Below the pieces are notes generated by a model that saw only the letters and a list, made by a program, of their open reading frames with translations, made no database searches and was not told the DNA's origin. Positions 1 to 64,000 of a stretch of 64,000 bases of DNA are shown here, piece after piece. Every line of letters begins with the position of its first letter. The stretch's first letter is position 1. Position numbers and translations under genes: made by a program. This DNA comes from Paracoccus sp. (in: a-proteobacteria) (GTDB lineage Bacteria; Pseudomonadota; Alphaproteobacteria; Rhodobacterales; Rhodobacteraceae), in NCBI RefSeq assembly GCF_030538655.1, contig NZ_JAUNTO010000001.1, positions 248,001-312,000 on the forward strand. Direction: 5' to 3'.

Positions 1-747
1 CGTGTTACGATTCAGGGAAACCGTCTCACCCAGGCCAAAGTCATAGGTGACAGGGGTAGTCGCCAGCGCATATTCGCCCGTGCCGGGGATCATCGCCACC
101 GCCTGCACATCGCGTTGCAACCCACTGCCGTCCTGCGCCGCCCGCGTCACCTCGAACGTCAATTGCGGCATCCGATTGCCCCAGCGTTCCAGCGCCAGAT
201 TCTCCAGCACGACATAAGCCGTGCCACGATAGGCCGGGGCGGCATCGCCCTCGGACGCAGCAATCGCCGGGTCGGGCATCTGCATATCATCGCCATGATA
301 GACGCGCATGTTCAGATCAGTGGCGGCAATTTCCTCGCCATCGGCCCAGACCCGGCCCACACCCAGAATGACGCCTTCACACAGCGCCAACGCCACCGAC
401 AACATATAGCTGATCTCGGTCACGCGCGGCTGCGGGCTGCCTTTGCCGCTGCCCTGCGTGCGGCGAACTTCCTGCAACGGGGTCGCCCAGATCACATGCC
501 CCGGCAGACGCATTTGTCCCCAGATACGAGGGATCGGCTGGCCCTCGCCCGCCGTGGGCAGACGCAGCCGGTCAATGCGCCCGGTCTCGACTGCGCGCGA
601 TCCGCCGCCCAGCAGCTTCTGGTCGATGACCCGCCCCACAGTCGCACCAATTGCACGCCCCGCAACGGCCCCCGTCAGGCCCAGAAACGCGCCGCCAAAC
701 CCGCCTCCGACCGAAGCGCCAACCGCAGACAGCAGAATCGTGGCCAT
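1..747 (-). CDS. GTA gp15, megatron/host-specificity tail protein (N-terminal part)
   Basis: This is the start of the large GTA baseplate protein, which in Rhodobacter GTA forms the tail tip and contacts the host. Only the first 249 codons are present; the reading frame stays open to base 1, so the 3' part lies outside the window. The ATG at 747 is preceded by a strong AAAGGAGG site. The N-terminus is a glycine/alanine-rich segment (MATILLSAVGASVGGGFGG) typical of phage tail fibre proteins that begin with a membrane-like stretch, followed by a beta-rich region (RIWGQMRLPGHVIWAT) shared by gp15-like proteins. It follows gp14 by 16 bases and closes the minus-strand GTA operon. Identification rests on order plus N-terminal signature. 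Confidence 0.9.
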   Translation of the reverse strand, partial: MATILLSAVGASVGGGFGGAFLGLTGAVAGRAIGATVGRVIDQKLLGGGSRAVETGRIDRLRLPTAGEGQPIPRIWGQMRLPGHVIWATPLQEVRRTQGSGKGSPQPRVTEISYMLSVALALCEGVILGVGRVWADGEEIAATDLNMRVYHGDDMQMPDPAIAASEGDAAPAYRGTAYVVLENLALERWGNRMPQLTFEVTRAAQDGSGLQRDVQAVAMIPGTGEYALATTPVTYDFGLGETVSLNRNT

Positions 748-763
748 TCGGGCCTCCTTTAGT

Positions 764-1204
764 TCAGTTGGTTTCAGGGAACCGGAAACGCGCCGCGATC
801 CGCGCACGCCATGGCCCGCTCAGCGGGCTTTCGATCACCCCGTGCCGCTCATAGGCATGGACAAAGCTGGCCGCTGGCCCTGTGCGGGCCAGAATGCCAA
901 GATGTTTGGCGATGGCCCCCTGTCGCATTCGAAACAGCAAGACCTCGCCGGGCATGTCAGGGGCGGTGGCGGGCACGGGCCGCAGATGCCGCAACGCGCC
1001 CTGCATCAGCACCTCTTGCCCGCCGATTTCGCCCCAGTCCGCCGTATAGGGCGGCGCGTCCTCGGGTTCGCACCCCCCGTTCAGATCGCGCCAGATGCCC
1101 CGGATCAGGCCCAGACAATCGCTGCCCGCACCCTTGACGCTGGCCTGATGGTGATAAGGGGTGCCGATCCAGCCCCGCGCAATCGCAACCACATCACGCG
1201 CCAT
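764..1204 (-). CDS. GTA gp14, NlpC/P60-type cell wall peptidase
   Basis: A 146-residue tail-associated peptidase expected to cut peptidoglycan during DNA delivery. The NlpC/P60 nucleophile is Cys30 in GSDCLGLIRG, and a candidate histidine lies in AKHLGILA. I chose the ATG at 1204 (MARDVVAIARGW), which overlaps the end of gp13 by 11 bases; a longer reading to 1324 would add 40 residues lying inside gp13. Position between gp13 and gp15 and length match GTA gp14. It would act from the tail tip in the recipient periplasm. Family assignment is seen in the sequence; the role in entry is known for RcGTA and is inferred here. Confidence 0.92.
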   Translation of the reverse strand: MARDVVAIARGWIGTPYHHQASVKGAGSDCLGLIRGIWRDLNGGCEPEDAPPYTADWGEIGGQEVLMQGALRHLRPVPATAPDMPGEVLLFRMRQGAIAKHLGILARTGPAASFVHAYERHGVIESPLSGPWRARIAARFRFPETN

Positions 1205-2087
1205 AGGTATCCTCCGGCGCAGGGGCCCAAATATTCGCGCGCTCATAGCCTGAATTATCAACCCGCCGCGATCCGCTTTGCGGCGCGGCCAGCCAATCCT
1301 CGCCAGGCAGATGCGGAAAGCCACGAAAGTTCAGATAGTTGTCAAACTTGAACCGGCAGGCGCGCGGGCTTTTGTCGCAACCGGCAACCAGCCGGATCAC
1401 ATCACCCGGCGCGGGCACGATGGCCAGCGCCGACCAAAGCTCGATCTCGCGCCCGCCACCAGCCCGCGCGCGATCATTCTTGATCCGGGCGCGCAAACCC
1501 GCCGCCGCCCCGGTTTCTACATGCAGAACGCCGCGCTCAAACCAGCGCGCTTCAAACCCGCTTTCGGCAAAGCGAAACAACCGCCCCTCGACACAGCTTG
1601 CCAGCGGCCAGCGCGCAAACAAACCGTCGCGCACCAGATCGACCCCGCATTTGCTATCCCCCAACCCAGCCGAGCAGCGTGGGTGATACACCCGCCCACG
1701 CGAATGGTTCAGCGGCTCGCTCAGCCCACGCAGTTCCGCGCGAAAGGCACCACGGCTGCGGACGATCTCGCCCAGCGATCCACGAAAGACCAGCCGCCGC
1801 ATATCAAGCGCGGTCCAGTCCACCTCCCACATCAGCAGCTCGGCACCATCCCAGCGCCCGGCCATCAGGTCGATCTCGGTAATCGCGTCATCGGTCAGCG
1901 CACCTTCAGCCTCGGTATTGTCCACCGACAACCCGGCGGCCTGCACCAATGCCATGGCCGACATGCCGTGTTCGGGGCGAAAGCTGATTCCCTCGAACTC
2001 CAGCACGCTATCGTGGTCGGTAAAGCCCAGAACGACACCATCGCGTCGCGTGATGGCCCAGGCACGGGCAAAACAGGTCGCACTCAT
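1194..2087 (-). CDS. GTA gp13, tail hub protein (DUF2163 / phage_BR0599 type)
   Basis: A 297-residue baseplate hub protein. The N-terminal half (MSATCFARAWAITRRDG, then TDHDSVLEFEGISF) is the DUF2163 signature; the C-terminal half has the cysteine-rich HPRCSAGLGDSKCGVD and CDKSPRACRFKFDNYLNFRG motifs of the phage BR0599 family. These cysteines in the RcGTA hub are reported to bind an iron-sulphur cluster, so a metal site is likely here too. Its start overlaps the gp12 stop by four bases (ATGA), implying translational coupling. The full-length frame and gene order leave little doubt. Confidence 0.93.
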   Translation of the reverse strand: MSATCFARAWAITRRDGVVLGFTDHDSVLEFEGISFRPEHGMSAMALVQAAGLSVDNTEAEGALTDDAITEIDLMAGRWDGAELLMWEVDWTALDMRRLVFRGSLGEIVRSRGAFRAELRGLSEPLNHSRGRVYHPRCSAGLGDSKCGVDLVRDGLFARWPLASCVEGRLFRFAESGFEARWFERGVLHVETGAAAGLRARIKNDRARAGGGREIELWSALAIVPAPGDVIRLVAGCDKSPRACRFKFDNYLNFRGFPHLPGEDWLAAPQSGSRRVDNSGYERANIWAPAPEDTYGA

Positions 2088-2716
2088 ACCCGCACCTCGA
2101 TTACGGGAACCTGCGGCAGTTCACCCGCTTTGAACGAGGCAACCGACACCGCGATCCGGTCAGTGTCAAAGCGAACCGGAACGTCGAACTCGAACCCGGC
2201 GGTAATAATGGCACCGCTTTCCGGCGGGCTGGCCAGCGTGACGATTCCTGCTTCGTGGTCAACCGTATAGCTGATGCCCTGAAACAGCTCGACACCACTG
2301 ATCCCGACACGCACCGTATCGACCACTGGCTTGACGATCGGGCGGTCATAGCGGGCCGGCCCCGACACATAGGATTTCTGCAACCGGAATGCGGTCGTTA
2401 CCCCGTCACCCGCTCCGATCACCTGGTCGCCAAATTGCGGCGCGCGGGTCGGCGGACAGCTTTTGTAATCAGACCAGTCCTTCCAGCGAAAGCCATGCAA
2501 CTGCCCCTGACGCGCCTCAAAGAAATCCAGCAGCCGCGCCATATCATCCAGCGACCGTAACCCCATGCCCGCGTCATAGCGGCGGCGCGAATGCGCCCAG
2601 GGTGTATTCCGCTCCTCGAACCCGTTAGTCAGCGCCACGATCTCGGTGCGCCGCTCGGGGCCGCCGACGGAACCGAAAGACAGGTTCGCCGGAAATCTGA
2701 TGTCGTGAAATGCCAT
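2084..2716 (-). CDS. GTA gp12, distal tail protein (DUF2460, TIGR02217)
   Basis: A 210-residue distal tail protein that joins the tail tube to the hub. The opening MAFHDIRFPANLSFGSVGGP and the FRWKDWSDY motif are characteristic of the TIGR02217 GTA family. I chose the ATG at 2716 because it has a clean AGGAGGTTCAC site directly upstream, whereas a longer reading to 2836 would run 40 codons into gp11. It overlaps the gp13 start by four bases. The Shine-Dalgarno sequence overlaps the end of gp11, so the two genes are tightly packed. Confidence 0.93.
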   Translation of the reverse strand: MAFHDIRFPANLSFGSVGGPERRTEIVALTNGFEERNTPWAHSRRRYDAGMGLRSLDDMARLLDFFEARQGQLHGFRWKDWSDYKSCPPTRAPQFGDQVIGAGDGVTTAFRLQKSYVSGPARYDRPIVKPVVDTVRVGISGVELFQGISYTVDHEAGIVTLASPPESGAIITAGFEFDVPVRFDTDRIAVSVASFKAGELPQVPVIEVRV

Positions 2717-2726
2717 GTGAACCTCC

Positions 2727-3380
2727 TCACCCGTTACGATCACCGCGCGCCATCGCCCGGCTAAGTTGTGCGGCAATCTGCGCATGACTGCGCTGGAACC
2801 CCGCCACATCGGGGGTTGATACGTTGACAGTGACATTCACCGCCCGCCCCCCTGACCCGGCAGCCACGCCCAGCCGCCCATCAGGCCCGCGCTGCAAGGG
2901 CATGATCGCCTCTGGCCCCGCCTCGCCCATCAGGCCCGTTGCGCCGCGCATCGGAAAATAGGTCGGTGCGCTGACCACACCGCCCTTGGCGAACGGCATC
3001 ACCCGCCCTTCGGTAAAAGCGCCGCCCTTGGCGAAAGGCGCAGCACCCGACAACATCCCCGCAATGCCGCTCGACAGCGCCCCCGACAGCGCGTTTTCAA
3101 CTGGCTTCATCGCCATGGAAAACGCCGTGTCCGCCATGCTGCGTGCAATGCCCTTTAACGCATCCGATAGCTTCAGCCCGTCCAGCGCGACCCCCTGAAA
3201 CGCCCGGCTCAGCCCGCTACCCAGCCCCGACGCCAGCTTGTCCACCTCGCGCGAGGTATAGGCCGCCTGATCCCGCAGCCGCGCCATTTCCGCCTGAAAC
3301 TCCGCTGTCACCCGGCTGGCCTGCGCGCCCGCCTGATCCCAGCCGTCGAAATCGTCATCGAACCGGTTCGCATCCGCCAT
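2727..3380 (-). CDS. GTA gp11, tail tape measure protein
   Basis: A 217-residue tape measure protein. The N-terminal third is helical and polar (TAEFQAEMARLRDQAAYTSR), the middle is a hydrophobic, glycine/alanine-rich helix (ALSGALSSGIAGMLSGAAPF) and the end has the repeated AKGG motifs (FAKGGAFTEG, FAKGGVVSAP) and GEAGPEAIMPL that mark the lambda-type tape measure C-terminus. It is very short compared with phage tape measures, in keeping with the short tail of GTA particles. It lies 29 bases after gp10.1, and its last bases carry the gp12 ribosome binding site. Confidence 0.92.
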   Translation of the reverse strand: MADANRFDDDFDGWDQAGAQASRVTAEFQAEMARLRDQAAYTSREVDKLASGLGSGLSRAFQGVALDGLKLSDALKGIARSMADTAFSMAMKPVENALSGALSSGIAGMLSGAAPFAKGGAFTEGRVMPFAKGGVVSAPTYFPMRGATGLMGEAGPEAIMPLQRGPDGRLGVAAGSGGRAVNVTVNVSTPDVAGFQRSHAQIAAQLSRAMARGDRNG

Positions 3381-3409
3381 GCGCCCTGCCCCCTGAAATG
3401 AATGATCCC

Positions 3410-3619
3410 TCAGCCCCCCGTGGGCTGGTCGGGAAAGCGCGCGGCCAGCTCTGCCAGCCGGTCGCGCGTCATATGGCCCGCGCCGCGTTCGACGCCCAGC
3501 ATCAATGCCAGTTCAGCCGGGGTCAGCGCCCAGAATTCAGCCGGACGCAGCCCCAACCCCCGGATGCCCGCGCGCATCAGCCCCGGCCAATCCAGCCCCT
3601 TTGGGCGCGCGCTGCTCAT
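3410..3619 (-). CDS. GTA gp10.1, tail assembly chaperone (TIGR02216)
   Basis: A 69-residue protein with the RPAEFWALTPAELALMLG motif of the TIGR02216 family, found only between gp10 and the tape measure in GTA clusters. In RcGTA it is thought to act with gp10 as a tail assembly chaperone pair, like lambda gpG and gpGT. It starts at the ATG at 3619 and overlaps the end of gp10 by four bases (ATGA). No sign of a programmed frameshift joining the two was seen; separate overlapping genes appear to be used. Confidence 0.88.
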   Translation of the reverse strand: MSSARPKGLDWPGLMRAGIRGLGLRPAEFWALTPAELALMLGVERGAGHMTRDRLAELAARFPDQPTGG

Positions 3620-3930
3620 TCCGGCAACCGGAACGCATGCGCCAGCAAGGCCGCCGCCAGACGTGCAGCAGCCAGCGGGCCACCACCGATGTCCGCCGCC
3701 AGCAGATCATCGACGCGCCCGCGCCAACCACCGCCCCGCAGACCAGCCGCCAGAACGGCCAGAACATCGCGCGCCGAAAACCGGCCCTGCTCGAATCGCT
3801 CGACCAGGACCAGCAGGCTTTCGGCCTTTAGGTCCTGTTCCAGTTCGGCCAGTGCACCCAACGTCAGCCTGGCCGTCAGAACCTCGCCGTTCAGCACGAC
3901 ATCGACCTCTCCCGCCATCGGATTGGCCAT
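3616..3930 (-). CDS. GTA gp10, tail assembly chaperone (GTA TIM-like family)
   Basis: A 104-residue protein of the GTA gp10 family. The opening pattern GEVDVVLNGEVLTARLTLGALAELE is the family core: a small beta-hairpin followed by helices. The ATG at 3930 overlaps the gp9 stop by one base (TGATG); a GTG one codon upstream is a possible alternative. Its likely role is to hold the tape measure during tail assembly. Function is inferred from RcGTA and from phage genes at the same position. Confidence 0.9.
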   Translation of the reverse strand: MANPMAGEVDVVLNGEVLTARLTLGALAELEQDLKAESLLVLVERFEQGRFSARDVLAVLAAGLRGGGWRGRVDDLLAADIGGGPLAAARLAAALLAHAFRLPE

Positions 3931-4343
3931 CACAGCGCCGTAAATTCCAGCACCCCGGCCGAGGCCATGCTGACCTCATAGGTCGCCTCGCCGTTGTAGC
4001 TGCCGGAATATTCCAGGCTGGTGATCTGAAACGGTCCCTCGACGATACCGAAATCCGGGATCACCACCTGAAACCGCGGCACCTCGCCGTCGAAAAAGAT
4101 CTGCCGCGCACGCCCGTCGGTCGCCGCATCGCGGAACACGCCCGAACCGGACACGCTGGCACTGCGCACACCCGCGCCGCCCAGCAATTCGCGCCAGCCG
4201 CCTTCGCTTTCCAGGCTGGTGACATCCACTGTTTCGGCGTTGAAATTCAACCGCGAGGCGCGCAGCCCCGCAATCGTCTGGAACGAGCCATCGCCCGTCA
4301 TATCCATCTTTATCAGCAGATCGCGCCCATTCTGCACTGCCAT
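3930..4343 (-). CDS. GTA gp9, major tail (tube) protein
   Basis: A 137-residue tail tube subunit of the TP901-1 family. The N-terminus MAVQNGRDLLIKMD and the core RLNFNAETVDVTSLESEG followed by a beta-rich C-terminal half (YSGSYNGEATYEVSMASAG) match siphovirus major tail proteins. The ATG at 4343 is preceded by GAGGAGACAGTG; a longer frame to 4367 would start inside gp8. It is 10 bases after gp8 and would be among the most highly made tail proteins. Confidence 0.94.
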   Translation of the reverse strand: MAVQNGRDLLIKMDMTGDGSFQTIAGLRASRLNFNAETVDVTSLESEGGWRELLGGAGVRSASVSGSGVFRDAATDGRARQIFFDGEVPRFQVVIPDFGIVEGPFQITSLEYSGSYNGEATYEVSMASAGVLEFTAL

Positions 4344-4353
4344 CACTGTCTCC

Positions 4354-4773
4354 TCAGCCCAGATCAATCCGGGCGCGGAAGGTCATATCAACCCGCCGCG
4401 CCGCTCCTTTGCGATCCCGACGCGCGCGTGCGCGCAGGAACCACAGCCCTGCCAGATGGCCCTGATCCAGCCGCAGATCGCCGCGCTCCAGCGCATCTGA
4501 AACTGCGGCGGCAGCGGCCTTGACGGTGCGAAACCCGCCACCCTCATCCGCGCCTGTCAGAACCGAAACCACAAAATCATGGCGCGATCCGCGGGCGGTG
4601 TAATCGCCCGCATCCGCCACATCCTCGGGGCCAAGCGCGACATAGGTGCCCGCCGGTGCCTCGATTGGCATCGCATCATAAATCGCATCGCCCACCAGAC
4701 CGGCCAAAGCCGGATCAAGGCGCAAATGCTGATAAACCGCGCCTTGCAGCGCGATAGCCGCAGCATAGCTCAT
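4354..4773 (-). CDS. GTA gp8, tail terminator protein (DUF3168)
   Basis: A 139-residue DUF3168 protein, the GTA tail terminator that caps the tail and joins it to the head. Diagnostic features are the AIALQGAVYQHLRLDPAL opening, the VGDAIYDAMP segment and the final RARRDRKGAARRVDMTFR stretch. It starts at the ATG at 4773 and overlaps gp7 by four bases. Position between the head-tail stopper and the tail tube is exactly that of RcGTA. Confidence 0.93.
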   Translation of the reverse strand: MSYAAAIALQGAVYQHLRLDPALAGLVGDAIYDAMPIEAPAGTYVALGPEDVADAGDYTARGSRHDFVVSVLTGADEGGGFRTVKAAAAAVSDALERGDLRLDQGHLAGLWFLRARARRDRKGAARRVDMTFRARIDLG

Positions 4774-5111
4774 GTCTGATCTTCCTCTGTCGCAAAGCAG
4801 GTCAGCCAGCGTCCCTGCATGTCACGCTCTGCCACCGCCTGAATGGCGAATAGCCGCTGCCCCATCCGCAACCGCTGCCCCGCCGCCGGACGGCGGGGGT
4901 CGCCGACACCAGCACCGCGCAGCGTGATCCGCCAGCCAACCTTCGCGACCGGACCGATCTCGTCACGCGCTGCCGCACCGGCACCCGACTTCATCTCGGC
5001 CCAGACACGGCCCAAAACCCGCCACTCCAGAACAAAGCCGCCCATGCCGTCAGGCCGCTTGTCGCGCGCCTCCAGAACCAGCGGCACCGTCAACCTTGGT
5101 ATCGCCGCCAT
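4770..5111 (-). CDS. GTA gp7, head-tail stopper
   Basis: A 113-residue head closure protein of the SPP1 gp16 / DUF1506-like type (head-tail adaptor family). The frame reads PRLTVPLVLEARDKRPDGMG and WRVLGRVWAEMKSG, then a beta-rich end with VGWRITLRG and GQRLRMGQRLFAIQAV. I chose the ATG at 5111, which overlaps the gp6 stop by one base (TGATG); the reading to 5153 adds 14 residues inside gp6. Gene order supports the assignment. Confidence 0.9.
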   Translation of the reverse strand: MAAIPRLTVPLVLEARDKRPDGMGGFVLEWRVLGRVWAEMKSGAGAAARDEIGPVAKVGWRITLRGAGVGDPRRPAAGQRLRMGQRLFAIQAVAERDMQGRWLTCFATEEDQT

Positions 5112-5713
5112 CAACGCGCCCCTCGCCCGGCAAGGGTCCGCACCTGGCGCCACTTCTCGATCAGCGCACTGACGCCAAAGGGCATTGCCCCGCGCGACCC
5201 TTCAAAGCTGCGATCCTCGTAATATCGCGCCGCCAGCATCAGAACTGCCTGCGCCAGATCGGCGGGAACGCGATCCCATGTCTCGCCAAAGCCGGCCACG
5301 AACTGCACCGTCACGAACCCCGCGCGCGGCACATGCGGCAGCATGACCCCGGCGGGCAGAATCATCGGTCGCTGCTGGTCCTGCAACAGACGCCAGCTTT
5401 CGGGCGGCAATTCCGTGGCAATCCCGCGCCCGTCGTTGATCTCGATCCGCTCAACCGCCAGCACAGGCGCCAAAGGCAGCGTCTGCCCCAGCCGGTCGCG
5501 CCAGTCGTTCACCTGCATTCTAAAGCGCCGGGTCAACAATACCTTGCCGGTCCGCGCCTCGATTGTGGCAATGGCCGCGCGCAGAAAGCCCGCCAGCGCC
5601 GCCGTCTCTGCCGCATCCTCGGCCAGATCAAACCCTGATCCCAGCCGCAAATGGTCGCGCAATGCGGCGACGGGCAATACCTCCGCCGCAGGCGCCGTTT
5701 CCTCGATCAGCAT
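5111..5713 (-). CDS. GTA gp6, head-tail adaptor (phage_gp6-like, gp15-type)
   Basis: A 200-residue connector protein of the phage gp6 / TIGR02215 family, which sits between portal and stopper. The signature is an alpha-helical bundle (LRDHLRLG, then ALAGFLRAAIATIEARTGKVLLTR) followed by a beta insertion and a C-terminal helix (AQAVLMLAARYYEDRS). The ATG at 5713 directly follows an in-frame GTG; the SD is weak (GGAA). It is separated from the capsid gene by about 200 bases that contain an intrinsic terminator, so gp6 and later tail genes may be expressed less than the capsid gene. Confidence 0.92.
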   Translation of the reverse strand: MLIEETAPAAEVLPVAALRDHLRLGSGFDLAEDAAETAALAGFLRAAIATIEARTGKVLLTRRFRMQVNDWRDRLGQTLPLAPVLAVERIEINDGRGIATELPPESWRLLQDQQRPMILPAGVMLPHVPRAGFVTVQFVAGFGETWDRVPADLAQAVLMLAARYYEDRSFEGSRGAMPFGVSALIEKWRQVRTLAGRGAR

Positions 5714-5763
5714 CACTTTTCCGAACCTCCCGTCCTGCCGTCCGCCTTATCCGTCATCCAGAT

Positions 5764-5791
5764 AAAAAAGGGCCGCCCCATCGGACGGCCC
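5764..5791 (-). terminator. Intrinsic terminator between GTA gp5 and gp6
   Basis: Read on the minus strand, a GC-rich stem (GGGCCG paired with CGGCCC, bases 5786-5791 and 5770-5775, extended by a T-G and two G-C pairs) with a four-base loop is followed by TTTTTT (5769-5764). One stem position is a mismatch on the plus strand but a G-T pair on the minus strand, so the hairpin is built for minus-strand RNA. It lies in the 204-base gap after the major capsid gene and would leave capsid mRNA more abundant than the tail mRNA. Confidence 0.8.
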
Positions 5792-5917
5792 GCACCTTCA
5801 TACATCAGAAACAGAGGGCCACGCCCGCGCGCCGGCCTCTGGCACGCGCGGACAGTATGCAGCTGGTCAGCCCGTCGCGCTTTGCGCAGCCCTCTGTCTC
5901 CCCGGACCCGAACCGGA

Positions 5918-7069
5918 TCAGGCGATTTGCAGCAGCTTCACGGCCCGGAAATCGGTGACACCGCCACCGACACGTTTAGTGGCATAGAACAGAACATGCG
6001 GCTTGGCGCTGAACGGATCGCGCAGAACGCGCAGGTCGGGGCGCTCGACCACGGTATAGGCGGCACGGAAATCGCCAAAGGCCAATGCGTTGGCCTTGGT
6101 GGCGACATCCGGCATATCCTCGGAAATCATCACCGGATAGCCCAGCAACAGCGCGGGTTGACCAGCCGCGAACTGATCGGTCCAGATATAGCGACCCTCG
6201 CCATCCTTCATCTTGCGGATTATGGCGGCGGTTTTCGAGTTCATCACAAAGGCCGCATTCGCGCGATATTCCGCACCCAGCGCGTAAACCAGCCCGATCA
6301 GGTCATCCGCAGCCATAATGCCCAGTTCATCTGTGGACACGGTGCCAATCTGACCTTCGGCTTCCTCGCCAACACCGGCAGTGGGATAGGACAGCAGGCC
6401 GCGCGGCTTGTCCTGACCATCGCCGTTGATGAACGCGGCGGCTTCTGCACGGGCAAACTTGTCGGCGATGCGTTCCGCCAGCCAGCCTTCCACGTCAAAG
6501 GCCGCATCATCCAGCAGGCGCTGGCTGGCCTTGGGCATAGCCGACAGTTCGTGCACCGGGATCACCACGCGATCCACACCCGGCGATTGCGCTTCGGGGG
6601 CTGTGGTCTCGGTCGCCCAGCCCGCGCTGGTATCGGCCTTGTCCACCAGCACCTCATAGGTGGCGCTTTCAACGGTGACGACATTGGCCAGCTTGCGCAG
6701 CGATGTCGCGCCGGTCAGCACGACCTGCACTTGCTCGGCCACCTGCGGAGCGGCCAGAAAGCCGCCGTCGGATGCAACGGTCAGGCCCTTTTCCTCAACA
6801 GGCAGGCCGCGCAGCGCGGCATCATCGCCGTTGCGCAGATAGGCGTTGAACGCCTTTTGATGCGGCACGTCCACCTCGGCCTGGGTGGACAGAGGGGCGC
6901 GGCCCCGGAAAGCGGTCTTGCGGTCCAGCATGGTCATGCGTTCGTCCTGTGCTTGCAGTTTCTTTTCAACATCTTCACGAAAGTTCTTGAGTTCGTTCAC
7001 AAACCCCAGAACGGCCCCCTTCAGTTCGCCGGGCGCATCGCCCCCGGCCGCGGCTTTCACCTCGGTCAT
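5918..7069 (-). CDS. GTA gp5, HK97-fold major capsid protein
   Basis: A 383-residue HK97-type major capsid protein. Residues from about 15 to 60 form a polar coiled-coil delta domain (LKNFREDVEKKLQAQDERM) expected to be removed by the gp4 protease. The shell domain follows, with LRKLANVVTVESATYEVLV, the MPKASQRLLDDA motif and the ending RVGGGVTDFRAVKLLQ. The ATG at 7069 has GAGGAGAAG eight bases upstream; a longer frame to 7171 has no such site. It is 132 bases after gp4 and is followed by an intrinsic terminator. Confidence 0.96.
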   Translation of the reverse strand: MTEVKAAAGGDAPGELKGAVLGFVNELKNFREDVEKKLQAQDERMTMLDRKTAFRGRAPLSTQAEVDVPHQKAFNAYLRNGDDAALRGLPVEEKGLTVASDGGFLAAPQVAEQVQVVLTGATSLRKLANVVTVESATYEVLVDKADTSAGWATETTAPEAQSPGVDRVVIPVHELSAMPKASQRLLDDAAFDVEGWLAERIADKFARAEAAAFINGDGQDKPRGLLSYPTAGVGEEAEGQIGTVSTDELGIMAADDLIGLVYALGAEYRANAAFVMNSKTAAIIRKMKDGEGRYIWTDQFAAGQPALLLGYPVMISEDMPDVATKANALAFGDFRAAYTVVERPDLRVLRDPFSAKPHVLFYATKRVGGGVTDFRAVKLLQIA

Positions 7070-7201
7070 CGACTTCTCCTCATCGCAAGGTCGGGGCCTC
7101 GCGCCCCACGTCACGGGGCGCGCGGTCACACGCCCCGAATTCGTCATCCGGCCGGACAGTCGGGCTGCCACCCTGATCCTGCCCGGCCCGTCCGTCGCTG
7201 G

Positions 7202-7732
7202 TCACGCGCCGCGCAAAGCCTCTGCCGCCTGCGCAAACACCGCCGCCATCTCGCGCAGATCATCCGCATCTTTGCGGCCGACCTTCGCCTCGGGCAGCAT
7301 CGGGAAGGTCACCAGCGACACCTCCCACAATTCGACTTCTTTCAGGCTACGACGCCCGGCTTGATCCCGTTCCGCGCGGATGGTGCGATAGCCGATCGAC
7401 AGCCCGTCAATCGCCCCCGCCGCGATCAGCGCCGCCGCCTCGCGGGCCAGCGCCACATCGGGCAGCAGACGCCCCTTGACCCACAGCCCCTTGTCATCCT
7501 CGCGGATCTCGTCCCAGACGCCGATGGGCTTGGCGGGGTCATGCTGCCACAGCATCCGCACCTTGTCGCCCTTGGCCGCCAGCCGCGCCAAGGACGCCGC
7601 AAAGGCCCCCCGCGCCACCGCATCGCCGCCCTGATCGGTCAAGCCGAACAGGCTGGCATAGCCCTCGATCACCGATCCTTCGGTCAGAACGGGCGCGCCG
7701 CCCGCGAATTTCAGCTCAAGCCCCAGATCCAT
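7202..7732 (-). CDS. GTA gp4, HK97-family prohead protease
   Basis: A 176-residue serine protease that matures the capsid by cutting the gp5 delta domain. It has the usual family motifs: EGYASLFGLTDQGGDAVARG, the catalytic His in MLWQHDPAKPIG and the catalytic Ser in GAIDGLSIGYRT, with LWEVSLVTFPM after it. I chose the ATG at 7732, two bases after the stop of the small upstream gene; a longer frame to 7819 would read through that gene. Length is normal for the family. Confidence 0.94.
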   Translation of the reverse strand: MDLGLELKFAGGAPVLTEGSVIEGYASLFGLTDQGGDAVARGAFAASLARLAAKGDKVRMLWQHDPAKPIGVWDEIREDDKGLWVKGRLLPDVALAREAAALIAAGAIDGLSIGYRTIRAERDQAGRRSLKEVELWEVSLVTFPMLPEAKVGRKDADDLREMAAVFAQAAEALRGA

Positions 7733-7734
7733 CC

Positions 7735-7980
7735 TCAAAACCCCTTCGGCGCAAAATTCAGAATGCTCTGCACGCCTTGGGTCAGGATCACGGCGACAAC
7801 GCCGTAAACCGTGACCCAAAGCCGCTTTTCCAGCCGTTCGATCAGGGTCTCGATCCGCTCCAGCCGTTTCTCGACCGTGCCGAATTGCAAGGCCATGATC
7901 CGCTCCTGCGCCTCGAACCGCTGGTCGTGCCAGCCAAAGGCGTCTTTGACGAAACGCGATCCCTCCATCGCCTCACCCAT
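7735..7980 (-). CDS. GTA head formation protein (rcc01685 / orfg3.5 family)
   Basis: An 81-residue protein at the gp3.5 position, between portal and protease. It has a central amphipathic coiled coil (GTVEKRLERIETLIERLEKR) followed by one membrane-like segment (LWVTVYGVVAVILTQGVQS). The same arrangement is seen in the Rhodobacter orfg3.5 product. The ATG at 7980 overlaps the portal stop by eight bases; an in-frame ATG at 7968 and a longer frame to 8025 are the alternatives. The exact role is not well known; GTA annotation links it to head formation. Confidence 0.85.
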   Translation of the reverse strand: MGEAMEGSRFVKDAFGWHDQRFEAQERIMALQFGTVEKRLERIETLIERLEKRLWVTVYGVVAVILTQGVQSILNFAPKGF

Positions 7981-9178
7981 CGCTTTCCAGCGGCGCCAGG
8001 CCCAGCAAGGCCCGCTTCTCCGCATCCGTCAGGAACGAGGCACCGGAAATCCGCGCCCATTGCTGATCCCGCTCGGCCGCCAGCGCCGGAATCTGATCGG
8101 GGTCGGGCCGCAGCTCGATCTCATGGCCCAGATGCTCGGACAGCCACCACGCGACCCCCGCCGCCACCCGCGTCGCCAAAGGCAGAACCGTCAGCCGGTA
8201 AAACGCCCGATGCGCCTCGGCATAATTGGCATAGGTCGCATCGCCGGGTATCCCGATCAGCATCGGCGGCACGCCAAAGGCCTGCGCGATTTCCCGCGCC
8301 GCAGCCTTCTTGGTCTCGTGGAACTCCATATCGCTGGGCGAAAACCCCATCGGCCGCCAGTCCAGCCCGCCTTCCAGCAGCATCGGCCGCCCGGCATTGC
8401 GCGCGCCCTGATGGTTCAGCTCCATCTCCATCACCAGCCGGTCGTATTGCTCGGGCGACAGGCTGCCGTGCCCATCGACCCCGCGATACACAAACGCGCC
8501 CGAGGGCCGCGCCGCATTATCCAGCAACGCCTTCGACCAGCTTGACGCACTGTTATGCACATCCAGCGCCACCGCCGCCGCCTGCATCGGCGACAAACCA
8601 TAGTGGTCATCCTGCGGATGAAACGCCTTGATATGGCAAATCGGATCAGGGCTGCCGGTCATATCGAACCGATGCTTGCGCCCGCCAACCGCGTAATCAT
8701 ACGCCACCGGCCAGCCATCCGCCCCCGGAACCACGTTCATGCGGTCCGAACGCAGCACATGCAGTTCTTCCGGCACCCGGTCCGCCGTCACGCCAACCGC
8801 TTCCAGATACCCGTCGCCCGACAGCAAAATCTGCCCGAACAAAGCCTCGAACAACTCGGCCCGGCCCTGCCCCGGATTGGGCCGCCGCAGCAGATCCATC
8901 ACCGGATGCGCGTCATAGCGGCAGTCCCGATCTTCGCAGATCAGCGGCACCGCCGCCGCCGCCTCGGCGATCATCTTGACACAGCGAAACCCGACAGGGT
9001 TGCCGACAAACCCCGCCCGCGTCAGCGACCCCGTATCCCGCGCCGACCACACCACCCGACCCGACCCGGCAGCCATCGCCACCACCCGGCCGGTCGCGCT
9101 CGCCTTTCTTTCCATCGCGGGGGCTTCGGGCGCGGCAACAGCCGCCTTCCCGCCCCGCGCAAACAAACCAAACGCCAT
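7973..9178 (-). CDS. GTA gp3, portal protein (HK97 gp3 type)
   Basis: A 401-residue portal protein forming the DNA entry channel of the head. Family motifs are NPVGFRCVKMIAEAAAAVPL, LLRRPNPGQGRAELFEAL, ICHIKAFHPQDDHYGLSPMQ and the C-terminal AREIAQAFGVPPMLIGIPGD, followed by YANYAEAHRAFYRLTVLPL. The start at 9178 fits the typical short basic N-terminus. It is separated from the large terminase by 141 bases that carry an intrinsic terminator and a dispersed repeat. Confidence 0.96.
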   Translation of the reverse strand: MAFGLFARGGKAAVAAPEAPAMERKASATGRVVAMAAGSGRVVWSARDTGSLTRAGFVGNPVGFRCVKMIAEAAAAVPLICEDRDCRYDAHPVMDLLRRPNPGQGRAELFEALFGQILLSGDGYLEAVGVTADRVPEELHVLRSDRMNVVPGADGWPVAYDYAVGGRKHRFDMTGSPDPICHIKAFHPQDDHYGLSPMQAAAVALDVHNSASSWSKALLDNAARPSGAFVYRGVDGHGSLSPEQYDRLVMEMELNHQGARNAGRPMLLEGGLDWRPMGFSPSDMEFHETKKAAAREIAQAFGVPPMLIGIPGDATYANYAEAHRAFYRLTVLPLATRVAAGVAWWLSEHLGHEIELRPDPDQIPALAAERDQQWARISGASFLTDAEKRALLGLAPLESDG

Positions 9179-9202
9179 CCTCGCCTCCGACAGCCCGCCA
9201 CG

Positions 9203-9231
9203 AAAAAGGGGCCACCCCGAAAGGCAGCCCC
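9203..9231 (-). terminator. Intrinsic terminator between GTA gp2 and gp3
   Basis: On the minus strand a nine-pair stem starting GGGGCTGCC pairs with GGTGGCCCC around a short loop and is followed by TTTTT (9207-9203). Two of the pairs are G-T in minus-strand RNA and mismatches in plus-strand RNA, which fixes the direction. It lies after the terminase gene and before the portal gene. Confidence 0.75.
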
Positions 9232-9232
9232 A

Positions 9233-9289
9233 CGACTTCTTGCTTGCCCCAATATCCTCGGGGGCTGTCAGGGGTTTTCATCCCCTGAC
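9233..9289. repeat. Dispersed intergenic repeat, copy at gp2/gp3
   Basis: A copy of a repeat also found near 15092 and 33302: a left part resembling CTTCTTGCTTGCCCC, then AATATCCTCGGGGG (9251-9264). In this copy the right part is an eight-pair perfect hairpin, GTCAGGGG (9267-9274) with CCCCTGAC (9282-9289). Confidence 0.65.
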
Positions 9290-9319
9290 CGGGTGCGCGG
9301 GGGCGACCCCCGGCATCCC

Positions 9320-10681
9320 TCACAACATCCGCATCTGCGGTCGCCGATACCGCGCCGCCGGCTCGATCATCAGCTCGTGGATCGCCCAGACCATCGCATC
9401 CAGCCGGTCGGGCGAGCCTCGCCCTTCCCAGCCGCGCACCGTCATCTGGCACATTTGATCCTCAAGCTGACCCAGCCGACCCGACCGCAGATGCTTGATG
9501 CGCCCCTGCTCATACAGCGCCGCCACAGGCTCGGCCCGCAAACCCTTCCCGCGCGTCGCGCGCAAAGCACGGAATGGCACCAAAGGATCAACCTGCCGGA
9601 TCACCTGCTCAACCAGATCACCGCCCTGATTGACCTCGGCGACCAGCCGTTCCGCCCCGTGCCGGTCCATCGCCGCAATCGCCGCCTTGGCCCAATCCAC
9701 CGGGCTGCCCCGAACGCTGGCATCCTCCAGCACGACCGCGCGCCACTCACCCGGCCCACCATCGCTGATCACCCCGGCAACCACGATCCCGCATTCGTCA
9801 CTCGCCCGCCCCGCCGTCACCGCCGGGTCCACCGCCACAACGACGCGATCCAGCCGCGGTGCCGCATCAATCCGGCACCCTTCCAGCATCGCCGTCGTCC
9901 ACAGCGCGCCCTCGACGTCATCCAGCAAAACGCCGTCCAGCTCCTGCCGCCCCAGTCGTGTCCCGCCATAGCGCGCCTCGACCTCGGCCAGAAAGCTCTC
10001 GGCCAGATAGGCCCTGTTCGCATCCGTCGGCGCATGGGTCGTGACCGTGCTGGCATTGCCCAGAATGCGCTTCAGCACGCCAACATTGCGCGGCGTCGTG
10101 GTAATCACCTGTTGCGGATGCTCACCCAGACGCAGCGCGAATTGCAGCATGTCCCAGGTGTCTTCCGCCTTTTTCCACTTGGCCAGCTCATCCACCCAGG
10201 CCGCGTCGAACTGCGGCCCGCGCAGGGCCTCGGGTTCATGCGCCGAATAAACCGTCGCCGTCGCGCCATTGGCCCAGACCAGCCGCCGCCGCCCAGCCTC
10301 CCACACAGGCCGCCGGTCGGGGGGCGAGCAGGCCAGAATCCCCGACTCGCCCATCACCATCACTTCGCGCGCCTGATCGAAGGTCTCGCCGACCAGCGCA
10401 ACCCGATGACACTGCCCCGGCGCCGCCGCCGTCGGCCCTTCGACCATCCGCCGCACCCATTCCGACCCGGCCCGAGTTTTCCCCGCACCACGCCCGCCCA
10501 TGATCACCCAAGACTTCCAGTCACCCTCGGGCGGCAATTGATGCGGCAAAGCCCAAAACTCGAACAGCCACGGCAACGCCATCAGGGCGTTCTCGCTCAG
10601 CCCGTTCAGGAATTCGTCAACCTCCTCCGGCTCGGCGCAGGCAAGCCAGGCGGCGCCCGATCTCGTCTCGTGCCGCGTCAA
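9320..10681 (-). CDS. GTA gp2, large terminase subunit
   Basis: The DNA-packaging ATPase/nuclease. The ATPase domain has the Walker A motif MGGRGAGKTRAGSEW and Walker B region QFDAAWVDELAKWKK; the nuclease domain begins VVVAVDPAVTAGRASDECG. In GTA this enzyme packages random host DNA by headful. The start is uncertain: residues matching the family N-terminus (SGAAWLACAEPEEVDEFL) lie upstream of the first good internal ATG (10582), so I use the TTG at 10681; an ATG at 10801 is possible but would overlap gp1 by 185 bases. The overlap with gp1 chosen here is 65 bases. Confidence 0.93.
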   Translation of the reverse strand: MTRHETRSGAAWLACAEPEEVDEFLNGLSENALMALPWLFEFWALPHQLPPEGDWKSWVIMGGRGAGKTRAGSEWVRRMVEGPTAAAPGQCHRVALVGETFDQAREVMVMGESGILACSPPDRRPVWEAGRRRLVWANGATATVYSAHEPEALRGPQFDAAWVDELAKWKKAEDTWDMLQFALRLGEHPQQVITTTPRNVGVLKRILGNASTVTTHAPTDANRAYLAESFLAEVEARYGGTRLGRQELDGVLLDDVEGALWTTAMLEGCRIDAAPRLDRVVVAVDPAVTAGRASDECGIVVAGVISDGGPGEWRAVVLEDASVRGSPVDWAKAAIAAMDRHGAERLVAEVNQGGDLVEQVIRQVDPLVPFRALRATRGKGLRAEPVAALYEQGRIKHLRSGRLGQLEDQMCQMTVRGWEGRGSPDRLDAMVWAIHELMIEPAARYRRPQMRML

Positions 10682-11045
10682 GGTCAAGGGCGCCGCCCCC
10701 GACTGCTCCGGCAATGTCCTTGCGAAGTTTGTCAACTTTCCCCCTTTCCTGCATGACCAGCTGCGACGCCTCTCGAACGTCACGCACCGCTGCAACGGCA
10801 TTTTTCAACGCATCTTTGGTTGGTCCGGCCTCTCCGGCCAGTTCCATATCCTGCCAGCGTTTTTCCAAATCGCTGACATAGCTCCACAAAAGGCGGGTCA
10901 CGAAATCAACCGCATCCAGCCCCTGTTCCTTTTCACTCCTGGCAACCCGCTCCAGTGCGGCCAGAACACCATCGTCCCGCATCGCCCGCGATGCGGCATC
11001 CAGCGCCGCCGGTTTCCCGGTGGCGACAAACCCCTGATCGTCCAT
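10617..11045 (-). CDS. GTA gp1, probable small terminase subunit
   Basis: A 142-residue, largely helical protein at the head of the GTA operon, directly before and overlapping the large terminase. In RcGTA the product at this position has been shown to act as TerS, the recognition partner of the packaging motor. Visible features are an N-terminal helical region (MRDDGVLAALERVARSEKEQ), a central DAVDFVTRLLWSYVSDLEKRW segment and a C-terminal coiled coil (VRDVREASQLVMQERGKVD). No clear helix-turn-helix is visible. The assignment rests mainly on position, so confidence is lower than for its neighbours. Confidence 0.75.
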   Translation of the reverse strand: MDDQGFVATGKPAALDAASRAMRDDGVLAALERVARSEKEQGLDAVDFVTRLLWSYVSDLEKRWQDMELAGEAGPTKDALKNAVAAVRDVREASQLVMQERGKVDKLRKDIAGAVGGGALDLDAARDEIGRRLACLRRAGGG

Positions 11046-11090
11046 GAATCACTGCCCCGCCTCGTGTTCTGTCCGCACGAGCGAGAAATG

Positions 11091-11124
11091 AAAAAAGCGG
11101 CCAACGGGTTGCCCCGTGCCGCTT
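11091..11124 (-). terminator. Intrinsic terminator in the GTA leader, upstream of gp1
   Basis: On the minus strand AAGCGGC (11124-11118) and ACGGG pair with CCCGT and GCCGCTT (11101-11095), with a two-base bulge, followed directly by TTTTTT (to 11091). It sits between the promoter candidate at 11149-11177 and the gp1 start at 11045. It could end a transcript from the small gene at 11332-11595, or attenuate the GTA transcript itself. Confidence 0.75.
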
Positions 11125-11148
11125 GCCCACTTCTCCCAGCATGTGAGG

Positions 11149-11177
11149 TTTCTACCTTAGGGCGTTCGCCGAGTCAA
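11149..11177 (-). promoter_or_regulatory. Sigma-70-type promoter candidate for the GTA operon
   Basis: On the minus strand TTGACT (11177-11172), a 17-base spacer and TAGAAA (11154-11149) form a good housekeeping promoter. Its transcript would begin near 11142 and run through the leader terminator before gp1. GTA promoters in Rhodobacter are driven through GafA; I cannot tell whether this box is used. Confidence 0.45.
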
Positions 11178-11200
11178 GGTGAACCGCATGTCAATCAAAC

Positions 11201-11215
11201 TTAACGCCGCATTTA
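11201..11215. promoter_or_regulatory. CtrA-like site upstream of the GTA promoter candidate
   Basis: TTAACGCCGCATTTA fits the CtrA consensus TTAA-N7-TTAA with one change in the second half-site. It is identical at 13 of 15 bases to the perfect site before the GTA endolysin (38040-38054). CtrA is known to control GTA in Rhodobacter. Confidence 0.5.
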
Positions 11216-11331
11216 TACGCAAAAACAATGTCTTAATTTGCGCAACACCTTGACCGCGCGCCACCATGCAACAGCGCCGCAGCGCAACAGAGCACCCTAA
11301 AATTGTGCGCCAAATCTCGCACCGGCAGGAA

Positions 11332-11595
11332 TCAGTCATCCCATTTCCGACCTGCCGCATGGGTCCGGCCTTTCTCGCCCCCCTCAGCGCCGCCCACGCG
11401 CATCAGCGTCTTGGTGTTCCGATGTGTCATCGACAGCTGGGCTATGGCCAGAATCGGCTCCAGCGTTTCGGGCATTTCGGTAATAAATCTGCTGACCCAG
11501 ACCGGCCCCACACGCACCGCAAACAGTCCCCGCAACTGCATACCGCCCTTCAGGCCGTCGCCCAAGGCGGCGGGTATCACCAAAAGCGGCTTCAC
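11332..11595 (-). CDS. Possible small protein upstream of the GTA cluster, unknown function
   Basis: An 87-residue frame with a GTG start at 11595 and a GAGGA site at the right distance (eight bases). The first 65 residues look protein-like, with alternating hydrophobic segments (LLVIPAALGDGLKGG, GLFAVRVGPVWVSRFI, LEPILAIAQLSM), while the last 20 are polar and glycine-rich. I do not recognise a family. It lies on the GTA strand, about 290 bases before gp1, and could share its transcript up to the leader terminator. The opposing long frame on the plus strand is histidine/arginine-rich and looks spurious. Confidence 0.45.
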   Translation of the reverse strand: MKPLLVIPAALGDGLKGGMQLRGLFAVRVGPVWVSRFITEMPETLEPILAIAQLSMTHRNTKTLMRVGGAEGGEKGRTHAAGRKWDD

Positions 11596-11973
11596 CCATC
11601 ATTTCCTCAGCAAATATGCACTGATCGACATGATCGTTCAGCGGATGCAGAACGATCCGGGCACACGACTACCACCCCAGAGCGCAACGGCGCCTTTACC
11701 TGCACCTATAAATATCTGGCGTCCGGCCCCGGCACCGCCCGGTTCTGCGCCGTTCTTTCAGCCCTGATGCTGCGCAGGCCAAACCTGCGCAACCTCTTGG
11801 CCAAAACCCTCAACATGGCTGCTCGAAGCAGAGGATACCGCGCCCCCAAACTGACCATGCGCGGCCTTGTCACCGGCGGCGTTTTACTTGCCGATGTCAT
11901 GCGCAACCCCCGGCCGAACAGACGACCGCCATTGCGGCAGGCGACCGACCGCGCCCGCCGCTGAAATGCCACA
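11596..11973. other. Region without a supported gene
   Basis: This 378-base stretch has open frames on both strands, but they are arginine/proline-rich and lack good ribosome binding sites. The minus-strand frame from 12083 to 11706 overlaps the next gene and is arginine-rich at its start. I see no clear hairpin with a T-run or repeat here. Confidence 0.4.
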
Positions 11974-12417
11974 TCAAGCTTCTTTGCTGCTGGCCGCCTT
12001 CGCCCGCGCCTCAGCCGCCGCCGCAACGGCATCCGCCGCTTCGTCCTGCACCTGCTGCGCAAAGGCGACCATATTCGCCGCATAGGCTTCGGCCCAGTCG
12101 GCCATATCCTCGGCCTGCATCTGCGCCGCCTTGGCGCGCATCTCGGCCCCTTTGGCGCGGACCTTGGCCACTTCGGAATCCCAGCCTTCCTTGGCCTCGG
12201 CCCATTGCGCTTTCACCTGCTCGCTGGCCTCGTCGAAATAGCCCGAGATCTGCGCGTCCAGATCCTTCTGCCGCGTCTCTGCCGATTCGCGCCATTTGCG
12301 GGCGCTGGCCATCAGCTCATCCTGACGGCCCTTGAAATCTTCCTGCCATTTCTCGATGCGCGCCTCGAAATCCTGCGCGCCACGCGACAGGTTCGCAAAA
12401 AGCTCGGACAGTTTCAT
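11974..12417 (-). CDS. Coiled-coil protein of unknown function
   Basis: A 147-residue soluble, charged protein, almost wholly helical and alanine/glutamate/lysine-rich, with heptad-like patterns from about residue 10 to the end (QDFEARIEKWQEDFKGRQDE, then VRAKGAEMRAKAAQMQAED). Five tryptophans spaced through the helix (KWQ, KWRES, AQWAEA, GWDSE, ADWAEA) are unusual for a simple coiled coil. No signal peptide or membrane segment. A start at the ATG 12417 has GGGGATG upstream. I do not know its function; it resembles small stress-linked coiled-coil proteins in general form only. Confidence 0.8.
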   Translation of the reverse strand: MKLSELFANLSRGAQDFEARIEKWQEDFKGRQDELMASARKWRESAETRQKDLDAQISGYFDEASEQVKAQWAEAKEGWDSEVAKVRAKGAEMRAKAAQMQAEDMADWAEAYAANMVAFAQQVQDEAADAVAAAAEARAKAASSKEA

Positions 12418-12496
12418 CTTACATCCCCAGTTTCAGAACCACCCAATGCGGCCCAAATCGAAACGAAGAAACGCCCGCCAAAGTTCCCGAAAACCG

Positions 12497-12519
12497 GCTT
12501 CCTGTTTGCCCAGATACGC
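12497..12519 (-). repeat. Dispersed intergenic repeat, left-half copy downstream of mltG
   Basis: Read on the minus strand this is GCGTATCTGGGCAAACAGG followed by AAGC, in the gap between mltG and the coiled-coil gene. It matches copies at 49642-49664, 55909-55932 and the arms at 23678-23714. Confidence 0.6.
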
Positions 12520-12535
12520 ACCTTCAGGCGCTTGC

Positions 12536-13720
12536 TCAGCCGCCGTCCTGCACTGGCGTATCGGTGGGCAGACCCTGCTGCCGCTCGATCTCGCGCCAGC
12601 GGGCGACATTGGCGTTATGCTCATCCAAGGTGCGCGCGAAAGCGTGCCCGCCGGTGCCATCCGCCACAAAGAACACATAGTCGGTATCCGCCGGATTCAG
12701 CGCCGCCTGAATCGCCGCCCGTCCGGGGTTAGCAATCGGAGTCGGCGGCAAACCGTCGATCTGATAGGTGTTATAGGCCGTCCGCGCATTCAGTTCCGAC
12801 CGCCGCAGCCCCCGGTTCAGCACCTCACGCCCGTTCGTCACCCCATAGATCACCGTCGGGTCGGTTTGCAGCCGCATCCCGGTATTCAGCCGGTTCACGA
12901 ACACGCTGGCGACCTGCGGGCGCTCGTCCGCCACCCCGGTTTCCTTTTCAACGATCGAGGCCATAATCAGCGCCTCCTCGGGCGAATCATAGGGCAGACC
13001 AAAGGGCCGCGATTCCCATGCCGCCGCCAGAATCACCGCTTGCCGCCGTCCCATTTCGGCCAGCAAGGCCGCGCGGTCAGCCCCCTTCTGCACCTCATAG
13101 GTATCCGGCGCCAGAGACCCTTCAGCCGGAACCGCGCCCACCTCGCCCGACATGAACCGCGCCGCCTTCAGCCCCTCGGCCACTTGCCAGGCGGTCGTGC
13201 CCTCGGCCACCGCGATACGCAACCGCGCATCGGCAGCATCCTCGGCCGCCAGAATCTCGGCCGGAGGCTGCTCGCTCGCCGGATCATAGCGCGCCATATC
13301 CTCATAGGCGCCCGTCGCCGGATTCAGATCGCGCAGCACCACCGTGTTGCCCCGCACACCGACACGAAAGATCACCTCGGTGCCACAAGTGCTGGGGCCG
13401 CCCGCGGTAATCACACCTAAAATGTCCTGCATACTGGCCTGCGGCGGCACCAGATAGCTGCCGAACTTCAAATCACCGGCCTTGCCCTCATAATCGGCCC
13501 CGGCGCGAAAGATATAGGCGTTGCTGATCGCCCCCTGCGCCGCCAACTGCCCTGAAACGGCGCTCAGGCTGGCCCCCGGCGCAACCTGCACACATTGCGC
13601 GACATCGCTTGGCCCCGGCCCGCTGAACTGATGCTTGCCCCAGGCAATGGCCCCGGCCACCGCCACCAGCACCACCACCATCAGCGTCAGAAAATTCGAG
13701 GCGATGTGCCGCCAGATCAT
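12536..13720 (-). CDS. mltG: MltG, endolytic murein transglycosylase
   Basis: A 394-residue inner-membrane protein that cuts nascent glycan strands and helps set their length. One N-terminal transmembrane helix (FLTLMVVVLVAVAGAIAW, about residues 10-27) is followed by a LysM-like region and the YceG catalytic domain with the glutamate in ALIMASIVEKETG, then VASVFVNRLNTGMRLQTDPT and YNTYQIDGLPPTPIANPG. It overlaps the end of fabF by four bases (ATGA), the usual fabF-mltG coupling in alphaproteobacteria. Length and motifs are normal. Confidence 0.95.
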   Translation of the reverse strand: MIWRHIASNFLTLMVVVLVAVAGAIAWGKHQFSGPGPSDVAQCVQVAPGASLSAVSGQLAAQGAISNAYIFRAGADYEGKAGDLKFGSYLVPPQASMQDILGVITAGGPSTCGTEVIFRVGVRGNTVVLRDLNPATGAYEDMARYDPASEQPPAEILAAEDAADARLRIAVAEGTTAWQVAEGLKAARFMSGEVGAVPAEGSLAPDTYEVQKGADRAALLAEMGRRQAVILAAAWESRPFGLPYDSPEEALIMASIVEKETGVADERPQVASVFVNRLNTGMRLQTDPTVIYGVTNGREVLNRGLRRSELNARTAYNTYQIDGLPPTPIANPGRAAIQAALNPADTDYVFFVADGTGGHAFARTLDEHNANVARWREIERQQGLPTDTPVQDGG

Positions 13721-14976
13721 GCGTCAACCTTCCCCACGATCAGACAGGCATTGGTGCCGCCAAAGCCAAAGCTGTTCGACAGCGCCACATCAATCTTGCG
13801 CCGCACGGCGGCATTGGCGGCCAGATCGACCTTCGCCTGAACCGCCGGGTTATCCAGATTAATCGTCGGCGGCGCGATCTGGTCACGGATCGCCAGAATG
13901 CAGAAAATCGCCTCGACCGCGCCCGCCGCGCCCAGCAAATGCCCGATGCTCGACTTGGTGGACGACATCACCACATTCCCGGCATGATCGCCCAGCAGCC
14001 GTTCCACCGCCCCCAGTTCAATCGTGTCGGCCATGGTGCTGGTGCCATGCGCGTTGATATAGTCCACCGCCTCAGGCCCAAGCCCGGCAGACCGCAGCGC
14101 GTTTTTCATCGCCCGGAACCCGCCATCGCCATCCTCGGATGGGGCGGTAATATGATACGCATCACCCGACAGGCCATAACCCAACACCTCGGCGTAAATC
14201 CGGGCGCCGCGCGCCTTGGCGTGCTCATATTCCTCCAGCACAACACAGCCCGCACCCTCGCCCATCACAAAGCCGTCGCGGTCCGTATCCCACGGGCGCG
14301 ATGCGGCCTTGGGGTCATCCTCGCGCTTGGTGGACAGCGCCTTGCAGGCGTTGAACCCGGCAATGCCAATCTCGGAAATCGGCGATTCCGCCCCGCCCGC
14401 CACCATCACATCGGCATCACCCAGCGCGATCAGCCGCGCCGCATCGCCAATCGCATGGGCACCCGTCGAACAGGCCGTCACCACCGCATGGTTCGGCCCC
14501 TTGAACCCGAACCGGATGCTGACCTGCCCCGACACCAGGTTAATCAGCGCGCCAGGAATAAAGAACGGCGACACCCGCTTTGGCCCGCGCTCTTTAATCA
14601 GCACCGCCGTTTCGGCAATCGAGGTCAGCCCGCCGATCCCCGAGCCGATCATCACACCAGTGCGTTCCCGATCTTCATCGCTTGCAGGCACCCAACCCGA
14701 ATCCTGCACCGCCTGCGTCGCCGCGGCCATGCCATACAGGATAAAGTCATCAACCTTGCGCCGGTCCTTGGCCTCCATCCAGTCGTCGGGGTTGAACTCG
14801 CCCGCGCCGTCCCCGAACGGAATCTCGCAGGCATATTTCGTCACCACATCCGACGCATCAAACCGCGTGATCGGCCCGGCGCCCGACTGACCGGCCAGCA
14901 GCCGTTCCCAGACCGCATCCACGCCAGACCCCAGCGGACACACGATCCCCAGTCCGGTGACAACAACCCTGCGCAT
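13717..14976 (-). CDS. fabF: FabF, beta-ketoacyl-ACP synthase II
   Basis: A 419-residue condensing enzyme that elongates acyl-ACP in type II fatty acid synthesis. The active cysteine lies in HAVVTACSTGAHAIGDA, the two histidines in INAHGTSTMADTIE and KSSIGHLLGAAGAVEA. I chose the ATG at 14976 (MRRVVVTGLGIVCPLG) with AAGGA upstream; a longer frame to 15066 adds an arginine-rich tail with no support. acpP and fabD are not in the window, so this may be the distal part of a fab cluster or a separate locus. Confidence 0.96.
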   Translation of the reverse strand: MRRVVVTGLGIVCPLGSGVDAVWERLLAGQSGAGPITRFDASDVVTKYACEIPFGDGAGEFNPDDWMEAKDRRKVDDFILYGMAAATQAVQDSGWVPASDEDRERTGVMIGSGIGGLTSIAETAVLIKERGPKRVSPFFIPGALINLVSGQVSIRFGFKGPNHAVVTACSTGAHAIGDAARLIALGDADVMVAGGAESPISEIGIAGFNACKALSTKREDDPKAASRPWDTDRDGFVMGEGAGCVVLEEYEHAKARGARIYAEVLGYGLSGDAYHITAPSEDGDGGFRAMKNALRSAGLGPEAVDYINAHGTSTMADTIELGAVERLLGDHAGNVVMSSTKSSIGHLLGAAGAVEAIFCILAIRDQIAPPTINLDNPAVQAKVDLAANAAVRRKIDVALSNSFGFGGTNACLIVGKVDA

Positions 14977-15091
14977 TCGCACTATCCTTGATCTGCTCTC
15001 ATGTCCCGTCCTGATACACCCCCGGTTCCGCCCACGCAACGCCGCCGCGAATCCCGTATAGCCCACAGGCCCTTTCAGGATCGTTAAGCCG

Positions 15092-15141
15092 CGTCTTTCG
15101 TTTCCAAATATTCCGGGGGTCCGGGGGCTGGCCCCCGCCTT
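15092..15141. repeat. Dispersed intergenic repeat, copy between fabF and adenosine kinase
   Basis: CGTCTTTCGTTTCCAAATAT is followed by TCCGGGGGTCCGGGGG and a hairpin partner GCCCCC. It matches the copies at 9233 and 33302. It lies just after the adenosine kinase stop on the minus strand and could act as a weak terminator. Confidence 0.65.
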
Positions 15142-16147
15142 AGGGCGCCAATCCCTCGGCGCGGAAATCCACGCGCAAATCCCGCTGTGGCCGCGCGCCC
15201 AGATGGCCGATCACCTCGGCCGCCGCGACACAGCCCATCCGCCCCGCCACCTCCAGCGGAGCACCCACAGCCAGCCCATAGATCAACCCGGCGGCGAACT
15301 GATCGCCCGCGCCCGTGGCATCGACCGGCACCACCCTGCGCACCGGGGCCATCACCCGTTGACCGGCGCGGATCAAGATCGCGTCATCGCCGGAACGGGT
15401 GCAGATCACCAGGCCGCAATCACGCGCCGCCTGATCCAGCGCGGCGTCCAGATCGCATTGATACAGCGATTCCCATTCGTGAACGTTTCCAATGACATAA
15501 TCCATCGGCCCGGCGACCAGACGGCGGAAATCCTCGCGGTGGCGATCGACGCAGAACGGGTCCGACAGCGCGATCCCGGCCTGCCCGCCCGCCGCATGGC
15601 ATGCCTCGGCGGCCTTCAGAAACGCCGCCTTTCCGGGGGCTTTGTCGAACAGATACCCCTCAAGGAACAGCCAGCCCGCGCCCTGAAACACCGCCGGATT
15701 CACGTCACCCGGCCCCAGTTCCGCCGAAATCCCAAGGTAAGTGTTCATCGACCGCTCACCATCCGGCGTCACCATGATGATGCTGCGACTGGTCGGCAAC
15801 TGATCGCCGCCAACGGGCGGATTGACGAAGACCGTCCCCCCCGCCTCGGTCTGTTCGGCATAAGACAGGCCAAGCGCATCGTCGGCCACGCGCCCGATAA
15901 ACGCCGTGCGCAAGCCCAGCATCCCGATCCCGGCCAGCGTGTTCGCCACCGAGCCGCCCGGCACCAGCCGCGCCTTGCCCGCACCCTGATCCGCCGATTG
16001 CGCCGCCATCAGATATTCCGACCGCGCCCGGTCGGTCAGTTGCATGATGCCCTTTTCGACCCCCAGCTTGGCCAGCCCCTCATCCGTGGCCGAGGCGATC
16101 ACGTCCATCACGGCATTGCCAATGCCAATCACATAAGGCGTCGTCAT
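15140..16147 (-). CDS. Adenosine kinase (PfkB family)
   Basis: A 335-residue PfkB-fold kinase, most like the alphaproteobacterial adenosine kinases that salvage adenosine to AMP. The first family signature is GGSVANTLAGIGMLGLRTAF and the second, with the catalytic aspartate, is VDATGAGDQFAAGLIYG. The opening YVIGIGNAVMDVIA is typical of this subgroup. It overlaps nth by four bases (ATGA). Substrate specificity is inferred from subgroup resemblance; other sugars or nucleosides are possible. Confidence 0.88.
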   Translation of the reverse strand: MTTPYVIGIGNAVMDVIASATDEGLAKLGVEKGIMQLTDRARSEYLMAAQSADQGAGKARLVPGGSVANTLAGIGMLGLRTAFIGRVADDALGLSYAEQTEAGGTVFVNPPVGGDQLPTSRSIIMVTPDGERSMNTYLGISAELGPGDVNPAVFQGAGWLFLEGYLFDKAPGKAAFLKAAEACHAAGGQAGIALSDPFCVDRHREDFRRLVAGPMDYVIGNVHEWESLYQCDLDAALDQAARDCGLVICTRSGDDAILIRAGQRVMAPVRRVVPVDATGAGDQFAAGLIYGLAVGAPLEVAGRMGCVAAAEVIGHLGARPQRDLRVDFRAEGLAP

Positions 16148-16827
16148 TCGGTCTTGTCCTCATAGGGGCACAGGTCGGCAATCGGGCAAATCCCACAACG
16201 CGGCCGCCGCGCCTGACAGATATAGCGGCCATGCAGGATCAGCCAGTGATGCGCATGAGCCTGAAACCGCGCGGGCACGTTATCCTCGATGGCGCGCTCT
16301 ACCGCATCGACATCGCGGCCCGGCGCGATCCGGGTGCGGTTGCCGACGCGGAAAATATGCGTATCCACCGCCTGCGCCGGATAGCCAAAGGCGCAGGACA
16401 GCACCACATTCGCCGTCTTGCGGCCCACGCCGGGCAGGCTCATCAAAGCGGCACGGCTGTCGGGCACCTCGCCGCCGTAATCCTCGGCCAGAATGCGCGA
16501 CAGGGCGATCACGTTGCGCGCCTTTTGCCGGAACAGCCCGATGGTCTTGATGTGGTCGATGATCCCGTCTTCGCCCAGGGCCAGCATCGCGGCGGGGGTA
16601 TCGGCGGCGGCAAACAGCCCGCGCGTGGCCTTGTTCACCCCGGCATCGGTCGCCTGCGCCGACAGCGCCACTGCCACCAGCAGGGTAAAGGGATTGCTGA
16701 ACTCCAGCTCCGTCTGCGGTTCGGGGGTGGCGCTGGCCAGCCGCGAAAAAATCGCCACCTGCACCGGATAGGGCAGTGCCTCGGGGATGCGCCCCGTCCT
16801 GACCATCTTGTTCGCCGCTTTTGCCAT
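16144..16827 (-). CDS. nth: Endonuclease III
   Basis: A 227-residue base-excision DNA glycosylase/AP lyase for oxidised pyrimidines. The helix-hairpin-helix and catalytic region reads LPGVGRKTANVVLSCAFG, with the catalytic Lys in GRKTAN and Asp in AVDTHIFRVGNR. A C-terminal 4Fe-4S loop (CQARRPRCGICPIADLC) is complete. I chose the ATG at 16827 with AAGGTGGG upstream; a longer frame to 16875 has no such site. First gene of a two-gene unit with the adenosine kinase. Confidence 0.95.
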   Translation of the reverse strand: MAKAANKMVRTGRIPEALPYPVQVAIFSRLASATPEPQTELEFSNPFTLLVAVALSAQATDAGVNKATRGLFAAADTPAAMLALGEDGIIDHIKTIGLFRQKARNVIALSRILAEDYGGEVPDSRAALMSLPGVGRKTANVVLSCAFGYPAQAVDTHIFRVGNRTRIAPGRDVDAVERAIEDNVPARFQAHAHHWLILHGRYICQARRPRCGICPIADLCPYEDKTE

Positions 16828-16899
16828 AGCCCACCTTTTGACCGCTGCGTCATGATGATGCAAGCACCGCGCCACGCCGATGTGACTGGAATCTTTCGC

Positions 16900-16927
16900 G
16901 GAACCGGCCCAAGCTGCGCGGCGTTAA
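16900..16927 (+). promoter_or_regulatory. ECF-type promoter candidate (GGAACC-N16-CGTTAA)
   Basis: GGAACC (16900-16905), 16 bases and CGTTAA (16922-16927) fit the consensus of the EcfG general-stress sigma factor. It lies 72 bases before the OmpA-type lipoprotein start. Most Rhodobacterales lack EcfG, so this may be chance or served by another ECF factor. Confidence 0.35.
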
Positions 16928-16998
16928 GGCACCGGCACCTGTTCGTGCCACGGAATCACGCCCCGGCATCACGCCGCGGCACAACGAAGGGAACACAG

Positions 16999-17655
16999 AT
17001 GAAAACCCGTATCAGCCTGCTTATGGCCACCGCCGGCCTAATGGCCATCGCCGCCTGCACCGACCAGACCGGCCAGCCCATCGGCGGTATGAGCCGCACC
17101 CAACAAGGCGCCATCGCCGGGGGCGTGCTGGGCGCCGTTATTGGCGCGACCGAGGATGGCGACAACCGTGGCCGCGACGCCGCGCGTGGTGCGATTATCG
17201 GCGCGGCCGCGGGCGCGGTGGCAGGCAACATCCTTGACCGTCAGGCGCAGGCGCTGCAACAGCAGATCAGCAACCCGAACGTGCAGATCGTCAACCACGG
17301 CAGCTATCTGCAAGTCGTCATGCCCGAAGGCATCCTGTTCGCCACCAATTCGGCGGCGGTCTCTGGCCCGGCGCAAAGCGACCTCTATGCCGTTGCGCGC
17401 AACCTGAACCAATACCCCAACAGCCGGGTCGAGGTGATCGGCCATACCGACAGCACCGGCTCGATGGCGCTGAACATGGACCTGTCGCAGCGCCGCGCGC
17501 AATCGGTCACGGGCATCCTCGCCGCTGCTGGCGTGAACCAGGCTCGTCTGACCGCACGCGGCGTCGGCCCGAACCAGCCCGTCGCCTCGAACGCGACCGA
17601 TGCGGGCCGCGCCCAGAACCGCCGTGTCGAAATCCTGATCCGCCCGACGCAGTAA
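16999..17655 (+). CDS. OmpA-family outer membrane lipoprotein (Pal/YiaD-like)
   Basis: A 218-residue peptidoglycan-associated lipoprotein. The signal peptide ends in a lipobox (LMAIAAC, Cys20). Residues 35-80 form two glycine-zipper segments (GAIAGGVLGAVIGATE, GAIIGAAAGAVAGNI) likely to sit in the outer membrane. The OmpA C-terminal domain follows, with FATNSAAVSG and the peptidoglycan-binding stretch VEVIGHTDSTGS, then NMDLSQRRAQSVTGIL and NRRVEILI. The ATG at 16999 follows AAGGGAACACAG. It is monocistronic, possibly under the ECF-like promoter upstream. Confidence 0.93.
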   Translation: MKTRISLLMATAGLMAIAACTDQTGQPIGGMSRTQQGAIAGGVLGAVIGATEDGDNRGRDAARGAIIGAAAGAVAGNILDRQAQALQQQISNPNVQIVNHGSYLQVVMPEGILFATNSAAVSGPAQSDLYAVARNLNQYPNSRVEVIGHTDSTGSMALNMDLSQRRAQSVTGILAAAGVNQARLTARGVGPNQPVASNATDAGRAQNRRVEILIRPTQ

Positions 17656-17751
17656 ACCACAGCGGGGACCGGGCAGCCGGTCTCCCTTCCTGCCCTGCCC
17701 AGGATCCAAGGCCCCGCGCCAGCACTTGGCGCGGTGGACTTGGCCCCCGAC

Positions 17752-17770
17752 TGGTCCTAAAATCTGACCA
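17752..17770. promoter_or_regulatory. Inverted repeat upstream of the FadR-type regulator
   Basis: TGGTC (17752-17756) and GACCA (17766-17770) form an inverted repeat 17 bases before the regulator start. FadR-subfamily proteins bind TGGT...ACCA palindromes, though the usual spacing is shorter, so autoregulation is only a possibility. Confidence 0.4.
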
Positions 17771-17787
17771 ATCCACGCGGGGCCGCC

Positions 17788-18552
17788 ATGCCGTTTCAGA
17801 AAATCCCAGCGCAAAAGCTGTCGCAAGCTGTCCAAAGCCAGATCGAATCGCTGATCCTGCAAGGTATCCTGCGCCCCGGCGAACGCCTGCCCGCAGAACG
17901 CGAGCTGTCCGAAAGCCTTGGCGTCAGCCGACCATCCTTGCGCGAAGCGATCGCCGATCTGCAACAGGCGGGCCTGCTGACCAGCCGTCCCGGTTCCGGC
18001 ATCTATGTGGCCGAGGTTCTGGGATCGGCCTTTGCCCCCGCTCTGGTGCGGCTGATCTCGCGCCACGAACGCGCGCCTTATGACTATCTGGATTTCCGCA
18101 AAGACATCGAGGGGCTGGCCGCCGAGCGTGCCGCGCGTCATGCCAGCGACGCCGATCTGGGCGTGATCGCGGCGACGCTGGCGCAGATGGAAAAGGCCCG
18201 GCAGGTAAACGACGCGCAGGTGGAATCGGCGCTGGATGTGCAGTTCCACATGGCCATCGTCGAGGCCAGCCACAACATCATCGCCCTGCATATGATGCGC
18301 GCCATGTATGACCTGCTGCGCGAAGGGGTGTTCTATAACCGCGCCCGCCTGTTCGACGATCCCGCCATCCGCGCCGCGCTGCTGGATCAGCACCGCGCCA
18401 TCAACGCCGCGCTGCAAGACCGCGACGGGCCGCGCGCGCGTCAGGCGATTGTGGTGCATCTGGATTTCGTCTCGACCCGGCTGGCGGCGCAGGCGCGCAG
18501 CGATGCCAATGCCGACATCGCCCGGCTGCGGCTGCGCCATATCGCGGAATAG
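17788..18552 (+). CDS. GntR-family regulator, FadR subfamily (FCD domain)
   Basis: A 254-residue transcription factor. Residues 10-75 form the winged helix-turn-helix (ILRPGERLPAERELSESLGV, SRPSLREAIADLQQAGLL, RPGSGIYVAE). The C-terminal FCD domain is helical and has the metal-site residues of the family: an Asp/His in LDVQFHMAIVEASHN and a late His in DQHRAINAALQDRD. PdhR/LldR-type regulators of this kind sense organic acids. No target operon is adjacent on the same strand, so the ligand cannot be given. Confidence 0.92.
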   Translation: MPFQKIPAQKLSQAVQSQIESLILQGILRPGERLPAERELSESLGVSRPSLREAIADLQQAGLLTSRPGSGIYVAEVLGSAFAPALVRLISRHERAPYDYLDFRKDIEGLAAERAARHASDADLGVIAATLAQMEKARQVNDAQVESALDVQFHMAIVEASHNIIALHMMRAMYDLLREGVFYNRARLFDDPAIRAALLDQHRAINAALQDRDGPRARQAIVVHLDFVSTRLAAQARSDANADIARLRLRHIAE

Positions 18553-18573
18553 TGGCTGTCCGGGGCCGCAACG

Positions 18574-18600
18574 AAAAACCCCGGCCCTTGCAGGCCGGGG
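18574..18600 (-). terminator. Intrinsic terminator of the atp operon
   Basis: A perfect eight-pair stem, CCCCGGCC (18579-18586) with GGCCGGGG (18593-18600), has a six-base loop. On the minus strand it is followed by TTTTT (18578-18574), so it ends the F0 operon. It also lies just after the FadR-type gene on the plus strand and may stop that transcript less well. Confidence 0.9.
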
Positions 18601-18625
18601 TCTGATCTTGTCCCTCGCTGAAAGC

Positions 18626-19198
18626 TCAGTTCAGCTTGCGCGCCACATCTGCGATGGCGTCGTCAATCCCGGCCGAACGACTGCCCGAGGCGACCTGCTG
18701 ACCCAGCAGTTCCCCCGTGGCGGCAATCGCCGCAGCCGCCGCGCGATCACGGACGGCGCGAACGGCGTCCGCCTCGGCACTGGCGATCTGATCTTGCGCA
18801 GCCTTCAGGCGGCGGTCGATCGAGCTGGCCAGATCGTCCTTGGCCTTGGCGGCCTGCAATTCCGCCTCGCGCTTGGCATTGGCCACGATCTCGTCGGCCT
18901 GAACCTTCACGTCGCGCTGACGGCGTTCATAGTTGGCGTAAATCTCCTGCGCCTCTTCGCGCAGGCGACGTGCCTCGTCCAGATCGGCGCGGATACCCTC
19001 GGCCCGCTTGTCCAGCAGGTTGCCGATCAGCGCAGGCACCTTGAAGTAAACAAGGATGCCCACGAACAGCAGAAAGGCCAGCAACACGATGAAATCGGTG
19101 TTGTGCAGGCTGAAGAACGGGCCGGAAGCCGCCATGGCCGGACCAGCAGCGATCATACCGCTGGCGACACCCGCAAGGATGGTGAACGGCTTGTTCAT
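18626..19198 (-). CDS. atpF: ATP synthase F0 subunit b
   Basis: A 190-residue peripheral stalk subunit. One membrane segment near residues 35-55 (TDFIVLLAFLLFVGILVYF) is followed by a long charged helix (RREAQ-type heptads such as LDEARRLREEAQEIYANYE). An N-terminal hydrophobic stretch (FTILAGVASGMIAAGPAMA) resembles a signal peptide, as is usual in alphaproteobacterial b subunits. It overlaps the b' gene by four bases and is the last gene of the operon. Confidence 0.95.
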   Translation of the reverse strand: MNKPFTILAGVASGMIAAGPAMAASGPFFSLHNTDFIVLLAFLLFVGILVYFKVPALIGNLLDKRAEGIRADLDEARRLREEAQEIYANYERRQRDVKVQADEIVANAKREAELQAAKAKDDLASSIDRRLKAAQDQIASAEADAVRAVRDRAAAAAIAATGELLGQQVASGSRSAGIDDAIADVARKLN

Positions 19199-19830
19199 TG
19201 CACGGCCCCTTTCAGACGACGATCCACCGCCGCATCAATGGCCGACTGATCCGCCGCACCGCCAAAGGCGCGCAGCAGGTCGGCCGTCACGTCGCGGGCC
19301 ACGGTTTCGGCATCCGCCGCCGCCGAGGCACGGATTTCGCCAATACGACGTTCCGATTCCGAGGCACGGGCGGCGATTTCCGCATCGGCATGGGCGATGG
19401 CGGCATCCAGTTCGGCCTGAATTTCAGCCCGGTTGGCGGCCACGATCTTTTGCGCCTCGGCACGGGCATCGGCCAGCGCCTTGTCATAGGCGGCCTCGGC
19501 CTCTTGCGCCTTGCGCTTGAATTCCTCGGCGGCCATCAGATCGCCGGTAATGGCACCCTGCCGGTCAGACAGAACCGCCGCGATGCGCGGCAGCGCGATG
19601 CGCGACAGAATCCAATAGATCACGCCCAGCGTGATGACCAACCAGAAGATCTGGTTCGGGAAGGTCGATACATCAAGCTGCGGCAACCCCGTGCTGGCAA
19701 CCTCGTGGGTCACATCAGCGCCGTGATGTGCGACATCACCCGCCACGCCGATCACGTCGGGTTCGACGGTAATGATTTCGATCGTTTCCTCGACCACGAC
19801 GGGCGCGGTCTGCTGTAACAGGCTAATCAT
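19195..19830 (-). CDS. ATP synthase F0 subunit b' (second b-type subunit)
   Basis: A 211-residue b' subunit, which pairs with b to make the heterodimeric stator of photosynthetic-type and alphaproteobacterial ATP synthases. A poorly conserved N-terminal 50 residues (with histidine-rich VAHHGADVTHEVA) precede the membrane helix QIFWLVITLGVIYWILSRI and a long coiled coil (FKRKAQEAEAAYDKALADAR). The ATG at 19830 is chosen; an in-frame GTG at 19839 is an alternative. Finding b and b' in tandem after atpE is the standard Rhodobacterales order. Confidence 0.94.
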   Translation of the reverse strand: MISLLQQTAPVVVEETIEIITVEPDVIGVAGDVAHHGADVTHEVASTGLPQLDVSTFPNQIFWLVITLGVIYWILSRIALPRIAAVLSDRQGAITGDLMAAEEFKRKAQEAEAAYDKALADARAEAQKIVAANRAEIQAELDAAIAHADAEIAARASESERRIGEIRASAAADAETVARDVTADLLRAFGGAADQSAIDAAVDRRLKGAVQ

Positions 19831-19911
19831 AATCCTCACCCTTGGCCTATCAGGTCACGAAGGGGAGGGAACGCACCCGCGCCCCCACCCCGCCGCAAGG
19901 ATGGGAAAGGA

Positions 19912-20148
19912 TCAGACCGCAAACATCAGCAGCAGCGCGACGAGGAACGAAAAGATCCCCAGAGCTTCGGCAAAGGCCATGCCGATGAACAGCGTCGCGG
20001 TCTGACCGGCGGCAGCCGACGGATTGCGCAGCGCGCCCGCCAGGAAGTTGCCAGCAACGTTGCCCACACCGATGGCGGCGCCGCCCATGCCGATGGCCGT
20101 CAGACCAACGCCGATGTACTGACCCAGCTCTCCGATATTGCCTTCCAT
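19912..20148 (-). CDS. atpE: ATP synthase F0 subunit c
   Basis: A 78-residue ring subunit with two membrane helices. The proton-binding glutamate lies in the second helix, in [17 protein letters not shown], and the polar loop is ALRNPSAA. The glycine pattern of helix 1 ([14 protein letters not shown]) sets ring size. No sodium-binding signature is evident, so a proton-driven enzyme is expected. It sits between atpB and b' with short gaps. Confidence 0.97.
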
Positions 20149-20212
20149 GTCTTTTCTCCTTGCGGTTGGAAGTTGTGAATTCTGTTGGATGACCCGCGCG
20201 GGGCCGCGCCCG

Positions 20213-20959
20213 TCAGTGCGACGGGTGCAGCGCGTCCTTCAGATAGACGCAGGTCAGGATGGTGAACACATAGGCCTGGATAAAGCCCACCAGCACCTCG
20301 AACCCATACATCGCGGTCACGGCGACCACCGACAGGGGCGACACCAGCGCGATGGCGGCAAAGCCTGCAAACACTTTGATAACGGCGTGGCCCGCGATCA
20401 TGTTGCCAGCCAGACGAATGGAATGGCTCAGCGGGCGGACGAAATAGCTGATAACCTCGATCACGGCCAGCACCGGGCGCAGCGCCAGCGGCGCGGATTT
20501 CACCCAGAACAGTTCAAGGAAATGCGCGCCATTTTTGACAAAGCCGACGATGGTCACGGTCACGAACACCGCCACGGCCAGCACCGCCGTCACCGCGATA
20601 TGCGACGTGGTGGTGAAAGCCAGCGGGATCAGGCCCAGCATGTTGGAAAACACGATGAACATGAACAGCGTCATGATATAGGGGAAGAATTTCAGCCCCT
20701 CTTTGCCCGCAATATCCTCGATCATCTTGTGAACCATGCCATAGCCCAGTTCGGCGATCGACTGGGTGCGGTTCGGCACGATGGCGCGGCCACGGGTGCC
20801 CACGACCAGCAGCAGCGTGATCGCGACGATGGCAAGGAACATCCACAGCGTGGCATTGGTAACGGTATACCAGTGAACCGGCCCGTCGCCGAACAGGGGT
20901 TTCACGATGAACTGATCCATCGGGTGAAAGACCAGACCGCCCTCGTTACCTGCTGCCAC
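20213..20959 (-). CDS. atpB: ATP synthase F0 subunit a
   Basis: A 248-residue membrane protein that forms the proton half-channels against the c ring. The essential arginine is in [20 protein letters not shown], and the family end motif is [20 protein letters not shown]. The GTG at 20959 is chosen because it follows the atpI stop by two bases and has GAGGGG upstream; a reading to 21124 would overlap atpI heavily. Length fits Rhodobacterales AtpB. Confidence 0.95.
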
Positions 20960-20961
20960 GT

Positions 20962-21333
20962 TCAGTTCCCCTCGTCCTTGCCGGTTTCGCGCCCGGCCCG
21001 TTGATCTGCGCCGGGCGGTTCCGGCCTGTTCAGTTCGCCCGCGGTCAGCATCATGGTTTTGACGCCCGCCGCAAAGCCCAGAAAGATAAAGACAATCAGC
21101 ATGATGGGCGTAGTGCCCAGCCAATAGTCCAACCCGTATCCGATGCCAAAGCCGATCCCCAGCCCCGACACCAGCTCGATCACCATGCGCCAGGCGATAT
21201 GCGCCTTGTCATGCCCGGCCAAAGGGCTTGGCCCTTCATCCTTTGGGGTCAGTTCGGCAATCCGTCGCTCCAGATCGCGCAGCCGCGCGGCGTCAAGCGC
21301 CCGCTGTGCCCCGCTGTCCGGCTGATCGGCCAT
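20962..21333 (-). CDS. atpI: AtpI, ATP synthase assembly protein
   Basis: A 123-residue membrane protein with two helices ([21 protein letters not shown] and [17 protein letters not shown]) typical of AtpI/AtpZ proteins that help assemble the c ring and may carry Mg/Ca. The N-terminus has a charged helix ([12 protein letters not shown]). It is the first gene of the F0 operon and lies 31 bases after a well-formed promoter. Confidence 0.92.
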
Positions 21334-21363
21334 GGCTCATGTCCCCGTCATCGGTTGTCCGGG

Positions 21364-21392
21364 GTGATAGGCGCTGCCCGCCCCCGAGTCAA
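21364..21392 (-). promoter_or_regulatory. Promoter of the atp F0 operon
   Basis: On the minus strand TTGACT (21392-21387), a 17-base spacer and TATCAC (21369-21364) precede atpI, giving a leader of about 24 bases. Confidence 0.6.
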
Positions 21393-21510
21393 GCAACCCC
21401 CGTCACGATCTAACAGACTGTTTTTATTCATGTCATCGCCAACAGGCCGGGGCTGGACTTTGCCCATCGGCCCGGTCCATATTCAACCCCGCAGTTAAGC
21501 ATGGCCCGCC

Positions 21511-21864
21511 GTGACCGACCAGAACCGCCCCAATCCCGCCCGGCTGGACGCCATCTTTGCCGCGCTGGCCGACCCGACACGGCGGCGGGTGCTGGCCATG
21601 CTGCTAGAGGACGACATGGCCGTGTCCGACGTGGCCGAGCCGTTCGGCATCAGCCTTGCCGCCGTGTCGAAACATCTGGCCACCCTTGCGGCGGCGGGGC
21701 TGATTGTGCAGGAACGCCGGGGCCGGATCACATGGTGCAAGCTGGACCCGGACGGGATGCGCGCGGCCTCGGTCTGGATGCAGGGCTTTGGCCAGTTCGA
21801 CCCGGTGGATCTGGACGATTTCGAGCGGTTTCTGGCCGCTCAGCTTGGGGAAGCTGATGACTGA
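21511..21864 (+). CDS. ArsR-family transcriptional regulator
   Basis: A 117-residue winged-helix repressor. The ArsR signature is DAIFAALADPTRRRVLAMLL, followed by the recognition region GISLAAVSKHLATLAAAGLI. There are no metal-binding cysteines in the recognition helix, so it is of the non-metal type often acting with small-molecule or protein signals. It begins with GTG at 21511 and overlaps psuK by eight bases, so it is in the same transcript and probably controls pseudouridine breakdown. Confidence 0.9.
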   Translation: MTDQNRPNPARLDAIFAALADPTRRRVLAMLLEDDMAVSDVAEPFGISLAAVSKHLATLAAAGLIVQERRGRITWCKLDPDGMRAASVWMQGFGQFDPVDLDDFERFLAAQLGEADD

Positions 21865-22729
21865 CATCTTATGTATCGGCGCGATGCTGTGGGACGTGAT
21901 CGGCCGCGCGCCGCGCGCGATGCAGGCCGGACAGGACGTGCCGGGCCGCATCGCCCATGTGCCGGGCGGCGTGGCGCTGAACGTCGCCGTCGCACTGGCC
22001 CGCTGGGGTATGGCGCCCGCGATTCTGTCCGCCGTGGGCCGCGATCCCGAAGGCGCGGCGCTGACCGATCAGGCCGCCCGGCTGGGGGTGATCTGCGACC
22101 ATCTGACCCGGCGCGACGACCTGCCGACCGACTGCTATATGGCCATCGAGGATTCCCACGGCCTGATCGCCGCCATCGCCGACGCCCACTCGCTCGAAGC
22201 GGCGGGCGATGCGATCCTTGCGCCGCTGGACGGCGCGCTGCCGGGCTGGACCGGCCCGGTGGTGCTGGACGGCAATCTGACACAGGCGCTGCTGGCGCAG
22301 ATCGCCCATGACCCGCGCCTTGCCCGCGCCGATCTGCGCATCGTCCCGGCCAGCCCCGGCAAGGCCGAGCGGCTGGAACCGCTGATAGCCGCCCGGCGCG
22401 GCACGTTTTACCTGAACCGGGCCGAGGCACAGACGCTGGCCGGCCATCCCTGCGCCGATGCCGCCACAGCCGCTGCCGCCGTGGTCGCACGCGGCGCGCC
22501 CCGCGTCATCGTGACCGACGGCGGCGAGCTGGTGGCCGAGGCCGCCGCCAATGCCGCCCCGATCACCGCCCTGCCCCCCGCCGTCCGCATCGCCCGTGTG
22601 ACCGGGGCGGGTGATTGTTTTCTGGCCGCCCATATCGCCGCCGAACGCGACGGGTCCGACCGCGAAACGGCGCTGATACGCGCCGCGCAGGCCGCCGCCG
22701 CCCATGTCTCTGGAAAGGATGTCCCATGA
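21857..22729 (+). CDS. psuK: PsuK, pseudouridine kinase (PfkB family)
   Basis: A 290-residue PfkB-type kinase. Signature one is HVPGGVALNVAVALARWGM and signature two, with the catalytic Asp, is VTGAGDCFLAAHI. Direct coupling with psuG identifies it as the enzyme that phosphorylates pseudouridine to pseudouridine 5'-phosphate. It starts at the ATG at 21857 inside the ArsR gene end, and its stop overlaps the psuG start (ATGA). The substrate is inferred from the neighbour. Confidence 0.9.
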   Translation: MTDILCIGAMLWDVIGRAPRAMQAGQDVPGRIAHVPGGVALNVAVALARWGMAPAILSAVGRDPEGAALTDQAARLGVICDHLTRRDDLPTDCYMAIEDSHGLIAAIADAHSLEAAGDAILAPLDGALPGWTGPVVLDGNLTQALLAQIAHDPRLARADLRIVPASPGKAERLEPLIAARRGTFYLNRAEAQTLAGHPCADAATAAAAVVARGAPRVIVTDGGELVAEAAANAAPITALPPAVRIARVTGAGDCFLAAHIAAERDGSDRETALIRAAQAAAAHVSGKDVP

Positions 22730-23646
22730 ACCCCCCGCTGAAATTCGCCCCCGCCGTCCGTGCCGCGCTGGACTCTGGCCGCCCGGTGGTGGCGCTGGAA
22801 TCGACCATCATCACCCATGGGATGCCCTATCCGCAGAACCTTGAAATGGCCCGCAAGGTCGAAGACACGATCCGTCAGGCTGGTGCCGAACCCGCCACTA
22901 TCGCGGTGATGAGCGGTCATATCCACATCGGCCTGACCGATGACGAACTGGAACGCCTCGCCCAGACCCCGCAGGATCAGGCGATGAAGGTCAGCCGCGC
23001 CGATATGCCCGTCTGTCTGGCACAGGGCCGCACCGGCGCGACCACCGTTGCCGCCACCATGATCGGCGCGCATCTGGCCGGAATCCGCGTCTTTGCGACG
23101 GGCGGCATCGGCGGCGTGCATCGTGGGGCTGAAACCAGCTTTGACATCAGCGCCGACCTGTATGAGCTGGCGCAGACCCCGGTGACGGTGGTCTGTGCGG
23201 GGGCCAAAGCGATTCTGGACCTGCCCAAGACATGGGAAACGCTGGAAACCCTGGGCGTGCCGGTGATCGCCTATGGCCAGGACGACCTGCCCGCCTTTTG
23301 GTCGCGCCAGTCCGGCCTGCCCGCGCCCCTGCGCATGGACAGCGCCGCCGACATCGCCGCCGCCGCCGATATGCGCGCCGCATTGGGTCTGCCCGGCGGG
23401 CAACTGGTGGCGAACCCGATCTCGCAGGCCGACGAAATCCCGCTGGACGAGATCACTCCGGTGGTTGAACAGGCCCTGGCCGATGCCGACGCCCAGGGCA
23501 TCACCGCCAAGGCGGTCACGCCGTTTTTGCTGCAACGCATCTTTGAACTGACCGGCGGCCGCTCGCTGGAATCCAACATCGCGCTGGTGCTGAACAATGC
23601 GCGGCTGGCGGCAGAGATTGCAGCGGAAATGGCGCGGCAGCCCTGA
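22726..23646 (+). CDS. psuG: PsuG, pseudouridine-5'-phosphate glycosidase
   Basis: A 306-residue enzyme that splits pseudouridine 5'-phosphate to uracil and ribose 5-phosphate. Family blocks are PVVALESTIITHGMPYPQNL, GRTGATTVAATMIGA, ATGGIGGVHRGAETSFDISAD in part and the catalytic lysine region VCAGAKAILDLPKT. The C-terminus ends in the usual NIALVLNNARLAAEIA. The pair psuK-psuG with a dedicated ArsR regulator makes a complete C-nucleoside salvage unit; no dedicated transporter is seen. Confidence 0.96.
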   Translation: MNPPLKFAPAVRAALDSGRPVVALESTIITHGMPYPQNLEMARKVEDTIRQAGAEPATIAVMSGHIHIGLTDDELERLAQTPQDQAMKVSRADMPVCLAQGRTGATTVAATMIGAHLAGIRVFATGGIGGVHRGAETSFDISADLYELAQTPVTVVCAGAKAILDLPKTWETLETLGVPVIAYGQDDLPAFWSRQSGLPAPLRMDSAADIAAAADMRAALGLPGGQLVANPISQADEIPLDEITPVVEQALADADAQGITAKAVTPFLLQRIFELTGGRSLESNIALVLNNARLAAEIAAEMARQP

Positions 23647-23677
23647 GCACAAAGCCCGTTCGAAGGTGCGGATTCAA

Positions 23678-23714
23678 GCAAACAGGAAACCGACTCAAGC
23701 CGCTTCCTGTTTGC
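23678..23714. terminator. Inverted-repeat terminator between convergent psuG and dehydrogenase genes
   Basis: A perfect 11-base inverted repeat, GCAAACAGGAA (23678-23688) and TTCCTGTTTGC (23704-23714), with a 15-base loop. It lies between two convergent genes and uses the left half of the dispersed repeat family as both arms. There is no T-run. Confidence 0.6.
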
Positions 23715-23736
23715 CCCGCCCCCCTTGGGCGATCCC

Positions 23737-24600
23737 TTACCGCAGCCGCGCGATCAGGGACGACGTGTCCCACCGCCCGCCGCCCATGCGCTGCACATCC
23801 TTATAGAACTGATCGACCAGCGCCGTTACCGGCAGGCTGGCCCCGACCTCATCGGCGGCGTCCAGACAAATCCCCAGATCCTTGCGCATCCAATCCACCG
23901 CAAAGCCAAAGTCGAACCGATCCTCGGCCATGGTCGCGTGACGGTTGACCATCTGCCAGCTGCCCGCCGCGCCCTGAGAGATCACCTCGACCAGCGCCGC
24001 CACGTCCAGACCGGATTTCTGCGCGAAGGCCAGCGATTCCGACAGCGCCTGCACCAGCCCGGCGATGGCGATCTGGTTGCACATCTTGGCCACCTGCCCC
24101 GCGCCCGCCTCGCCCATGCGGCGGCAGATGCGGGCATAGGCGGCGATCACCGGCTCGGCCCGCGCGTAATCGGCGTCAGAGCCGCCGCACATTACCGACA
24201 GCACGCCGTTTTCCGCCCCCGCCTGCCCGCCCGAGACCGGCGCATCGACCCAGCCCAGCCCGGCCCCGCGCGCCACCTCGGCCAGTTCGCGCGTGATCTT
24301 GGCCGATACCGTGGTGTGATCGACGAACACCGCGCCCGGCGTCATCCCGGCAAAAGCTCCGTCATCACCTAACACAACCGATCGCAGGTCGTCGTCATTG
24401 CCGACACAGGCCATGACGAAATCCGCCCCCTCGGCGGCCTGACGCGGGGTGGGCGCGCTGCGGCCACCATGCTGCGCCACCCATGCGCCGGCCTTGGCGG
24501 GGCTGCGGTTATAGACCGTCACCTGATGCCCCGCCGCGCGTAAATGCCCGGCCATCGGAAAACCCATCACGCCCAGTCCCAGAAACGCCACATGCGCCAT
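23737..24600 (-). CDS. NAD(P)-dependent beta-hydroxyacid dehydrogenase (HIBADH/GlxR type)
   Basis: A 287-residue reductase. The Rossmann motif is VAFLGLGVMGFPMAGHL, the substrate loop is VDAPVSGGQAGAENGVLSVM and the catalytic lysine is in GQVAKMCNQIAIAGLVQAL, with the conserved late Lys in DWMRKDLGICLDAA. It could be 3-hydroxyisobutyrate dehydrogenase (valine breakdown) or tartronate semialdehyde reductase; the sequence and neighbours do not decide. The ATG at 24600 has AAGGACAAGCAGC upstream. It is divergent from the penicillin acylase homologue. Confidence 0.88.
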   Translation of the reverse strand: MAHVAFLGLGVMGFPMAGHLRAAGHQVTVYNRSPAKAGAWVAQHGGRSAPTPRQAAEGADFVMACVGNDDDLRSVVLGDDGAFAGMTPGAVFVDHTTVSAKITRELAEVARGAGLGWVDAPVSGGQAGAENGVLSVMCGGSDADYARAEPVIAAYARICRRMGEAGAGQVAKMCNQIAIAGLVQALSESLAFAQKSGLDVAALVEVISQGAAGSWQMVNRHATMAEDRFDFGFAVDWMRKDLGICLDAADEVGASLPVTALVDQFYKDVQRMGGGRWDTSSLIARLR

Positions 24601-24725
24601 GCTGCCTTGTCCTTTCACTCTGCCGTGCGTTGAAAATCCTGCGCGGCTGTCCTATGCAGCACCCCACCACCCAAGGGCGCGCGGGTCAAGCCGCCCTGCC
24701 AGCCGCCAAGGACCGCCACGACCCC

Positions 24726-27128
24726 ATGCTGACGCTTTTCCGCTGGCTGCTGAGGATCACCATCGGCATGATCGCCGCCTTTGTGGCCGGTGCCGTGCTG
24801 ATCTGGTATTTCGCCATCCGCTCGCTGCCCGATTATGACACCACGATCAGCGTGCCGGGCATCAGCGCGCCGGTAGACATCATCCGCAGCACCGAAAACG
24901 TGCCGCATATCTTTGGGCAGAGCGACGAAGACGTGTTCTTTGCCCTCGGGCTGGCCCATGCGCAGGACCGGCTGTTTCAGATGCTGGCGCTGCGCCGCGC
25001 CGCGCAGGGCCGTCTGTCGGAAATCTATGGCGAACGCACGCTGCCCGCCGACGATCTGGCCCGGCGCATCGGCTTTCAGCGGCTGGCGCAGCAGGCACTG
25101 ACATCGCAGACGCCACAGGCCCGCGCCGCGCTGGACGCCTATGCGCGCGGCGTGAACGAGTGGATTCGCCAGATCAACCAAGGCGCGCGGGGGCGGGGTG
25201 CGCCGGAATTCTTTCTCTATCCCGGCGACATTGCCTATTGGCAGCCCGCCGATTCGCTGGCCATCCTCAAGCTGATGGCGGCGGCCTCCAGCACCGCCAT
25301 GGCGGACGAGGTGCTGCGCGCGCGCCTGTCGCTGGCCGCGCCCGGTCGCGGGGTCGATCTGCTGGCGCCGCCGGGGGGAATGGCGCTGCCGGATTATGCC
25401 GGGCTGTTCCCCGGCGCACGGCTGTTGCCGCCCGAGCGGTTGCCCTTGCCCCCCGGCCGGGCGACCGAACTGGCGGGATTTTTGCCCTCCGATGCCGGGC
25501 TGACGGCCAATGGTTTCGCGGTCGCCCCCAACCGCACCGCCATGGGGGGCGCGATTCTGGCCAATGATCCGCAAGGCCCGCTGACCGCGCCCGGCCTGTG
25601 GTATCTGGCGCGGTTGGATCTGACCTCGGGCGGGGTGATGGGCGGCACGATTCCGGGGCTGCCGCTGGTGCTGTCGGGGCGCAACGCCGCGCTGGCCTGG
25701 GGGATCACCCCCGCCGCGCTGGACGATACCGACGTGCTGATCGAAGAAGTGCAGCCGGGCGACAACAACCGCTATCGCACCGAACAGGGCTGGACCAGCT
25801 TTGACACCGCGCGCGAAATCATCCGCGTTCTGGACGGGCAGGACCGCGCCATCACGCTGCGCAGCACCGTGAACGGGCCGGTGATGACCAGCCCGGCCTT
25901 GGCGCAGGTTGCGCCCGTGGGGCATGTGACCGCGATCAGCTGGACCGGCGCGCGGGCCGATGACGCCAGCTTTTCCGCGCTGCTGGGGCTGATGACGGCG
26001 CGTGACCGCAACGCGGCGGCCCGCGCGCTGACCAGCATGACCGCTCCGGCGCTGAACGTGCTGCTGGCCGATCAGCAGGGCGTCGCCCACATCATCGCCG
26101 GCGCGGTGCCGCGCCGCGACCCGGCCAGCCAGACCGCAGGCCGCCTGCCCGCCCCCGGCTGGGTGCCCGCGAACCGCTGGCAGGGGCAGGAACCGGCCCC
26201 GCAACCCGCGCCTGCCGTTGGTCTTGTCACCGCCACCGGCGAGGGGGCGGGCGGTCCGCGCATGGCCCGCCTTGGCCGGTTGATGAACGACCGCGACATC
26301 CATTCCCGCGACAGCCTGATTGAAACGCAACTGGACATCGTGTCACCGGTGGCGCGGCAGTTGCTGCCGCTGGTCGGGGCGGAACTGTGGTTCACTGGCG
26401 AACCCGCCGCCCCCGGCACGACCGAACGGCAGCGGCAGGATGCGCTTGGCCTGCTGGCCGAATGGGACGGCGCCATGAGCGAACACCTGCCCGAGCCGCT
26501 GATCTATGCCGCCTGGATGGCCGCCTTGCAGGACCGGATGATCCGCGACGAGCTTGGCCCTCTGTCTGACGACATCCGCCGCCTGTATCCGGCCTTTATC
26601 GAGGCCGCCTTCCGCAACACCCGTGGCGCGGCGCGCTGGTGCGACGTGGTGCAAAGCGCCCCGGTCGAGGATTGCGCCACGCTGGCCCGGCAGGCGCTGG
26701 ACGCGGCGATTCTGGACCTGAGCGCCCGCTTTGGTCCCGATGTCACCAGCTGGCGGTGGGGCAACGCGCATGAGGCGCATCAGATCAACCCGGCGCTTGG
26801 CGGCATCCCCGGCCTTGGCTGGGTGGTCAATCTGGTGCAATCGACCTCGGGCGGGGATTTCACGCTGGCGGGGGCAGGATCGGCAGGTTTCGGGCCTGAT
26901 CCGTGGCGGCAGATCACCGGGGCAGGCTATCGCGCGGTCTATGATTTGGCCGACCCGGACAGTTCGGTGTTCGTGATCTCGACCGGGCAATCGGGGCACC
27001 CGCTGTCGCGCCATTATGACGACATGGCCGGGCTGTGGCGGCGGGGCGAATATGTCACCATGTCGCTGGACCCGGCCCTTGCCCGCGCCGCCGCGCGCGG
27101 GATCACCCGGCTGGAACCGGCTCCCTGA
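24726..27128 (+). CDS. Penicillin acylase (S45) family protein, catalytic serine apparently lost
   Basis: An 800-residue N-terminal-nucleophile hydrolase homologue with an N-terminal membrane helix (IGMIAAFVAGAVLIWYFAI). The alpha-chain region is normal (IIRSTENVPHIFGQSDEDVF, FALGLAHAQDRLFQML). At the processing site the family normally has Ser-Asn (ASNGFA or GSNxW); here it reads LTANGFAV, with Ala261 in the serine position and Thr260 before it. The following NDPHL is NDPQG. Self-cleavage and acylase activity are therefore doubtful. Later blocks (WGITPAALDDTDVLIEEV, SWTGARADD) are intact. The start at 24726 is the best of several; 24654 is an alternative. Confidence 0.85.
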   Translation: MLTLFRWLLRITIGMIAAFVAGAVLIWYFAIRSLPDYDTTISVPGISAPVDIIRSTENVPHIFGQSDEDVFFALGLAHAQDRLFQMLALRRAAQGRLSEIYGERTLPADDLARRIGFQRLAQQALTSQTPQARAALDAYARGVNEWIRQINQGARGRGAPEFFLYPGDIAYWQPADSLAILKLMAAASSTAMADEVLRARLSLAAPGRGVDLLAPPGGMALPDYAGLFPGARLLPPERLPLPPGRATELAGFLPSDAGLTANGFAVAPNRTAMGGAILANDPQGPLTAPGLWYLARLDLTSGGVMGGTIPGLPLVLSGRNAALAWGITPAALDDTDVLIEEVQPGDNNRYRTEQGWTSFDTAREIIRVLDGQDRAITLRSTVNGPVMTSPALAQVAPVGHVTAISWTGARADDASFSALLGLMTARDRNAAARALTSMTAPALNVLLADQQGVAHIIAGAVPRRDPASQTAGRLPAPGWVPANRWQGQEPAPQPAPAVGLVTATGEGAGGPRMARLGRLMNDRDIHSRDSLIETQLDIVSPVARQLLPLVGAELWFTGEPAAPGTTERQRQDALGLLAEWDGAMSEHLPEPLIYAAWMAALQDRMIRDELGPLSDDIRRLYPAFIEAAFRNTRGAARWCDVVQSAPVEDCATLARQALDAAILDLSARFGPDVTSWRWGNAHEAHQINPALGGIPGLGWVVNLVQSTSGGDFTLAGAGSAGFGPDPWRQITGAGYRAVYDLADPDSSVFVISTGQSGHPLSRHYDDMAGLWRRGEYVTMSLDPALARAAARGITRLEPAP

Positions 27129-27182
27129 TCCGGCACCACCCGCCCCCGGCGCCACCGCGCATTCATGAGTCCGCGACATAAC

Positions 27183-27200
27183 GACAAGCTGAAACTTGTC
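27183..27200. promoter_or_regulatory. Inverted repeat upstream of the alcohol dehydrogenase
   Basis: GACAAG (27183-27188) and CTTGTC (27195-27200) are a perfect inverted repeat with a six-base centre, 75 bases before the dehydrogenase start. It is a likely operator; the binding protein is unknown and no regulator gene is next to it. Confidence 0.4.
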
Positions 27201-27274
27201 ATAGTCAGCCGGGCGTTTTGCGCTATCATCGCGCCACGACCGGCAGTTTGCCGGCACCCGGAAGGAGAAATCCC

Positions 27275-28294
27275 ATGTATGCCACCGTCATGCACGGTCC
27301 GCGCGATGTGCGGTTTGAACAGGTCGAAGACCCCAAAATCCTGAAGCCCACCGATGCCATCATCCAGCTTGCCGCAACCTGCATCTGCGGATCAGACCTG
27401 TGGCCCTATCGCGGGGCGCAGGCGCTGGATCAGCCGATGCATATGGGGCACGAATATTGCGGCACCGTGATCGAGGTCGGTTCCGAGGTGAAAACCCTGC
27501 GCCCCGGTCAGTTCGTCGTGGGCAGCTTTTGTCTGTCGGACAACACCTGTCCGCATTGCCAGTTCGGGTTCCAGTCATCCTGCGTGCAGCGCGAATTCAT
27601 GCTGGGCGCGCAGGCCCCCTTTGCCCGCGTGGCGCTGGCCGACGGCACGCTGGTCGCGACGGAACACACGCCCGACGCCGACATGATCCCGCATATGCTG
27701 GCCGTGTCGGATGTGCTGGGGACGGGCTGGTATGCCGCCGTTGCATCGGGCGTGCGTCCGGGCGGCACGGCGGTCGTGGTGGGTGACGGCGCGGTGGGGC
27801 TGATGGGCGTCATGGCCGCGAAGCAGCTGGGCGCGGAACGCATCATCGCCATGTCGCGCCACGAACCCCGGCAGAAACTGGCGCTGGAGTTCGGCGCAAC
27901 CGACATCGTGGCCGAACGCGGTGCCGATGGCATCGCCCGTATCATGGACCTGACCGACGGGGTGGGCGCGGAATCGGTGCTGGAATGCGTCGGCATGGCG
28001 GAATCCATGGAGCAGGCCATGGGTGTCTGCCGTCCGGGCGGCACCATCGGCTATGTCGGCGTGCCGCATGGGGTTAATCTGGAAGGGCAGCAACTGTTCT
28101 TTAAACAACAGCGGATGCTGGGCGGTCCGGCCCCGGTGCGCCGCTTCCTGCCCGACCTGATGGCCCGCGTGCTGGACCGCCAGATCCAGCCCGGCAAGGT
28201 CTTTGATCTGGTCCTGCCACTGGCCGAGGTCGCCGAGGGCTATAAAGCCATGGACGAACGCCGCGCCATCAAGACGATGCTGACGGTATCGTAA
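27275..28294 (+). CDS. Zinc-dependent alcohol dehydrogenase (MDR family)
   Basis: A 339-residue medium-chain dehydrogenase. The catalytic zinc ligands are in ATCICGSDLWPYRG and MGHEYCGTVIEVG. Of the structural zinc site only a reduced set is visible (NTCPHCQFGFQSSC), close to the standard four-cysteine lobe. The nucleotide-binding motif is GDGAVGLMGVMAAKQLGAE. It has an AAGGAG site. It resembles glutathione-independent formaldehyde or broad-substrate dehydrogenases, but the substrate cannot be read from sequence. The inverted repeat upstream suggests regulation. Confidence 0.92.
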   Translation: MYATVMHGPRDVRFEQVEDPKILKPTDAIIQLAATCICGSDLWPYRGAQALDQPMHMGHEYCGTVIEVGSEVKTLRPGQFVVGSFCLSDNTCPHCQFGFQSSCVQREFMLGAQAPFARVALADGTLVATEHTPDADMIPHMLAVSDVLGTGWYAAVASGVRPGGTAVVVGDGAVGLMGVMAAKQLGAERIIAMSRHEPRQKLALEFGATDIVAERGADGIARIMDLTDGVGAESVLECVGMAESMEQAMGVCRPGGTIGYVGVPHGVNLEGQQLFFKQQRMLGGPAPVRRFLPDLMARVLDRQIQPGKVFDLVLPLAEVAEGYKAMDERRAIKTMLTVS

Positions 28295-28661
28295 CCATCA
28301 AACCGCCGCGCCGGTCGATCTGGCGTGGCGGTGCCCATGTGGCAGCGGGGGGCGGTTGCGTTTGTGCACCGCTGTCGGATGCGCTGGCGCAGCAAACCGG
28401 CCCAGGGCGCGGCGGTGCCTTTGCGCATGACCACACCCGTTGGTGCCGGATTTCATCAGCAATCCCCCGCTTACCACAGTCGCACAGGCTGCCCGCACCA
28501 GTGTTTCTGCCGGTGGAAAATGGTCCCGGTGGCAGCGGCGGATCAAATCAGCCCATATGCGGACGGTGTATCACCGCGACGTTCACCAACCTCAGCACAT
28601 TGTTTTATCGCTTGCGCCACGGGATGCCCCACTCATCTGCAAACAGCGCAAAGCCGGGCAG
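28295..28661. other. Intergenic stretch with no supported gene
   Basis: This 367-base gap lies between convergent dehydrogenase and GGDEF genes. Short frames exist on both strands but are histidine/arginine/cysteine-rich without good ribosome binding sites or recognisable domains. I see no T-tract hairpin. It may hold a decayed gene, but nothing supports one in particular. Confidence 0.5.
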
Positions 28662-29675
28662 TCAGCCGTCGTGCAGCGTCGCCCTGCCCCGCCCCGCGTT
28701 CTTGGAGGCATACAGCGCTTCGTCGGCATCGGACAGCATCCGTTCCGGGTTCGGGTGGCGATAGCGCGACGAAATGGCGATGCCGATACTGGCCGAGACC
28801 TGGCAGGCGTTGCCATCCACCTCGACCGGCTGTTCGATGCCGCTGATGATGCGGCGGGACAGCGCGTTCAGCGCCTCGGGGGCGGTGGTGCCGGACAGGA
28901 TCAGCACGAATTCATCCCCGCCCACCCGCGCCACCGTGTCATTGCTGCGGGTCGCGGCGCGCAGCACATCGGCGACGTGGATCAGCACCTCATCGCCCGC
29001 GGCATGGCCCAGACGGTCGTTCACCTCTTTGAAGCGGTCCAGATCCAGATGCGCCAGCGCAAAGCCGCCACGCTCGCCCTGCCCCCGCGCCGCCTCGGCG
29101 GAACGAAGGGCGACCGACAGCGCCAGTTCCAGCCCGCGCCGGTTGTAAAGCCCGGTCAGCGGATCGGTGAAGGCCTGAATTTCCGCCGCCTCGCGCGCTT
29201 CTTCCAGGCGGAGGTTAAAGCGGGACAGTTCGTCCATGACGGCACGGTTCGCCTCGTGCAGAAACATCAGCTCCATCGCCAGTTCCGGCGGGGCAAAGTC
29301 GCCATCGGTCAGGGCCAGATCGCGCACCGCATCAGCCAGCCCGATGCCGAACCCCAGATTGACCAGCAGCGCACCATCATTCAACGGCACCGCATGGCCG
29401 CGCAACGACAGGCCCGGCGGCTGCGTCATTCGCAAAAACACCCGGTCCCCACGCCGCGCCGCTGCCGCCAGCACGATCAGATCATCCTCGGCCGAGACGG
29501 GCCGCGTCAGCACAAAGGCATCGCTCAGCCGCTGGCAATCTTCGGGCAACAGCTTGCGCAACGTCGGCCCGGCCCCCAGCACCGCGCCATCGGCATCCAA
29601 CCGCAGGTGCATCGGCAACAAGGCATCCAGCGCTGCAAGGGCCATGGCGATGGCGGGGGGCAAGGCGCCGCTCAT
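28662..29675 (-). CDS. GGDEF diguanylate cyclase coupled to an H-NOX-like protein
   Basis: A 337-residue protein. The N-terminal part (residues 20-150) resembles the H-NOX-associated / PAS-like domain of such cyclases (MHLRLDADGAVLGAGPTL, LLVNLGFGIG). A short coiled-coil linker (LSRFNLRLEEAREAAEIQ) leads to the GGDEF domain: DPLTGLYNRRGLELAL, LDLDRFKEVNDRLGHAAGDE and the active site ARVGGDEFVLIL. The product-inhibition site RSND is present five residues before GGDEF. It overlaps the H-NOX-like gene by four bases, so the two are probably a sensor-output pair. Confidence 0.93.
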   Translation of the reverse strand: MSGALPPAIAMALAALDALLPMHLRLDADGAVLGAGPTLRKLLPEDCQRLSDAFVLTRPVSAEDDLIVLAAAARRGDRVFLRMTQPPGLSLRGHAVPLNDGALLVNLGFGIGLADAVRDLALTDGDFAPPELAMELMFLHEANRAVMDELSRFNLRLEEAREAAEIQAFTDPLTGLYNRRGLELALSVALRSAEAARGQGERGGFALAHLDLDRFKEVNDRLGHAAGDEVLIHVADVLRAATRSNDTVARVGGDEFVLILSGTTAPEALNALSRRIISGIEQPVEVDGNACQVSASIGIAISSRYRHPNPERMLSDADEALYASKNAGRGRATLHDG

Positions 29676-30250
29676 CTTGCCGCCTCGGGCGCGGGGAACG
29701 CGCCCAGTTCAAAGGCGCGGCCTTCGGCAAAGGCATCATCGGAAATCTGCACCCGCACGCCGTTACCCTCGACCGCGATCAAGCCAAGCGCGCCGTAATC
29801 GTCGGCCATCGCGCGGATCAGCCCCGCCATCACACTGCGCCATTCGTTGAAACAGTCCGGCATCACCACGCGCAATTCATCCCCCGATTTCGGCTCGATC
29901 CGAATGCGCGGCATCCCCAGATCCGGGATCACCATATGCGCCCGGCCCGGCCATTCTTCCAGCGAGAACAGGAAATCCGCGAAATCACGCCCCGAAAACC
30001 GCAGCAGCCGCCGCAAGGGTTCGCGCGCCGCCAGCCACGCGCCCAGATCCTCAAGCAATTCGGCCTCGGGCTTGTCCAGCCGCAGCGCCGCCTGATTGAT
30101 AAGCCCAAAGCTGACTGCATCGGGATAGTTGCGGATCGTCTGAAAGCCGCGCGCATCAATCCCCGAGGCCCCGGCGACATCATGCCAGAACGAATCGCCA
30201 TAGGTATGGCGCAGGAAACCTTCGATCGAGCGATTTATCAATCCGTGCAT
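29672..30250 (-). CDS. H-NOX (heme NO-binding) domain protein lacking the canonical heme ligand
   Basis: A 192-residue H-NOX-fold protein, the expected NO/O2 sensor partner of the downstream GGDEF cyclase. The opening MHGLINRSIEGFLRHTYGD is a strong H-NOX signature. However, the position that aligns without gaps to proximal His102 is Pro101 (SLEEWPGRAHMV), and the YxSxR heme-propionate motif at 131-135 reads PDCFN. His105 is the only nearby histidine. Either heme is bound in another way or this is a heme-free variant. The ATG at 30250 has AAGGGGG upstream. The family call is firm; heme binding is doubtful. Confidence 0.87.
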   Translation of the reverse strand: MHGLINRSIEGFLRHTYGDSFWHDVAGASGIDARGFQTIRNYPDAVSFGLINQAALRLDKPEAELLEDLGAWLAAREPLRRLLRFSGRDFADFLFSLEEWPGRAHMVIPDLGMPRIRIEPKSGDELRVVMPDCFNEWRSVMAGLIRAMADDYGALGLIAVEGNGVRVQISDDAFAEGRAFELGAFPAPEAAR

Positions 30251-30286
30251 TGTGCCCCCTTGCACAGCGGAACTAGCACTAAATTG

Positions 30287-30301
30287 TTAATAATTCGATA
30301 A
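30287..30301. promoter_or_regulatory. CtrA-like site upstream of the H-NOX operon
   Basis: On the minus strand TTATCGAATTATTAAC fits TTAA-N7-TTAAC with one change in the first half. It lies about 40 bases before the H-NOX-like start in an AT-rich promoter region. Confidence 0.35.
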
Positions 30302-30333
30302 GCCGATACGTGGATTGCGGCGATGTGATCGCC

Positions 30334-30624
30334 TTAATCCGCCGACCACCCGGCACTGCCCGGCCCGGCCAGAACGGTGCGCGCGGCCATCACCGCCTCT
30401 GGCCGGATGCCGGTGCTGGCCGCGAAATCCAGCACACGGCGGTCGTCCTCAAGGATGAAATCCAGCACGAACTGCCCCAGATCGGGGCTGGTGGCCAGGT
30501 GCCGCAGATCTTCGGGGCGCAGCCCGGCATTCGCCAGCAAAGCCTGCACCATCTCGGGGTCGGCGGCGATAAAGCCCAACGCCTCGACCGCCAGATCGCG
30601 GGCGCTGTCCTGCGTCCATGTCAT
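30334..30624 (-). CDS. DUF3572 family protein
   Basis: A 96-residue helical protein of the DUF3572 family, common in alphaproteobacteria. Diagnostic segments are AVEALGFIAADPEMVQALL, GLRPEDLRHLATSPDLGQFV and LDFILEDDRRVLDFAASTGI. No membrane segment or catalytic motif is visible. In this order next to pleD-like genes it is typical of Rhodobacterales. It is divergent from the PleD-like gene. Function unknown. Confidence 0.9.
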   Translation of the reverse strand: MTWTQDSARDLAVEALGFIAADPEMVQALLANAGLRPEDLRHLATSPDLGQFVLDFILEDDRRVLDFAASTGIRPEAVMAARTVLAGPGSAGWSAD

Positions 30625-30735
30625 CGGATCTGCCCTATGGTTTTTTCGTCACTGCGTTCAGATCGAAAGGGTTTATTAAACATTTGCTGCCAAGGTGCCA
30701 ATCACAGGCAGGCGTGTAAAGGACGCAACGCAAGA

Positions 30736-32124
30736 ATGACAGGCCGTATCCTTATCGTGGACGGATTGGCAACGAACCGCCTTGTGCTCAAGGGGCGGTT
30801 GACGCCTGCCAGCTATGACATCGCTACCGCCGCCACTCTGCCCGAGGCGATGGCGCGGCTGCGTGCCTTCGCGCCCGATCTGGTCATTGTGGGCGAGGCG
30901 GTGCCGGACCATGATTGCGCCGCGATCTGCGCGATGATCCGTGACGATTGCGGTCAGGACGGGGCGGCGATCATCGCGCTGTGCCCGACCGATCAGCGAC
31001 TGGCGGTGATGCGGGCCGGCGCCTCGGCGGTGCTGGAACCGCGCGGGGATGCGCTGCTGTTGCTGGCGCGCATCCGCGGCCTGCTGCGCAACAGTGCCAG
31101 CGTCGATCTGCCACGCGCCTTTGCCGAATCGCAGGTGCCGTTTCAGCATGGCCGCACAGCAGGCAGGTTGCCGCATATCGTGCTGGTGGCGGAAACGCCC
31201 TCGCAGGCTCTGGGCTGGAAACATGCGCTGTCGCAGCGCCTGCGCTATCGCTTTTCGGTGCAGGATGCGGGGCAGGCTCTGGCCTCGGTCGCGCGGGGCG
31301 AGGCGGGCGACCTGTATCTGATCGCCGCCGACCTTGACCAGCGTAGCGAGGGGCTGCGCCTGCTGTCGGAACTGCGCTCGCGCGTCGCGTCACGCGATGC
31401 GGCCTTTGTGATCGCCGCCCCCCCTGATCGGCCGGAAATGGCCGCCATCGCGCTGGATCTGGGCGCGGGCGAAACGCTGGGGCCTGATCTGGCCACCCCC
31501 GAGATGATCGAGATGACCGTGCTGGCGCTGCGCGAACAGATCGTGCGCAAACGCCACGCCGACGAACGCCGGGCCGAGGCGCGTCAAAGCATCGCCTGGT
31601 CGCTGGTCGATCCGCTGACCAGTCTCTATAACCGCCGCTTCGCCCTGCCCCGGCTGCGCCAGATGATCGCCGAAACACAGGCGCGCGGCGGCGAATGTGC
31701 CCTTCTGGCCCTGGATGTGGACCGCTTCAAGCAGATCAACGACCAGCACGGCCACGCCGCCGGAGACGCGGTTCTGGCCGAAATCGCCGCCCGGATTCAA
31801 TCGGTTGCCGGTCCGGTCGGCCCCGTCGCGCGCTTTGGCGGTGAAGAATTTCTGGTGCTGCTGCCCGACACCGCCGCACCTCAGGCCACCCGCTGCGCCG
31901 AAGCCATCCGCCACGCCGTCATGTCCACCCCGATCCCCCTGCCACGGGCTGCGGACAGCCGGGCGCTGTTCGTCACCGTCTCGATCGGCGTAGCGACCTT
32001 TGGCGCGCACCCCGGTCAAACCGACGCCGAGCATGAAACCGATTCGCTGCTGGAACGTGCCGATCAGGCAATGCGCGCGGCCAAATCCGGCGGGCGCAAC
32101 CGCTGTATGCTGGCCGCCGCCTGA
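30736..32124 (+). CDS. PleD-like diguanylate cyclase with two degenerate receiver domains
   Basis: A 462-residue protein with REC-REC-GGDEF layout. The GGDEF domain looks active: DPLTSLYNRRFALPRL, LDVDRFKQINDQHGHAAGD and ARFGGEEFLVLL (368-372). Receiver one has lost its key residues: the acidic pair is ILIVDG (Asp9-Gly10), the phosphoacceptor position is Gly53 (DLVIVGEAVP) and the lysine position is Glu101 (LEP). Receiver two (from about 145) also lacks an acceptor (DLYLIAADL). The RxxD inhibition site before GGEEF is absent (AGPVGPVARF). The ATG at 30736 matches the family start. Confidence 0.92.
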   Translation: MTGRILIVDGLATNRLVLKGRLTPASYDIATAATLPEAMARLRAFAPDLVIVGEAVPDHDCAAICAMIRDDCGQDGAAIIALCPTDQRLAVMRAGASAVLEPRGDALLLLARIRGLLRNSASVDLPRAFAESQVPFQHGRTAGRLPHIVLVAETPSQALGWKHALSQRLRYRFSVQDAGQALASVARGEAGDLYLIAADLDQRSEGLRLLSELRSRVASRDAAFVIAAPPDRPEMAAIALDLGAGETLGPDLATPEMIEMTVLALREQIVRKRHADERRAEARQSIAWSLVDPLTSLYNRRFALPRLRQMIAETQARGGECALLALDVDRFKQINDQHGHAAGDAVLAEIAARIQSVAGPVGPVARFGGEEFLVLLPDTAAPQATRCAEAIRHAVMSTPIPLPRAADSRALFVTVSIGVATFGAHPGQTDAEHETDSLLERADQAMRAAKSGGRNRCMLAAA

Positions 32125-32195
32125 GCGTCTTGCAAACCCGTGACAATCCGCACAAGCCTGACCTATATTGCGGCACGGTTTTCAGGGACACATAT

Positions 32196-32597
32196 ATGAG
32201 CGGACACAGCGACACCCCGGAACGGCAGACCGGCCTCGCGATGCGGCGCGGTTTCATGGGTAAATGCCCCTCATGCGGCGAGGGGCGGTTGCTGCACAGC
32301 TACCTCAAGGTCAATGATACCTGCCCGGCCTGCGGCGAAGCCATGCACCATCAGCGCGCCGACGACGGCCCGGCCTATCTGACCATCCTGATCGTATCGC
32401 ACCTTGGCGCGCCGCTGCTGCTGTGGGTCTATATGGCGTTCCGCCCGTCGCCCATGACGATGCTGATCGGCTTCAGCCTGGCGTCGGTGGCTCTGTCGCT
32501 GCTGCTGCTGCCGCGGATCAAGGGCGCGATGGTCGGGCTGCAATGGGCGCGGCGGATGCACGGTTTCGGCACCAGTGCCGAACCCGATTCGGCATGA
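32196..32597 (+). CDS. DUF983 membrane protein
   Basis: A 133-residue protein with a zinc-ribbon-like N-terminus (CPSCGEGRLL and CPACGEAMHH) followed by two membrane helices (LTILIVSHLGAPLLLWVYMA and TMLIGFSLASVALSLLLL). This is the DUF983 layout, common in alphaproteobacteria and often near cytochrome oxidase or NUDIX genes. The ATG at 32196 follows GGGACACATAT; an upstream ATG at 32130 lacks a site. Its stop overlaps the NUDIX start (ATGA), so the two are coupled. Function unknown. Confidence 0.92.
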   Translation: MSGHSDTPERQTGLAMRRGFMGKCPSCGEGRLLHSYLKVNDTCPACGEAMHHQRADDGPAYLTILIVSHLGAPLLLWVYMAFRPSPMTMLIGFSLASVALSLLLLPRIKGAMVGLQWARRMHGFGTSAEPDSA

Positions 32598-33280
32598 CCG
32601 ACACCGCCCCGCCGATCCGCGACGCGGCCACGGTGCTGCTGATCCGCCGCGATCAGGGCGCGCCCAGTGTGCTGATGGGGATGCGCGGCGCCAAGGCGGT
32701 GTTCATGCCGTCGAAATACGTCTTTCCGGGCGGCGCCGTTGATGCCGAGGATACCGCCCTGCCACTGGCCCGCCCGCTGGCCGCGCCGCATCATAACCGC
32801 CTGCTGGCCGAGCCACGTGACAACGCCCCCACCAACCCTGCCGCCTTGGCCGGTGCCGCCCTGCGCGAACTGGCCGAAGAAACCGGCCTGCTGCTGGGGC
32901 GCCCCGGTGCCGGATGCGCCCTACCCGGCTTTGGCCCGGCCGGGCTGATCCCCGATGCGGGGGCGCTGCATTTCGTCTTTCGCGCCATCACTCCGCCGGG
33001 CCGCCCGCGCCGCTTTGACGCGCGCTTCTTTCTGGCCGACGCCACCGATGTCGCGGGCGATCCTGAGGATTTCAGCGCAGCCTGCGACGAACTCTCCCAT
33101 CTGCACTGGGTGCCGCTTGCTCAGGCGCGGGCGCTGAACCTGCCCTTCATCACCGAAGTCGTGCTGGCCGAAGTCGCCGAGCTGATCCACAGCGCCGACC
33201 ACGGCCCGCTGCCCATCCCCGACAGCGTGCCGTTTTTCGACAACCGCAGCACCAACCCGCGCTTTGCGCAAATCACCTGA
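32594..33280 (+). CDS. NUDIX hydrolase
   Basis: A 228-residue NUDIX hydrolase of the large-insert (NUDT7/19-like) type. The NUDIX box ends AALRELAEETGLLLG, preceded by YVFPGGAVDAED; a 35-residue insert separates the glycines from the REUXEE part. Such proteins often act on CoA or other nucleotide diphosphates. It starts at the ATG at 32594 inside the DUF983 stop. Substrate not determined from sequence. Confidence 0.9.
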   Translation: MTDTAPPIRDAATVLLIRRDQGAPSVLMGMRGAKAVFMPSKYVFPGGAVDAEDTALPLARPLAAPHHNRLLAEPRDNAPTNPAALAGAALRELAEETGLLLGRPGAGCALPGFGPAGLIPDAGALHFVFRAITPPGRPRRFDARFFLADATDVAGDPEDFSAACDELSHLHWVPLAQARALNLPFITEVVLAEVAELIHSADHGPLPIPDSVPFFDNRSTNPRFAQIT

Positions 33281-33301
33281 CGCCCACAGTTTCGCACGCA
33301 G

Positions 33302-33358
33302 GCATCTTCTGTCCAGAAATATCCTCGGGGGTCCGGGGGTGGAAAACCCCCGGCTTGG
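33302..33358. repeat. Dispersed intergenic repeat, copy between convergent genes
   Basis: CATCTTCTGTCCAGAAATAT, then CCTCGGGGGTCCGGGGG, then a hairpin partner CCCCCGG. The stem CCGGGGG/CCCCCGG has a seven-base loop. It lies between the NUDIX and PaaG-type genes, which converge, and may act as a bidirectional terminator. Confidence 0.65.
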
Positions 33359-33367
33359 GGTGCGACC

Positions 33368-34138
33368 TTACCGCCCGGTAAACCGCGCCGGGCGTTTTTC
33401 CAGAAACGCGGCCACACCTTCGCGGAAATCGGCGCTGCGGCCCGCCACGCCCTGCAATTCGGCCTCAAGCGCCATCTGAGCCTCAACCGTGTTCTGCCCC
33501 GATTCCACCAGCGCGCGGCGGATCGCCAGATAAGCTCCGGTCGGCCCTGCGGCCAGTTGCCGGGCGCGGCGGGCGACGCCCTCGGCAAAGGCGTCGTCGG
33601 GCAAAGCTTCCCAGATCAGGCCCCAGTCGGCGGCCTGGCGCGCGCTGACAGGCTCGGCCAGCAGCATCATCCCCATGGCGCGCGCATGGCCCGCCAGCCG
33701 AGGCACCAGCCAGGTGCCGCCCGCGTCAGGGATCAGGCCGATGCGCGTAAACGCCTGAATGATCGAAGCGCTTTCCGCCGCAATCACCAGATCGGCGGCC
33801 AGCGCCAGATTGGCCCCGGCCCCCGCCGCCACGCCGTTCAGCGCCGCGATCACCGGCGCGCGACAGCCCATCACCGCGCGCAGCATCGGCTCGTATTCCT
33901 CGCGCAGCACCCGCCCGAAATCGGCATCCGCAGGTGCGTCGGTCAGATCCTGCCCGGAACAAAAGCCGCGCCCCGCGCCGGTCATCACCACGCAACGCAC
34001 CGCTTCGGGCATATTGCTCAGCGCGGTGGTGATTTCGGTCCGCATCTGCGCGTTCAGCGCGTTCATCACCTGCGGGCGGTTCAGTGTCAGCGTGGCGATA
34101 CCGTCAACGACGGTGAACAGGATGGTCTGGAATGTCAT
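33368..34138 (-). CDS. paaG: Enoyl-CoA hydratase/isomerase, PaaG-like
   Basis: A 256-residue crotonase-fold protein close to PaaG, the epoxyphenylacetyl-CoA isomerase of phenylacetate breakdown. Motifs are GAGRGFCSGQDL, the oxyanion-hole region ALNGVAAGAGANLALAADLV and IGLIPDAGGTWLVPRLAG with the PaaG-type Asp. The ADFGRVLREEYEPML segment is also PaaG-like. No other paa genes are nearby, so it may serve another acyl-CoA route. The ATG at 34138 is chosen over a longer frame. Confidence 0.85.
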   Translation of the reverse strand: MTFQTILFTVVDGIATLTLNRPQVMNALNAQMRTEITTALSNMPEAVRCVVMTGAGRGFCSGQDLTDAPADADFGRVLREEYEPMLRAVMGCRAPVIAALNGVAAGAGANLALAADLVIAAESASIIQAFTRIGLIPDAGGTWLVPRLAGHARAMGMMLLAEPVSARQAADWGLIWEALPDDAFAEGVARRARQLAAGPTGAYLAIRRALVESGQNTVEAQMALEAELQGVAGRSADFREGVAAFLEKRPARFTGR

Positions 34139-34202
34139 GGTTTCCCCCTTGCTGCCGCGCATCCTGCACAGTTGCGTGCCGCCGCGCCAGCAAGACCCGG
34201 CG

Positions 34203-34676
34203 TCAGTCCTGCATCAGCCGGTCCAGTCGGGCTTTTTCCTCGTCCGTCAGTGGTGCCGGCCCGGCCCCTCCCTGTCGGCGGCGCAGGAAACCGGCGGCAA
34301 AGGCCAGCGCCACCAGCCCCATCACCGGCCCGGCCAGCCACAGCACCCAGTTGGCGCCTGTCGCACGCGGCTCGAACAAGACGAATTCGCCATAGCGCGC
34401 CGTCACCGCGTCGATCACCTGATTATCACTGTCGCCCGCAACCAGCCGTTCGCGCACATAAAGCCGCAGGTCGCGGCTGATGGCGGCATTGGAATCGTCG
34501 ATGTTTTCGCCCTGACACACCGGGCAGCGCAGCTTTTGCGAGATCGCCCTCGCCCGCGTTTCCAGCACCGGATCATCCAGCACCTCATCGGGCTGCACCG
34601 CAACCGCAGGCATCGGCGCCACCGCCACAGTCACCGGCGCAAAGGCCAGCAGCGCAATCAGAACCAGCCGTTTCAT
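34203..34676 (-). CDS. ccmH: CcmH (Ccl2), cytochrome c maturation thioreductase
   Basis: A 157-residue membrane-anchored thiol-disulfide protein. It has a signal peptide (MKRLVLIALLAFAPVTVAVA), the CcmH motif LRCPVCQGENIDDSNA with its redox CXXC pair, and one C-terminal helix (WVLWLAGPVMGLVALAFAAG). It reduces apocytochrome c cysteines before heme attachment. It overlaps ccmF by four bases. ccmI is not adjacent. Confidence 0.95.
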   Translation of the reverse strand: MKRLVLIALLAFAPVTVAVAPMPAVAVQPDEVLDDPVLETRARAISQKLRCPVCQGENIDDSNAAISRDLRLYVRERLVAGDSDNQVIDAVTARYGEFVLFEPRATGANWVLWLAGPVMGLVALAFAAGFLRRRQGGAGPAPLTDEEKARLDRLMQD

Positions 34677-36643
34677 TCCGCAGGCACCCCCGTTGCAGCA
34701 CGGCGCGAGTCGCGGCGCGCGCCCGCAGCCACGCGATAGCGCCGGTCAGACAAGGAAATCAGCCCGCCCAATGCCATCAGCGCCGACCCGGCCCAGATCC
34801 AGTTGGCAAAGGGTTTGATATAATAACGCACGGCCCAGCCTCCGCCCGCCTGCGCGTCACCGATCACCAGATAGATGTCGCGGAACACGCCATTGTTGAT
34901 CGCCGCCTCGGTCGTGGGCATGGCCTGCACCGGATAGACGCGCTTTTCCGGGTGCAGCGTGGCGACCTGACGGCCATTGCGGGCCACATCCATCGTGGCC
35001 ATGGTGGACAGATAGTTCGGGCCTTCGACCTCATCGACCGAACGCAGGGTGATCGTGTAACCGCTCAGTTCGAACGATTCGCCGATATGGGCGACCCGGA
35101 TGTTTTCGGTTTCCCATGCCATCAGCAGCGACACCCCGATAAAGGTCACGCCCAATCCGGCATGAGCCACCGCCTTGCCCCAATCGGCGCGCGGCAGCCG
35201 CGCCAGACGCGACAGACCCGACCCGCCGGTGCGGTGGATCAGTTCGGCGCCCGCGCCAAAGATGATCCAACTGCCCAACCCGGTGCCGATCACCGCCAGT
35301 GCCGAATGCCCGGTCGAGACCGCAAACACCAGCAGCATCACCGCCGCCGTCAGCGCGAGCGCCCCCCGCAGCGGCATCAGCGCACGCCGGATGGTGGCGC
35401 GTTTCCACGGCATGATCGCGCCCAAGGGCAGCACGATGGCCAGAACGATCATGAAGGGGGTAAAGGCCTTGTTAAAGAACGGCTCGCCCACCGACAGCTT
35501 GGCACCCCAGCCCAGTTCGGCGATCAGCGGCCAGACCGTGCCGATGAACACCACGAACGAGGCCACCGCCAACAGCACGTTGTTCAGCACCAAGGCCCCC
35601 TCGCGCGATACCGGCGCGAACACCCCCTTGGCGGCCATCGCCTGCGCGCGCACCGAATACAGCGTCAGCGCGCCGCCCACGAACACCGCCAGAATCGCCA
35701 GAATGAACACGCCGCGTTCCGGGTCGCTGGCAAAGCTGTGGACCGAGGTAATCACGCCCGAGCGCACGATGAACGTGCCGATCAGCGAAAAGCCGAATGC
35801 CATGATCGCCAGCAGGATCGTCCAGCTTTTCAGCGCCTCGCGCTTTTCGACGACGATGGCGGAATGCAGCAAGGCGGCTGCCAGCAGCCACGGCATGAAG
35901 CTGGCGTTTTCGACCGGATCCCAGAACCAGAACCCGCCCCAGCCCAGTTCGTAATAGGCCCACCACGACCCAAGCGCGATGCCGATGGTCAGAAACACCC
36001 AGGCCGCCAGCGTCCACGGCCTGACCCACCGCGCCCAGGCGGCATCGACACGGCCTTCGATCAGCGCCGCGACGGCAAAGCTGAACGACATCGAAAGCCC
36101 GACATAGCCAAGGTAAAGGAACGGCGGGTGCAGCGCCAGGCCGACGTCTTGCAGCAGGGGGTTCAGGTCGCGCCCGTCAAAGGGCGGCACTTCCAGTCGC
36201 AAAAACGGGTTCGAGGTGAAGATGATAAACGCATAGAACGCCGCCCCGATCGCCGCCTGCACCGCCAGAACGCGCGCGCGCAATGCGGGCGGCAGATTGC
36301 CCCCCCAGGCCGCCGCCGCCGCACCGAACAGCGCCAGGATCAGCACCCACAGCAGCATCGAACCTTCGTGGTTCCCCCACACGCCGCTGATTTTATACAG
36401 CATCGGTTTGGCGGTATGCGAATTTTCGTAAACCAGCCTGAGCGAGAAATCCGAGGTGACAAAGGCCACGGTCAGCGCACAAAAGGAAAGCCCGGTCAGC
36501 AGGAACTGCGCCATCGCGGCGGGCCGGGCGCTGTCCATCCATGCGGTCCACCCGCGCGACGCGCCGATCATCGGCACGATCATCTGATACAGAGCCACCA
36601 TAAAGGCCAAAATCAGGGCGAAATGGCCGAATTCTGCGATCAT
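34673..36643 (-). CDS. ccmF: CcmF (Ccl1), cytochrome c heme lyase
   Basis: A 656-residue polytopic inner-membrane protein that attaches heme from CcmE to apocytochrome c with CcmH and CcmI. The WWD heme-handling motif reads WGGFWFWDPVENASFMPW, with flanking histidine segments (GNHEGSMLLWVLILA, LALHPPFLYLGYVGL, IVRSGVITSVHSFASDP). The ATG at 36643 has GGGAGACG upstream; an extension to 36715 has no support. It lies between the GTA holin and ccmH. Confidence 0.96.
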   Translation of the reverse strand: MIAEFGHFALILAFMVALYQMIVPMIGASRGWTAWMDSARPAAMAQFLLTGLSFCALTVAFVTSDFSLRLVYENSHTAKPMLYKISGVWGNHEGSMLLWVLILALFGAAAAAWGGNLPPALRARVLAVQAAIGAAFYAFIIFTSNPFLRLEVPPFDGRDLNPLLQDVGLALHPPFLYLGYVGLSMSFSFAVAALIEGRVDAAWARWVRPWTLAAWVFLTIGIALGSWWAYYELGWGGFWFWDPVENASFMPWLLAAALLHSAIVVEKREALKSWTILLAIMAFGFSLIGTFIVRSGVITSVHSFASDPERGVFILAILAVFVGGALTLYSVRAQAMAAKGVFAPVSREGALVLNNVLLAVASFVVFIGTVWPLIAELGWGAKLSVGEPFFNKAFTPFMIVLAIVLPLGAIMPWKRATIRRALMPLRGALALTAAVMLLVFAVSTGHSALAVIGTGLGSWIIFGAGAELIHRTGGSGLSRLARLPRADWGKAVAHAGLGVTFIGVSLLMAWETENIRVAHIGESFELSGYTITLRSVDEVEGPNYLSTMATMDVARNGRQVATLHPEKRVYPVQAMPTTEAAINNGVFRDIYLVIGDAQAGGGWAVRYYIKPFANWIWAGSALMALGGLISLSDRRYRVAAGARRDSRRAATGVPAE

Positions 36644-36736
36644 GGTCGTCTCCCTTGGGCTGATGTCGACCATAAACACATGACAAAGGGGGGAACAGTC
36701 CCCCCTTTGCCGCAATGGTTCAGTTTTCTGTGTGAC

Positions 36737-37393
36737 CTATCCGCGCAGGCCGGCCGACCAGTCGCGCAGCGCGGCATTATCGGCAAAGGTATCGGCAGGC
36801 AGGCGCCAGCCTTGCGGGGGGGCGGCGGACGCAGCGCTCACAGATGCCGCCACCGGCATCACCGGATCGACCGGCGCGGTCATGGCGGCGGCCAGCGCGG
36901 CATCCAGCGCCGCCTGCCCTTCCGTGTCATGCAGGGCGACCATGCCCGCGCCGCTGGCATCCGCCGTGCCTTGCGCCCGCCCTTTGCGACCGGATCGTTC
37001 CAGCACGACGCGATTGCGGAAATAATGCGCCTCGCGCGCGCCGAAATAAAAGCTGACAATCGCCCCCAGCAGCCACCACAGCGGTTCGGGCACCTCGGCC
37101 AGCCCCTCCATCCGCAGGCCGAATCCGGCGGGATCGACCATGGCATAGGTGAACAGGCCCAACACCCCCACCGTCATCCCCGGACGCGGCAGGCGGTTCA
37201 GCCCGTTCACGAAACTGTCGAACCACGTCTGCGGCGCGTGCGCAAATTCCAGCCCAAGCTGTTCGATGGCGCGGGCATAGGCCTCTTCGTCCAGTTCCAT
37301 CCGGCGAGTGGCGTTCTGGCGAAAGATCTCGGCCACATTCCCCGCCGCCGTGACGGTGCCCCCCAGATTCAGAAAGCGGTCGATCATGCCCAT
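36737..37393 (-). CDS. GTA release holin (3-TM holin family)
   Basis: A 218-residue protein of the 'holin of 3TMs, for gene-transfer release' family. N-terminal region: GTVTAAGNVAEIFRQNATRR; membrane core: PGMTVGVLGLFTYAMV and EPLWWLLGAIVSFYFGAREA, followed by HYFRNR. A long alanine-rich tail extends to the end. It forms membrane holes that let the endolysin reach the wall when GTA is released. The start at 37393 has AAGGA and overlaps the endolysin end by 10 bases; ATG at 37387 is an alternative. Confidence 0.9.
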   Translation of the reverse strand: MGMIDRFLNLGGTVTAAGNVAEIFRQNATRRMELDEEAYARAIEQLGLEFAHAPQTWFDSFVNGLNRLPRPGMTVGVLGLFTYAMVDPAGFGLRMEGLAEVPEPLWWLLGAIVSFYFGAREAHYFRNRVVLERSGRKGRAQGTADASGAGMVALHDTEGQAALDAALAAAMTAPVDPVMPVAASVSAASAAPPQGWRLPADTFADNAALRDWSAGLRG

Positions 37394-37995
37394 TTCGCGG
37401 TCCTTTCCCGGTGCTGCGCGGCGCTGAGGTGGTATTTCGGGCTGATGAACTCTTCGGCCCGCGTGATCCAGCCGCCCTTGCCGCCATCCTTGCGCCGGGC
37501 ATATTTGCGGCTGGCCGGGCGATTATCGGCGATGGCGTAGTAATAGTTGCGCCGCGCGATGCCATAGGCGTCGGCCAGATGCTGTGGCGCGACCTGTGCC
37601 GCCGATTGCGCCGCCGCGATGGTGCGCGGGCCGATCACGCCGTCATCCTTGGCCGCAAAGCCCATGCGCGTCAGCAGCCGTTGCAGGATTTTCACCGCAT
37701 TCGCACCGGCGTTCACCTGCATGTCGAACACGCTGGCCTGCACCGTGACCGGCAGTTCGGCCAGACGCGGACGGCGAAAATAATGTTCGACATAAACCTG
37801 AACGGCCTGCGCGCGGGTCAGCGCCCGCACGTCGCGTTCATCGACACGGCCATCGCCGTTCAGGTCCATGCCCAGACGGCGCATTGTCCCGATGGTGACG
37901 CCGTAATTCGTCGCCCCGCCGGGATCGTCGGGGTCGTTGACGTAGCCCCCTTCACGCGCGACGATTTCGGTCGCGATCTGCTCGACAGTTTTCAT
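37384..37995 (-). CDS. GTA endolysin, GH108 N-acetylmuramidase
   Basis: A 203-residue GH108 lysozyme with a C-terminal peptidoglycan-binding region. The catalytic glutamate is Glu15 in VAREGGYVNDPDDPGGATNY, the family hallmark; ALTRAQAVQVYVEHYFRRP and FDMQVNAGANAVKILQRLL follow, then a DDGVIGPRTIAAAQSA segment. It lacks a signal peptide, so it depends on the holin. In Rhodobacter the orthologous pair lyses the cell to free GTA. The ATG at 37995 is used; a perfect CtrA site lies 45 bases upstream. Confidence 0.92.
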   Translation of the reverse strand: MKTVEQIATEIVAREGGYVNDPDDPGGATNYGVTIGTMRRLGMDLNGDGRVDERDVRALTRAQAVQVYVEHYFRRPRLAELPVTVQASVFDMQVNAGANAVKILQRLLTRMGFAAKDDGVIGPRTIAAAQSAAQVAPQHLADAYGIARRNYYYAIADNRPASRKYARRKDGGKGGWITRAEEFISPKYHLSAAQHRERTAKWA

Positions 37996-38039
37996 CCTTG
38001 CCCCCAAGGTTAACCAGGGGGAAAGGTCGCGCAGACGGG

Positions 38040-38054
38040 TTAACGCCGGATTAA
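38040..38054. promoter_or_regulatory. Perfect CtrA-type site upstream of the GTA lysis genes
   Basis: TTAACGCCGGATTAA is an exact TTAA-N7-TTAA site, and on the minus strand it reads TTAA-N7-TTAAC, the full consensus. It lies 45 bases before the endolysin ATG, in the gap after ccmE. A further GGTTAACC half-site occurs at 38008-38015. Confidence 0.7.
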
Positions 38055-38073
38055 GGCTTCGCGCGTTGCGAGA

Positions 38074-38532
38074 TCAGGCGTTCGGATCCTGATAGACGCC
38101 GGTTTCTTTCAGCGTGTCCATCACCTCGCGCGGCATATAGTTTTCGTCGTGCTTGGCCAGCAGGTTATCGGCCTGAAACACGCCGTCGCGGTAATAGCCC
38201 TTGGCAATGGTTCCCTGCCCCTCGCTGAACAGATCGGGGGCCGGGTCACGCCCGACATAGGCCACCGGAATTTCCGCCAGCCCGTCGGTGATGACAAAGC
38301 GGAACTCGACCCCGTGGCGGTCGGTGATGCTGTCTTCCTTGACCAACCCGCCAAGCTGGAAATACTCGCCCGGATCGGGCGCGTTTTCCGTCACCTGCGA
38401 GGGCGAGCGATACAGGTTGATCCCGTCGCGAAAGCCATAGCCAATCAGCCCCGCCGCCACGACCAGCGCCACGGCAGCCGCCGACATGATCTGGATACGG
38501 CGCGTTTTCTTGAGCGATTTCAACCCGGCCAT
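38074..38532 (-). CDS. ccmE: CcmE, heme chaperone
   Basis: A 152-residue periplasmic heme chaperone anchored by one N-terminal helix (IMSAAAVALVVAAGLIGYGF). The covalent heme histidine is His128 in LLAKHDENYMP, with the conserved tyrosine four residues on. Core motifs YFQLGGLVKEDS and GQGTIAKGYYRDGVFQADNL are intact. It takes heme from CcmC/D and passes it to CcmF. It lies 15 bases after murI and is separated from ccmF by the GTA lysis pair. Confidence 0.96.
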   Translation of the reverse strand: MAGLKSLKKTRRIQIMSAAAVALVVAAGLIGYGFRDGINLYRSPSQVTENAPDPGEYFQLGGLVKEDSITDRHGVEFRFVITDGLAEIPVAYVGRDPAPDLFSEGQGTIAKGYYRDGVFQADNLLAKHDENYMPREVMDTLKETGVYQDPNA

Positions 38533-38547
38533 GGGTTCCCCCTTTGA

Positions 38548-39360
38548 TTAAGCGGCCTCAAAGCGGATCGGGCGGCGCAGGAATTGCGTGGCCTTGCCCG
38601 ACACCCGCACAGGGTCGCCGGTGGTCAGATATTTCGATTCCGTGCCCGGTCCGATGAACTCGGGCCTGCGGGTAAGATAGTCAGCCAGGCTTTCGGCAAC
38701 CAGCCCCGCCTGACTGAAAACCTTGACCTGCGACCCTAAGGCGCGCTGGAAGGCATTCTGCACCAGCGGGTAATGGGTGCAGCCCAAAACCGCCGCCTCG
38801 GGGTGGGGCATCCGGCGCAGCAGCGCCTCGACATGGCTGGCGACCAGCGCCTCGGCCAGAATTTCGTCACCCATTTCAATGGCATCGACGACACCACCGC
38901 AAGGCTGCGCCTCGACATCGACGCCCACGGCGCGAAAGGCCAGTTCGCGCTGAAAGGCCCGGCTGGCGACCGTGGCCGGGGTCGCGAACAGCGCGACATT
39001 GTTCACCGCCACCCGCCGGGGCGGCGAATTGTCGCCCCATGCGCGTTCGGTCAGCGCCTCGATCATCGGAACAAAGACGCCCAGCACCCGCTTGCCCTCG
39101 GGCAACCATGTTTCCTGCATCCGGCGCAGCGCGGCGGCGCTGGCGGTGTTGCAGGCAAGGATCACCAGATCGCAGCCCTCGGCCCACAGCCGTTCGGTGG
39201 CGGCGGTCGTCAGATCAAAGATGTCGTCTGGCGTGCGCACGCCGTAAGGCGCATGGGCGTTGTCGCCCAGATAGACCAGCGGCAGATCAGGCAACCGGGC
39301 CGCGATGGCCTGATGCACCGTCAGACCACCCAGACCGGAATCGAAAACACCAACCGCCAT
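38548..39360 (-). CDS. murI: MurI, glutamate racemase
   Basis: A 270-residue racemase making D-glutamate for peptidoglycan. The two catalytic cysteines are in [16 protein letters not shown] and [15 protein letters not shown], and the opening [17 protein letters not shown] is the family signature. First gene of the minus-strand series murI-ccmE-endolysin-holin-ccmF-ccmH. No promoter box is obvious; it may be transcribed alone or with ccmE. Confidence 0.95.
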
Positions 39361-39424
39361 GCAGAAATCCCCCTTCGCGCGCCGCAGTCATAGCGCCGCC
39401 GCGCGCGAAGGGAAATGACCTAAG

Positions 39425-42400
39425 TCATTCCGCCGCTTCACGCATGGGCGAGCCACCGGCACGAAATTCGGCCAACAGCTCGGCACGGCGGGCGGCGGCG
39501 GCCTTGATCGCATCGTCTTTTATCATGCCGTAGCCCTTGATGGTCAGCGGCAATTCGGCCAGTTCGCGCAAGCAGGCCATGGTCGCGGGCGTGACCTTGG
39601 GCAGCAGTTCGGCCATGTCGGATTCGTATTCCGCGATGGCCGCGCGTTCGATCCGACGCTCGGCCAGCCAGCCGAATGGATCGTAGGGCTTGCCGCGCAG
39701 CCCCTTCATCCGTGCCAGCAGCCGGAACAGCGGCAGCGCCCACGGACCGAACTCGCGCTTGCGCGGGCGGCCATTGGCATCGCGCCCCGGCAGGATCGGC
39801 GGCGCAAGGTGGAAAGATAGCCGCGTATCGCCCTGCCACTGCGCGGCGACCTGATCGGCGGTGGTCAGATGCAGCCGCGCGACCTCGTATTCGTCCTTAT
39901 AGGCCAACAGCTTATAGTAACCGCGCGCCACGGATTCGCGCAGATCGGCGGGCGCGCGGTTCACCAAGGCCATGAACCTGTCGGCCAACGCCTGATCCTG
40001 ATAATCGACCAGCCGCGCGGCACGATAAGCCACCGGATCGGGCGCCGCCTCAGGCTCGGGCGGGCGGGCCGCCGCTGCCGCCTGTTCGGGAAAGACCATC
40101 GCCCAGCGGCCAATCTGAAAGGCGCGCTGGTTTTCAGCCACCTTAGCACCGTTCATTTCGATCGCGCGCAGGATCGCCGCTTCGCTCAGCGGGATCAGCC
40201 CCTGCTGCCAGGCCGCGCCCATCACCAGCATGTTGGAATAGATCGAATCGCCCAACACCCGCAGCGCCAGATCGCTGGCATCGAAAAACGCCGCGCGATC
40301 CGCCAGACGCGCCTGCAACGACAGTTTCAGCCGGTCAGAGGGCACCTGAAAATCGCGAAAGCGCGTAAATTCGCCGGTGATGATCTCGTGATCGTTGACC
40401 ACCGCGCCGGTGCGGCCCTGCGTCATCAACCCGATGGTTTTCGCCCCCGCCGTCACCACCAGATCGCCGCCGATGATGCAATCAGCCTCGCCCACGGCGA
40501 CGCGGATGGCGGAAATATCGGCGGGATCGTTGGCCAGCCGCAGGTGGATATGCACCGCCCCGCCCTTTTGGGCCAGACCCGCCATCTCCATCATGCCGGC
40601 GCCCTTGCCATCCAGTTGCGCGGCCTGCGCCAGAACGGCACCGATGGTCACAACGCCCGTGCCGCCGACGCCGGTAATCACCACGTTATGGGTGCCGTTG
40701 ATGACGGGCAGCGCGGGCGCGGGCAGGTCGGGGATCGTGATGTCAGACCCCTTGGGTCGCCGCAGCTGGCCGCCGCGCACCGACACGAAGGACGGACAAA
40801 AGCCGTTCACGCAGGAATAATCCTTGTTGCACGACGACTGGTCGATGGCGCGCTTGCGGCCCAGTTCGGTGTCCAGCGGCACGACCGAAACGCAGTTGGA
40901 CTGGACCGAGCAATCGCCGCAGCCCTCGCAAACCTCGGGGTTGATAAAGATGCGGCGGTCGGGGTCGGGGAACTGGCCTTTTTTGCGGCGGCGACGCTTT
41001 TCGGCGGCGCAGGTCTGGATATACAGGATCGCACTGACGCCCGTCACCGTTTCCAATTCGCGCTGCACCGCCATCATGCTGCCGCGTTCCTCGAACCGCA
41101 TCGCCTGCGGGAACTGGCTGCGGTCAACGTCCTCTTTCTCGTCATAGACGACAACCACCGGGGCGACGCCCATAGCCAGCAATTCGCGCGCGATCTGCGG
41201 GGCGGTCAGCTCACCCTCGTTCGGCTGACCGCCGGTCATCGCCACCGCGTCATTATACAGGATCTTGTAGGTGATATTCGTGCCCGCCGCCTTGGCCGCA
41301 CGGATCGCCAAAGAGCCAGAATGGTTATAGGTTCCGTCGCCAAGATTTTGAAACACATGGTTTCTTGTGCTGAATGGCGATTCGCCGACCCAGTTCACCC
41401 CCTCGCCGCCCATATGGGTGAAACCATTGGTTTCCCGACCCATCCACTGCACCATATAATGACAGCCGATACCCGCATAAGCGCGGCTGCCCTCGGGCAC
41501 GCGGGTGCTGCTATTGTGCGGGCAACCCGAACAAAACCAAGGGGTTCTGACGGAAATCTCAGGCGCATTGTCATTGCGGCGCACTTCATTGATGCGGTCC
41601 AGCCCGGCCTTGATGGCATCGGTGCCGCGCCCTTCCTCAATCAGAATGCCGCCCAGCTTTTGTGCGATCATCACCGGGTCCAGCGCGTAACGGGTCGGGA
41701 ACAGTTCCTCGCCGGTGCGGTCGTGACGCCAGCCATGGACACGGCGGCCACGGCGATTGTCAAAGATTGCCTCTTTCAACTGCACTTCGATCAGCTTGCG
41801 CTTTTCCTCGACGCAGACAATAAGCTCAAGGTTTTCAGACCATTCCTGCATGGACCTCATGTCCAGAGGCCAGGTCTGACCGACCTTGTAGATGGTGATG
41901 CCCAGCCGGTCGGCCTCGGCCTCGTCGATGCCCAGCAGGGACAGGGCATGGACCAGATCCAACCAGTTCTTGCCCGCCGCGACAAAGCCGATGCGCGCGC
42001 CCGGCTTGCCCCAAACCTTGCGGTCGATGCGATTGGCGCGGGCAAACGCCTCGGCCGCCTTGCGTTTATGGTCGATCATCCGCGCCTCTTGCGCGACGGG
42101 CGTATCGCCAACGCGGATGTTCAGCCCGCCCTCGGGCATGTTGAAATCAGGGACGACAAAGCGCATCCGGTTCGGATCGCCGTTCACCACGCTGGTGACC
42201 TCCACCGTGTCTTTCATGGTTTTCAGGCCGGTCCAGACACCGGCAAAGCGCGACAGAGCGAAACCATACAGCCCGTAATCCAGAATTTCCTGCACCCCGG
42301 CAGGCGACAGCACCGGGATATAAGCGTCGATCATTGCCCAATCCGACTGATGCAGCACGGTCGAGGATTCGCCGGTGTGATCGTCGCCCATGGCCATCAC

Positions 42401-42820
42401 CACGCCACCATGCGCCGACGATCCGGCCATATTGGCGTGCCGCATCACGTCGCCCGAACGGTCCACCCCCGGCCCCTTGCCATACCACAGCGCGAACACG
42501 CCATCGTATTTGCCCTCGCCCCGCATCTCGGCCTGCTGGCTGCCCCAGATGGCGGTGGCGGCCAGATCTTCGTTCAGGCCGGGCTGAAACAGCACACCTG
42601 CGGCGGAAAGCCGCCTGGTTTCGCGCATCATTTGCAGATCGACACTGCCCAAGGGGCTGCCGCGATAGCCGGTCACCAGCCCCGCCGTGTTCAGCCCCGC
42701 CGCCTGATCGCGCGCCGCCTGCATCAGCATCAGCCGCACCAAAGCCTGCGTGCCGTTCAGCAACACCTGCGATTTCGACAGATCGAAACGGTCCGCCAGT
42801 GAAAATTCCGTTTTGCCCAT
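39425..42820 (-). CDS. Indolepyruvate ferredoxin oxidoreductase, fused alpha-beta type
   Basis: An 1131-residue enzyme that decarboxylates aryl pyruvates (from aromatic amino acid transamination) to acyl-CoA with ferredoxin. The N-terminal two thirds carry the pyrimidine- and TPP-binding domains (GTQALVRLMLMQAARDQA, GLVTGYRGSPLGSVDLQ, YAGIGCHYMVQWMGRET, FSTRNHVFQNLGDGTYNHSG). A cysteine cluster follows (VCEGCGDCSVQSNC, SSCNKDYSCVNGFCPSF). The last third is the gamma/beta subunit (VVITGVGGTGVVTIGAVLAQ). The ATG at 42820 has AGGGGAGCAG upstream; a divergent LysR gene probably controls it. Confidence 0.93.
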   Translation of the reverse strand: MGKTEFSLADRFDLSKSQVLLNGTQALVRLMLMQAARDQAAGLNTAGLVTGYRGSPLGSVDLQMMRETRRLSAAGVLFQPGLNEDLAATAIWGSQQAEMRGEGKYDGVFALWYGKGPGVDRSGDVMRHANMAGSSAHGGVVMAMGDDHTGESSTVLHQSDWAMIDAYIPVLSPAGVQEILDYGLYGFALSRFAGVWTGLKTMKDTVEVTSVVNGDPNRMRFVVPDFNMPEGGLNIRVGDTPVAQEARMIDHKRKAAEAFARANRIDRKVWGKPGARIGFVAAGKNWLDLVHALSLLGIDEAEADRLGITIYKVGQTWPLDMRSMQEWSENLELIVCVEEKRKLIEVQLKEAIFDNRRGRRVHGWRHDRTGEELFPTRYALDPVMIAQKLGGILIEEGRGTDAIKAGLDRINEVRRNDNAPEISVRTPWFCSGCPHNSSTRVPEGSRAYAGIGCHYMVQWMGRETNGFTHMGGEGVNWVGESPFSTRNHVFQNLGDGTYNHSGSLAIRAAKAAGTNITYKILYNDAVAMTGGQPNEGELTAPQIARELLAMGVAPVVVVYDEKEDVDRSQFPQAMRFEERGSMMAVQRELETVTGVSAILYIQTCAAEKRRRRKKGQFPDPDRRIFINPEVCEGCGDCSVQSNCVSVVPLDTELGRKRAIDQSSCNKDYSCVNGFCPSFVSVRGGQLRRPKGSDITIPDLPAPALPVINGTHNVVITGVGGTGVVTIGAVLAQAAQLDGKGAGMMEMAGLAQKGGAVHIHLRLANDPADISAIRVAVGEADCIIGGDLVVTAGAKTIGLMTQGRTGAVVNDHEIITGEFTRFRDFQVPSDRLKLSLQARLADRAAFFDASDLALRVLGDSIYSNMLVMGAAWQQGLIPLSEAAILRAIEMNGAKVAENQRAFQIGRWAMVFPEQAAAAARPPEPEAAPDPVAYRAARLVDYQDQALADRFMALVNRAPADLRESVARGYYKLLAYKDEYEVARLHLTTADQVAAQWQGDTRLSFHLAPPILPGRDANGRPRKREFGPWALPLFRLLARMKGLRGKPYDPFGWLAERRIERAAIAEYESDMAELLPKVTPATMACLRELAELPLTIKGYGMIKDDAIKAAAARRAELLAEFRAGGSPMREAAE

Positions 42821-42865
42821 CTGCTCCCCTCCCCAAGAACGCGGATGACGTATTGTCGCAGTATA

Positions 42866-42882
42866 GGTCAGAATTATTGACC
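42866..42882. promoter_or_regulatory. LysR-type binding site between the oxidoreductase and LysR genes
   Basis: GGTCA (42866-42870) and TGACC (42878-42882) with a seven-base centre make a perfect palindrome that contains T-N11-A, the LysR-family recognition form. It lies between divergent promoters, 46 bases before the oxidoreductase start. Confidence 0.6.
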
Positions 42883-42981
42883 GATGAAGGAAAAAATTCA
42901 TACTCTCGCACTATTGGCACGCGGTGGACCTGTCGCTAGGGTTGCGCTGATTGCATGACAGTCTTCGCGGGAACAGAACCC

Positions 42982-43902
42982 ATGGATTGGGACAAGTTAC
43001 GGATTTTCCACGCGGTTGCCGATGCGGGCAGCCTGACCCACGCGGGCGATGTTTTGCATCTGTCGCAATCCGCCGTCAGCCGCCAGATCCGCGCGCTTGA
43101 GGAATCGCTGGGGACAACGCTGTTCCATCGCCACGCACGCGGCCTGATTCTGACGGAACAGGGCGAATTGCTGTTCGACGCAACCTCGTCAATGGTGCGC
43201 AAACTGGAAACAACTTCCGCGAGAATCAAGGACAGTGAGGAACACGTATTTGGCGAACTAAAGGTGACGACGACGGTGGGTTTCGGCACGCTGTGGCTGG
43301 TGCCCCGGCTGTCGAAGCTGTATTCGCGCTATCCCGATCTGAAAATCGACCTGCTGCTGGAAGAACGGGTGCTGGACCTGCCCATGCGCGAAGCCGATGT
43401 CGCCATCCGCATGAAAGAGCCGCAGCAATCCGATCTGGTGCGTCGCCGCCTGCTGAACATCCGCATGCAACTGTTCGCCACCCGCGCCTATCTGGACAGC
43501 GCCGGGGTGCCCGACCGGCTGGAGGATCTGGCCCCGCACCGGCTGATCTGTCAGCAGCCTTCGACACCGCAGGTCTCGGCCGGGGCGGTGCTGTCGCACA
43601 CGCTGTTGTCGCATAATGTCAGTTCGACGCTGATGGTGAACAACTATTTCGGGGTGTTGCAGGCGGTGCTGGCAGGGGTGGGGATCGGTGTGCTGCCGGA
43701 TTATCTGACCGCCGATTTCCCCGACCTTATCCGGGTATTGCCGGACATAGAATCAGTCGAGGTTCCCGTTTTCCTGGCCTTCCCCGAAGAACTGCGTCAG
43801 TCCCGGCGCGTGACCGCCTTTCGCGATTTCGTGCTGGAGGAAATTCAGGCCTATCGCCGCAAGCAGGTCGAATCGGATGCGATCCGCGATACAGTCGATT
43901 GA
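42982..43902 (+). CDS. LysR-family regulator
   Basis: A 306-residue LysR protein. The N-terminal helix-turn-helix is KLRIFHAVADAGSLTHAGDV and LHLSQSAVSRQIRALEESLG; the effector domain begins about residue 90 (LKVTTTVGFGTLWLVPRL) and contains READVAIRMKEP. I use the ATG at 42982 (MDWDKLR) because the family begins there; a start at 42955 adds nine residues. It is divergent from the indolepyruvate oxidoreductase and a T-N11-A palindrome lies between them, which suggests local control. Confidence 0.94.
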   Translation: MDWDKLRIFHAVADAGSLTHAGDVLHLSQSAVSRQIRALEESLGTTLFHRHARGLILTEQGELLFDATSSMVRKLETTSARIKDSEEHVFGELKVTTTVGFGTLWLVPRLSKLYSRYPDLKIDLLLEERVLDLPMREADVAIRMKEPQQSDLVRRRLLNIRMQLFATRAYLDSAGVPDRLEDLAPHRLICQQPSTPQVSAGAVLSHTLLSHNVSSTLMVNNYFGVLQAVLAGVGIGVLPDYLTADFPDLIRVLPDIESVEVPVFLAFPEELRQSRRVTAFRDFVLEEIQAYRRKQVESDAIRDTVD

Positions 43903-43992
43903 GACAATTAACTTTTATTTCCGAATCATGCCCTGATCGCCCGGCCCCCACAACCAGCGCGTGTAGCCATTCAGCAACGACATAGGTGCTAT

Positions 43993-44006
43993 GCTGCAAT
44001 TGCAGC
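43993..44006. promoter_or_regulatory. Perfect 14-bp palindrome upstream of the sRNA promoter
   Basis: GCTGCAATTGCAGC is an exact palindrome ending 10 bases before the -35 box (44017) of the small RNA candidate. It has the form of a regulator site placed for activation. I do not recognise the binding protein. Confidence 0.45.
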
Positions 44007-44050
44007 GTGAAATTTCTTGATCCAGCGGCCTGCTGCCCATACATCCGCCA

Positions 44051-44132
44051 AGAGGGTGATAATTGCGCATTCGCGTATCGCCTTCAACCTCCCTGTTGGA
44101 CTATGGCCGGGCTTCGTGCCCGGCTTTTTTTT
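44051..44132 (+). ncRNA. Candidate small RNA with anti-Shine-Dalgarno loop
   Basis: A region of about 82 bases with promoter, folded body and strong terminator. A promoter TTGATC (44017-44022), 16 bases, ATACAT (44039-44044) would start RNA near 44051. The 5' stem pairs GAGGGTGATA (44052-44061) with TATCGCCTTC (44076-44085) at all ten positions, two of them G-T. A second hairpin has stem CAAC/GTTG and loop CTCCCT (44089-44094), complementary to Shine-Dalgarno sequences. A terminator follows at 44106-44132. No open frame with a ribosome site was seen. This matches trans-acting sRNAs with CCUCC loops known in Rhodobacter; the family is not recognised. Confidence 0.6.
44106..44132 (+). terminator. 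Strong intrinsic terminator of the sRNA candidate
   Basis: GCCGGGC (44106-44112), a five-base loop TTCGT and GCCCGGC (44118-44124) are followed by eight Ts (44125-44132). One of the strongest terminators in the window, 204 bases after the LysR stop. Confidence 0.92.
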
Positions 44133-44220
44133 CATCTGCCGGGCGATCACGCCAAGGTGCCTTTCCGCTGTGCAGCGCAGATGGCAAAATGGCAGTAACC
44201 AAAAAACCAATGAGGCAGAG

Positions 44221-45252
44221 ATGATGATGCGGCTGATGCTTGTCACCACGGCAGGTCTGATCTGGGGCGGGGCGGCTTTTGCGCAATCGGGTTGCGGCGG
44301 GCCTGTAACCTTTACGCAGGGTCAGAACAATGCGCTGGTTGGTGGCCGGATCGTCGGCGCCTCGGCCTGCGACTTTCAGTTGAGCGGACAGGCCGGGCAG
44401 CAGTTGTCGGCCCGCATCGCCTCGCAGGGGCAGATCACGGCGCGGGTGATCGCGCCGGTGCAACACGATCTGACCGGGCAACCGTGGCAATTGCCGCAAA
44501 GCGGCGAATATACGGTGCGTCTGGCGCAGAATGCGGATCATGCCGCCATGGGGCAGGCACCACAGTTTACGGTTGAATTCCAGATCATCGGCACGGCCAC
44601 CGCCGCCGCGCCCCCAGCAACCGGCCCCAGCACCAAGCGCCCGCAGGCCCGACCCGCCGGGCGCACGTTCACGCCCCCCGTCGCCCCGGCCGAGCCAGCC
44701 CCCGCCGCGCGCCCCGCCGCCCCTGACAGCGCCGCCGCCACCGCGCCCGCCGCCCGCCCTGCAACCACCGCCGTTGCCGACACGCGTCCGCAGCCGCGCC
44801 CGGCGCAGGCGGCAACGGGAACAGTGCCCGCCGCGCGCCCCGCTGACAGCAGCGCAGCCCCTGCCCCCGTTACCGCCCCCGCGCCGACAGCCGCCAGCAG
44901 CCCCGCCCCGGCAGAAACGGCGGCCGCACCACAGGCCACGCCCGCCGCCAATGGCGCGGCCACCTGCAACCCGGTCGAGCCGCTGGATCGTGGCTCTGTC
45001 GCTGTATCGGGCCGCATCTCCAGCGGCGCGCATTGCGATTATACTGTCACTTCCGTTCCCGGTCAGACGCTGACTCTGGTCATGCCCCGTGCCGATGGCT
45101 TTCGGGTGCAACTGACCGCGCCGACGCAGGCCACGCTGACTGCGGATCAGCCGCTGCCCTTGCCGCAGGATGGTGTGCAGACCGTTCGCATCACCCGCAC
45201 CGGCAGCGGTGCGGGTGATTTCGTGGCGCGGCTGCGGCTGGATATGAACTGA
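44221..45252 (+). CDS. Secreted protein with two beta domains and a Pro/Ala-rich linker
   Basis: A 343-residue exported protein of unknown function. A signal peptide (MMMRLMLVTTAGLIWGGAAF) is followed by a beta domain of about 100 residues with two cysteines (SGCGGPVTFTQGQNNALVGG, SACDFQLSGQAGQQLSARIA). A low-complexity Pro/Ala linker (about residues 125-245) leads to a second copy-like domain (TCNPVEPLDRGSVAVSGRIS, HCDYTVTSVPGQTLTLVMP). The two domains look like duplicated bacterial pre-peptidase-type folds. It begins 89 bases after the sRNA terminator and has AGGCAGAG upstream. The linker would span the periplasm or the surface. Confidence 0.85.
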   Translation: MMMRLMLVTTAGLIWGGAAFAQSGCGGPVTFTQGQNNALVGGRIVGASACDFQLSGQAGQQLSARIASQGQITARVIAPVQHDLTGQPWQLPQSGEYTVRLAQNADHAAMGQAPQFTVEFQIIGTATAAAPPATGPSTKRPQARPAGRTFTPPVAPAEPAPAARPAAPDSAAATAPAARPATTAVADTRPQPRPAQAATGTVPAARPADSSAAPAPVTAPAPTAASSPAPAETAAAPQATPAANGAATCNPVEPLDRGSVAVSGRISSGAHCDYTVTSVPGQTLTLVMPRADGFRVQLTAPTQATLTADQPLPLPQDGVQTVRITRTGSGAGDFVARLRLDMN

Positions 45253-45339
45253 AGGCAGGCGGCAGCGCCCCCTTCCTTGCGCCCCGCCGCGCCGCGCCCT
45301 AAAAGCAGAGGAAATTTCCAACGCAGGGCGCGAGCGAAG

Positions 45340-47520
45340 ATGCACGAACCGGCCATCACCCCCGAACTCATCGCATCGCACGGGCTGAAGCCTGACGAAT
45401 ATCAGCGGATTCTGGACATCATCGGGCGCGAACCCACGTTCACCGAACTGGGTATCTTCAGCGCGATGTGGAACGAACATTGTTCCTATAAATCATCCAA
45501 GAAATGGCTGCGCACGCTGCACACCACCGGCCCGCAGGTCATCTGCGGCCCCGGCGAGAATGCGGGCGTGGTGGACATCGGCGACGGGCAAGCCGTTGTT
45601 TTCAAGATGGAAAGCCACAACCACCCATCCTATATCGAACCGCATCAGGGCGCGGCCACCGGCGTCGGCGGCATCCTGCGCGACGTGTTCACCATGGGCG
45701 CACGCCCGATTGCCGCAATGGACGCGCTGTCCTTTGGTCGGCCTGAACACCCCAAGACCGCGCACCTGGTCAAAGGCGTGGTCGAAGGGATCGGTGCCTA
45801 TGGCAACGCATTCGGTGTGCCGAACGTCGGCGGCGAGGTGCGATTCCACCCCGCTTATGACGGCAACTGTCTGGTGAACGCCTTTGCCGCCGGTCTGGCC
45901 GATACGGACAAGATTTTCTACTCGGCCGCCTCGGGCGTCGGTATGCCGGTGGTGTATCTGGGCGCGAAAACCGGCCGCGATGGCGTCGGCGGCGCGACCA
46001 TGGCCTCCGCCGAGTTTGACGACACGATCGAGGAAAAGCGCCCCACCGTGCAGGTCGGCGACCCCTTCACCGAGAAATGCCTGCTGGAAGCCTGTCTTGA
46101 GCTGATGGCGACCGATTCCGTGATTTCCATTCAGGATATGGGCGCGGCGGGGCTGACCTGCTCGGCGGTGGAAATGGGCGACAAGGGCGGGCTGGGCATT
46201 CAGCTGAACCTTGACCACGTGCCGCAGCGCGAAACCAATATGACGGCTTATGAAATGATGCTGTCGGAATCGCAAGAACGGATGCTGATGGTATTGAAGC
46301 CCGAGCGCGAGGCCGAGGCACGGGCGATCTTTGAAAAATGGGATCTCGATTTCGCCGTGGTCGGTGAAACCATCGCCGAGGACCGCTTTCTGATCCTGCA
46401 TGGCAACGAGGTGATGGCCGATCTGCCGCTGTCGAAACTTTCCTCATCGGCGCCGGAATATGACCGGCCTTGGGTCGAAACGCCCCCCGCCGCGCCGCTG
46501 GAGGCGCTGCCCGAGATCACCCCGATCAAGGCACTGCGCGCACTGATCGGCAGCCCGAATTATGCGCATAAGGCGTGGGTCTGGGAACAATATGACACGC
46601 AGGTGGGCGCCGATACCCTCCGCCGCCCCGGCATGGGCGCGGGCGTGGTGCGCGTCCATGGCACCGACAAAGCGCTGGCCTTTACCAGCGACGTGACCCC
46701 CCGCTATGTCAAAGCCAACCCGTATCAGGGCGGCAAGCAGGCCGTGGCCGAGGCTTACCGCAACCTGTCCGCCGTGGGCGCGACCCCCTTGGCGACAACC
46801 GACAACCTGAACTTTGGCAACCCGGAAAAGCCTGAAATCATGGGCCAATTCGTCGGCGCGATCAAAGGTATCGGCGAGGCGTGCCGGGCGCTGGACTTTC
46901 CCATCGTGTCGGGCAACGTGTCGCTGTATAACGAAACCGACGGCAAGGGCATCCTGCCGACCCCCACCATCGGCGCTGTCGGGTTGATCGAGCGGCTGGA
47001 CGATCTGATCGCGGGCCAGCCGACCGAGGGCGACGTCGCCATCCTGATCGGCGCGCCCGGCAGCCACCTTGGCCAATCCGCGCTGGCCGCCGAAGCCTTC
47101 GGCATCGAGGGTGGCGACGCCCCGCCCGTCGATCTTGCCGCCGAACGCGCGCAGGGCGAATTCATCCGCGCCAATCGCGCCCATATCCGCGCCGCCACCG
47201 ATCTGTCGGACGGCGGGCTGGCCTTGGCCGCGTTTGAAATGGCCGAGGCCGCGGGCTTGGGCATCCGCCTGGAAACCGGCGACATCGCCGAACTGTTCGG
47301 CGAAGATCAGGCCCGCTATCTGATCGCCGCCGACGCGCCCGGCGCGGACGCGCTGCTGAAAGCCGCAGCCAAGGCGGGCATCGCGGCGGCTCAAGTCGGG
47401 CAATTCGGCGGCATGGCGGTGCAATTCGGCGATGACGCGGGCGATCTGGCCGATCTGTCGGCGCTGTATCGCACGGCCTTTGCGGCCGCGATCCACGGCG
47501 ACACCCCCGACCACGCATGA
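45340..47520 (+). CDS. purL: PurL, phosphoribosylformylglycinamidine synthase II
   Basis: A 726-residue enzyme of the small PurL type that works with PurQ and PurS in step four of purine synthesis. It has two AIRS-like halves: [57 protein letters not shown] in part and [16 protein letters not shown] near the end. It lies before ispDF with a four-base overlap. purQ and purS are not in the window. The ATG at 45340 fits the family N-terminus. Confidence 0.97.
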
Positions 47521-48659
47521 GTGTCACCGCGCCCCCCGGCTATGCCGCGATCATCACCGCCGCCGGGCGCGGCACCCGCGCCGGGGGTGATTTGCCGAAA
47601 CAATGGCAAAGCCTTGGCGGGCAAACGGTGCTGGCGCGCACATTGGCCGCCTTTGCCGGGTTCGACCGCGTAATCCTGACGGTCCACCCCGACGATATGC
47701 CCCGCGCGATCGAGGCATTCGGCGGGCGCTGCATCATCGTCGCAGGCGGCGACACCCGTGCGGCCAGCATCGCCAACGCCCTGCAAACGCTGGGGGATGA
47801 CACAACCCATGTGCTGATCCACGACGGTGCCCGCCCCTTGCTGCCCGATCAGGTCATCCAAGGCGTGATCGAGGCGCTGCAATCCGGCGCACCCGCCGCC
47901 GCGCCTGCCCTGCCCGTCACCGATGCGCTGTGGCGCGGCGAAAACGGCACCGTGACCGAACCGACCCCGCGCGACGGGCTATTCCGGGCGCAGACGCCGC
48001 AGGGTTTCCTGTTGGCCCAAATACGCCATCATTACATCGACGCAGGCGATGCCGCCGATGATGTCGAACTGGCCCTGCGCGCAGGTATCCCCGTCACGAT
48101 CACAGCGGGCAGCGAAGACAATCTGAAAATCACCTACCCCGCCGATTTTGCGCGGGCCGAACGTATTCTGGGGGCCGCAATGGATGTTCGCCTTGGCAAC
48201 GGTTTCGATGTTCACGCGCTTGGGCCGGGCGATCATGTCTGGCTGTGCGGCGTGAAAATTGCGCACAGCCACGGGCTGATCGGCCATTCCGACGCCGATG
48301 TGGGGATGCACGCGCTGACCGATGCGATCTATGGCGCGCTGGCGCAGGGCGACATTGGCCGCCACTTTCCCCCCAGCGATCCGCAGTGGAAAGGTGCCGA
48401 CAGCGCGATTTTTCTGGCGCACGCCGCCGATCTGGCGCGCGACATGGGCTTTCGGATCGGCAATGCCGATGTGACGCTGATCTGCGAACAGCCCAAGATC
48501 GGCCCGCACGCCCCCGCGATGATGGCCCGTCTGGCCGAAATCATGGGCATCTCAGCCGACCGCATCAGCGTCAAGGCCACCACGTCCGAACGGCTGGGAT
48601 TCACCGGGAGGGGTGAGGGCATCGCCGCCATCGCCACCGCCACGCTGCTGGGAGGCTAA
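47517..48659 (+). CDS. ispDF: IspDF, bifunctional MEP-pathway enzyme
   Basis: A 380-residue fusion of IspD (cytidylyltransferase) and IspF (cyclodiphosphate synthase), two steps of the MEP isoprenoid route. The IspD half (1-220) has [20 protein letters not shown] and [16 protein letters not shown], with [14 protein letters not shown]. The IspF half begins [20 protein letters not shown] and contains [20 protein letters not shown] and [20 protein letters not shown]. The fusion is normal in Rhodobacterales. It overlaps the purL stop (ATGA). A copy of the dispersed repeat lies inside, at 48003-48026. Confidence 0.97.
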
Positions 48660-48660
48660 G

Positions 48661-49152
48661 ATGGACCGCATCCTTTGCATCTGGTTCGGCGCGGGCCTGT
48701 TGCGCCCGGCCCCCGGCACCTGGGGATCGGCGGTCGCGGTCGCACTTGGGCTGCTGATCCACCACATCGGGCATTTCCCGCTGTTGGTCCTCGCCACCAT
48801 CGCCGTCACCGCATTGGGTTTCTGGGCCGTCGCCCGCCACACCGCAGGTATGGACGACCCCGACCGCAGCGAGATCGTTATCGACGAGGTGGCCGGGCAA
48901 TGGTTGGCGCTGTGTTTTCCGTCCTTTGGCTTCTGGATGGCCGGGCTGCCCGCCGACAGCTTCCCCTATCCCGGCTGGGTCGCGGCCTTTCTGTTTTTCC
49001 GCCTGTTCGACATCTGGAAACCGTGGCTGGTCGGGCGCGCCGACCGGCGCGGCGATGCGGCGGGGGTCATGCTGGATGACCTGTGGGCCGGCCTCTTCGC
49101 GGGCCTTGCCACGATGGCCGCCGCCACGATCAGCCATGGGTTGCTGATGTGA
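48661..49152 (+). CDS. pgpA: PgpA, phosphatidylglycerophosphatase A
   Basis: A 163-residue membrane phosphatase that makes phosphatidylglycerol. Family motifs are LLRPAPGTWGSAVAVALGLL, DEVAGQWLALC and LFDIWKPWLVGRADRR with the metal-binding Asp residues of GVMLDDLWAGLFAG. Three to four membrane helices. The ATG at 48661 follows GGAGGCTAAG one base after the ispDF stop; it is in the purL-ispDF-pgpA-cinA unit. Confidence 0.95.
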   Translation: MDRILCIWFGAGLLRPAPGTWGSAVAVALGLLIHHIGHFPLLVLATIAVTALGFWAVARHTAGMDDPDRSEIVIDEVAGQWLALCFPSFGFWMAGLPADSFPYPGWVAAFLFFRLFDIWKPWLVGRADRRGDAAGVMLDDLWAGLFAGLATMAAATISHGLLM

Positions 49153-49616
49153 ACGCCACGCAGGTTCTGGCCGCCGCCCGCGCGCGCGGCGTGATGATCG
49201 CCACCGCCGAAAGCTGCACCGGCGGGCTGATCGCCGGGGCGCTGACCGAGGTTCCGGGGTCCAGCGATGCCTTTGAGCGCGGCTTTGTCACCTATTCCAA
49301 CGCGGCCAAGCAAGACATGCTGGGCGTCACCGCCGCGACGCTGAACAACCATGGCGCGGTCAGCGAACAGACCGCCGCCGAGATGGCGGCGGGGGCGCTG
49401 GAACGGTCAGCCGCCGGGATCGCGGTCTCGGTCACCGGCATCGCCGGGCCGGGCGGGTCGGATCACAAACCCGAAGGCCGCGTCTGCTTTGGCATCGCCA
49501 CGCCAGATGGCACCCACACCGAAACCGTCGATTTCGGGGCGCTTGGCCGCCACAATGTCCGTGCGGCAACCGTAAACCACGCGCTGACACTGCTGCTGGC
49601 GGCGCTGACGCGCTAA
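49149..49616 (+). CDS. CinA-family nicotinamide-nucleotide amidohydrolase (PncC type)
   Basis: A 155-residue C-terminal CinA domain protein that deamidates nicotinamide mononucleotide. The signature is TAESCTGGLIAGALTEVPGS and VSVTGIAGPGGSDHKPEG with RVCFGI. It is the stand-alone short form. The GTG at 49149 overlaps the pgpA stop (GTGA). Last gene of its unit; an inverted repeat follows. Confidence 0.92.
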   Translation: MNATQVLAAARARGVMIATAESCTGGLIAGALTEVPGSSDAFERGFVTYSNAAKQDMLGVTAATLNNHGAVSEQTAAEMAAGALERSAAGIAVSVTGIAGPGGSDHKPEGRVCFGIATPDGTHTETVDFGALGRHNVRAATVNHALTLLLAALTR

Positions 49617-49641
49617 GCGGCGATGCCGCGCGCCCCAAGCT

Positions 49642-49703
49642 GCGTATTCGGGCAAACAGCAAGCATCCGCGCCGTTATATGAACCTGGCGGGCTTGCTGT
49701 TTG
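49642..49703. terminator. Inverted repeat between convergent cinA and bdhA (repeat-family copy)
   Basis: A perfect 12-base inverted repeat, CAAACAGCAAGC (49653-49664) and GCTTGCTGTTTG (49692-49703), with a 27-base loop. The left part, GCGTATTCGGGCAAACAG, is a copy of the dispersed repeat. It probably ends both convergent transcripts. Confidence 0.6.
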
Positions 49704-49728
49704 GATAGGTATCTTGGGGCAGCACCGA

Positions 49729-50511
49729 TCAGAGTGCGGTCCAGCCGCCATCCACGCTGATGGTGGTGCCGGTGATCTGATCCGCCGCCGCGCTGCACAG
49801 GAACACCGCCGTGCCGCCCAACTGCTGCACCGTGGCAAATTCCTTGGACGGCTGGCGGGCCAGCATGACGTTGCGCACCACCTCGTCCCGGTCCATGTTG
49901 TATTTCTTCATGGTATCAGGGATTTGCGCCTCAACCAGCGGGGTCAGCACATAGCCGGGGCAGATCGCATTGGCAGTGATCGGTTCCTCGGCGGTTTCCA
50001 GCGCCGTCACCTTGGTCAGCCCGACAACACCATGTTTCGCCGCGACATAGGCCGATTTATAGGGCGAGGCCGTCAGCCCGTGCGCCGAAGCGACGTTGAT
50101 GACCCGGCCCCAACCCGCCGCACGCATCAACGGCAGCGCGGCGGCAGTGGTGTGAAAGGCCGAATTCAGGTTGATCGCAATGATCGCATCCCATTTCTCG
50201 GTCGGGAACTCGTCAACCGGCGCGACGTGCTGGATACCGGCATTGTTCACCAGAATATCGCAGGCCCCGGCCTGTTCGATCAGCGCCCGGCACTCGTCGC
50301 CCTTGGACATATCGGCCTTGATATAGCGGGCCGTAACGCCATGTTCCTTGCCCAGCTTTTCGGCCAATGCATGATCTTCGTCGCGGTCGGTAAAGCTGTT
50401 CAGCACGACATCAGCACCGGCACGCGCCAGTTCCTCGGCCACGCCCAGCCCGATGCCCGAGTTCGATCCGGTGATAACCGCCGTCTTGCCGGTCAGGAAT
50501 TTCTGAAACAT
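49729..50511 (-). CDS. bdhA: 3-hydroxybutyrate dehydrogenase
   Basis: A 260-residue short-chain dehydrogenase that oxidises 3-hydroxybutyrate to acetoacetate in polyhydroxybutyrate use. Nucleotide motif TAVITGSNSGIGLGVAEELA, NNAG site DILVNNAGIQHVAPVDEF and active site SAYVAAKHGVVGLTKVTALE; the C-terminal AICPGYVLTPLVEAQI is typical of BdhA. The ATG at 50511 has AAGGACAAGCAG upstream. Downstream the inverted repeat closes it against cinA. Confidence 0.92.
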   Translation of the reverse strand: MFQKFLTGKTAVITGSNSGIGLGVAEELARAGADVVLNSFTDRDEDHALAEKLGKEHGVTARYIKADMSKGDECRALIEQAGACDILVNNAGIQHVAPVDEFPTEKWDAIIAINLNSAFHTTAAALPLMRAAGWGRVINVASAHGLTASPYKSAYVAAKHGVVGLTKVTALETAEEPITANAICPGYVLTPLVEAQIPDTMKKYNMDRDEVVRNVMLARQPSKEFATVQQLGGTAVFLCSAAADQITGTTISVDGGWTAL

Positions 50512-50754
50512 CTGCTTGTCCTTCGTCTGATGGCAGCCTGTTGCGCCGCAGCATGGGGGAAATCGGCAGGGCGCACAAGCGGCGCGGGCACCCTGCCCGC
50601 TGCCTGCTATCCGCGCCGCACACCCGCGAACTGGTGGTTCCATGGGCAAACTTGCCCTCAAATCGGGCCTTCCCGTTGATCTATGATAGCTGGCGCGCCG
50701 CAACCATTGAAACCTGTGCCGCGTTGGTAAGATGGTTAACCAAGGAGAAATGCC

Positions 50755-51177
50755 ATGTTCACCAAATCAGGCTCGGCCATCTGGGAAGGCGGTCTCAAGG
50801 ACGGCAAGGGTCAGGTCTCGACCCAATCCGGCGCGCTGGAGGCCCAGCCCTATGGCTTTAACACCCGTTTCGAGGACAAGCCCGGCACCAACCCCGAAGA
50901 ACTGATCGGCGCCGCCCATGCCGCCTGTTTCAGCATGGCGCTGTCCAAGATGCTGGAGGAGGCCGGGATCAGCGATGTGCGGGTTGAAACCACATCCGCC
51001 GTGACGCTGGACAAGGACGGCGACGGTTTTTCGATCACCAAAGCGCATCTGACCACAAAAATCAGCGGTAGCGGCGACAAGGCAAAAATCGAGGAACTGG
51101 CGGGCAAGGCCAAAGAAGGCTGTCCCGTCAGCAAGCTGATGAACGCAACCATCACCATGGAGGCAACCGTCACCTGA
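50755..51177 (+). CDS. osmC: OsmC/Ohr-family peroxiredoxin
   Basis: A 140-residue hydroperoxide-reducing protein. Catalytic cysteines lie in GAAHAACFSMALSKML and AKEGCPVSKLMN, and the N-terminal glutamate/arginine network is present (PYGFNTRFEDKPGTNPEEL). OsmC and Ohr differ in small details; the GGLKDGKG start favours OsmC. It has AAGGAG upstream and its stop overlaps the transglutaminase-like start (TGATG), so they share a transcript. Confidence 0.9.
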   Translation: MFTKSGSAIWEGGLKDGKGQVSTQSGALEAQPYGFNTRFEDKPGTNPEELIGAAHAACFSMALSKMLEEAGISDVRVETTSAVTLDKDGDGFSITKAHLTTKISGSGDKAKIEELAGKAKEGCPVSKLMNATITMEATVT

Positions 51178-52010
51178 TGCTGATCCGCTATGGCTATGAG
51201 ATGACCATCGAAAGCCGGGGGCCGCTGCCGCTGATCGCGCAGATGTCGGCACGGCCCGAGCGGAAGCTGGACCTGCGCGGACCCGAGCGGTTCACCACAG
51301 ATCCGGGCGTTCCTTTTTCGACCTATCTGGACGGGTTCGGGAATTTCTGTATCCGGCTGACCGCGCCCGGCGGCCCGTTGACCCTGCGTTCAGACGCGAT
51401 CATCGCGGACAGCGGCCTGCCCGACCCGATCTGCCACGCAGCGCAGGAAATGCCGGTCGAGACCCTACCCGATGATGTGCTGATCTATCTGATGGCCTCG
51501 CGCTATTGCGATGTAGAACTGGTCAGCCCGGCGGCATGGGACCTGTTCGGTTCGATGCCGCACGGGTGGGACCGGGTGCAGGCGGTGGTGGACTGGGTGC
51601 ATGGGCATATCGCCTTTAACTATGGCGACGCCGATGCGACGCGCACCGCGCATGACGCGCTGGAACAGGGCAAGGGCGTGTGCCGCGACTTTGCACATCT
51701 GGCGATTTCGATATGCCGGGCGCTGAATATTCCCGCCCGCTATATCAACGGTCATCTGGGCGACATCGGCGTTCCGCCAGTAGACGACCCGATGGATTTC
51801 GCCGCATGGATGCAGGTCTATCTGTCGGGCCGCTGGTGGACCTTTGACCCACGCAACAACGCCGCCCGCATCGGCCGCATCGTTATCGGCCACGGCCGCG
51901 ATGCGGCGGATGTTGCGCTGATCTCCAGCTTTGGCCCGCATGAATTGCGGTCATTCACCGTCTGGACGGACGAGGTGGACGCGGCGGGGAATGTGGTGGT
52001 GCCAGACTAG
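51177..52010 (+). CDS. Transglutaminase-like protein, His of the triad replaced
   Basis: A 277-residue protein with an N-terminal beta domain and a transglutaminase core. The cysteine region is GKGVCRDFAHLAISICRALN and the aspartate region is WWTFDPRNN. The histidine, normally HAW, reads DFAAWMQVYLSG, so the usual Cys-His-Asp triad lacks its His. Similar losses (DFSAWF) are known to me in related proteins, so this may be a family trait. It starts one base inside the osmC stop. Activity is doubtful; a binding role is possible. Confidence 0.87.
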   Translation: MLIRYGYEMTIESRGPLPLIAQMSARPERKLDLRGPERFTTDPGVPFSTYLDGFGNFCIRLTAPGGPLTLRSDAIIADSGLPDPICHAAQEMPVETLPDDVLIYLMASRYCDVELVSPAAWDLFGSMPHGWDRVQAVVDWVHGHIAFNYGDADATRTAHDALEQGKGVCRDFAHLAISICRALNIPARYINGHLGDIGVPPVDDPMDFAAWMQVYLSGRWWTFDPRNNAARIGRIVIGHGRDAADVALISSFGPHELRSFTVWTDEVDAAGNVVVPD

Positions 52011-52390
52011 GCGCGACCAAACACCGCCTTTGCCGCCACCAGACCGTTCAGCGCGGCGGGAAAACCGGCATAGACTGACATCTGGATCAGCACCTCGGTG
52101 ATTTCCTCGCGGGTCAGACCGACATTCAGCCCGGCCTGAATATGCACTTCCAACTGAGGACGGGCATTTCCCATTGCGGCAAGCGCGGCGATGGTGGCGA
52201 TTTCCCGGTCCCGCAGCGCAAGGCCCGGTCGGGCATAAATATCGCCAAAGGGGAACTCGAACAGCAGTTCCGCGAAATCGGGGGCAATGTCGGCAAGGTT
52301 GTCGATAACCTGCTGCCCTGCCGCGCCGTCGATCTGGGCCAGCAGGCGGCGGCCACGTTCGTTGCGGGTCTCATCGGTTTTTGGGGTCAT
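52007..52390 (-). CDS. Carboxymuconolactone decarboxylase family protein
   Basis: A 127-residue protein of the CMD/AhpD-like family. The signature is PGLALRDREIATIAALAAMG, followed by QLEVHIQAGLNVGLTREEIT and VLIQMSVYAGFPAALNGL. There is no CXXC, so it is of the gamma-CMD type rather than an AhpD peroxidase. Its start lies 20 bases inside the MerR gene end, so both are made from the MerR promoter. Such pairs often answer to aldehydes or thiol stress. Confidence 0.9.
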   Translation of the reverse strand: MTPKTDETRNERGRRLLAQIDGAAGQQVIDNLADIAPDFAELLFEFPFGDIYARPGLALRDREIATIAALAAMGNARPQLEVHIQAGLNVGLTREEITEVLIQMSVYAGFPAALNGLVAAKAVFGRA

Positions 52391-52757
52391 GGTCTGCGTC
52401 CTTTTCTGAAACCATCGCCTGATAGATGGCGATCTTTTGATCCAGAACGGAAAGGCATTCGCTTAACCCGTCGATCCGTGCCGCCAGCGCCGCACGATGG
52501 CGGGCCAGCAGATCACGGCGGGCAACCGCGGTTACGTCACCCCCGGCACGCAGCCGGGCATAGGTCAGCATCTCGGCAATTGGCATACCGATCTGCCGCA
52601 GGCGGATCAGAAACCGTGCCCAATCCAGATCGCGTCGCTGATAAACCCGCCGCCCACCCGCATCGCGCAGCGGCGGCGGTAACAGACCGATCTTTTCGTA
52701 ATAGCGCAGCGTATCCGGGCTTAACCCCGTCTGTTGCGCGAAATCTGCGATCTGCAT
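52371..52757 (-). CDS. MerR-family regulator
   Basis: A 128-residue MerR protein. The winged helix-turn-helix reads MQIADFAQQTGLSPDTLRYY EKIGLLPP in two parts, with the wing RRVYQRRDLDWARFLIRLRQ. A C-terminal coiled coil (VTAVARRDLLARHRAALAAR) follows. It has no cysteines suited to metal binding, resembling the AdhR/NmlR class that senses carbonyl compounds. It is first in the operon with the CMD protein and has a classical 19-base-spacer promoter. Confidence 0.93.
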   Translation of the reverse strand: MQIADFAQQTGLSPDTLRYYEKIGLLPPPLRDAGGRRVYQRRDLDWARFLIRLRQIGMPIAEMLTYARLRAGGDVTAVARRDLLARHRAALAARIDGLSECLSVLDQKIAIYQAMVSEKDADHDPKNR

Positions 52758-52788
52758 GATTCGGGCCTTTCCGTCAGGAACGCCCGAT

Positions 52789-52819
52789 CATCTACGGGTT
52801 AGAGCGCGCTCCAGGTCAA
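52789..52819 (-). promoter_or_regulatory. MerR-type promoter-operator (19-bp spacer)
   Basis: On the minus strand TTGACC (52819-52814), a 19-base spacer and TAGATG (52794-52789). The spacer contains GAGCGCGCTC, a perfect ten-base palindrome. Long spacers with a central dyad are the mark of MerR-regulated promoters, here upstream of merR itself. Confidence 0.8.
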
Positions 52820-52826
52820 GGCAGTT

Positions 52827-54422
52827 TTACACCATCATTTCCTTGGTCGCCGTCAGCCGCACATCCGGGTAATCGCGGGCCACGCGGTCGATGTCCCATT
52901 GCAGGCGGGTCAGGTAAACCGGGTCGCCATCGTGGTCGGTTCCCATGTGCTGCTTGTTGGTGTTGGCAAAGGCGTCGATCTTGTCCTGCGGCCCGGCAAC
53001 CCAACGGGCCGAGGTAAATTGCGACGGCTCGAACCGCACCGGGATGCCGTATTCCAGTTCGATCCGGCTGGCCAGCACCTCGAATTGCAGGGCGCCGACG
53101 ACGCCGACGATATAGCCCGAGCCGATCATCGGCTTGAATACCTTGGCCGCGCCTTCCTCGGCGAATTGCATCAGGGCTTTTTCCAGATGCTTGGCCTTCA
53201 TCGGGTCGGTGGCGCGCACGGTTTGCAGCAGTTCCGGCGCAAAGGACGGGATGCCGGTAAAGCGCAAGCCCTCGCCCTCGGTCAGCGCGTCGCCGATGCG
53301 CAGCTGGCCGTGGTTCGGGATGCCGATAATGTCGCCGGCCCATGCCTCATCCGCAAGTTCGCGGTCGGCGGCAAGGAACAGCACCGGGTTCGTGACCGCC
53401 ATCGGTTTCTTGCTGCGCACATGGGTCAGCTTCATGCCGCGTTCGAAATGGCCCGAGGCGAGGCGCACAAAGGCCACGCGGTCGCGGTGTTTCGGGTCCA
53501 TATTCGCCTGCACCTTGAAGACAAAGCCGGTGACGGGCTTTTCCTCGGGCGCGATCTGGCGTTCGGCGGTGTTTTGCGGCTGCGGCTCGGGGCCGTAATG
53601 GCCGATGCCCTCCATCAGCTCGCGCACGCCGAAGGAATTGATAGCCGAACCGAACCAGATCGGCGTCAGATGCCCTTCGAGAAAGGATTTTCGGTCAAAG
53701 GCGGGCAGCAGTTCGCGCGCCATCGCCACCTCCTCGCGCAGTTGCGCAAGCTGCGCCTCGGGGATGTGGTCGGCCAGTTTCGGATCGTCAAGGCCGGTGA
53801 TCTTGACGGTTTCCGCGACCTTGTTCCGGTCGGCGCGGTCCATGATTTCCAGCCGGTCGTTCAGCAGGTCATAGGCGCCGATGAACTCGCGGCCCATGCC
53901 GATGGGCCAGGACGCGGGCGCGACGTCAATCGCCAGATTTTCCTGGATCTCGTCGATGATTTCAAAGGTATCGCGGCTTTCCCGGTCCATCTTGTTACAG
54001 AAGGTCAGGATCGGCAGATCACGCAAGCGGCAGACCTCGAACAGCTTGCGGGTCTGGCTTTCGACGCCCTTGGCCCCGTCGATCACCATCACCGCCGCAT
54101 CCACGGCGGTCAGCGTGCGATAGGTATCTTCGGAAAAATCGCTGTGGCCGGGGGTATCGACCAGATTAAAGCGGAAATCGCCATATTCAAACGACATCGC
54201 GGACGCGCTGACGGAAATCCCCCGGTCCTGTTCCATCTTCATAAAGTCCGACCGCGTGCGCCGCGCCTCGCCCTTGGCGCGGACCTGACCGGCCATCTGG
54301 ATCGCGCCACCAAACAGCAGGAACTTTTCGGTCAGCGTGGTCTTGCCCGCATCCGGGTGCGAGATGATCGCAAAGGTGCGGCGGCGGGCGATTTCGGGCG
54401 GGAGTGCGGGGCGGTTTTCCAT
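52827..54422 (-). CDS. prfC: Peptide chain release factor 3
   Basis: A 531-residue translational GTPase that recycles RF1/RF2 and helps ribosome rescue. G motifs: ISHPDAGKTTLTEKFLLFG, VDTPGHSDFSEDTYRTL, TFCNKMDRESRDTFEII. RF3-specific segments are TGFVFKVQANMDPKHRDRVA and the C-terminal TRLQWDIDRVARDYPDVRL. The ATG at 54422 is used; a longer frame lacks a site. Length normal. Confidence 0.96.
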   Translation of the reverse strand: MENRPALPPEIARRRTFAIISHPDAGKTTLTEKFLLFGGAIQMAGQVRAKGEARRTRSDFMKMEQDRGISVSASAMSFEYGDFRFNLVDTPGHSDFSEDTYRTLTAVDAAVMVIDGAKGVESQTRKLFEVCRLRDLPILTFCNKMDRESRDTFEIIDEIQENLAIDVAPASWPIGMGREFIGAYDLLNDRLEIMDRADRNKVAETVKITGLDDPKLADHIPEAQLAQLREEVAMARELLPAFDRKSFLEGHLTPIWFGSAINSFGVRELMEGIGHYGPEPQPQNTAERQIAPEEKPVTGFVFKVQANMDPKHRDRVAFVRLASGHFERGMKLTHVRSKKPMAVTNPVLFLAADRELADEAWAGDIIGIPNHGQLRIGDALTEGEGLRFTGIPSFAPELLQTVRATDPMKAKHLEKALMQFAEEGAAKVFKPMIGSGYIVGVVGALQFEVLASRIELEYGIPVRFEPSQFTSARWVAGPQDKIDAFANTNKQHMGTDHDGDPVYLTRLQWDIDRVARDYPDVRLTATKEMMV

Positions 54423-54463
54423 GCCCGCGACATAACCCCGGCCCCGCAGCGGGGCAAGGCCGG

Positions 54464-55240
54464 TCAGCCCGGCCCGGCCAGATAGGCGGCAATTCCGCCC
54501 GCAGTGGTTTCCGGAGCGTCGGCATGCAGCCAATGGCCCGCCGCCTTGACCCGCACAATCCGCCCCAGCGGGAAATGGCTGCGCATCGCCACCCGGCCTT
54601 CTTCGGTGACATAGTTGGAATCGTCGCCGGTCAGCAGCATGGTGGGGTTATAGAAATGCGTGCCGGTCAGTTCCGCGGGCCACCCCACCAGTTCGGGCAT
54701 CCGCGCACGCAGCACACGCAGGTTTGCCTTCCACTGCGCCGGGTCTTCCTTGACGTTCAGCGATTGCAGCAGAAAGGCGCGAATACCCGGATCAGAGATA
54801 TGTTCGGCCAACAGCGTATCAGCCTGCGATCTCAGGCGGATGCCGGTCAGGTTGATCGCCTCCATCGCGTCGATCATACCCAACTGGTCATGCGCATAGG
54901 CGACCGGCGCAATGTCCATCACCACCAGACGACGCACCATATCGGGCTGGGTCAGCGCCAGCGTCATTGACGCCTTGCCGCCCATCGAATGGCCAACCAG
55001 ATCGGCCCGCCCGCCAAGCATATCAACCACCTCGGCCAGATCATGGGCCATGGCGGGATAGGTATGATCGTCAGACCAGAAGCTGTCGCCGTGATTGCGC
55101 ATGTCAACGGAAACGACACGCCGCCCATCCTGTGCCAGACGGCGGGCAAGGGCACCCAGGTTCCGTGCCTGACCGAACAGACCGTGGACCATGACCACCG
55201 GCTTGCCGTCGCTGTCGCCGATCTCATACGTCTTCAGCAT
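54464..55240 (-). CDS. Alpha/beta hydrolase (YbfF-like)
   Basis: A 258-residue alpha/beta hydrolase with the nucleophile serine in DLVGHSMGGKASMTLALTQ, the oxyanion region VVMVHGLFGQARN and the final histidine in VKAAGHWLHADAPE. DMRNHGDS is typical of the YbfF/acyl-CoA-esterase-like group. The ATG at 55240 has AAGGA six bases upstream. It lies 41 bases before prfC on the same strand. Substrate unknown. Confidence 0.9.
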   Translation of the reverse strand: MLKTYEIGDSDGKPVVMVHGLFGQARNLGALARRLAQDGRRVVSVDMRNHGDSFWSDDHTYPAMAHDLAEVVDMLGGRADLVGHSMGGKASMTLALTQPDMVRRLVVMDIAPVAYAHDQLGMIDAMEAINLTGIRLRSQADTLLAEHISDPGIRAFLLQSLNVKEDPAQWKANLRVLRARMPELVGWPAELTGTHFYNPTMLLTGDDSNYVTEEGRVAMRSHFPLGRIVRVKAAGHWLHADAPETTAGGIAAYLAGPG

Positions 55241-55483
55241 TTCCATTCCTTCCTGCCCCGGCGCAAAGCCTACGTTCAGACTGTGCAAATGCCGAAACGA
55301 TCCTTTTCAGTTCAATTCTGTAAGAGAAGTCACAGCCATGATATAACCAGCCCGGCACGGCAGATCGAATCTGATTCATGTCTTCACGGAATGCAGCGTA
55401 TTTTGCAAGCACACAGGCGCAAGGACCAGCAAAGTTTCGCGAATGACTGGCCTTGGCCAGCGCGCTGACCTATTCTTTGCACC

Positions 55484-55873
55484 ATGAAAGAGGCCCGCAC
55501 ACCCGAAGATCTACGCCGCATGGCCAATGATGTGGCCCGCCTGATGGCCGACCGTTTTGGCGGGGCGCAGCGGGGCGAGTTTCCGTCGCTGGCCGATATG
55601 ATCCGCAGGCGCGGTGCCGCCCTGCCCCGGCATCTGCGGCGGCAGGCGATGATTCTGGCGCAGGCCGATGCGGTGGTCGCCGCCCCCCGGATCGCCCGCC
55701 AGATCGACAAGCGCCCGGCAACGCGCGCCCATCACGCGCTGATCCGCTATCTGACGCCGCTGGGGTCGGTCAGCCGGTGGAAAAACCGCACGGTGAATTT
55801 TGCCGCCTCGGTCGCCTTTGGCATGCTGATGTTGGGGGCGGTGATTGTCTGGGTCATGACGGCGCGGGGATAG
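55484..55873 (+). CDS. Small membrane-anchored hypothetical protein
   Basis: A 129-residue protein with a basic, helical N-terminal region (LRRMANDVARLMADRFGG, LADMIRRRGAALPRHLRR) and one C-terminal membrane helix (FAASVAFGMLMLGAVIVWVM). No domain recognised. The pattern (cytoplasmic basic domain, tail anchor) and codon use support a real gene. It is alone between the divergent hydrolase and glyA; a dispersed repeat copy follows it. Confidence 0.8.
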   Translation: MKEARTPEDLRRMANDVARLMADRFGGAQRGEFPSLADMIRRRGAALPRHLRRQAMILAQADAVVAAPRIARQIDKRPATRAHHALIRYLTPLGSVSRWKNRTVNFAASVAFGMLMLGAVIVWVMTARG

Positions 55874-55908
55874 CCGCGCGGGGCGCAGCCATGGCGCGGC
55901 CCAAAGAT

Positions 55909-55932
55909 GCGCATTTGGGCAAAACAGAAAGC
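55909..55932 (+). repeat. Dispersed intergenic repeat, left-half copy
   Basis: GCGCATTTGGGCAAAACAG with AAAGC, in the gap between the small membrane protein and glyA, which converge. It matches the copies at 12497 and 49642. Confidence 0.55.
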
Positions 55933-55973
55933 GGCGGGCGCGGCGCATTGTGACAGGCGCCGCGCCGCGGATG

Positions 55974-57257
55974 TCACATGCCCTGATACAGCGGGAAGCG
56001 GGCGCAGAGGGCCGCCACCTCGTCGCGGACCTTGGCTTCGACTTCGGCATTGCCTTCATCGCCATTGGCGGCAAGGCCATCGACGACCTCGACGATCCAG
56101 CGGGCGATCTGGCGGAACTCATCTTCCTTGAAGCCGCGCGTGGTGCCCGCAGGCGTGCCCAGACGGATACCACTGGTCACAAAGGGTTTTTCCGGGTCAA
56201 ACGGCACGCCGTTCTTGTTGCAGGTGATATGCGCGCGGCCAAGCGCCGCCTCGGTCGCCTTGCCGGTCACGCCTTTGGGGCGCAGGTCGGCCAGCATCAG
56301 GTGATTGTCGGTGCCGCCCGACACGATGTCGATGCCGCCCTTCATCAGCTCGTCCGCCATGGCGCGGGCATTTTTCACGATCTGCGCGGCATAGTCCTTG
56401 AAATCGGGGCGCAGCGCCTCGCCAAAGGCGACGGCCTTGGCGGCGATGACATGCATCAGCGGGCCACCTTGCAGACCGGGGAAAACGGCGCTGTTGATCT
56501 TTTTCGCGATGTCGGGGTCATTGGTCAGCACCATCCCGCCACGCGGGCCGCGCAGGGATTTATGCGTCGTCGTCGTCACCACATGGGCGTGCGGCAGGGG
56601 CGAGGGATGTTGCCCGCCCGCGACCAGACCGGCGATATGCGCCATATCCACCATCAGATAGGCCCCCACCTCGTCCGCGATCTTGCGGAAGGCAGCCCAG
56701 TCCCAGATGCGGGAATAGGCGGTGCCACCGGCGACGATCAGTTTCGGCTTGTGCTGGCGGGCGGCTTCGGCAATCGCCTCCATATCCAGCAACTGGTCCT
56801 GCTTGCGCACGCCATAGCTGACCACGTTGAACCATTTGCCCGACATGTTCACCGGCGAACCATGGGTCAGGTGCCCGCCCGAGTTCAGGTCCAGCCCCAT
56901 AAAGGTGTCGCCCGGAGCAAGCAGGGCCAGAAACACCGCCTGGTTCATCTGGCTGCCTGAATTGGGCTGGACGTTGGCGAATGCGCAGCCGAACAGTTCC
57001 TTGGCGCGGTCGATGGCCAGATCTTCCACGATGTCCACATACTGGCAACCGCCGTAATAGCGTTTGCCCGGATAACCTTCGGCGTATTTGTTGGTCAGAA
57101 CGCTGCCCTGCGCCTCAAGCACGGCTTTGGACACGATGTTTTCCGATGCGATCAGTTCGATTTCATCACGCTGGCGCCCCAGTTCAAGGCCGATGGCGCG
57201 GGCGATATCGGCATCGCGGTCGGCAAGGGACTGGGTAAAGAATCCGGTGTCGGTCAT
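55974..57257 (-). CDS. glyA: Serine hydroxymethyltransferase
   Basis: A 427-residue PLP enzyme that converts serine and tetrahydrofolate to glycine and methylene-tetrahydrofolate. The PLP lysine is in [19 protein letters not shown]. Other family blocks are [39 protein letters not shown] and [19 protein letters not shown]. Divergent from nadK; regulation not evident in the 123-base gap. Confidence 0.97.
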
Positions 57258-57380
57258 AGGGGCCTCCTGCTGGTGTTGTCGTCATGTAGCCGGTTTGGCG
57301 CGGCGCGCAAAGGGCGCTTGCGACATCAAGCGGGGGCTTTTGCGACTTGCCAAGCGCGCACGGGCGGTGAAGATGCGGAT

Positions 57381-58133
57381 ATGGGGGACATACATTTCAT
57401 CGCCAGCCAGACAGAGGTTGCCCAGACGGCATTGACACGGCTGACCGCGCGCTATGGTCAGGTGCCGCCGGACCGTGCCTCGGTGATCGTGGCGCTTGGT
57501 GGCGACGGGCTGATGCTGTCCACGCTGCACCTGATGACCGGGCTGCCGGTTTACGGCATGAACCGGGGCACCTACGGCTTTTTGATGAACGACTATGCCG
57601 AGGACGACCTGCCCGAACGCATCACCGCCGCCGAGGTGACGCTGACCAACCCCTTATCCATGGTGGCAGGCATACCCGGCGGCGGCGAATGTCACGCGCT
57701 GGCCATCAACGAGGTCAGCCTGCTGCGCGCCGGTGCGCAGGCGGCCAAGCTGCGCGTCTCGGTCAACGGACGGGTGCGGATGCCGGAACTGGTCGCCGAC
57801 GGAGTGCTGCTGTCCACGCCGGCCGGGTCCACGGCTTATAACTATTCCGCGCATGGGCCGATTCTGCCGATGGGGTCCGAGGTGCTGGCCCTGACCGCCA
57901 TCGCCGCCTTTCGTCCGCGCCGCTGGCGGGGGGCAATTCTGCCCAAAACGGCACTGGTGCGGTTCGACGTGCTGGAACCCGAAAAACGCCCCGTCATGGC
58001 CGATGCCGATTCCCGCGGGGTCGAGCGGGTCGAGTGGGTCGAGATCCGTTCGGAACCCGGCATCGCCCACAGCATCCTGTTCGACCCCGGTCACGGGATG
58101 GAGGAACGGCTGATGCGGGAACAGTTCGTTTAG
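57381..58133 (+). CDS. nadK: NAD kinase
   Basis: A 250-residue ATP-NAD kinase making NADP. Motifs are VIVALGGDGLMLSTLHL, MNRGTYGFLMND, the ALAINEVSLLR segment and ADGVLLSTPAGSTAYNYSAHGP in part. It is on the short side but complete. I use the ATG at 57381 (MGDIHFIASQTE), as the long upstream frame has a low-complexity basic start. The next small gene follows by three bases. Confidence 0.94.
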   Translation: MGDIHFIASQTEVAQTALTRLTARYGQVPPDRASVIVALGGDGLMLSTLHLMTGLPVYGMNRGTYGFLMNDYAEDDLPERITAAEVTLTNPLSMVAGIPGGGECHALAINEVSLLRAGAQAAKLRVSVNGRVRMPELVADGVLLSTPAGSTAYNYSAHGPILPMGSEVLALTAIAAFRPRRWRGAILPKTALVRFDVLEPEKRPVMADADSRGVERVEWVEIRSEPGIAHSILFDPGHGMEERLMREQFV

Positions 58134-58136
58134 GCC

Positions 58137-58289
58137 ATGGCAGACGGTATTTTCGCCCTGATCTATGGCTTCGTGTCGATGCTGGCCGATCTGTTGCGCG
58201 GGCGGTTTCCGCGCGACCCCTATGACTTTGCCGTGCTGGTTCTGCTGGTGCTGATCGGCGCCGCTGCGCTGGTCTATGTCCTGACCTGA
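58137..58289 (+). CDS. 50-residue membrane protein downstream of nadK
   Basis: A short frame starting three bases after the nadK stop and coding MADGIFALIYGFVSMLADLL, a basic loop (RGRFPRDPYD), then FAVLVLLVLIGAAALVYVLT. It has one or two membrane helices with a proline/arginine turn. The frame fits the codon bias of its neighbours. It overlaps the ltaE end by 16 bases, convergently. Function unknown. Too short for routine gene calls, so it may be missing from annotations. Confidence 0.7.
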   Translation: MADGIFALIYGFVSMLADLLRGRFPRDPYDFAVLVLLVLIGAAALVYVLT

Positions 58290-59311
58290 TCCGCCAGCAG
58301 CACAGCCCGCGCCGCCGCTACCTGTTCGGGGGCGGTGGCCCAACTGGTCACAAGGCGGATCGCGGCGCTGTCGGTGCCATTGTCCGGCATATCCCAATCG
58401 GCGGCCTGTAACCCGGCGGCGCGCAGGGCGCTGATGCGGGCGGTGGGCAGGCGCAGGAAGACTTCATTCGCCTCGACCGGCCAGATCGGGGTCAGCCCCT
58501 GCGCCAGATCGGCGGCCATGGCGTTGGCGTGGCGGGCCAGATCCAGCCACAACCCGCCGTCCAGCCAGGCCAGCATCTGCGCCGCCAGAAAACGATGCTT
58601 GGACCACAGCTGCCCGGCCCGCATCCGGCGAAAGCGAAAGCCAGCCGTGCGGGCAGGATCAAAGATCACGACGGCTTCCAGCGCCATACAGCCGTTCTTG
58701 GTGCCGCCCAGCGACAGCGCATCAACGCCCGCCCGCCACGTCAGATCGGCGGGCGAGGCCCCCGCCGCCGCCACAGCATTGGCAAACCGCGCGCCGTCCA
58801 GATGCACCAGCATTCCGGCAGCATGGGCGACATCGGCCAGCGCCGCCAGATCGGCAGGGCCATAGACGCGCCCGCATTCGCTGGCATTGGTGATCGACAG
58901 CACCGCGTTCTGCCCATCGTGCTCATCCACCTGTGGATAAATCGCCAAGGTATCGCGCAACGCATCGGGCGTGATGCGGCCATCGGCCCCCGGCACCAAC
59001 GCCAGTTGCGCCCCACCCGACAGATAACCCGGCGCACCGGATTCGCTGGTGTGGATATGCGCAGCCTCGTGGCAAAAAATGCGCCCCCAAGACGGGCAAA
59101 TCTGCGACAGGGCCAGCGCATTCGACCCGGTTCCGGTGCCCAGCAGGAACACCTCGGCCTGCGGCGCCTCAAACGTCTGGCGCACTGCCGCGACCGCCGC
59201 CGCCGTCAGATCGTCGCGGCCATAGCCGGGAACCAGCCCGTCATTCGCACGCCCCATCGCGTCCCATATGGCGGGATGCACACCCGACCAGTTGTCCGAT
59301 CCGAAATTCAC
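58274..59311 (-). CDS. ltaE: Low-specificity L-threonine aldolase
   Basis: A 345-residue PLP enzyme that splits threonine and allo-threonine to glycine and acetaldehyde. The PLP lysine is in LSLGGTKNGCMALEAVV, and VFLLGTGTGSNALALSQI and MLVHLDGARFANAVAAAG are family blocks. I use the GTG at 59311 (overlap GTGA with the YcgN gene); the longer frame to 59539 would lie inside that gene. It closes the unit ribF-ycgN-ltaE. Confidence 0.93.
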   Translation of the reverse strand: MNFGSDNWSGVHPAIWDAMGRANDGLVPGYGRDDLTAAAVAAVRQTFEAPQAEVFLLGTGTGSNALALSQICPSWGRIFCHEAAHIHTSESGAPGYLSGGAQLALVPGADGRITPDALRDTLAIYPQVDEHDGQNAVLSITNASECGRVYGPADLAALADVAHAAGMLVHLDGARFANAVAAAGASPADLTWRAGVDALSLGGTKNGCMALEAVVIFDPARTAGFRFRRMRAGQLWSKHRFLAAQMLAWLDGGLWLDLARHANAMAADLAQGLTPIWPVEANEVFLRLPTARISALRAAGLQAADWDMPDNGTDSAAIRLVTSWATAPEQVAAARAVLLADQVRT

Positions 59312-59751
59312 GACAAATCCTCGATCAGCAGGTTTTCCCAATCGTCTTCGGTCACGCTGGCTTCTGATACCGTCCAGCCGCGCACACTGACCCCGGCGGC
59401 GTGAACCGACTCTGGATCGCCCGAGATCAGCGGATGCCAATGTTCCAGCGGCTTGCCCTCGGCCCGCAGGCGATAGGCGCAGGTGCGCGGCAGCCAATAG
59501 GCGATCCTGGCGATCTTGTCCGGCGTCAGCACCACGCATTCGGGCACATAATCGTGGCGATTATGATAGGACGAACAGCGGCAGGTCTGCCCATCCAGCA
59601 GCTTGCAGGACACGCGGGTAAAGGCAACCTCGCCGGTGTCTTCATCCTCCAGCTTGTTCAGGCAGCATTTGCCGCAGCCGTCGCACAGCGCCTCCCACTC
59701 GTCGCGGGTCAGGCTCTTCAGCGGCAATTCCCAGAACGCCGGGCGCATCAT
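59308..59751 (-). CDS. YcgN-family cysteine cluster protein
   Basis: A 147-residue UPF0260 protein. The cysteine set CDGCGKCCLNKLEDEDTGE, VSCKLLDGQTCRCSSYHNR and YVPECVVLTPDKI resembles an Fe-S or zinc binding layout; WLPRTCAYRL follows. Function unknown in the family. It is coupled by overlap with both ribF (ATGA) and ltaE (GTGA). Confidence 0.93.
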   Translation of the reverse strand: MMRPAFWELPLKSLTRDEWEALCDGCGKCCLNKLEDEDTGEVAFTRVSCKLLDGQTCRCSSYHNRHDYVPECVVLTPDKIARIAYWLPRTCAYRLRAEGKPLEHWHPLISGDPESVHAAGVSVRGWTVSEASVTEDDWENLLIEDLS

Positions 59752-60677
59752 GGGCCTGCCAATATGGCGCGGGCCTGCGCCGCGTCCGCCTCAATCTGGG
59801 CGATCAGCGCGGGCAGGCTGTCGAATTTCGCCTCATCCCGCAGAAAATCGACCAAGGCAACCGACAGGTGCTGCCCATACAGATCGCCGGTGAAATCGAA
59901 CAGATGCACCTCGAGGTTGGGCAGGTTGACGCCGAACATCGGGCGCACGCCAAGGCTGGCGACGCCCTGCCACGGGCCTTTGTGCGGGCCGCTCAGCACA
60001 TCGACCAGCACGGCATAGACCCCAAGGCGCGGCAGATGCAGGCCCTGAACCGACATATTCGCGGTGGGCCAGCCCAGATCGCGGCCGCGCTTGTCACCAT
60101 GCAGCACCTCGCCCTCGATCCGGTGCCAGTGGCCCAGCATTCGTTCGGCATCGCGCGGGTGGCCATCGGCCAGCGCGGCGCGGATCGCGGTCGAACTGTA
60201 ATCGGTGCCGTTCGCCCCGACCAGCGGCGCGATGGTCACGCCAAAGCCCAGATCGCGGCCCAGCCGTTCCAGCATCGCCGCATCGCCCGCCCGATCCTTG
60301 CCAAAGCGGAAGTCGGCGCCAACCGTCACATGCGCCACGCCAAGGCCATCGGCCAGCACCTGTTGCACGAAACCGTCGGGCGTCAGCCCCGCCATGACCG
60401 GACCAAAGGGCAGCTCATAAAGCTGCTGAACCCCCAGACGCGCCAGCCGGTTGGCCCGCGCCTCGGCATTCATCAGGCGAAAGGGCGGGGCACCGGGGGC
60501 GAAATATTCGCGCGGATGCGGTTCAAACGTAACCACACCCAGTGGCGCGGCAGCGGCGTGGCGGGCGGCGTCGATCACCGCACGATGGCCCAGATGCACG
60601 CCGTCAAAGTTCCCCATCGCCACGCTGGCACCGCGATCTTTGGCGGCAAGTCCGGTCCAGTCACGATGGATGCGCAA
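59748..60677 (-). CDS. ribF: RibF, bifunctional riboflavin kinase/FAD synthetase
   Basis: A 309-residue enzyme that turns riboflavin into FMN and FAD. N-terminal FAD synthetase: ASVAMGNFDGVHLGHRAVID, GVVTFEPHPREYFAPG and DYSSTAIRAALADGHPRDAE. C-terminal kinase: GRDLGWPTANMSVQGLHLP and LEVHLFDFTGDLYGQHLSVA. It follows the MaoC-type gene by 26 bases. Confidence 0.95.
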   Translation of the reverse strand: MRIHRDWTGLAAKDRGASVAMGNFDGVHLGHRAVIDAARHAAAAPLGVVTFEPHPREYFAPGAPPFRLMNAEARANRLARLGVQQLYELPFGPVMAGLTPDGFVQQVLADGLGVAHVTVGADFRFGKDRAGDAAMLERLGRDLGFGVTIAPLVGANGTDYSSTAIRAALADGHPRDAERMLGHWHRIEGEVLHGDKRGRDLGWPTANMSVQGLHLPRLGVYAVLVDVLSGPHKGPWQGVASLGVRPMFGVNLPNLEVHLFDFTGDLYGQHLSVALVDFLRDEAKFDSLPALIAQIEADAAQARAILAGP

Positions 60678-60703
60678 TGCGGCCCCCTGGGGCCAGCGGC
60701 CCG

Positions 60704-61147
60704 TCAGTCGAATTTGCGGCTTGGGGCCAGCACGACCGCCTCGCCTTTCAGAACGACCGTATCACCGACAAGGCAGCGGGTTGCAAGCGTGACCCGCCGT
60801 TTCGCGTGGTCGATGGCATCCACCGTCACTTCGGCCCGGACCAGATCGCCGGGGCGCACGGGGGCCATGAATTTCAGCGTCTGGCCCAGATAGACGGTGC
60901 CATGCCCCGGCAGTTGTTCCCCGATCACGGCGGAAATCAGCCCGGCGGTCAGCATCCCATGGGCGATACGGCCCTCGAATATGGTGTCCTGCGCATAGGC
61001 ATCGTCCAGATGCACCGGGTTGCGGTCGGTCGAGACCTCGGCGAACAGTTCGATGTCGCGATCCGTCACATGCTTTTGCAGGTAACGCATCATCCCGACC
61101 TCAAGATCCTCGATGACGATGGTGCCGCGGGGAAGGTTATCCAACAT
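60704..61147 (-). CDS. MaoC-family (R)-specific enoyl-CoA hydratase
   Basis: A 147-residue hot-dog-fold hydratase. The hydratase 2 motif lies in FAEVSTDRNPVHLDDAYAQ and the oxyanion segment in GRIAHGMLTAGLISAVIGEQ. PhaJ-like proteins of this kind pass (R)-3-hydroxyacyl-CoA to polyhydroxyalkanoate synthesis. The ATG at 61147 has GGAGGTCAGG upstream. First gene of the unit with ribF. Confidence 0.9.
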   Translation of the reverse strand: MLDNLPRGTIVIEDLEVGMMRYLQKHVTDRDIELFAEVSTDRNPVHLDDAYAQDTIFEGRIAHGMLTAGLISAVIGEQLPGHGTVYLGQTLKFMAPVRPGDLVRAEVTVDAIDHAKRRVTLATRCLVGDTVVLKGEAVVLAPSRKFD

Positions 61148-61265
61148 CCTGACCTCCAAAGAACGGATGCTGCATAGCAGCAACGAAACCGGCACGCAAG
61201 AAAATACCCACCAGGCGCAAGTGTTGATAATAATGTTACCGTCGTATTTCCAACCCCAAGACGCG

Positions 61266-61293
61266 AAACGCCCGCCGGATCGGGCGGGCGTTT
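61266..61293. terminator. Hairpin terminator downstream of the HAD phosphatase gene
   Basis: AAACGCCCGCC (61266-61276) and GGCGGGCGTTT (61283-61293) form an 11-pair perfect stem with a six-base loop, 18 bases after the HAD gene stop on the minus strand. The T-run is only three long in either direction. Confidence 0.65.
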
Positions 61294-61311
61294 GTGATCT
61301 ATAGCGGCGAT

Positions 61312-62181
61312 TTACCTAAGCCGACCAATGGCATAATGCGGTGCCTGCCCCTGTTCGGCCAGCCATTCCGCCAGCAGGCCCGGATCGGGGTTTTCCACAT
61401 CCGACCCCATCAGGTCAGCGGCCAGCCCGCCGGTGACAAACAGCGCATCAATCCCTTGCTGCGCGGCACCCAGCACATCGGTAAAGATTCCGTCACCCAC
61501 AGCCAGCACCCTGGCATCCACCCCCAGAGCCAGCCGGGCGCGCGCCATGTCGTAAACCGGCGTGTGCGGCTTGCCGAAATAGAACGCCTGTCCGCCCATC
61601 TCTTGATACAGCGCGGCCAACGCCCCGGCGCAATAAATCCGCGTCTCGCCCATATCCACCACGATGTCGGGATTGGCGCACAGCATCGGCAGGCCGCGCG
61701 CAATGGCATCGACGAAACGGTCGCGGTAATCCTCGGGTGCTTCGGTGGCTTCGTCGAACGGGCCGGTGCAGATGATGCCCTGCGCCTGATCCAGCGGCAC
61801 GCGCGCCACCGGCGGCGCATCGGCAAAAGCAGCGGGCAGATCGCTAAAGAACACGTCGTCCTTGGCCGCGCCGATGTGCCAGACCTTGTGCCCGACCTGC
61901 CCCGCCATCATCGCCGCCTGCGTCGCATCGCCGGAACTGACAATCACATCCCACGCATCGCGCGGCACGCCCATGCCATCCAGCTGTGCCTGCACCGCCC
62001 CGAACGGACGCGGCGAGTTGGTCAGCAAACACACCTGCCCGCCATCAGCGCGAAACGCCTGCAACGCCGCGACCGCCGCTGGATAGGGCTGCTTGCCGTT
62101 ATGCAAACAGCCCCACAGATCACACAGCAAAGCACTGTAATCGCCGCCGATCTGCGACAGGCTGTCAATGATCCGGGTCAT
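61312..62181 (-). CDS. TIGR01459 HAD-superfamily phosphatase
   Basis: A 289-residue HAD hydrolase of the NagD-like class. The nucleophile motif is LLCDLWGCLHNGKQPYPAAV, motif II is VCLLTNSPRP and the late acidic motif is VLAVGDGIFTDVLGAAQQGI, with FYFGKPHTPVYDMARARL between. TIGR01459 proteins are common in alphaproteobacteria; substrate unknown. It overlaps the pyrophosphatase stop by one base (TGATG). Confidence 0.92.
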   Translation of the reverse strand: MTRIIDSLSQIGGDYSALLCDLWGCLHNGKQPYPAAVAALQAFRADGGQVCLLTNSPRPFGAVQAQLDGMGVPRDAWDVIVSSGDATQAAMMAGQVGHKVWHIGAAKDDVFFSDLPAAFADAPPVARVPLDQAQGIICTGPFDEATEAPEDYRDRFVDAIARGLPMLCANPDIVVDMGETRIYCAGALAALYQEMGGQAFYFGKPHTPVYDMARARLALGVDARVLAVGDGIFTDVLGAAQQGIDALFVTGGLAADLMGSDVENPDPGLLAEWLAEQGQAPHYAIGRLR

Positions 62182-63101
62182 CAGACCGCCAGAACGGGGA
62201 TGATCTGCTTTTTGCGGCTCATCACGCCGGGCAGAACCACGCTGTCGCCGGTCACGACCACGCCAAAGCTGCGCTCGGCCACCTGTTTGACGAAATCGTT
62301 TGGCACCAGCAGGGTGGCTTCTTCTTTCAGGATGTCCACGATGAACAGCAGCACTTCGTCAGCGCCATCAGCGGCGGCGACGCCGGGCATCGCGGCCATC
62401 AGCGCGGCCTTGCGATCCAGCAGAACCTGCGGCGCGGTGGTTTCCAGCACCGACACGCGCAACTGCTTGCCGCCCAGTTCGTATTCCTTGCTGTCCATCT
62501 TCAGCAGGGCATCGTCGGAAAAGGCCGACACGTCCGATTTCGCGGCGAACATCTCGGTCGCGTAATCGGTGATGTTCACGCCCAGATCAGCCGCCAGCTT
62601 TTCCGCCACGGCGCGGTCGTGCGGGGTCGTCGTCGGGCTGCGGAATTCCAGCGTGTCAGACAGGATGCAGGTCAGCATCGCGCCTTTGACCCCCTCGGGG
62701 GCGCGGGCCATGTCGTCGCCGATCAGGTCGTGCATGATCGTGGCGGTGCAGGCCAGCGGACGGATGGTGATGTTGATCGGGCTTTTGGTCTTCACGCCAC
62801 CGGCCAGCAGGTGGTGATCGATGATCTCGATCACCTCGGCTTCGGCCAGACTGGCGGGCAGTTCGGCGGGGTTGTTGGTGTCCACGATCACGCATTTGTC
62901 GCCGGCGGCCACGTCAGCGATGATTTCGGGCTTGTCCAGACGCCAGCGGTTCAGCATCCACGCCGCTTCAGTGTTCGGTTCGCCCTGAAGAACGGCCTTG
63001 GCGGGCTGCTTGCGGACTTCGCTCAGATACCAGGCCCAGATAATGGGCGAGCCGGTCGAATCCGTGTCGGGGGCGGTGTGGCCGAAAACCTTGATCGTCA
63101 T
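62181..63101 (-). CDS. ppaC: Manganese-dependent inorganic pyrophosphatase (family II)
   Basis: A 306-residue DHH-type pyrophosphatase. Metal motifs are VFGHTAPDTDSTGSPIIWAW, VDTNNPAEL and EIIDHHLLAGG, with the substrate-binding C-terminal SRKKQ motif (VLPGVMSRKKQIIPVL). It lacks CBS domains, so it is the simple, unregulated form. It is first in a unit with the HAD phosphatase. Confidence 0.95.
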   Translation of the reverse strand: MTIKVFGHTAPDTDSTGSPIIWAWYLSEVRKQPAKAVLQGEPNTEAAWMLNRWRLDKPEIIADVAAGDKCVIVDTNNPAELPASLAEAEVIEIIDHHLLAGGVKTKSPINITIRPLACTATIMHDLIGDDMARAPEGVKGAMLTCILSDTLEFRSPTTTPHDRAVAEKLAADLGVNITDYATEMFAAKSDVSAFSDDALLKMDSKEYELGGKQLRVSVLETTAPQVLLDRKAALMAAMPGVAAADGADEVLLFIVDILKEEATLLVPNDFVKQVAERSFGVVVTGDSVVLPGVMSRKKQIIPVLAV

Positions 63102-63182
63102 GTTGCGCCTTTGTGTCTATACGGGAATTTGCGCGCCTTATAGGCGCAGCGCGGCGCATTGTCCACGATCCGCCACGGTCAG

Positions 63183-63208
63183 AAAAAGGCCCGCCGGGTG
63201 GGCGGGCC
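63183..63208 (-). terminator. Intrinsic terminator of the Hint-domain gene
   Basis: GGCCCGCC (63188-63195) and GGCGGGCC (63201-63208) form a perfect stem with a five-base loop; on the minus strand TTTTT (63187-63183) follows. It ends the Hint-domain transcript, 10 bases after its stop. Confidence 0.9.
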
Positions 63209-63217
63209 GTGTCGCGA

Positions 63218-64000
63218 TCAGCTGACCAGCGGTTTAAGGTTTTGCGCATGGCGCACCGCCAGCTTGCGCGCCATGCGACCTGATGCCAGATGCCGGACTG
63301 GTTCCGGCATATAGTCGCGGTCGCGCAGTTCAGGAAAGATCGCAAAGATTTCCCGACGCGCGGCAGCGCCCACGGATTTGATCGCCTCGGGGCCGGTATA
63401 AAGCGATTCCGTTTCCGCGCCGTTGGACAAGACAATCTGGTGCCGATCAAACATGAAGTGAACATACGTCACCGCATCCATGTCATCGGCAATGTCGATA
63501 CCATCCAGTTGCAGCAATTGCTTGGCCGCAACCAAAACCTCGTTTGTGCCAAACATTCTGTGCGCAATGGCCGAACGCACCAAAATCCGGTGCTGCGGAC
63601 TGACCAGCAAATCAGCTGAAGGGATACCATCCCCCAAAGCACCGGCCTTGATCCGAATCGGGCGAACATTATTCTGCTTTATCAGTGACAAGCGGGTCTG
63701 CCCGGTCCAACGAACGGGTTGGAAACCTTCGTCACGCGTCAGCACCATCATGCCTTCTTGCAGGTCTTCAACCGCAACCAGCCCCTGATCGGTTTCGATC
63801 AATGTGCCCGCGACAAAACAAACAACCGCCTCAGACCAATAGTTGATATCCGTCATCGTCGGGTATGCGTTACCATTGGTGTTCGTTCCAGTATATGTCG
63901 CCGTGACCTCAATCCGCGCAACCGGCCCGGCGATCTGGATCAATGCCGACACAGCCTCGGCCCGCGCAATAGCCGTAGAAGTAAAAGGAGGGTAGCCTTG
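63218..64000 (-). CDS. Hint-domain protein (C-terminal part)
   Basis: At least 260 codons, open to the window edge, so the N-terminus is outside. Part of a beta-rich extracellular region (VTATYTGTNTNGNAYPTMTD) is followed by a Hint domain with the cysteine in VVCFVAGTLIETDQGLVAVE and the core LLVSPQHRILV. Hint_2 proteins of Rhodobacterales are usually secreted, RTX- or Hedgehog/intein-like, with autocatalytic processing. A GTG at 63952 could serve as a start, but the frame goes on upstream with protein-like sequence, so I treat it as partial. Confidence 0.85.
   Translation of the reverse strand, partial: QGYPPFTSTAIARAEAVSALIQIAGPVARIEVTATYTGTNTNGNAYPTMTDINYWSEAVVCFVAGTLIETDQGLVAVEDLQEGMMVLTRDEGFQPVRWTGQTRLSLIKQNNVRPIRIKAGALGDGIPSADLLVSPQHRILVRSAIAHRMFGTNEVLVAAKQLLQLDGIDIADDMDAVTYVHFMFDRHQIVLSNGAETESLYTGPEAIKSVGAAARREIFAIFPELRDRDYMPEPVRHLASGRMARKLAVRHAQNLKPLVS

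Follow-up and report, generated by a model that had tools for sequence, protein, structure and literature searches.

Results

The LysR–sRNA–purL locus

The window analyzed here is a 64,000-nucleotide stretch of a Paracoccus sp. genome. On its forward strand, it carries a LysR-type regulator gene (42955..43902), a predicted LsrB-type operator (43965..43994), an RpoH-like promoter consisting of a −35 element, CTTGAT (44016..44021), and a −10 element, CCCATACAT (44036..44044), and the predicted primary transcript of a SorY-type small RNA (sRNA; 44051..44132). The sRNA comprises a 5′ stem (44052..44085), a single-stranded anti-Shine–Dalgarno linker, ACCUCCCUGUUGGACU (44087..44102), and an intrinsic terminator (44105..44132) made of an 8-bp stem (44105–44125) and T8. 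We take the gene downstream of the sRNA to be purL, and we judge the divergent neighbor of the LysR gene to resemble an indolepyruvate oxidoreductase. Several mechanical ORFs overlap 44051–44132; the indels and pair-keeping changes by which the sRNA loci of relatives vary speak, at the level of sequence, against a coding role. Published work is cited by PMC identifier.

The sRNA is a SorY orthologue

The original prediction had proposed an sRNA gene that it did not recognize, with an anti-Shine–Dalgarno motif and related to the Rhodobacter CCUCC-type sRNAs. The sequence bears out the gene and its kinship, and gene order and sequence together make it a known one. In an Rfam search, 44051–44132 scored 53.2 bits with the SorY model (RF02651), below the gathering cut-off of 111, and 47.1 bits with the SorX model (RF02784), above the cut-off of 46.6; our own model R1, whose training set includes the window sequence, gave 86.1 bits. 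R. sphaeroides SorY has the same gene order (LysR–sRNA–purL), its flanks being 72.9% and 82.6% identical to the window LysR and PurL proteins. SorX of R. sphaeroides sits after an OmpR-like response regulator gene, from whose 3′ UTR it is cut by RNase E (PMC6238624), whereas the gene upstream of the window sRNA is of LysR type. Because the flanks are those of SorY and the SorX locus is a different one, we rejected identity with SorX; judged by its sequence, 44051–44132 is a real small RNA and the Paracoccus orthologue of SorY. Since 53.2 of 111 bits leaves it outside RF02651 as thresholded, the orthologue call rests on locus and sequence. The window shares with R. sphaeroides SorY the core ACCUCCCUGUUGGACU, 5′ stem, terminator, and RpoH-like promoter and differs from it in 5′ stem sequence and model score; with SorX it shares the core CCUCCCUGUUGGA and the terminator, SorX differing in its 3′ UTR origin, its RNase E processing, and its lack of an operator.

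At its cut-off, the SorY model matched in 1 of 295 genomes of the family, at 1632645 in a genome taken as R. sphaeroides 2.4.1, and LysR loci reach the SorX cut-off (26 of the 30 fetched loci above it contain this LysR gene); SorY orthologues of Paracoccus are therefore labeled SorX. The published SorY start, 1,632,642 (PMC6238624), lies 3 nt ahead of that match and two bases short of where pairing in the stem begins; this supports the earlier placement of the transcription start at the beginning of the stem.

We took 80 LysR loci from at least 585 relatives; the loci are termed Rhodobacterales here, some records carrying only the name Alphaproteobacteria. Paracoccus species supplied most of the top matches to the LysR protein, which places the window in this genus. 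The search downstream of the LysR gene that had been suggested for relatives found an CCTCCCTG-type core within 700 nt of the LysR stop in 77 of the 80 loci; in the window, the core begins 185 nt past the stop. Two further loci have the core, one behind a LysR frame that ended early and one ∼1.3 kb further on, for a total of 79/80, and in the single exception (L091) the fetched sequence had no core.

The anti-Shine–Dalgarno motif lies in a linker between two conserved stems

For structural analysis, we used 79 sequences (77 loci, the window, and R. sphaeroides). The 5′ stem and terminator of the window fold at −35.8 kcal/mol, whereas shuffled sequences average −22.45 (z −4.24; 0/200 shuffles as good). 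In alignment A1, which holds 44 of the 79 sequences, visually selected for a 5′ part that could be aligned (35 left out), both sides change in 12 of the 20 pairs of the two stems, and five measures were reached by only 0 to 4 of 500 shuffles; 87.7% of cells pair, falling to 37 to 49% when the partners are slid by 1 to 3 columns. The compensatory changes on which the original prediction had staked itself are present in these relatives, and the 5′ stem and T8 terminator it described both stand. Because A1 was chosen by eye, we repeated the fold test on all 79 sequences: the 5′ stem was predicted in 78 (the exception being L089), and in 68 the average unpaired fraction of the core exceeded one-half. 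None of the 16 linker bases varies among the 79 aligned loci; the locus selection had required 13 of them.

The CUCCCU motif had been placed in the loop of a hairpin. Its anti-Shine–Dalgarno character holds, but the hairpin was rejected: it has a probability of 0.02 in the full-length window RNA and exceeds 0.5 in none of the 79 sequences, and in A1, 7/44 sequences retain one of its pairs and no pair covaries. The motif is instead part of the single-stranded linker. A 50-nt fragment folded alone does form the CUCCCU hairpin, which explains the first reading. The window sRNA holds this one pairing motif only.

The upstream gene is an LsrB/VtlR orthologue

Searched against the PDB, the window LysR protein matched 9hh1 with an E value of 7.2e-77 (next match, 1.8e-28); this entry is the structure of A. 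tumefaciens LsrB (PMC11975290), which is thus its closest relative among solved structures. The two proteins are 43.6% identical (258 bits), and 12 of 14 other LysR genes sampled gave at most 173 bits, the remaining two 231 and 243. A quick tree placed 9hh1 with 68 rows of the class and 16 rows of the window's order, apart from 11 of the 14 other LysR genes; of the three that fell inside the LsrB group, two were the top match within their respective genomes. By these sequence comparisons, the window gene, which shares 73% identity with the one preceding SorY in R. sphaeroides, is an LsrB/VtlR orthologue.

LsrB matches at E≤1e-30 were present in 90 of 142 genomes of the class, two of them in the window's family; we examined the best-scoring 68 of the other 88 (L155–L222), plus L154. 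A thioredoxin-reductase-like active-site pattern lies upstream of the LsrB orthologue in 57 of these 69, as in the described trxB–vtlR arrangement (PMC7486931); the window differs, its neighbor on that side being the divergent gene and not trxB. LsrB has been called unique to Rhizobiales (PMC11975290), against which the orthologues in other orders speak, and LsrB/VtlR has been called conserved in the class (PMC7486931). In the window protein and in 15/15 relatives, V and A take the places of the LsrB redox cysteines C144 and C273, and among class orthologues a cysteine occurs at 144 in 6/68 and at 273 in 0/68; the signal may therefore differ from that of A. tumefaciens LsrB. The window protein has a single cysteine, at residue 199.

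The sRNA has a conserved promoter that looks RpoH dependent

In the window, CTTGAT and CCCATACAT are separated by N14. Across the 79 loci, CTTG is conserved in 97 to 100%, T44040 in 99%, A44041 in 95%, and T44044 in 100%, and the pattern CTTG-N16..22-TAnnT was kept in 77/79 relatives (50 shuffles: mean 0.5, maximum 2), in keeping with the promoter expected ahead of the sRNA. The pattern resembles the sigma-32 consensus. It also resembles the S. meliloti RpoH1 consensus CTTGAA-N16-CCTATAT (PMC8844928), and Pos19, CcsR1-4, SorX, and SorY are reported to be transcribed under the control of RpoE, RpoHI, and RpoHII (PMC8307010). The promoter thus looks, by its sequence pattern, to be of RpoH type; a sigma-70 promoter was rejected because the promoter scan of the stretch found none.

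Many LsrB orthologues of other families are followed by probably related sRNAs

We searched 68 LsrB loci of other families (290,625 bases) with model R1, which derives from 44 relatives of the window. R1 matched at 39 of these loci at E≤0.1 (31 at E≤0.01), once per locus, always on the same strand and 83 to 507 nt downstream of the LsrB stop; 34 of the 39 have [CG]CTCCCTGT, three a weaker form, and two none. Of the 29 loci with no R1 match, three have the strict core. The strict pattern (core plus T-run) occurs in 37/68 loci, three of them missed by R1, and either method finds 42/68. The exact hairpin ACGTCTCCCAGACGT is present in 23/68 loci and the piece CTCCCAGACG in 31/68; the loop of this hairpin, CUCCCA, equals AbcR motif M1 (PMC5461406). 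Seen across L155–L222, there is a widespread LsrB-linked sRNA downstream of the LsrB orthologue with core CCUCCCUGU, often together with hairpin ACGUCUCCCAGACGU, and with 5′ parts that vary between lineages. In the 20 such loci tested, there was no match over any Rfam cut-off; SorX matches below the cut-off lay beside lsrB in 4/16 loci. The Rfam SorX model marked nine places in 24 class genomes, three directly after an LsrB orthologue and six elsewhere.

LsrB/VtlR is the regulator of the AbcR sRNAs in Rhizobiales; for S. meliloti, two papers disagree as to LsrB being the driver of AbcR1 (PMC7486931, PMC8844928). AbcR1/AbcR2 (ar15, RF02345) share with the window locus the position directly after lsrB/vtlR, an LsrB box by sequence, an anti-Shine–Dalgarno motif between hairpins, and transport and metabolism targets. 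They differ in having a CUCCCA motif in hairpin 1 and a second motif, GUUCCC (PMC5461406), whereas the window sRNA has one motif, and the ar15 model has no match among Rfam matches to the window or, at E≤1, to 43700–44400. It likewise gave none in the window's own genome (E≤1e-5) or in 142 class genomes, but 14 controls were equally silent, and we therefore conclude nothing from this empty search. In one order, 17 of the 121 genomes had an ar15 match (E≤0.01), four above the cut-off; of 12 ar15 loci returned, seven have the LysR orthologue (41–48% identity), one a partial match (32%), and four none. In one genome of this ar15-bearing order, taken as Rhizobiales, the LsrB orthologue is immediately followed by two ar15 matches (127 and 119 bits), an arrangement already described for AbcR (PMC7486931). 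R1 gave 14 rows at E≤1 in 17 ar15-derived loci; because the three alignments viewed skip the core, these were not counted as homology, and common ancestry with AbcR rests there on place, operator, and layout. These comparisons suggest that many families of the class share an LsrB-linked anti-Shine–Dalgarno sRNA locus, represented by SorY in Rhodobacterales and by AbcR in Rhizobiales.

A predicted LsrB-type operator lies between regulator and sRNA

In the alignment of the 79 loci, a conserved stretch upstream of the −35 element has the general form AGCCATGC-N7-GCAT and contains the published LsrB/VtlR box, GCAT-N3-TG-N3-T (PMC7486931, PMC8844928). The window copy, AGCCATTC-N7-ACATAGGTGCTATGC, deviates from the consensus at two half-site bases. 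With a matrix built from 74 gap-free rows of relatives, the window row omitted, 43965–43994 was the best site of the 64 kb at 24.3 bits; the runner-up operator-like site, at 1937–1966, scored 15.3. The strict box is found in only 7/79 relatives (shuffle mean 2.0, maximum 6) and the relaxed GCAT-N3-[GT]G-N3-T in 47/79 (mean 3.5, maximum 8), relaxed forms having been chosen after the alignment had been seen.

Applied to the 39 class loci with an R1 match, the relatives' matrix found a site between lsrB and the sRNA in 34 (p≤0.05, 100 shuffles each), and in 29 the top match of the whole locus fell there. The consensus of 28 class sites, AGCCATGCnnnnnnnGCATGGCnG, is palindromic, with the published box as its right half. 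A class-derived matrix made from these 28 sites matched in 75 of the 79 loci (p≤0.05), the operator starting 86 or 87 nt ahead of the start column in 71; its sites were first found with the relatives' matrix, and the two are therefore not independent. R. sphaeroides SorY, itself in the matrix, scored 35.4 bits; SorX (−20.4) and a second sRNA copy in the window's genome (−8.4) are by matrix score without the operator. LysR-type activators usually bind near −65. Before AbcR1, the LsrB box lies at −61 to −49 (PMC8844928). A tight palindrome, TATGCTGCAATTGCAGCGTG (43990–44009), which appears terminator-like in the scan and is present in part of the relatives, overlaps the operator.

Candidate targets

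The linker is complementary to AGGGAGG-type ribosome-binding sites, and takP mRNA is a SorY target (PMC6238624). We compared linker pairing with the nine DctP-domain TRAP genes of R. sphaeroides, starts being taken 60 to 160 nt before the domain; the strongest pairing, −22.8 kcal/mol (next, −17.0), was with a gene that matches PDB 2hzk (title, SmoM) over the 322 residues searched. This 2hzk-matching gene we take to be TakP. The TakP-like gene of the window's genome (66% identical) is paired more weakly, at −15.6, fourth of nine DctP genes (best, −19.2), a difference from R. sphaeroides SorY.

The sequence ACAGGGAGG occurs four times in the window's genome, equal to a reversed control: two sites are sRNA genes, one has no start codon 4 to 15 nt behind it, and one is the Shine–Dalgarno sequence of acnA, which pairs at −19.2 to −20.8. 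Of 31 acnA starts, eight carry an exact copy of this site, and each of the eight belongs to Paracoccus (0/15 outside the genus). The 31 acnA starts average −15.5, compared with −10.1 for 530 mechanical ORF starts, whose 5% point is −17.6 against −19.2 for the window's own acnA; two of the strongest of the 530 are ORFs antisense to the sRNA. These pairing energies are suggestive only, and acnA is tentatively put forward as a possible target of the SorY-type sRNA in Paracoccus.

Discussion

The element itself is a known kind of sRNA. As a whole, the observations are very probably best explained by a Paracoccus SorY orthologue, a trans-acting sRNA of ∼82 nt encoded between an LsrB-type LysR gene and purL, which would be under LsrB-type and RpoH control, act by masking Shine–Dalgarno sequences, and belong to a class-wide LsrB-linked locus. 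An RpoH-type sigma factor would transcribe it under stress, and the neighboring LsrB/VtlR-type regulator, bound to the operator ∼57 to 86 nt upstream of the start, would tune this transcription, probably as an activator. Together with Hfq, the linker would pair with Shine–Dalgarno regions and so silence carbon-uptake and TCA-cycle mRNAs, takP being the published example in R. sphaeroides and acnA the one predicted here.

We considered whether the window sRNA could instead be SorX, cut by RNase E from the 3′ UTR of the upstream mRNA, or simply a stably folded terminator region at the end of the LysR mRNA with no trans-acting role. An RF02784 score barely above the cut-off and a coding gene upstream would fit the former, which is very improbable given that R. 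sphaeroides SorX follows the OmpR-like gene (PMC6238624) and that the window has a conserved promoter of its own and the SorY gene order. The terminator-region reading, if anything slightly less credible still, could draw on the 185 nt that separate the LysR stop from the core and on the strong terminator at the end of the stretch; it does not account for the invariant linker, three of whose bases go beyond the selection, or for the conserved promoter and operator, and SorY has been described as a regulator in R. sphaeroides (PMC8307010).

Two other alternatives concern the wider proposal, and we regard each as unlikely. Some other factor, and not the LsrB-type regulator, might bind the conserved palindromic stretch ahead of the promoter, a predicted operator whose window copy is off consensus at two half-site bases; against this, the stretch holds the published LsrB/VtlR box and adjoins the gene of that regulator across families, and among solved structures LsrB is the regulator's closest relative. 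Alternatively, SorY, the LsrB-linked sRNAs of other families, and AbcR might have arisen independently beside the same regulator. That ar15 and SorY do not align over the core in the alignments viewed, and that the 5′ parts vary by lineage, would agree with such an origin; outside the ar15 group, however, core and terminator do align, R1 finds 39/68 in place (34 with the core), and the operator recurs in 34 of these 39. We consider it reasonably likely that an LsrB-type LysR gene with its own anti-Shine–Dalgarno sRNA under a shared AGCCATGC-N7-GCAT operator is ancestral to many alphaproteobacterial families, with AbcR and SorY as lineage forms; Rhodobacterales would have joined in one promoter the LsrB and RpoH inputs that are split between AbcR1 and AbcR2 in S. 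meliloti, and lost the first pairing motif.

If true, this would join AbcR riboregulation in rhizobia and their kin with SorY/SorX stress regulation in phototrophs, fields studied apart, and SorY would gain a predicted transcription factor. Among the papers available to us, none linked AbcR with SorY or SorX, a link that the original SorY/SorX papers may mention; the available sections of the literature on LsrB, Rhodobacter, and sRNA contained no SorY–LsrB link and named no transcription factor for SorY besides sigma factors.

In the genome of the window, a SorX-model match at C43 (27.7 bits) was dropped because it has no CCTCCCTG core. A second SorY-like sRNA (G000:C29:99681-99760; locus L151, core at 3217) scored 41.9 bits (E 3.6e-6) and lies, without an operator, ahead of an IalB-family gene.
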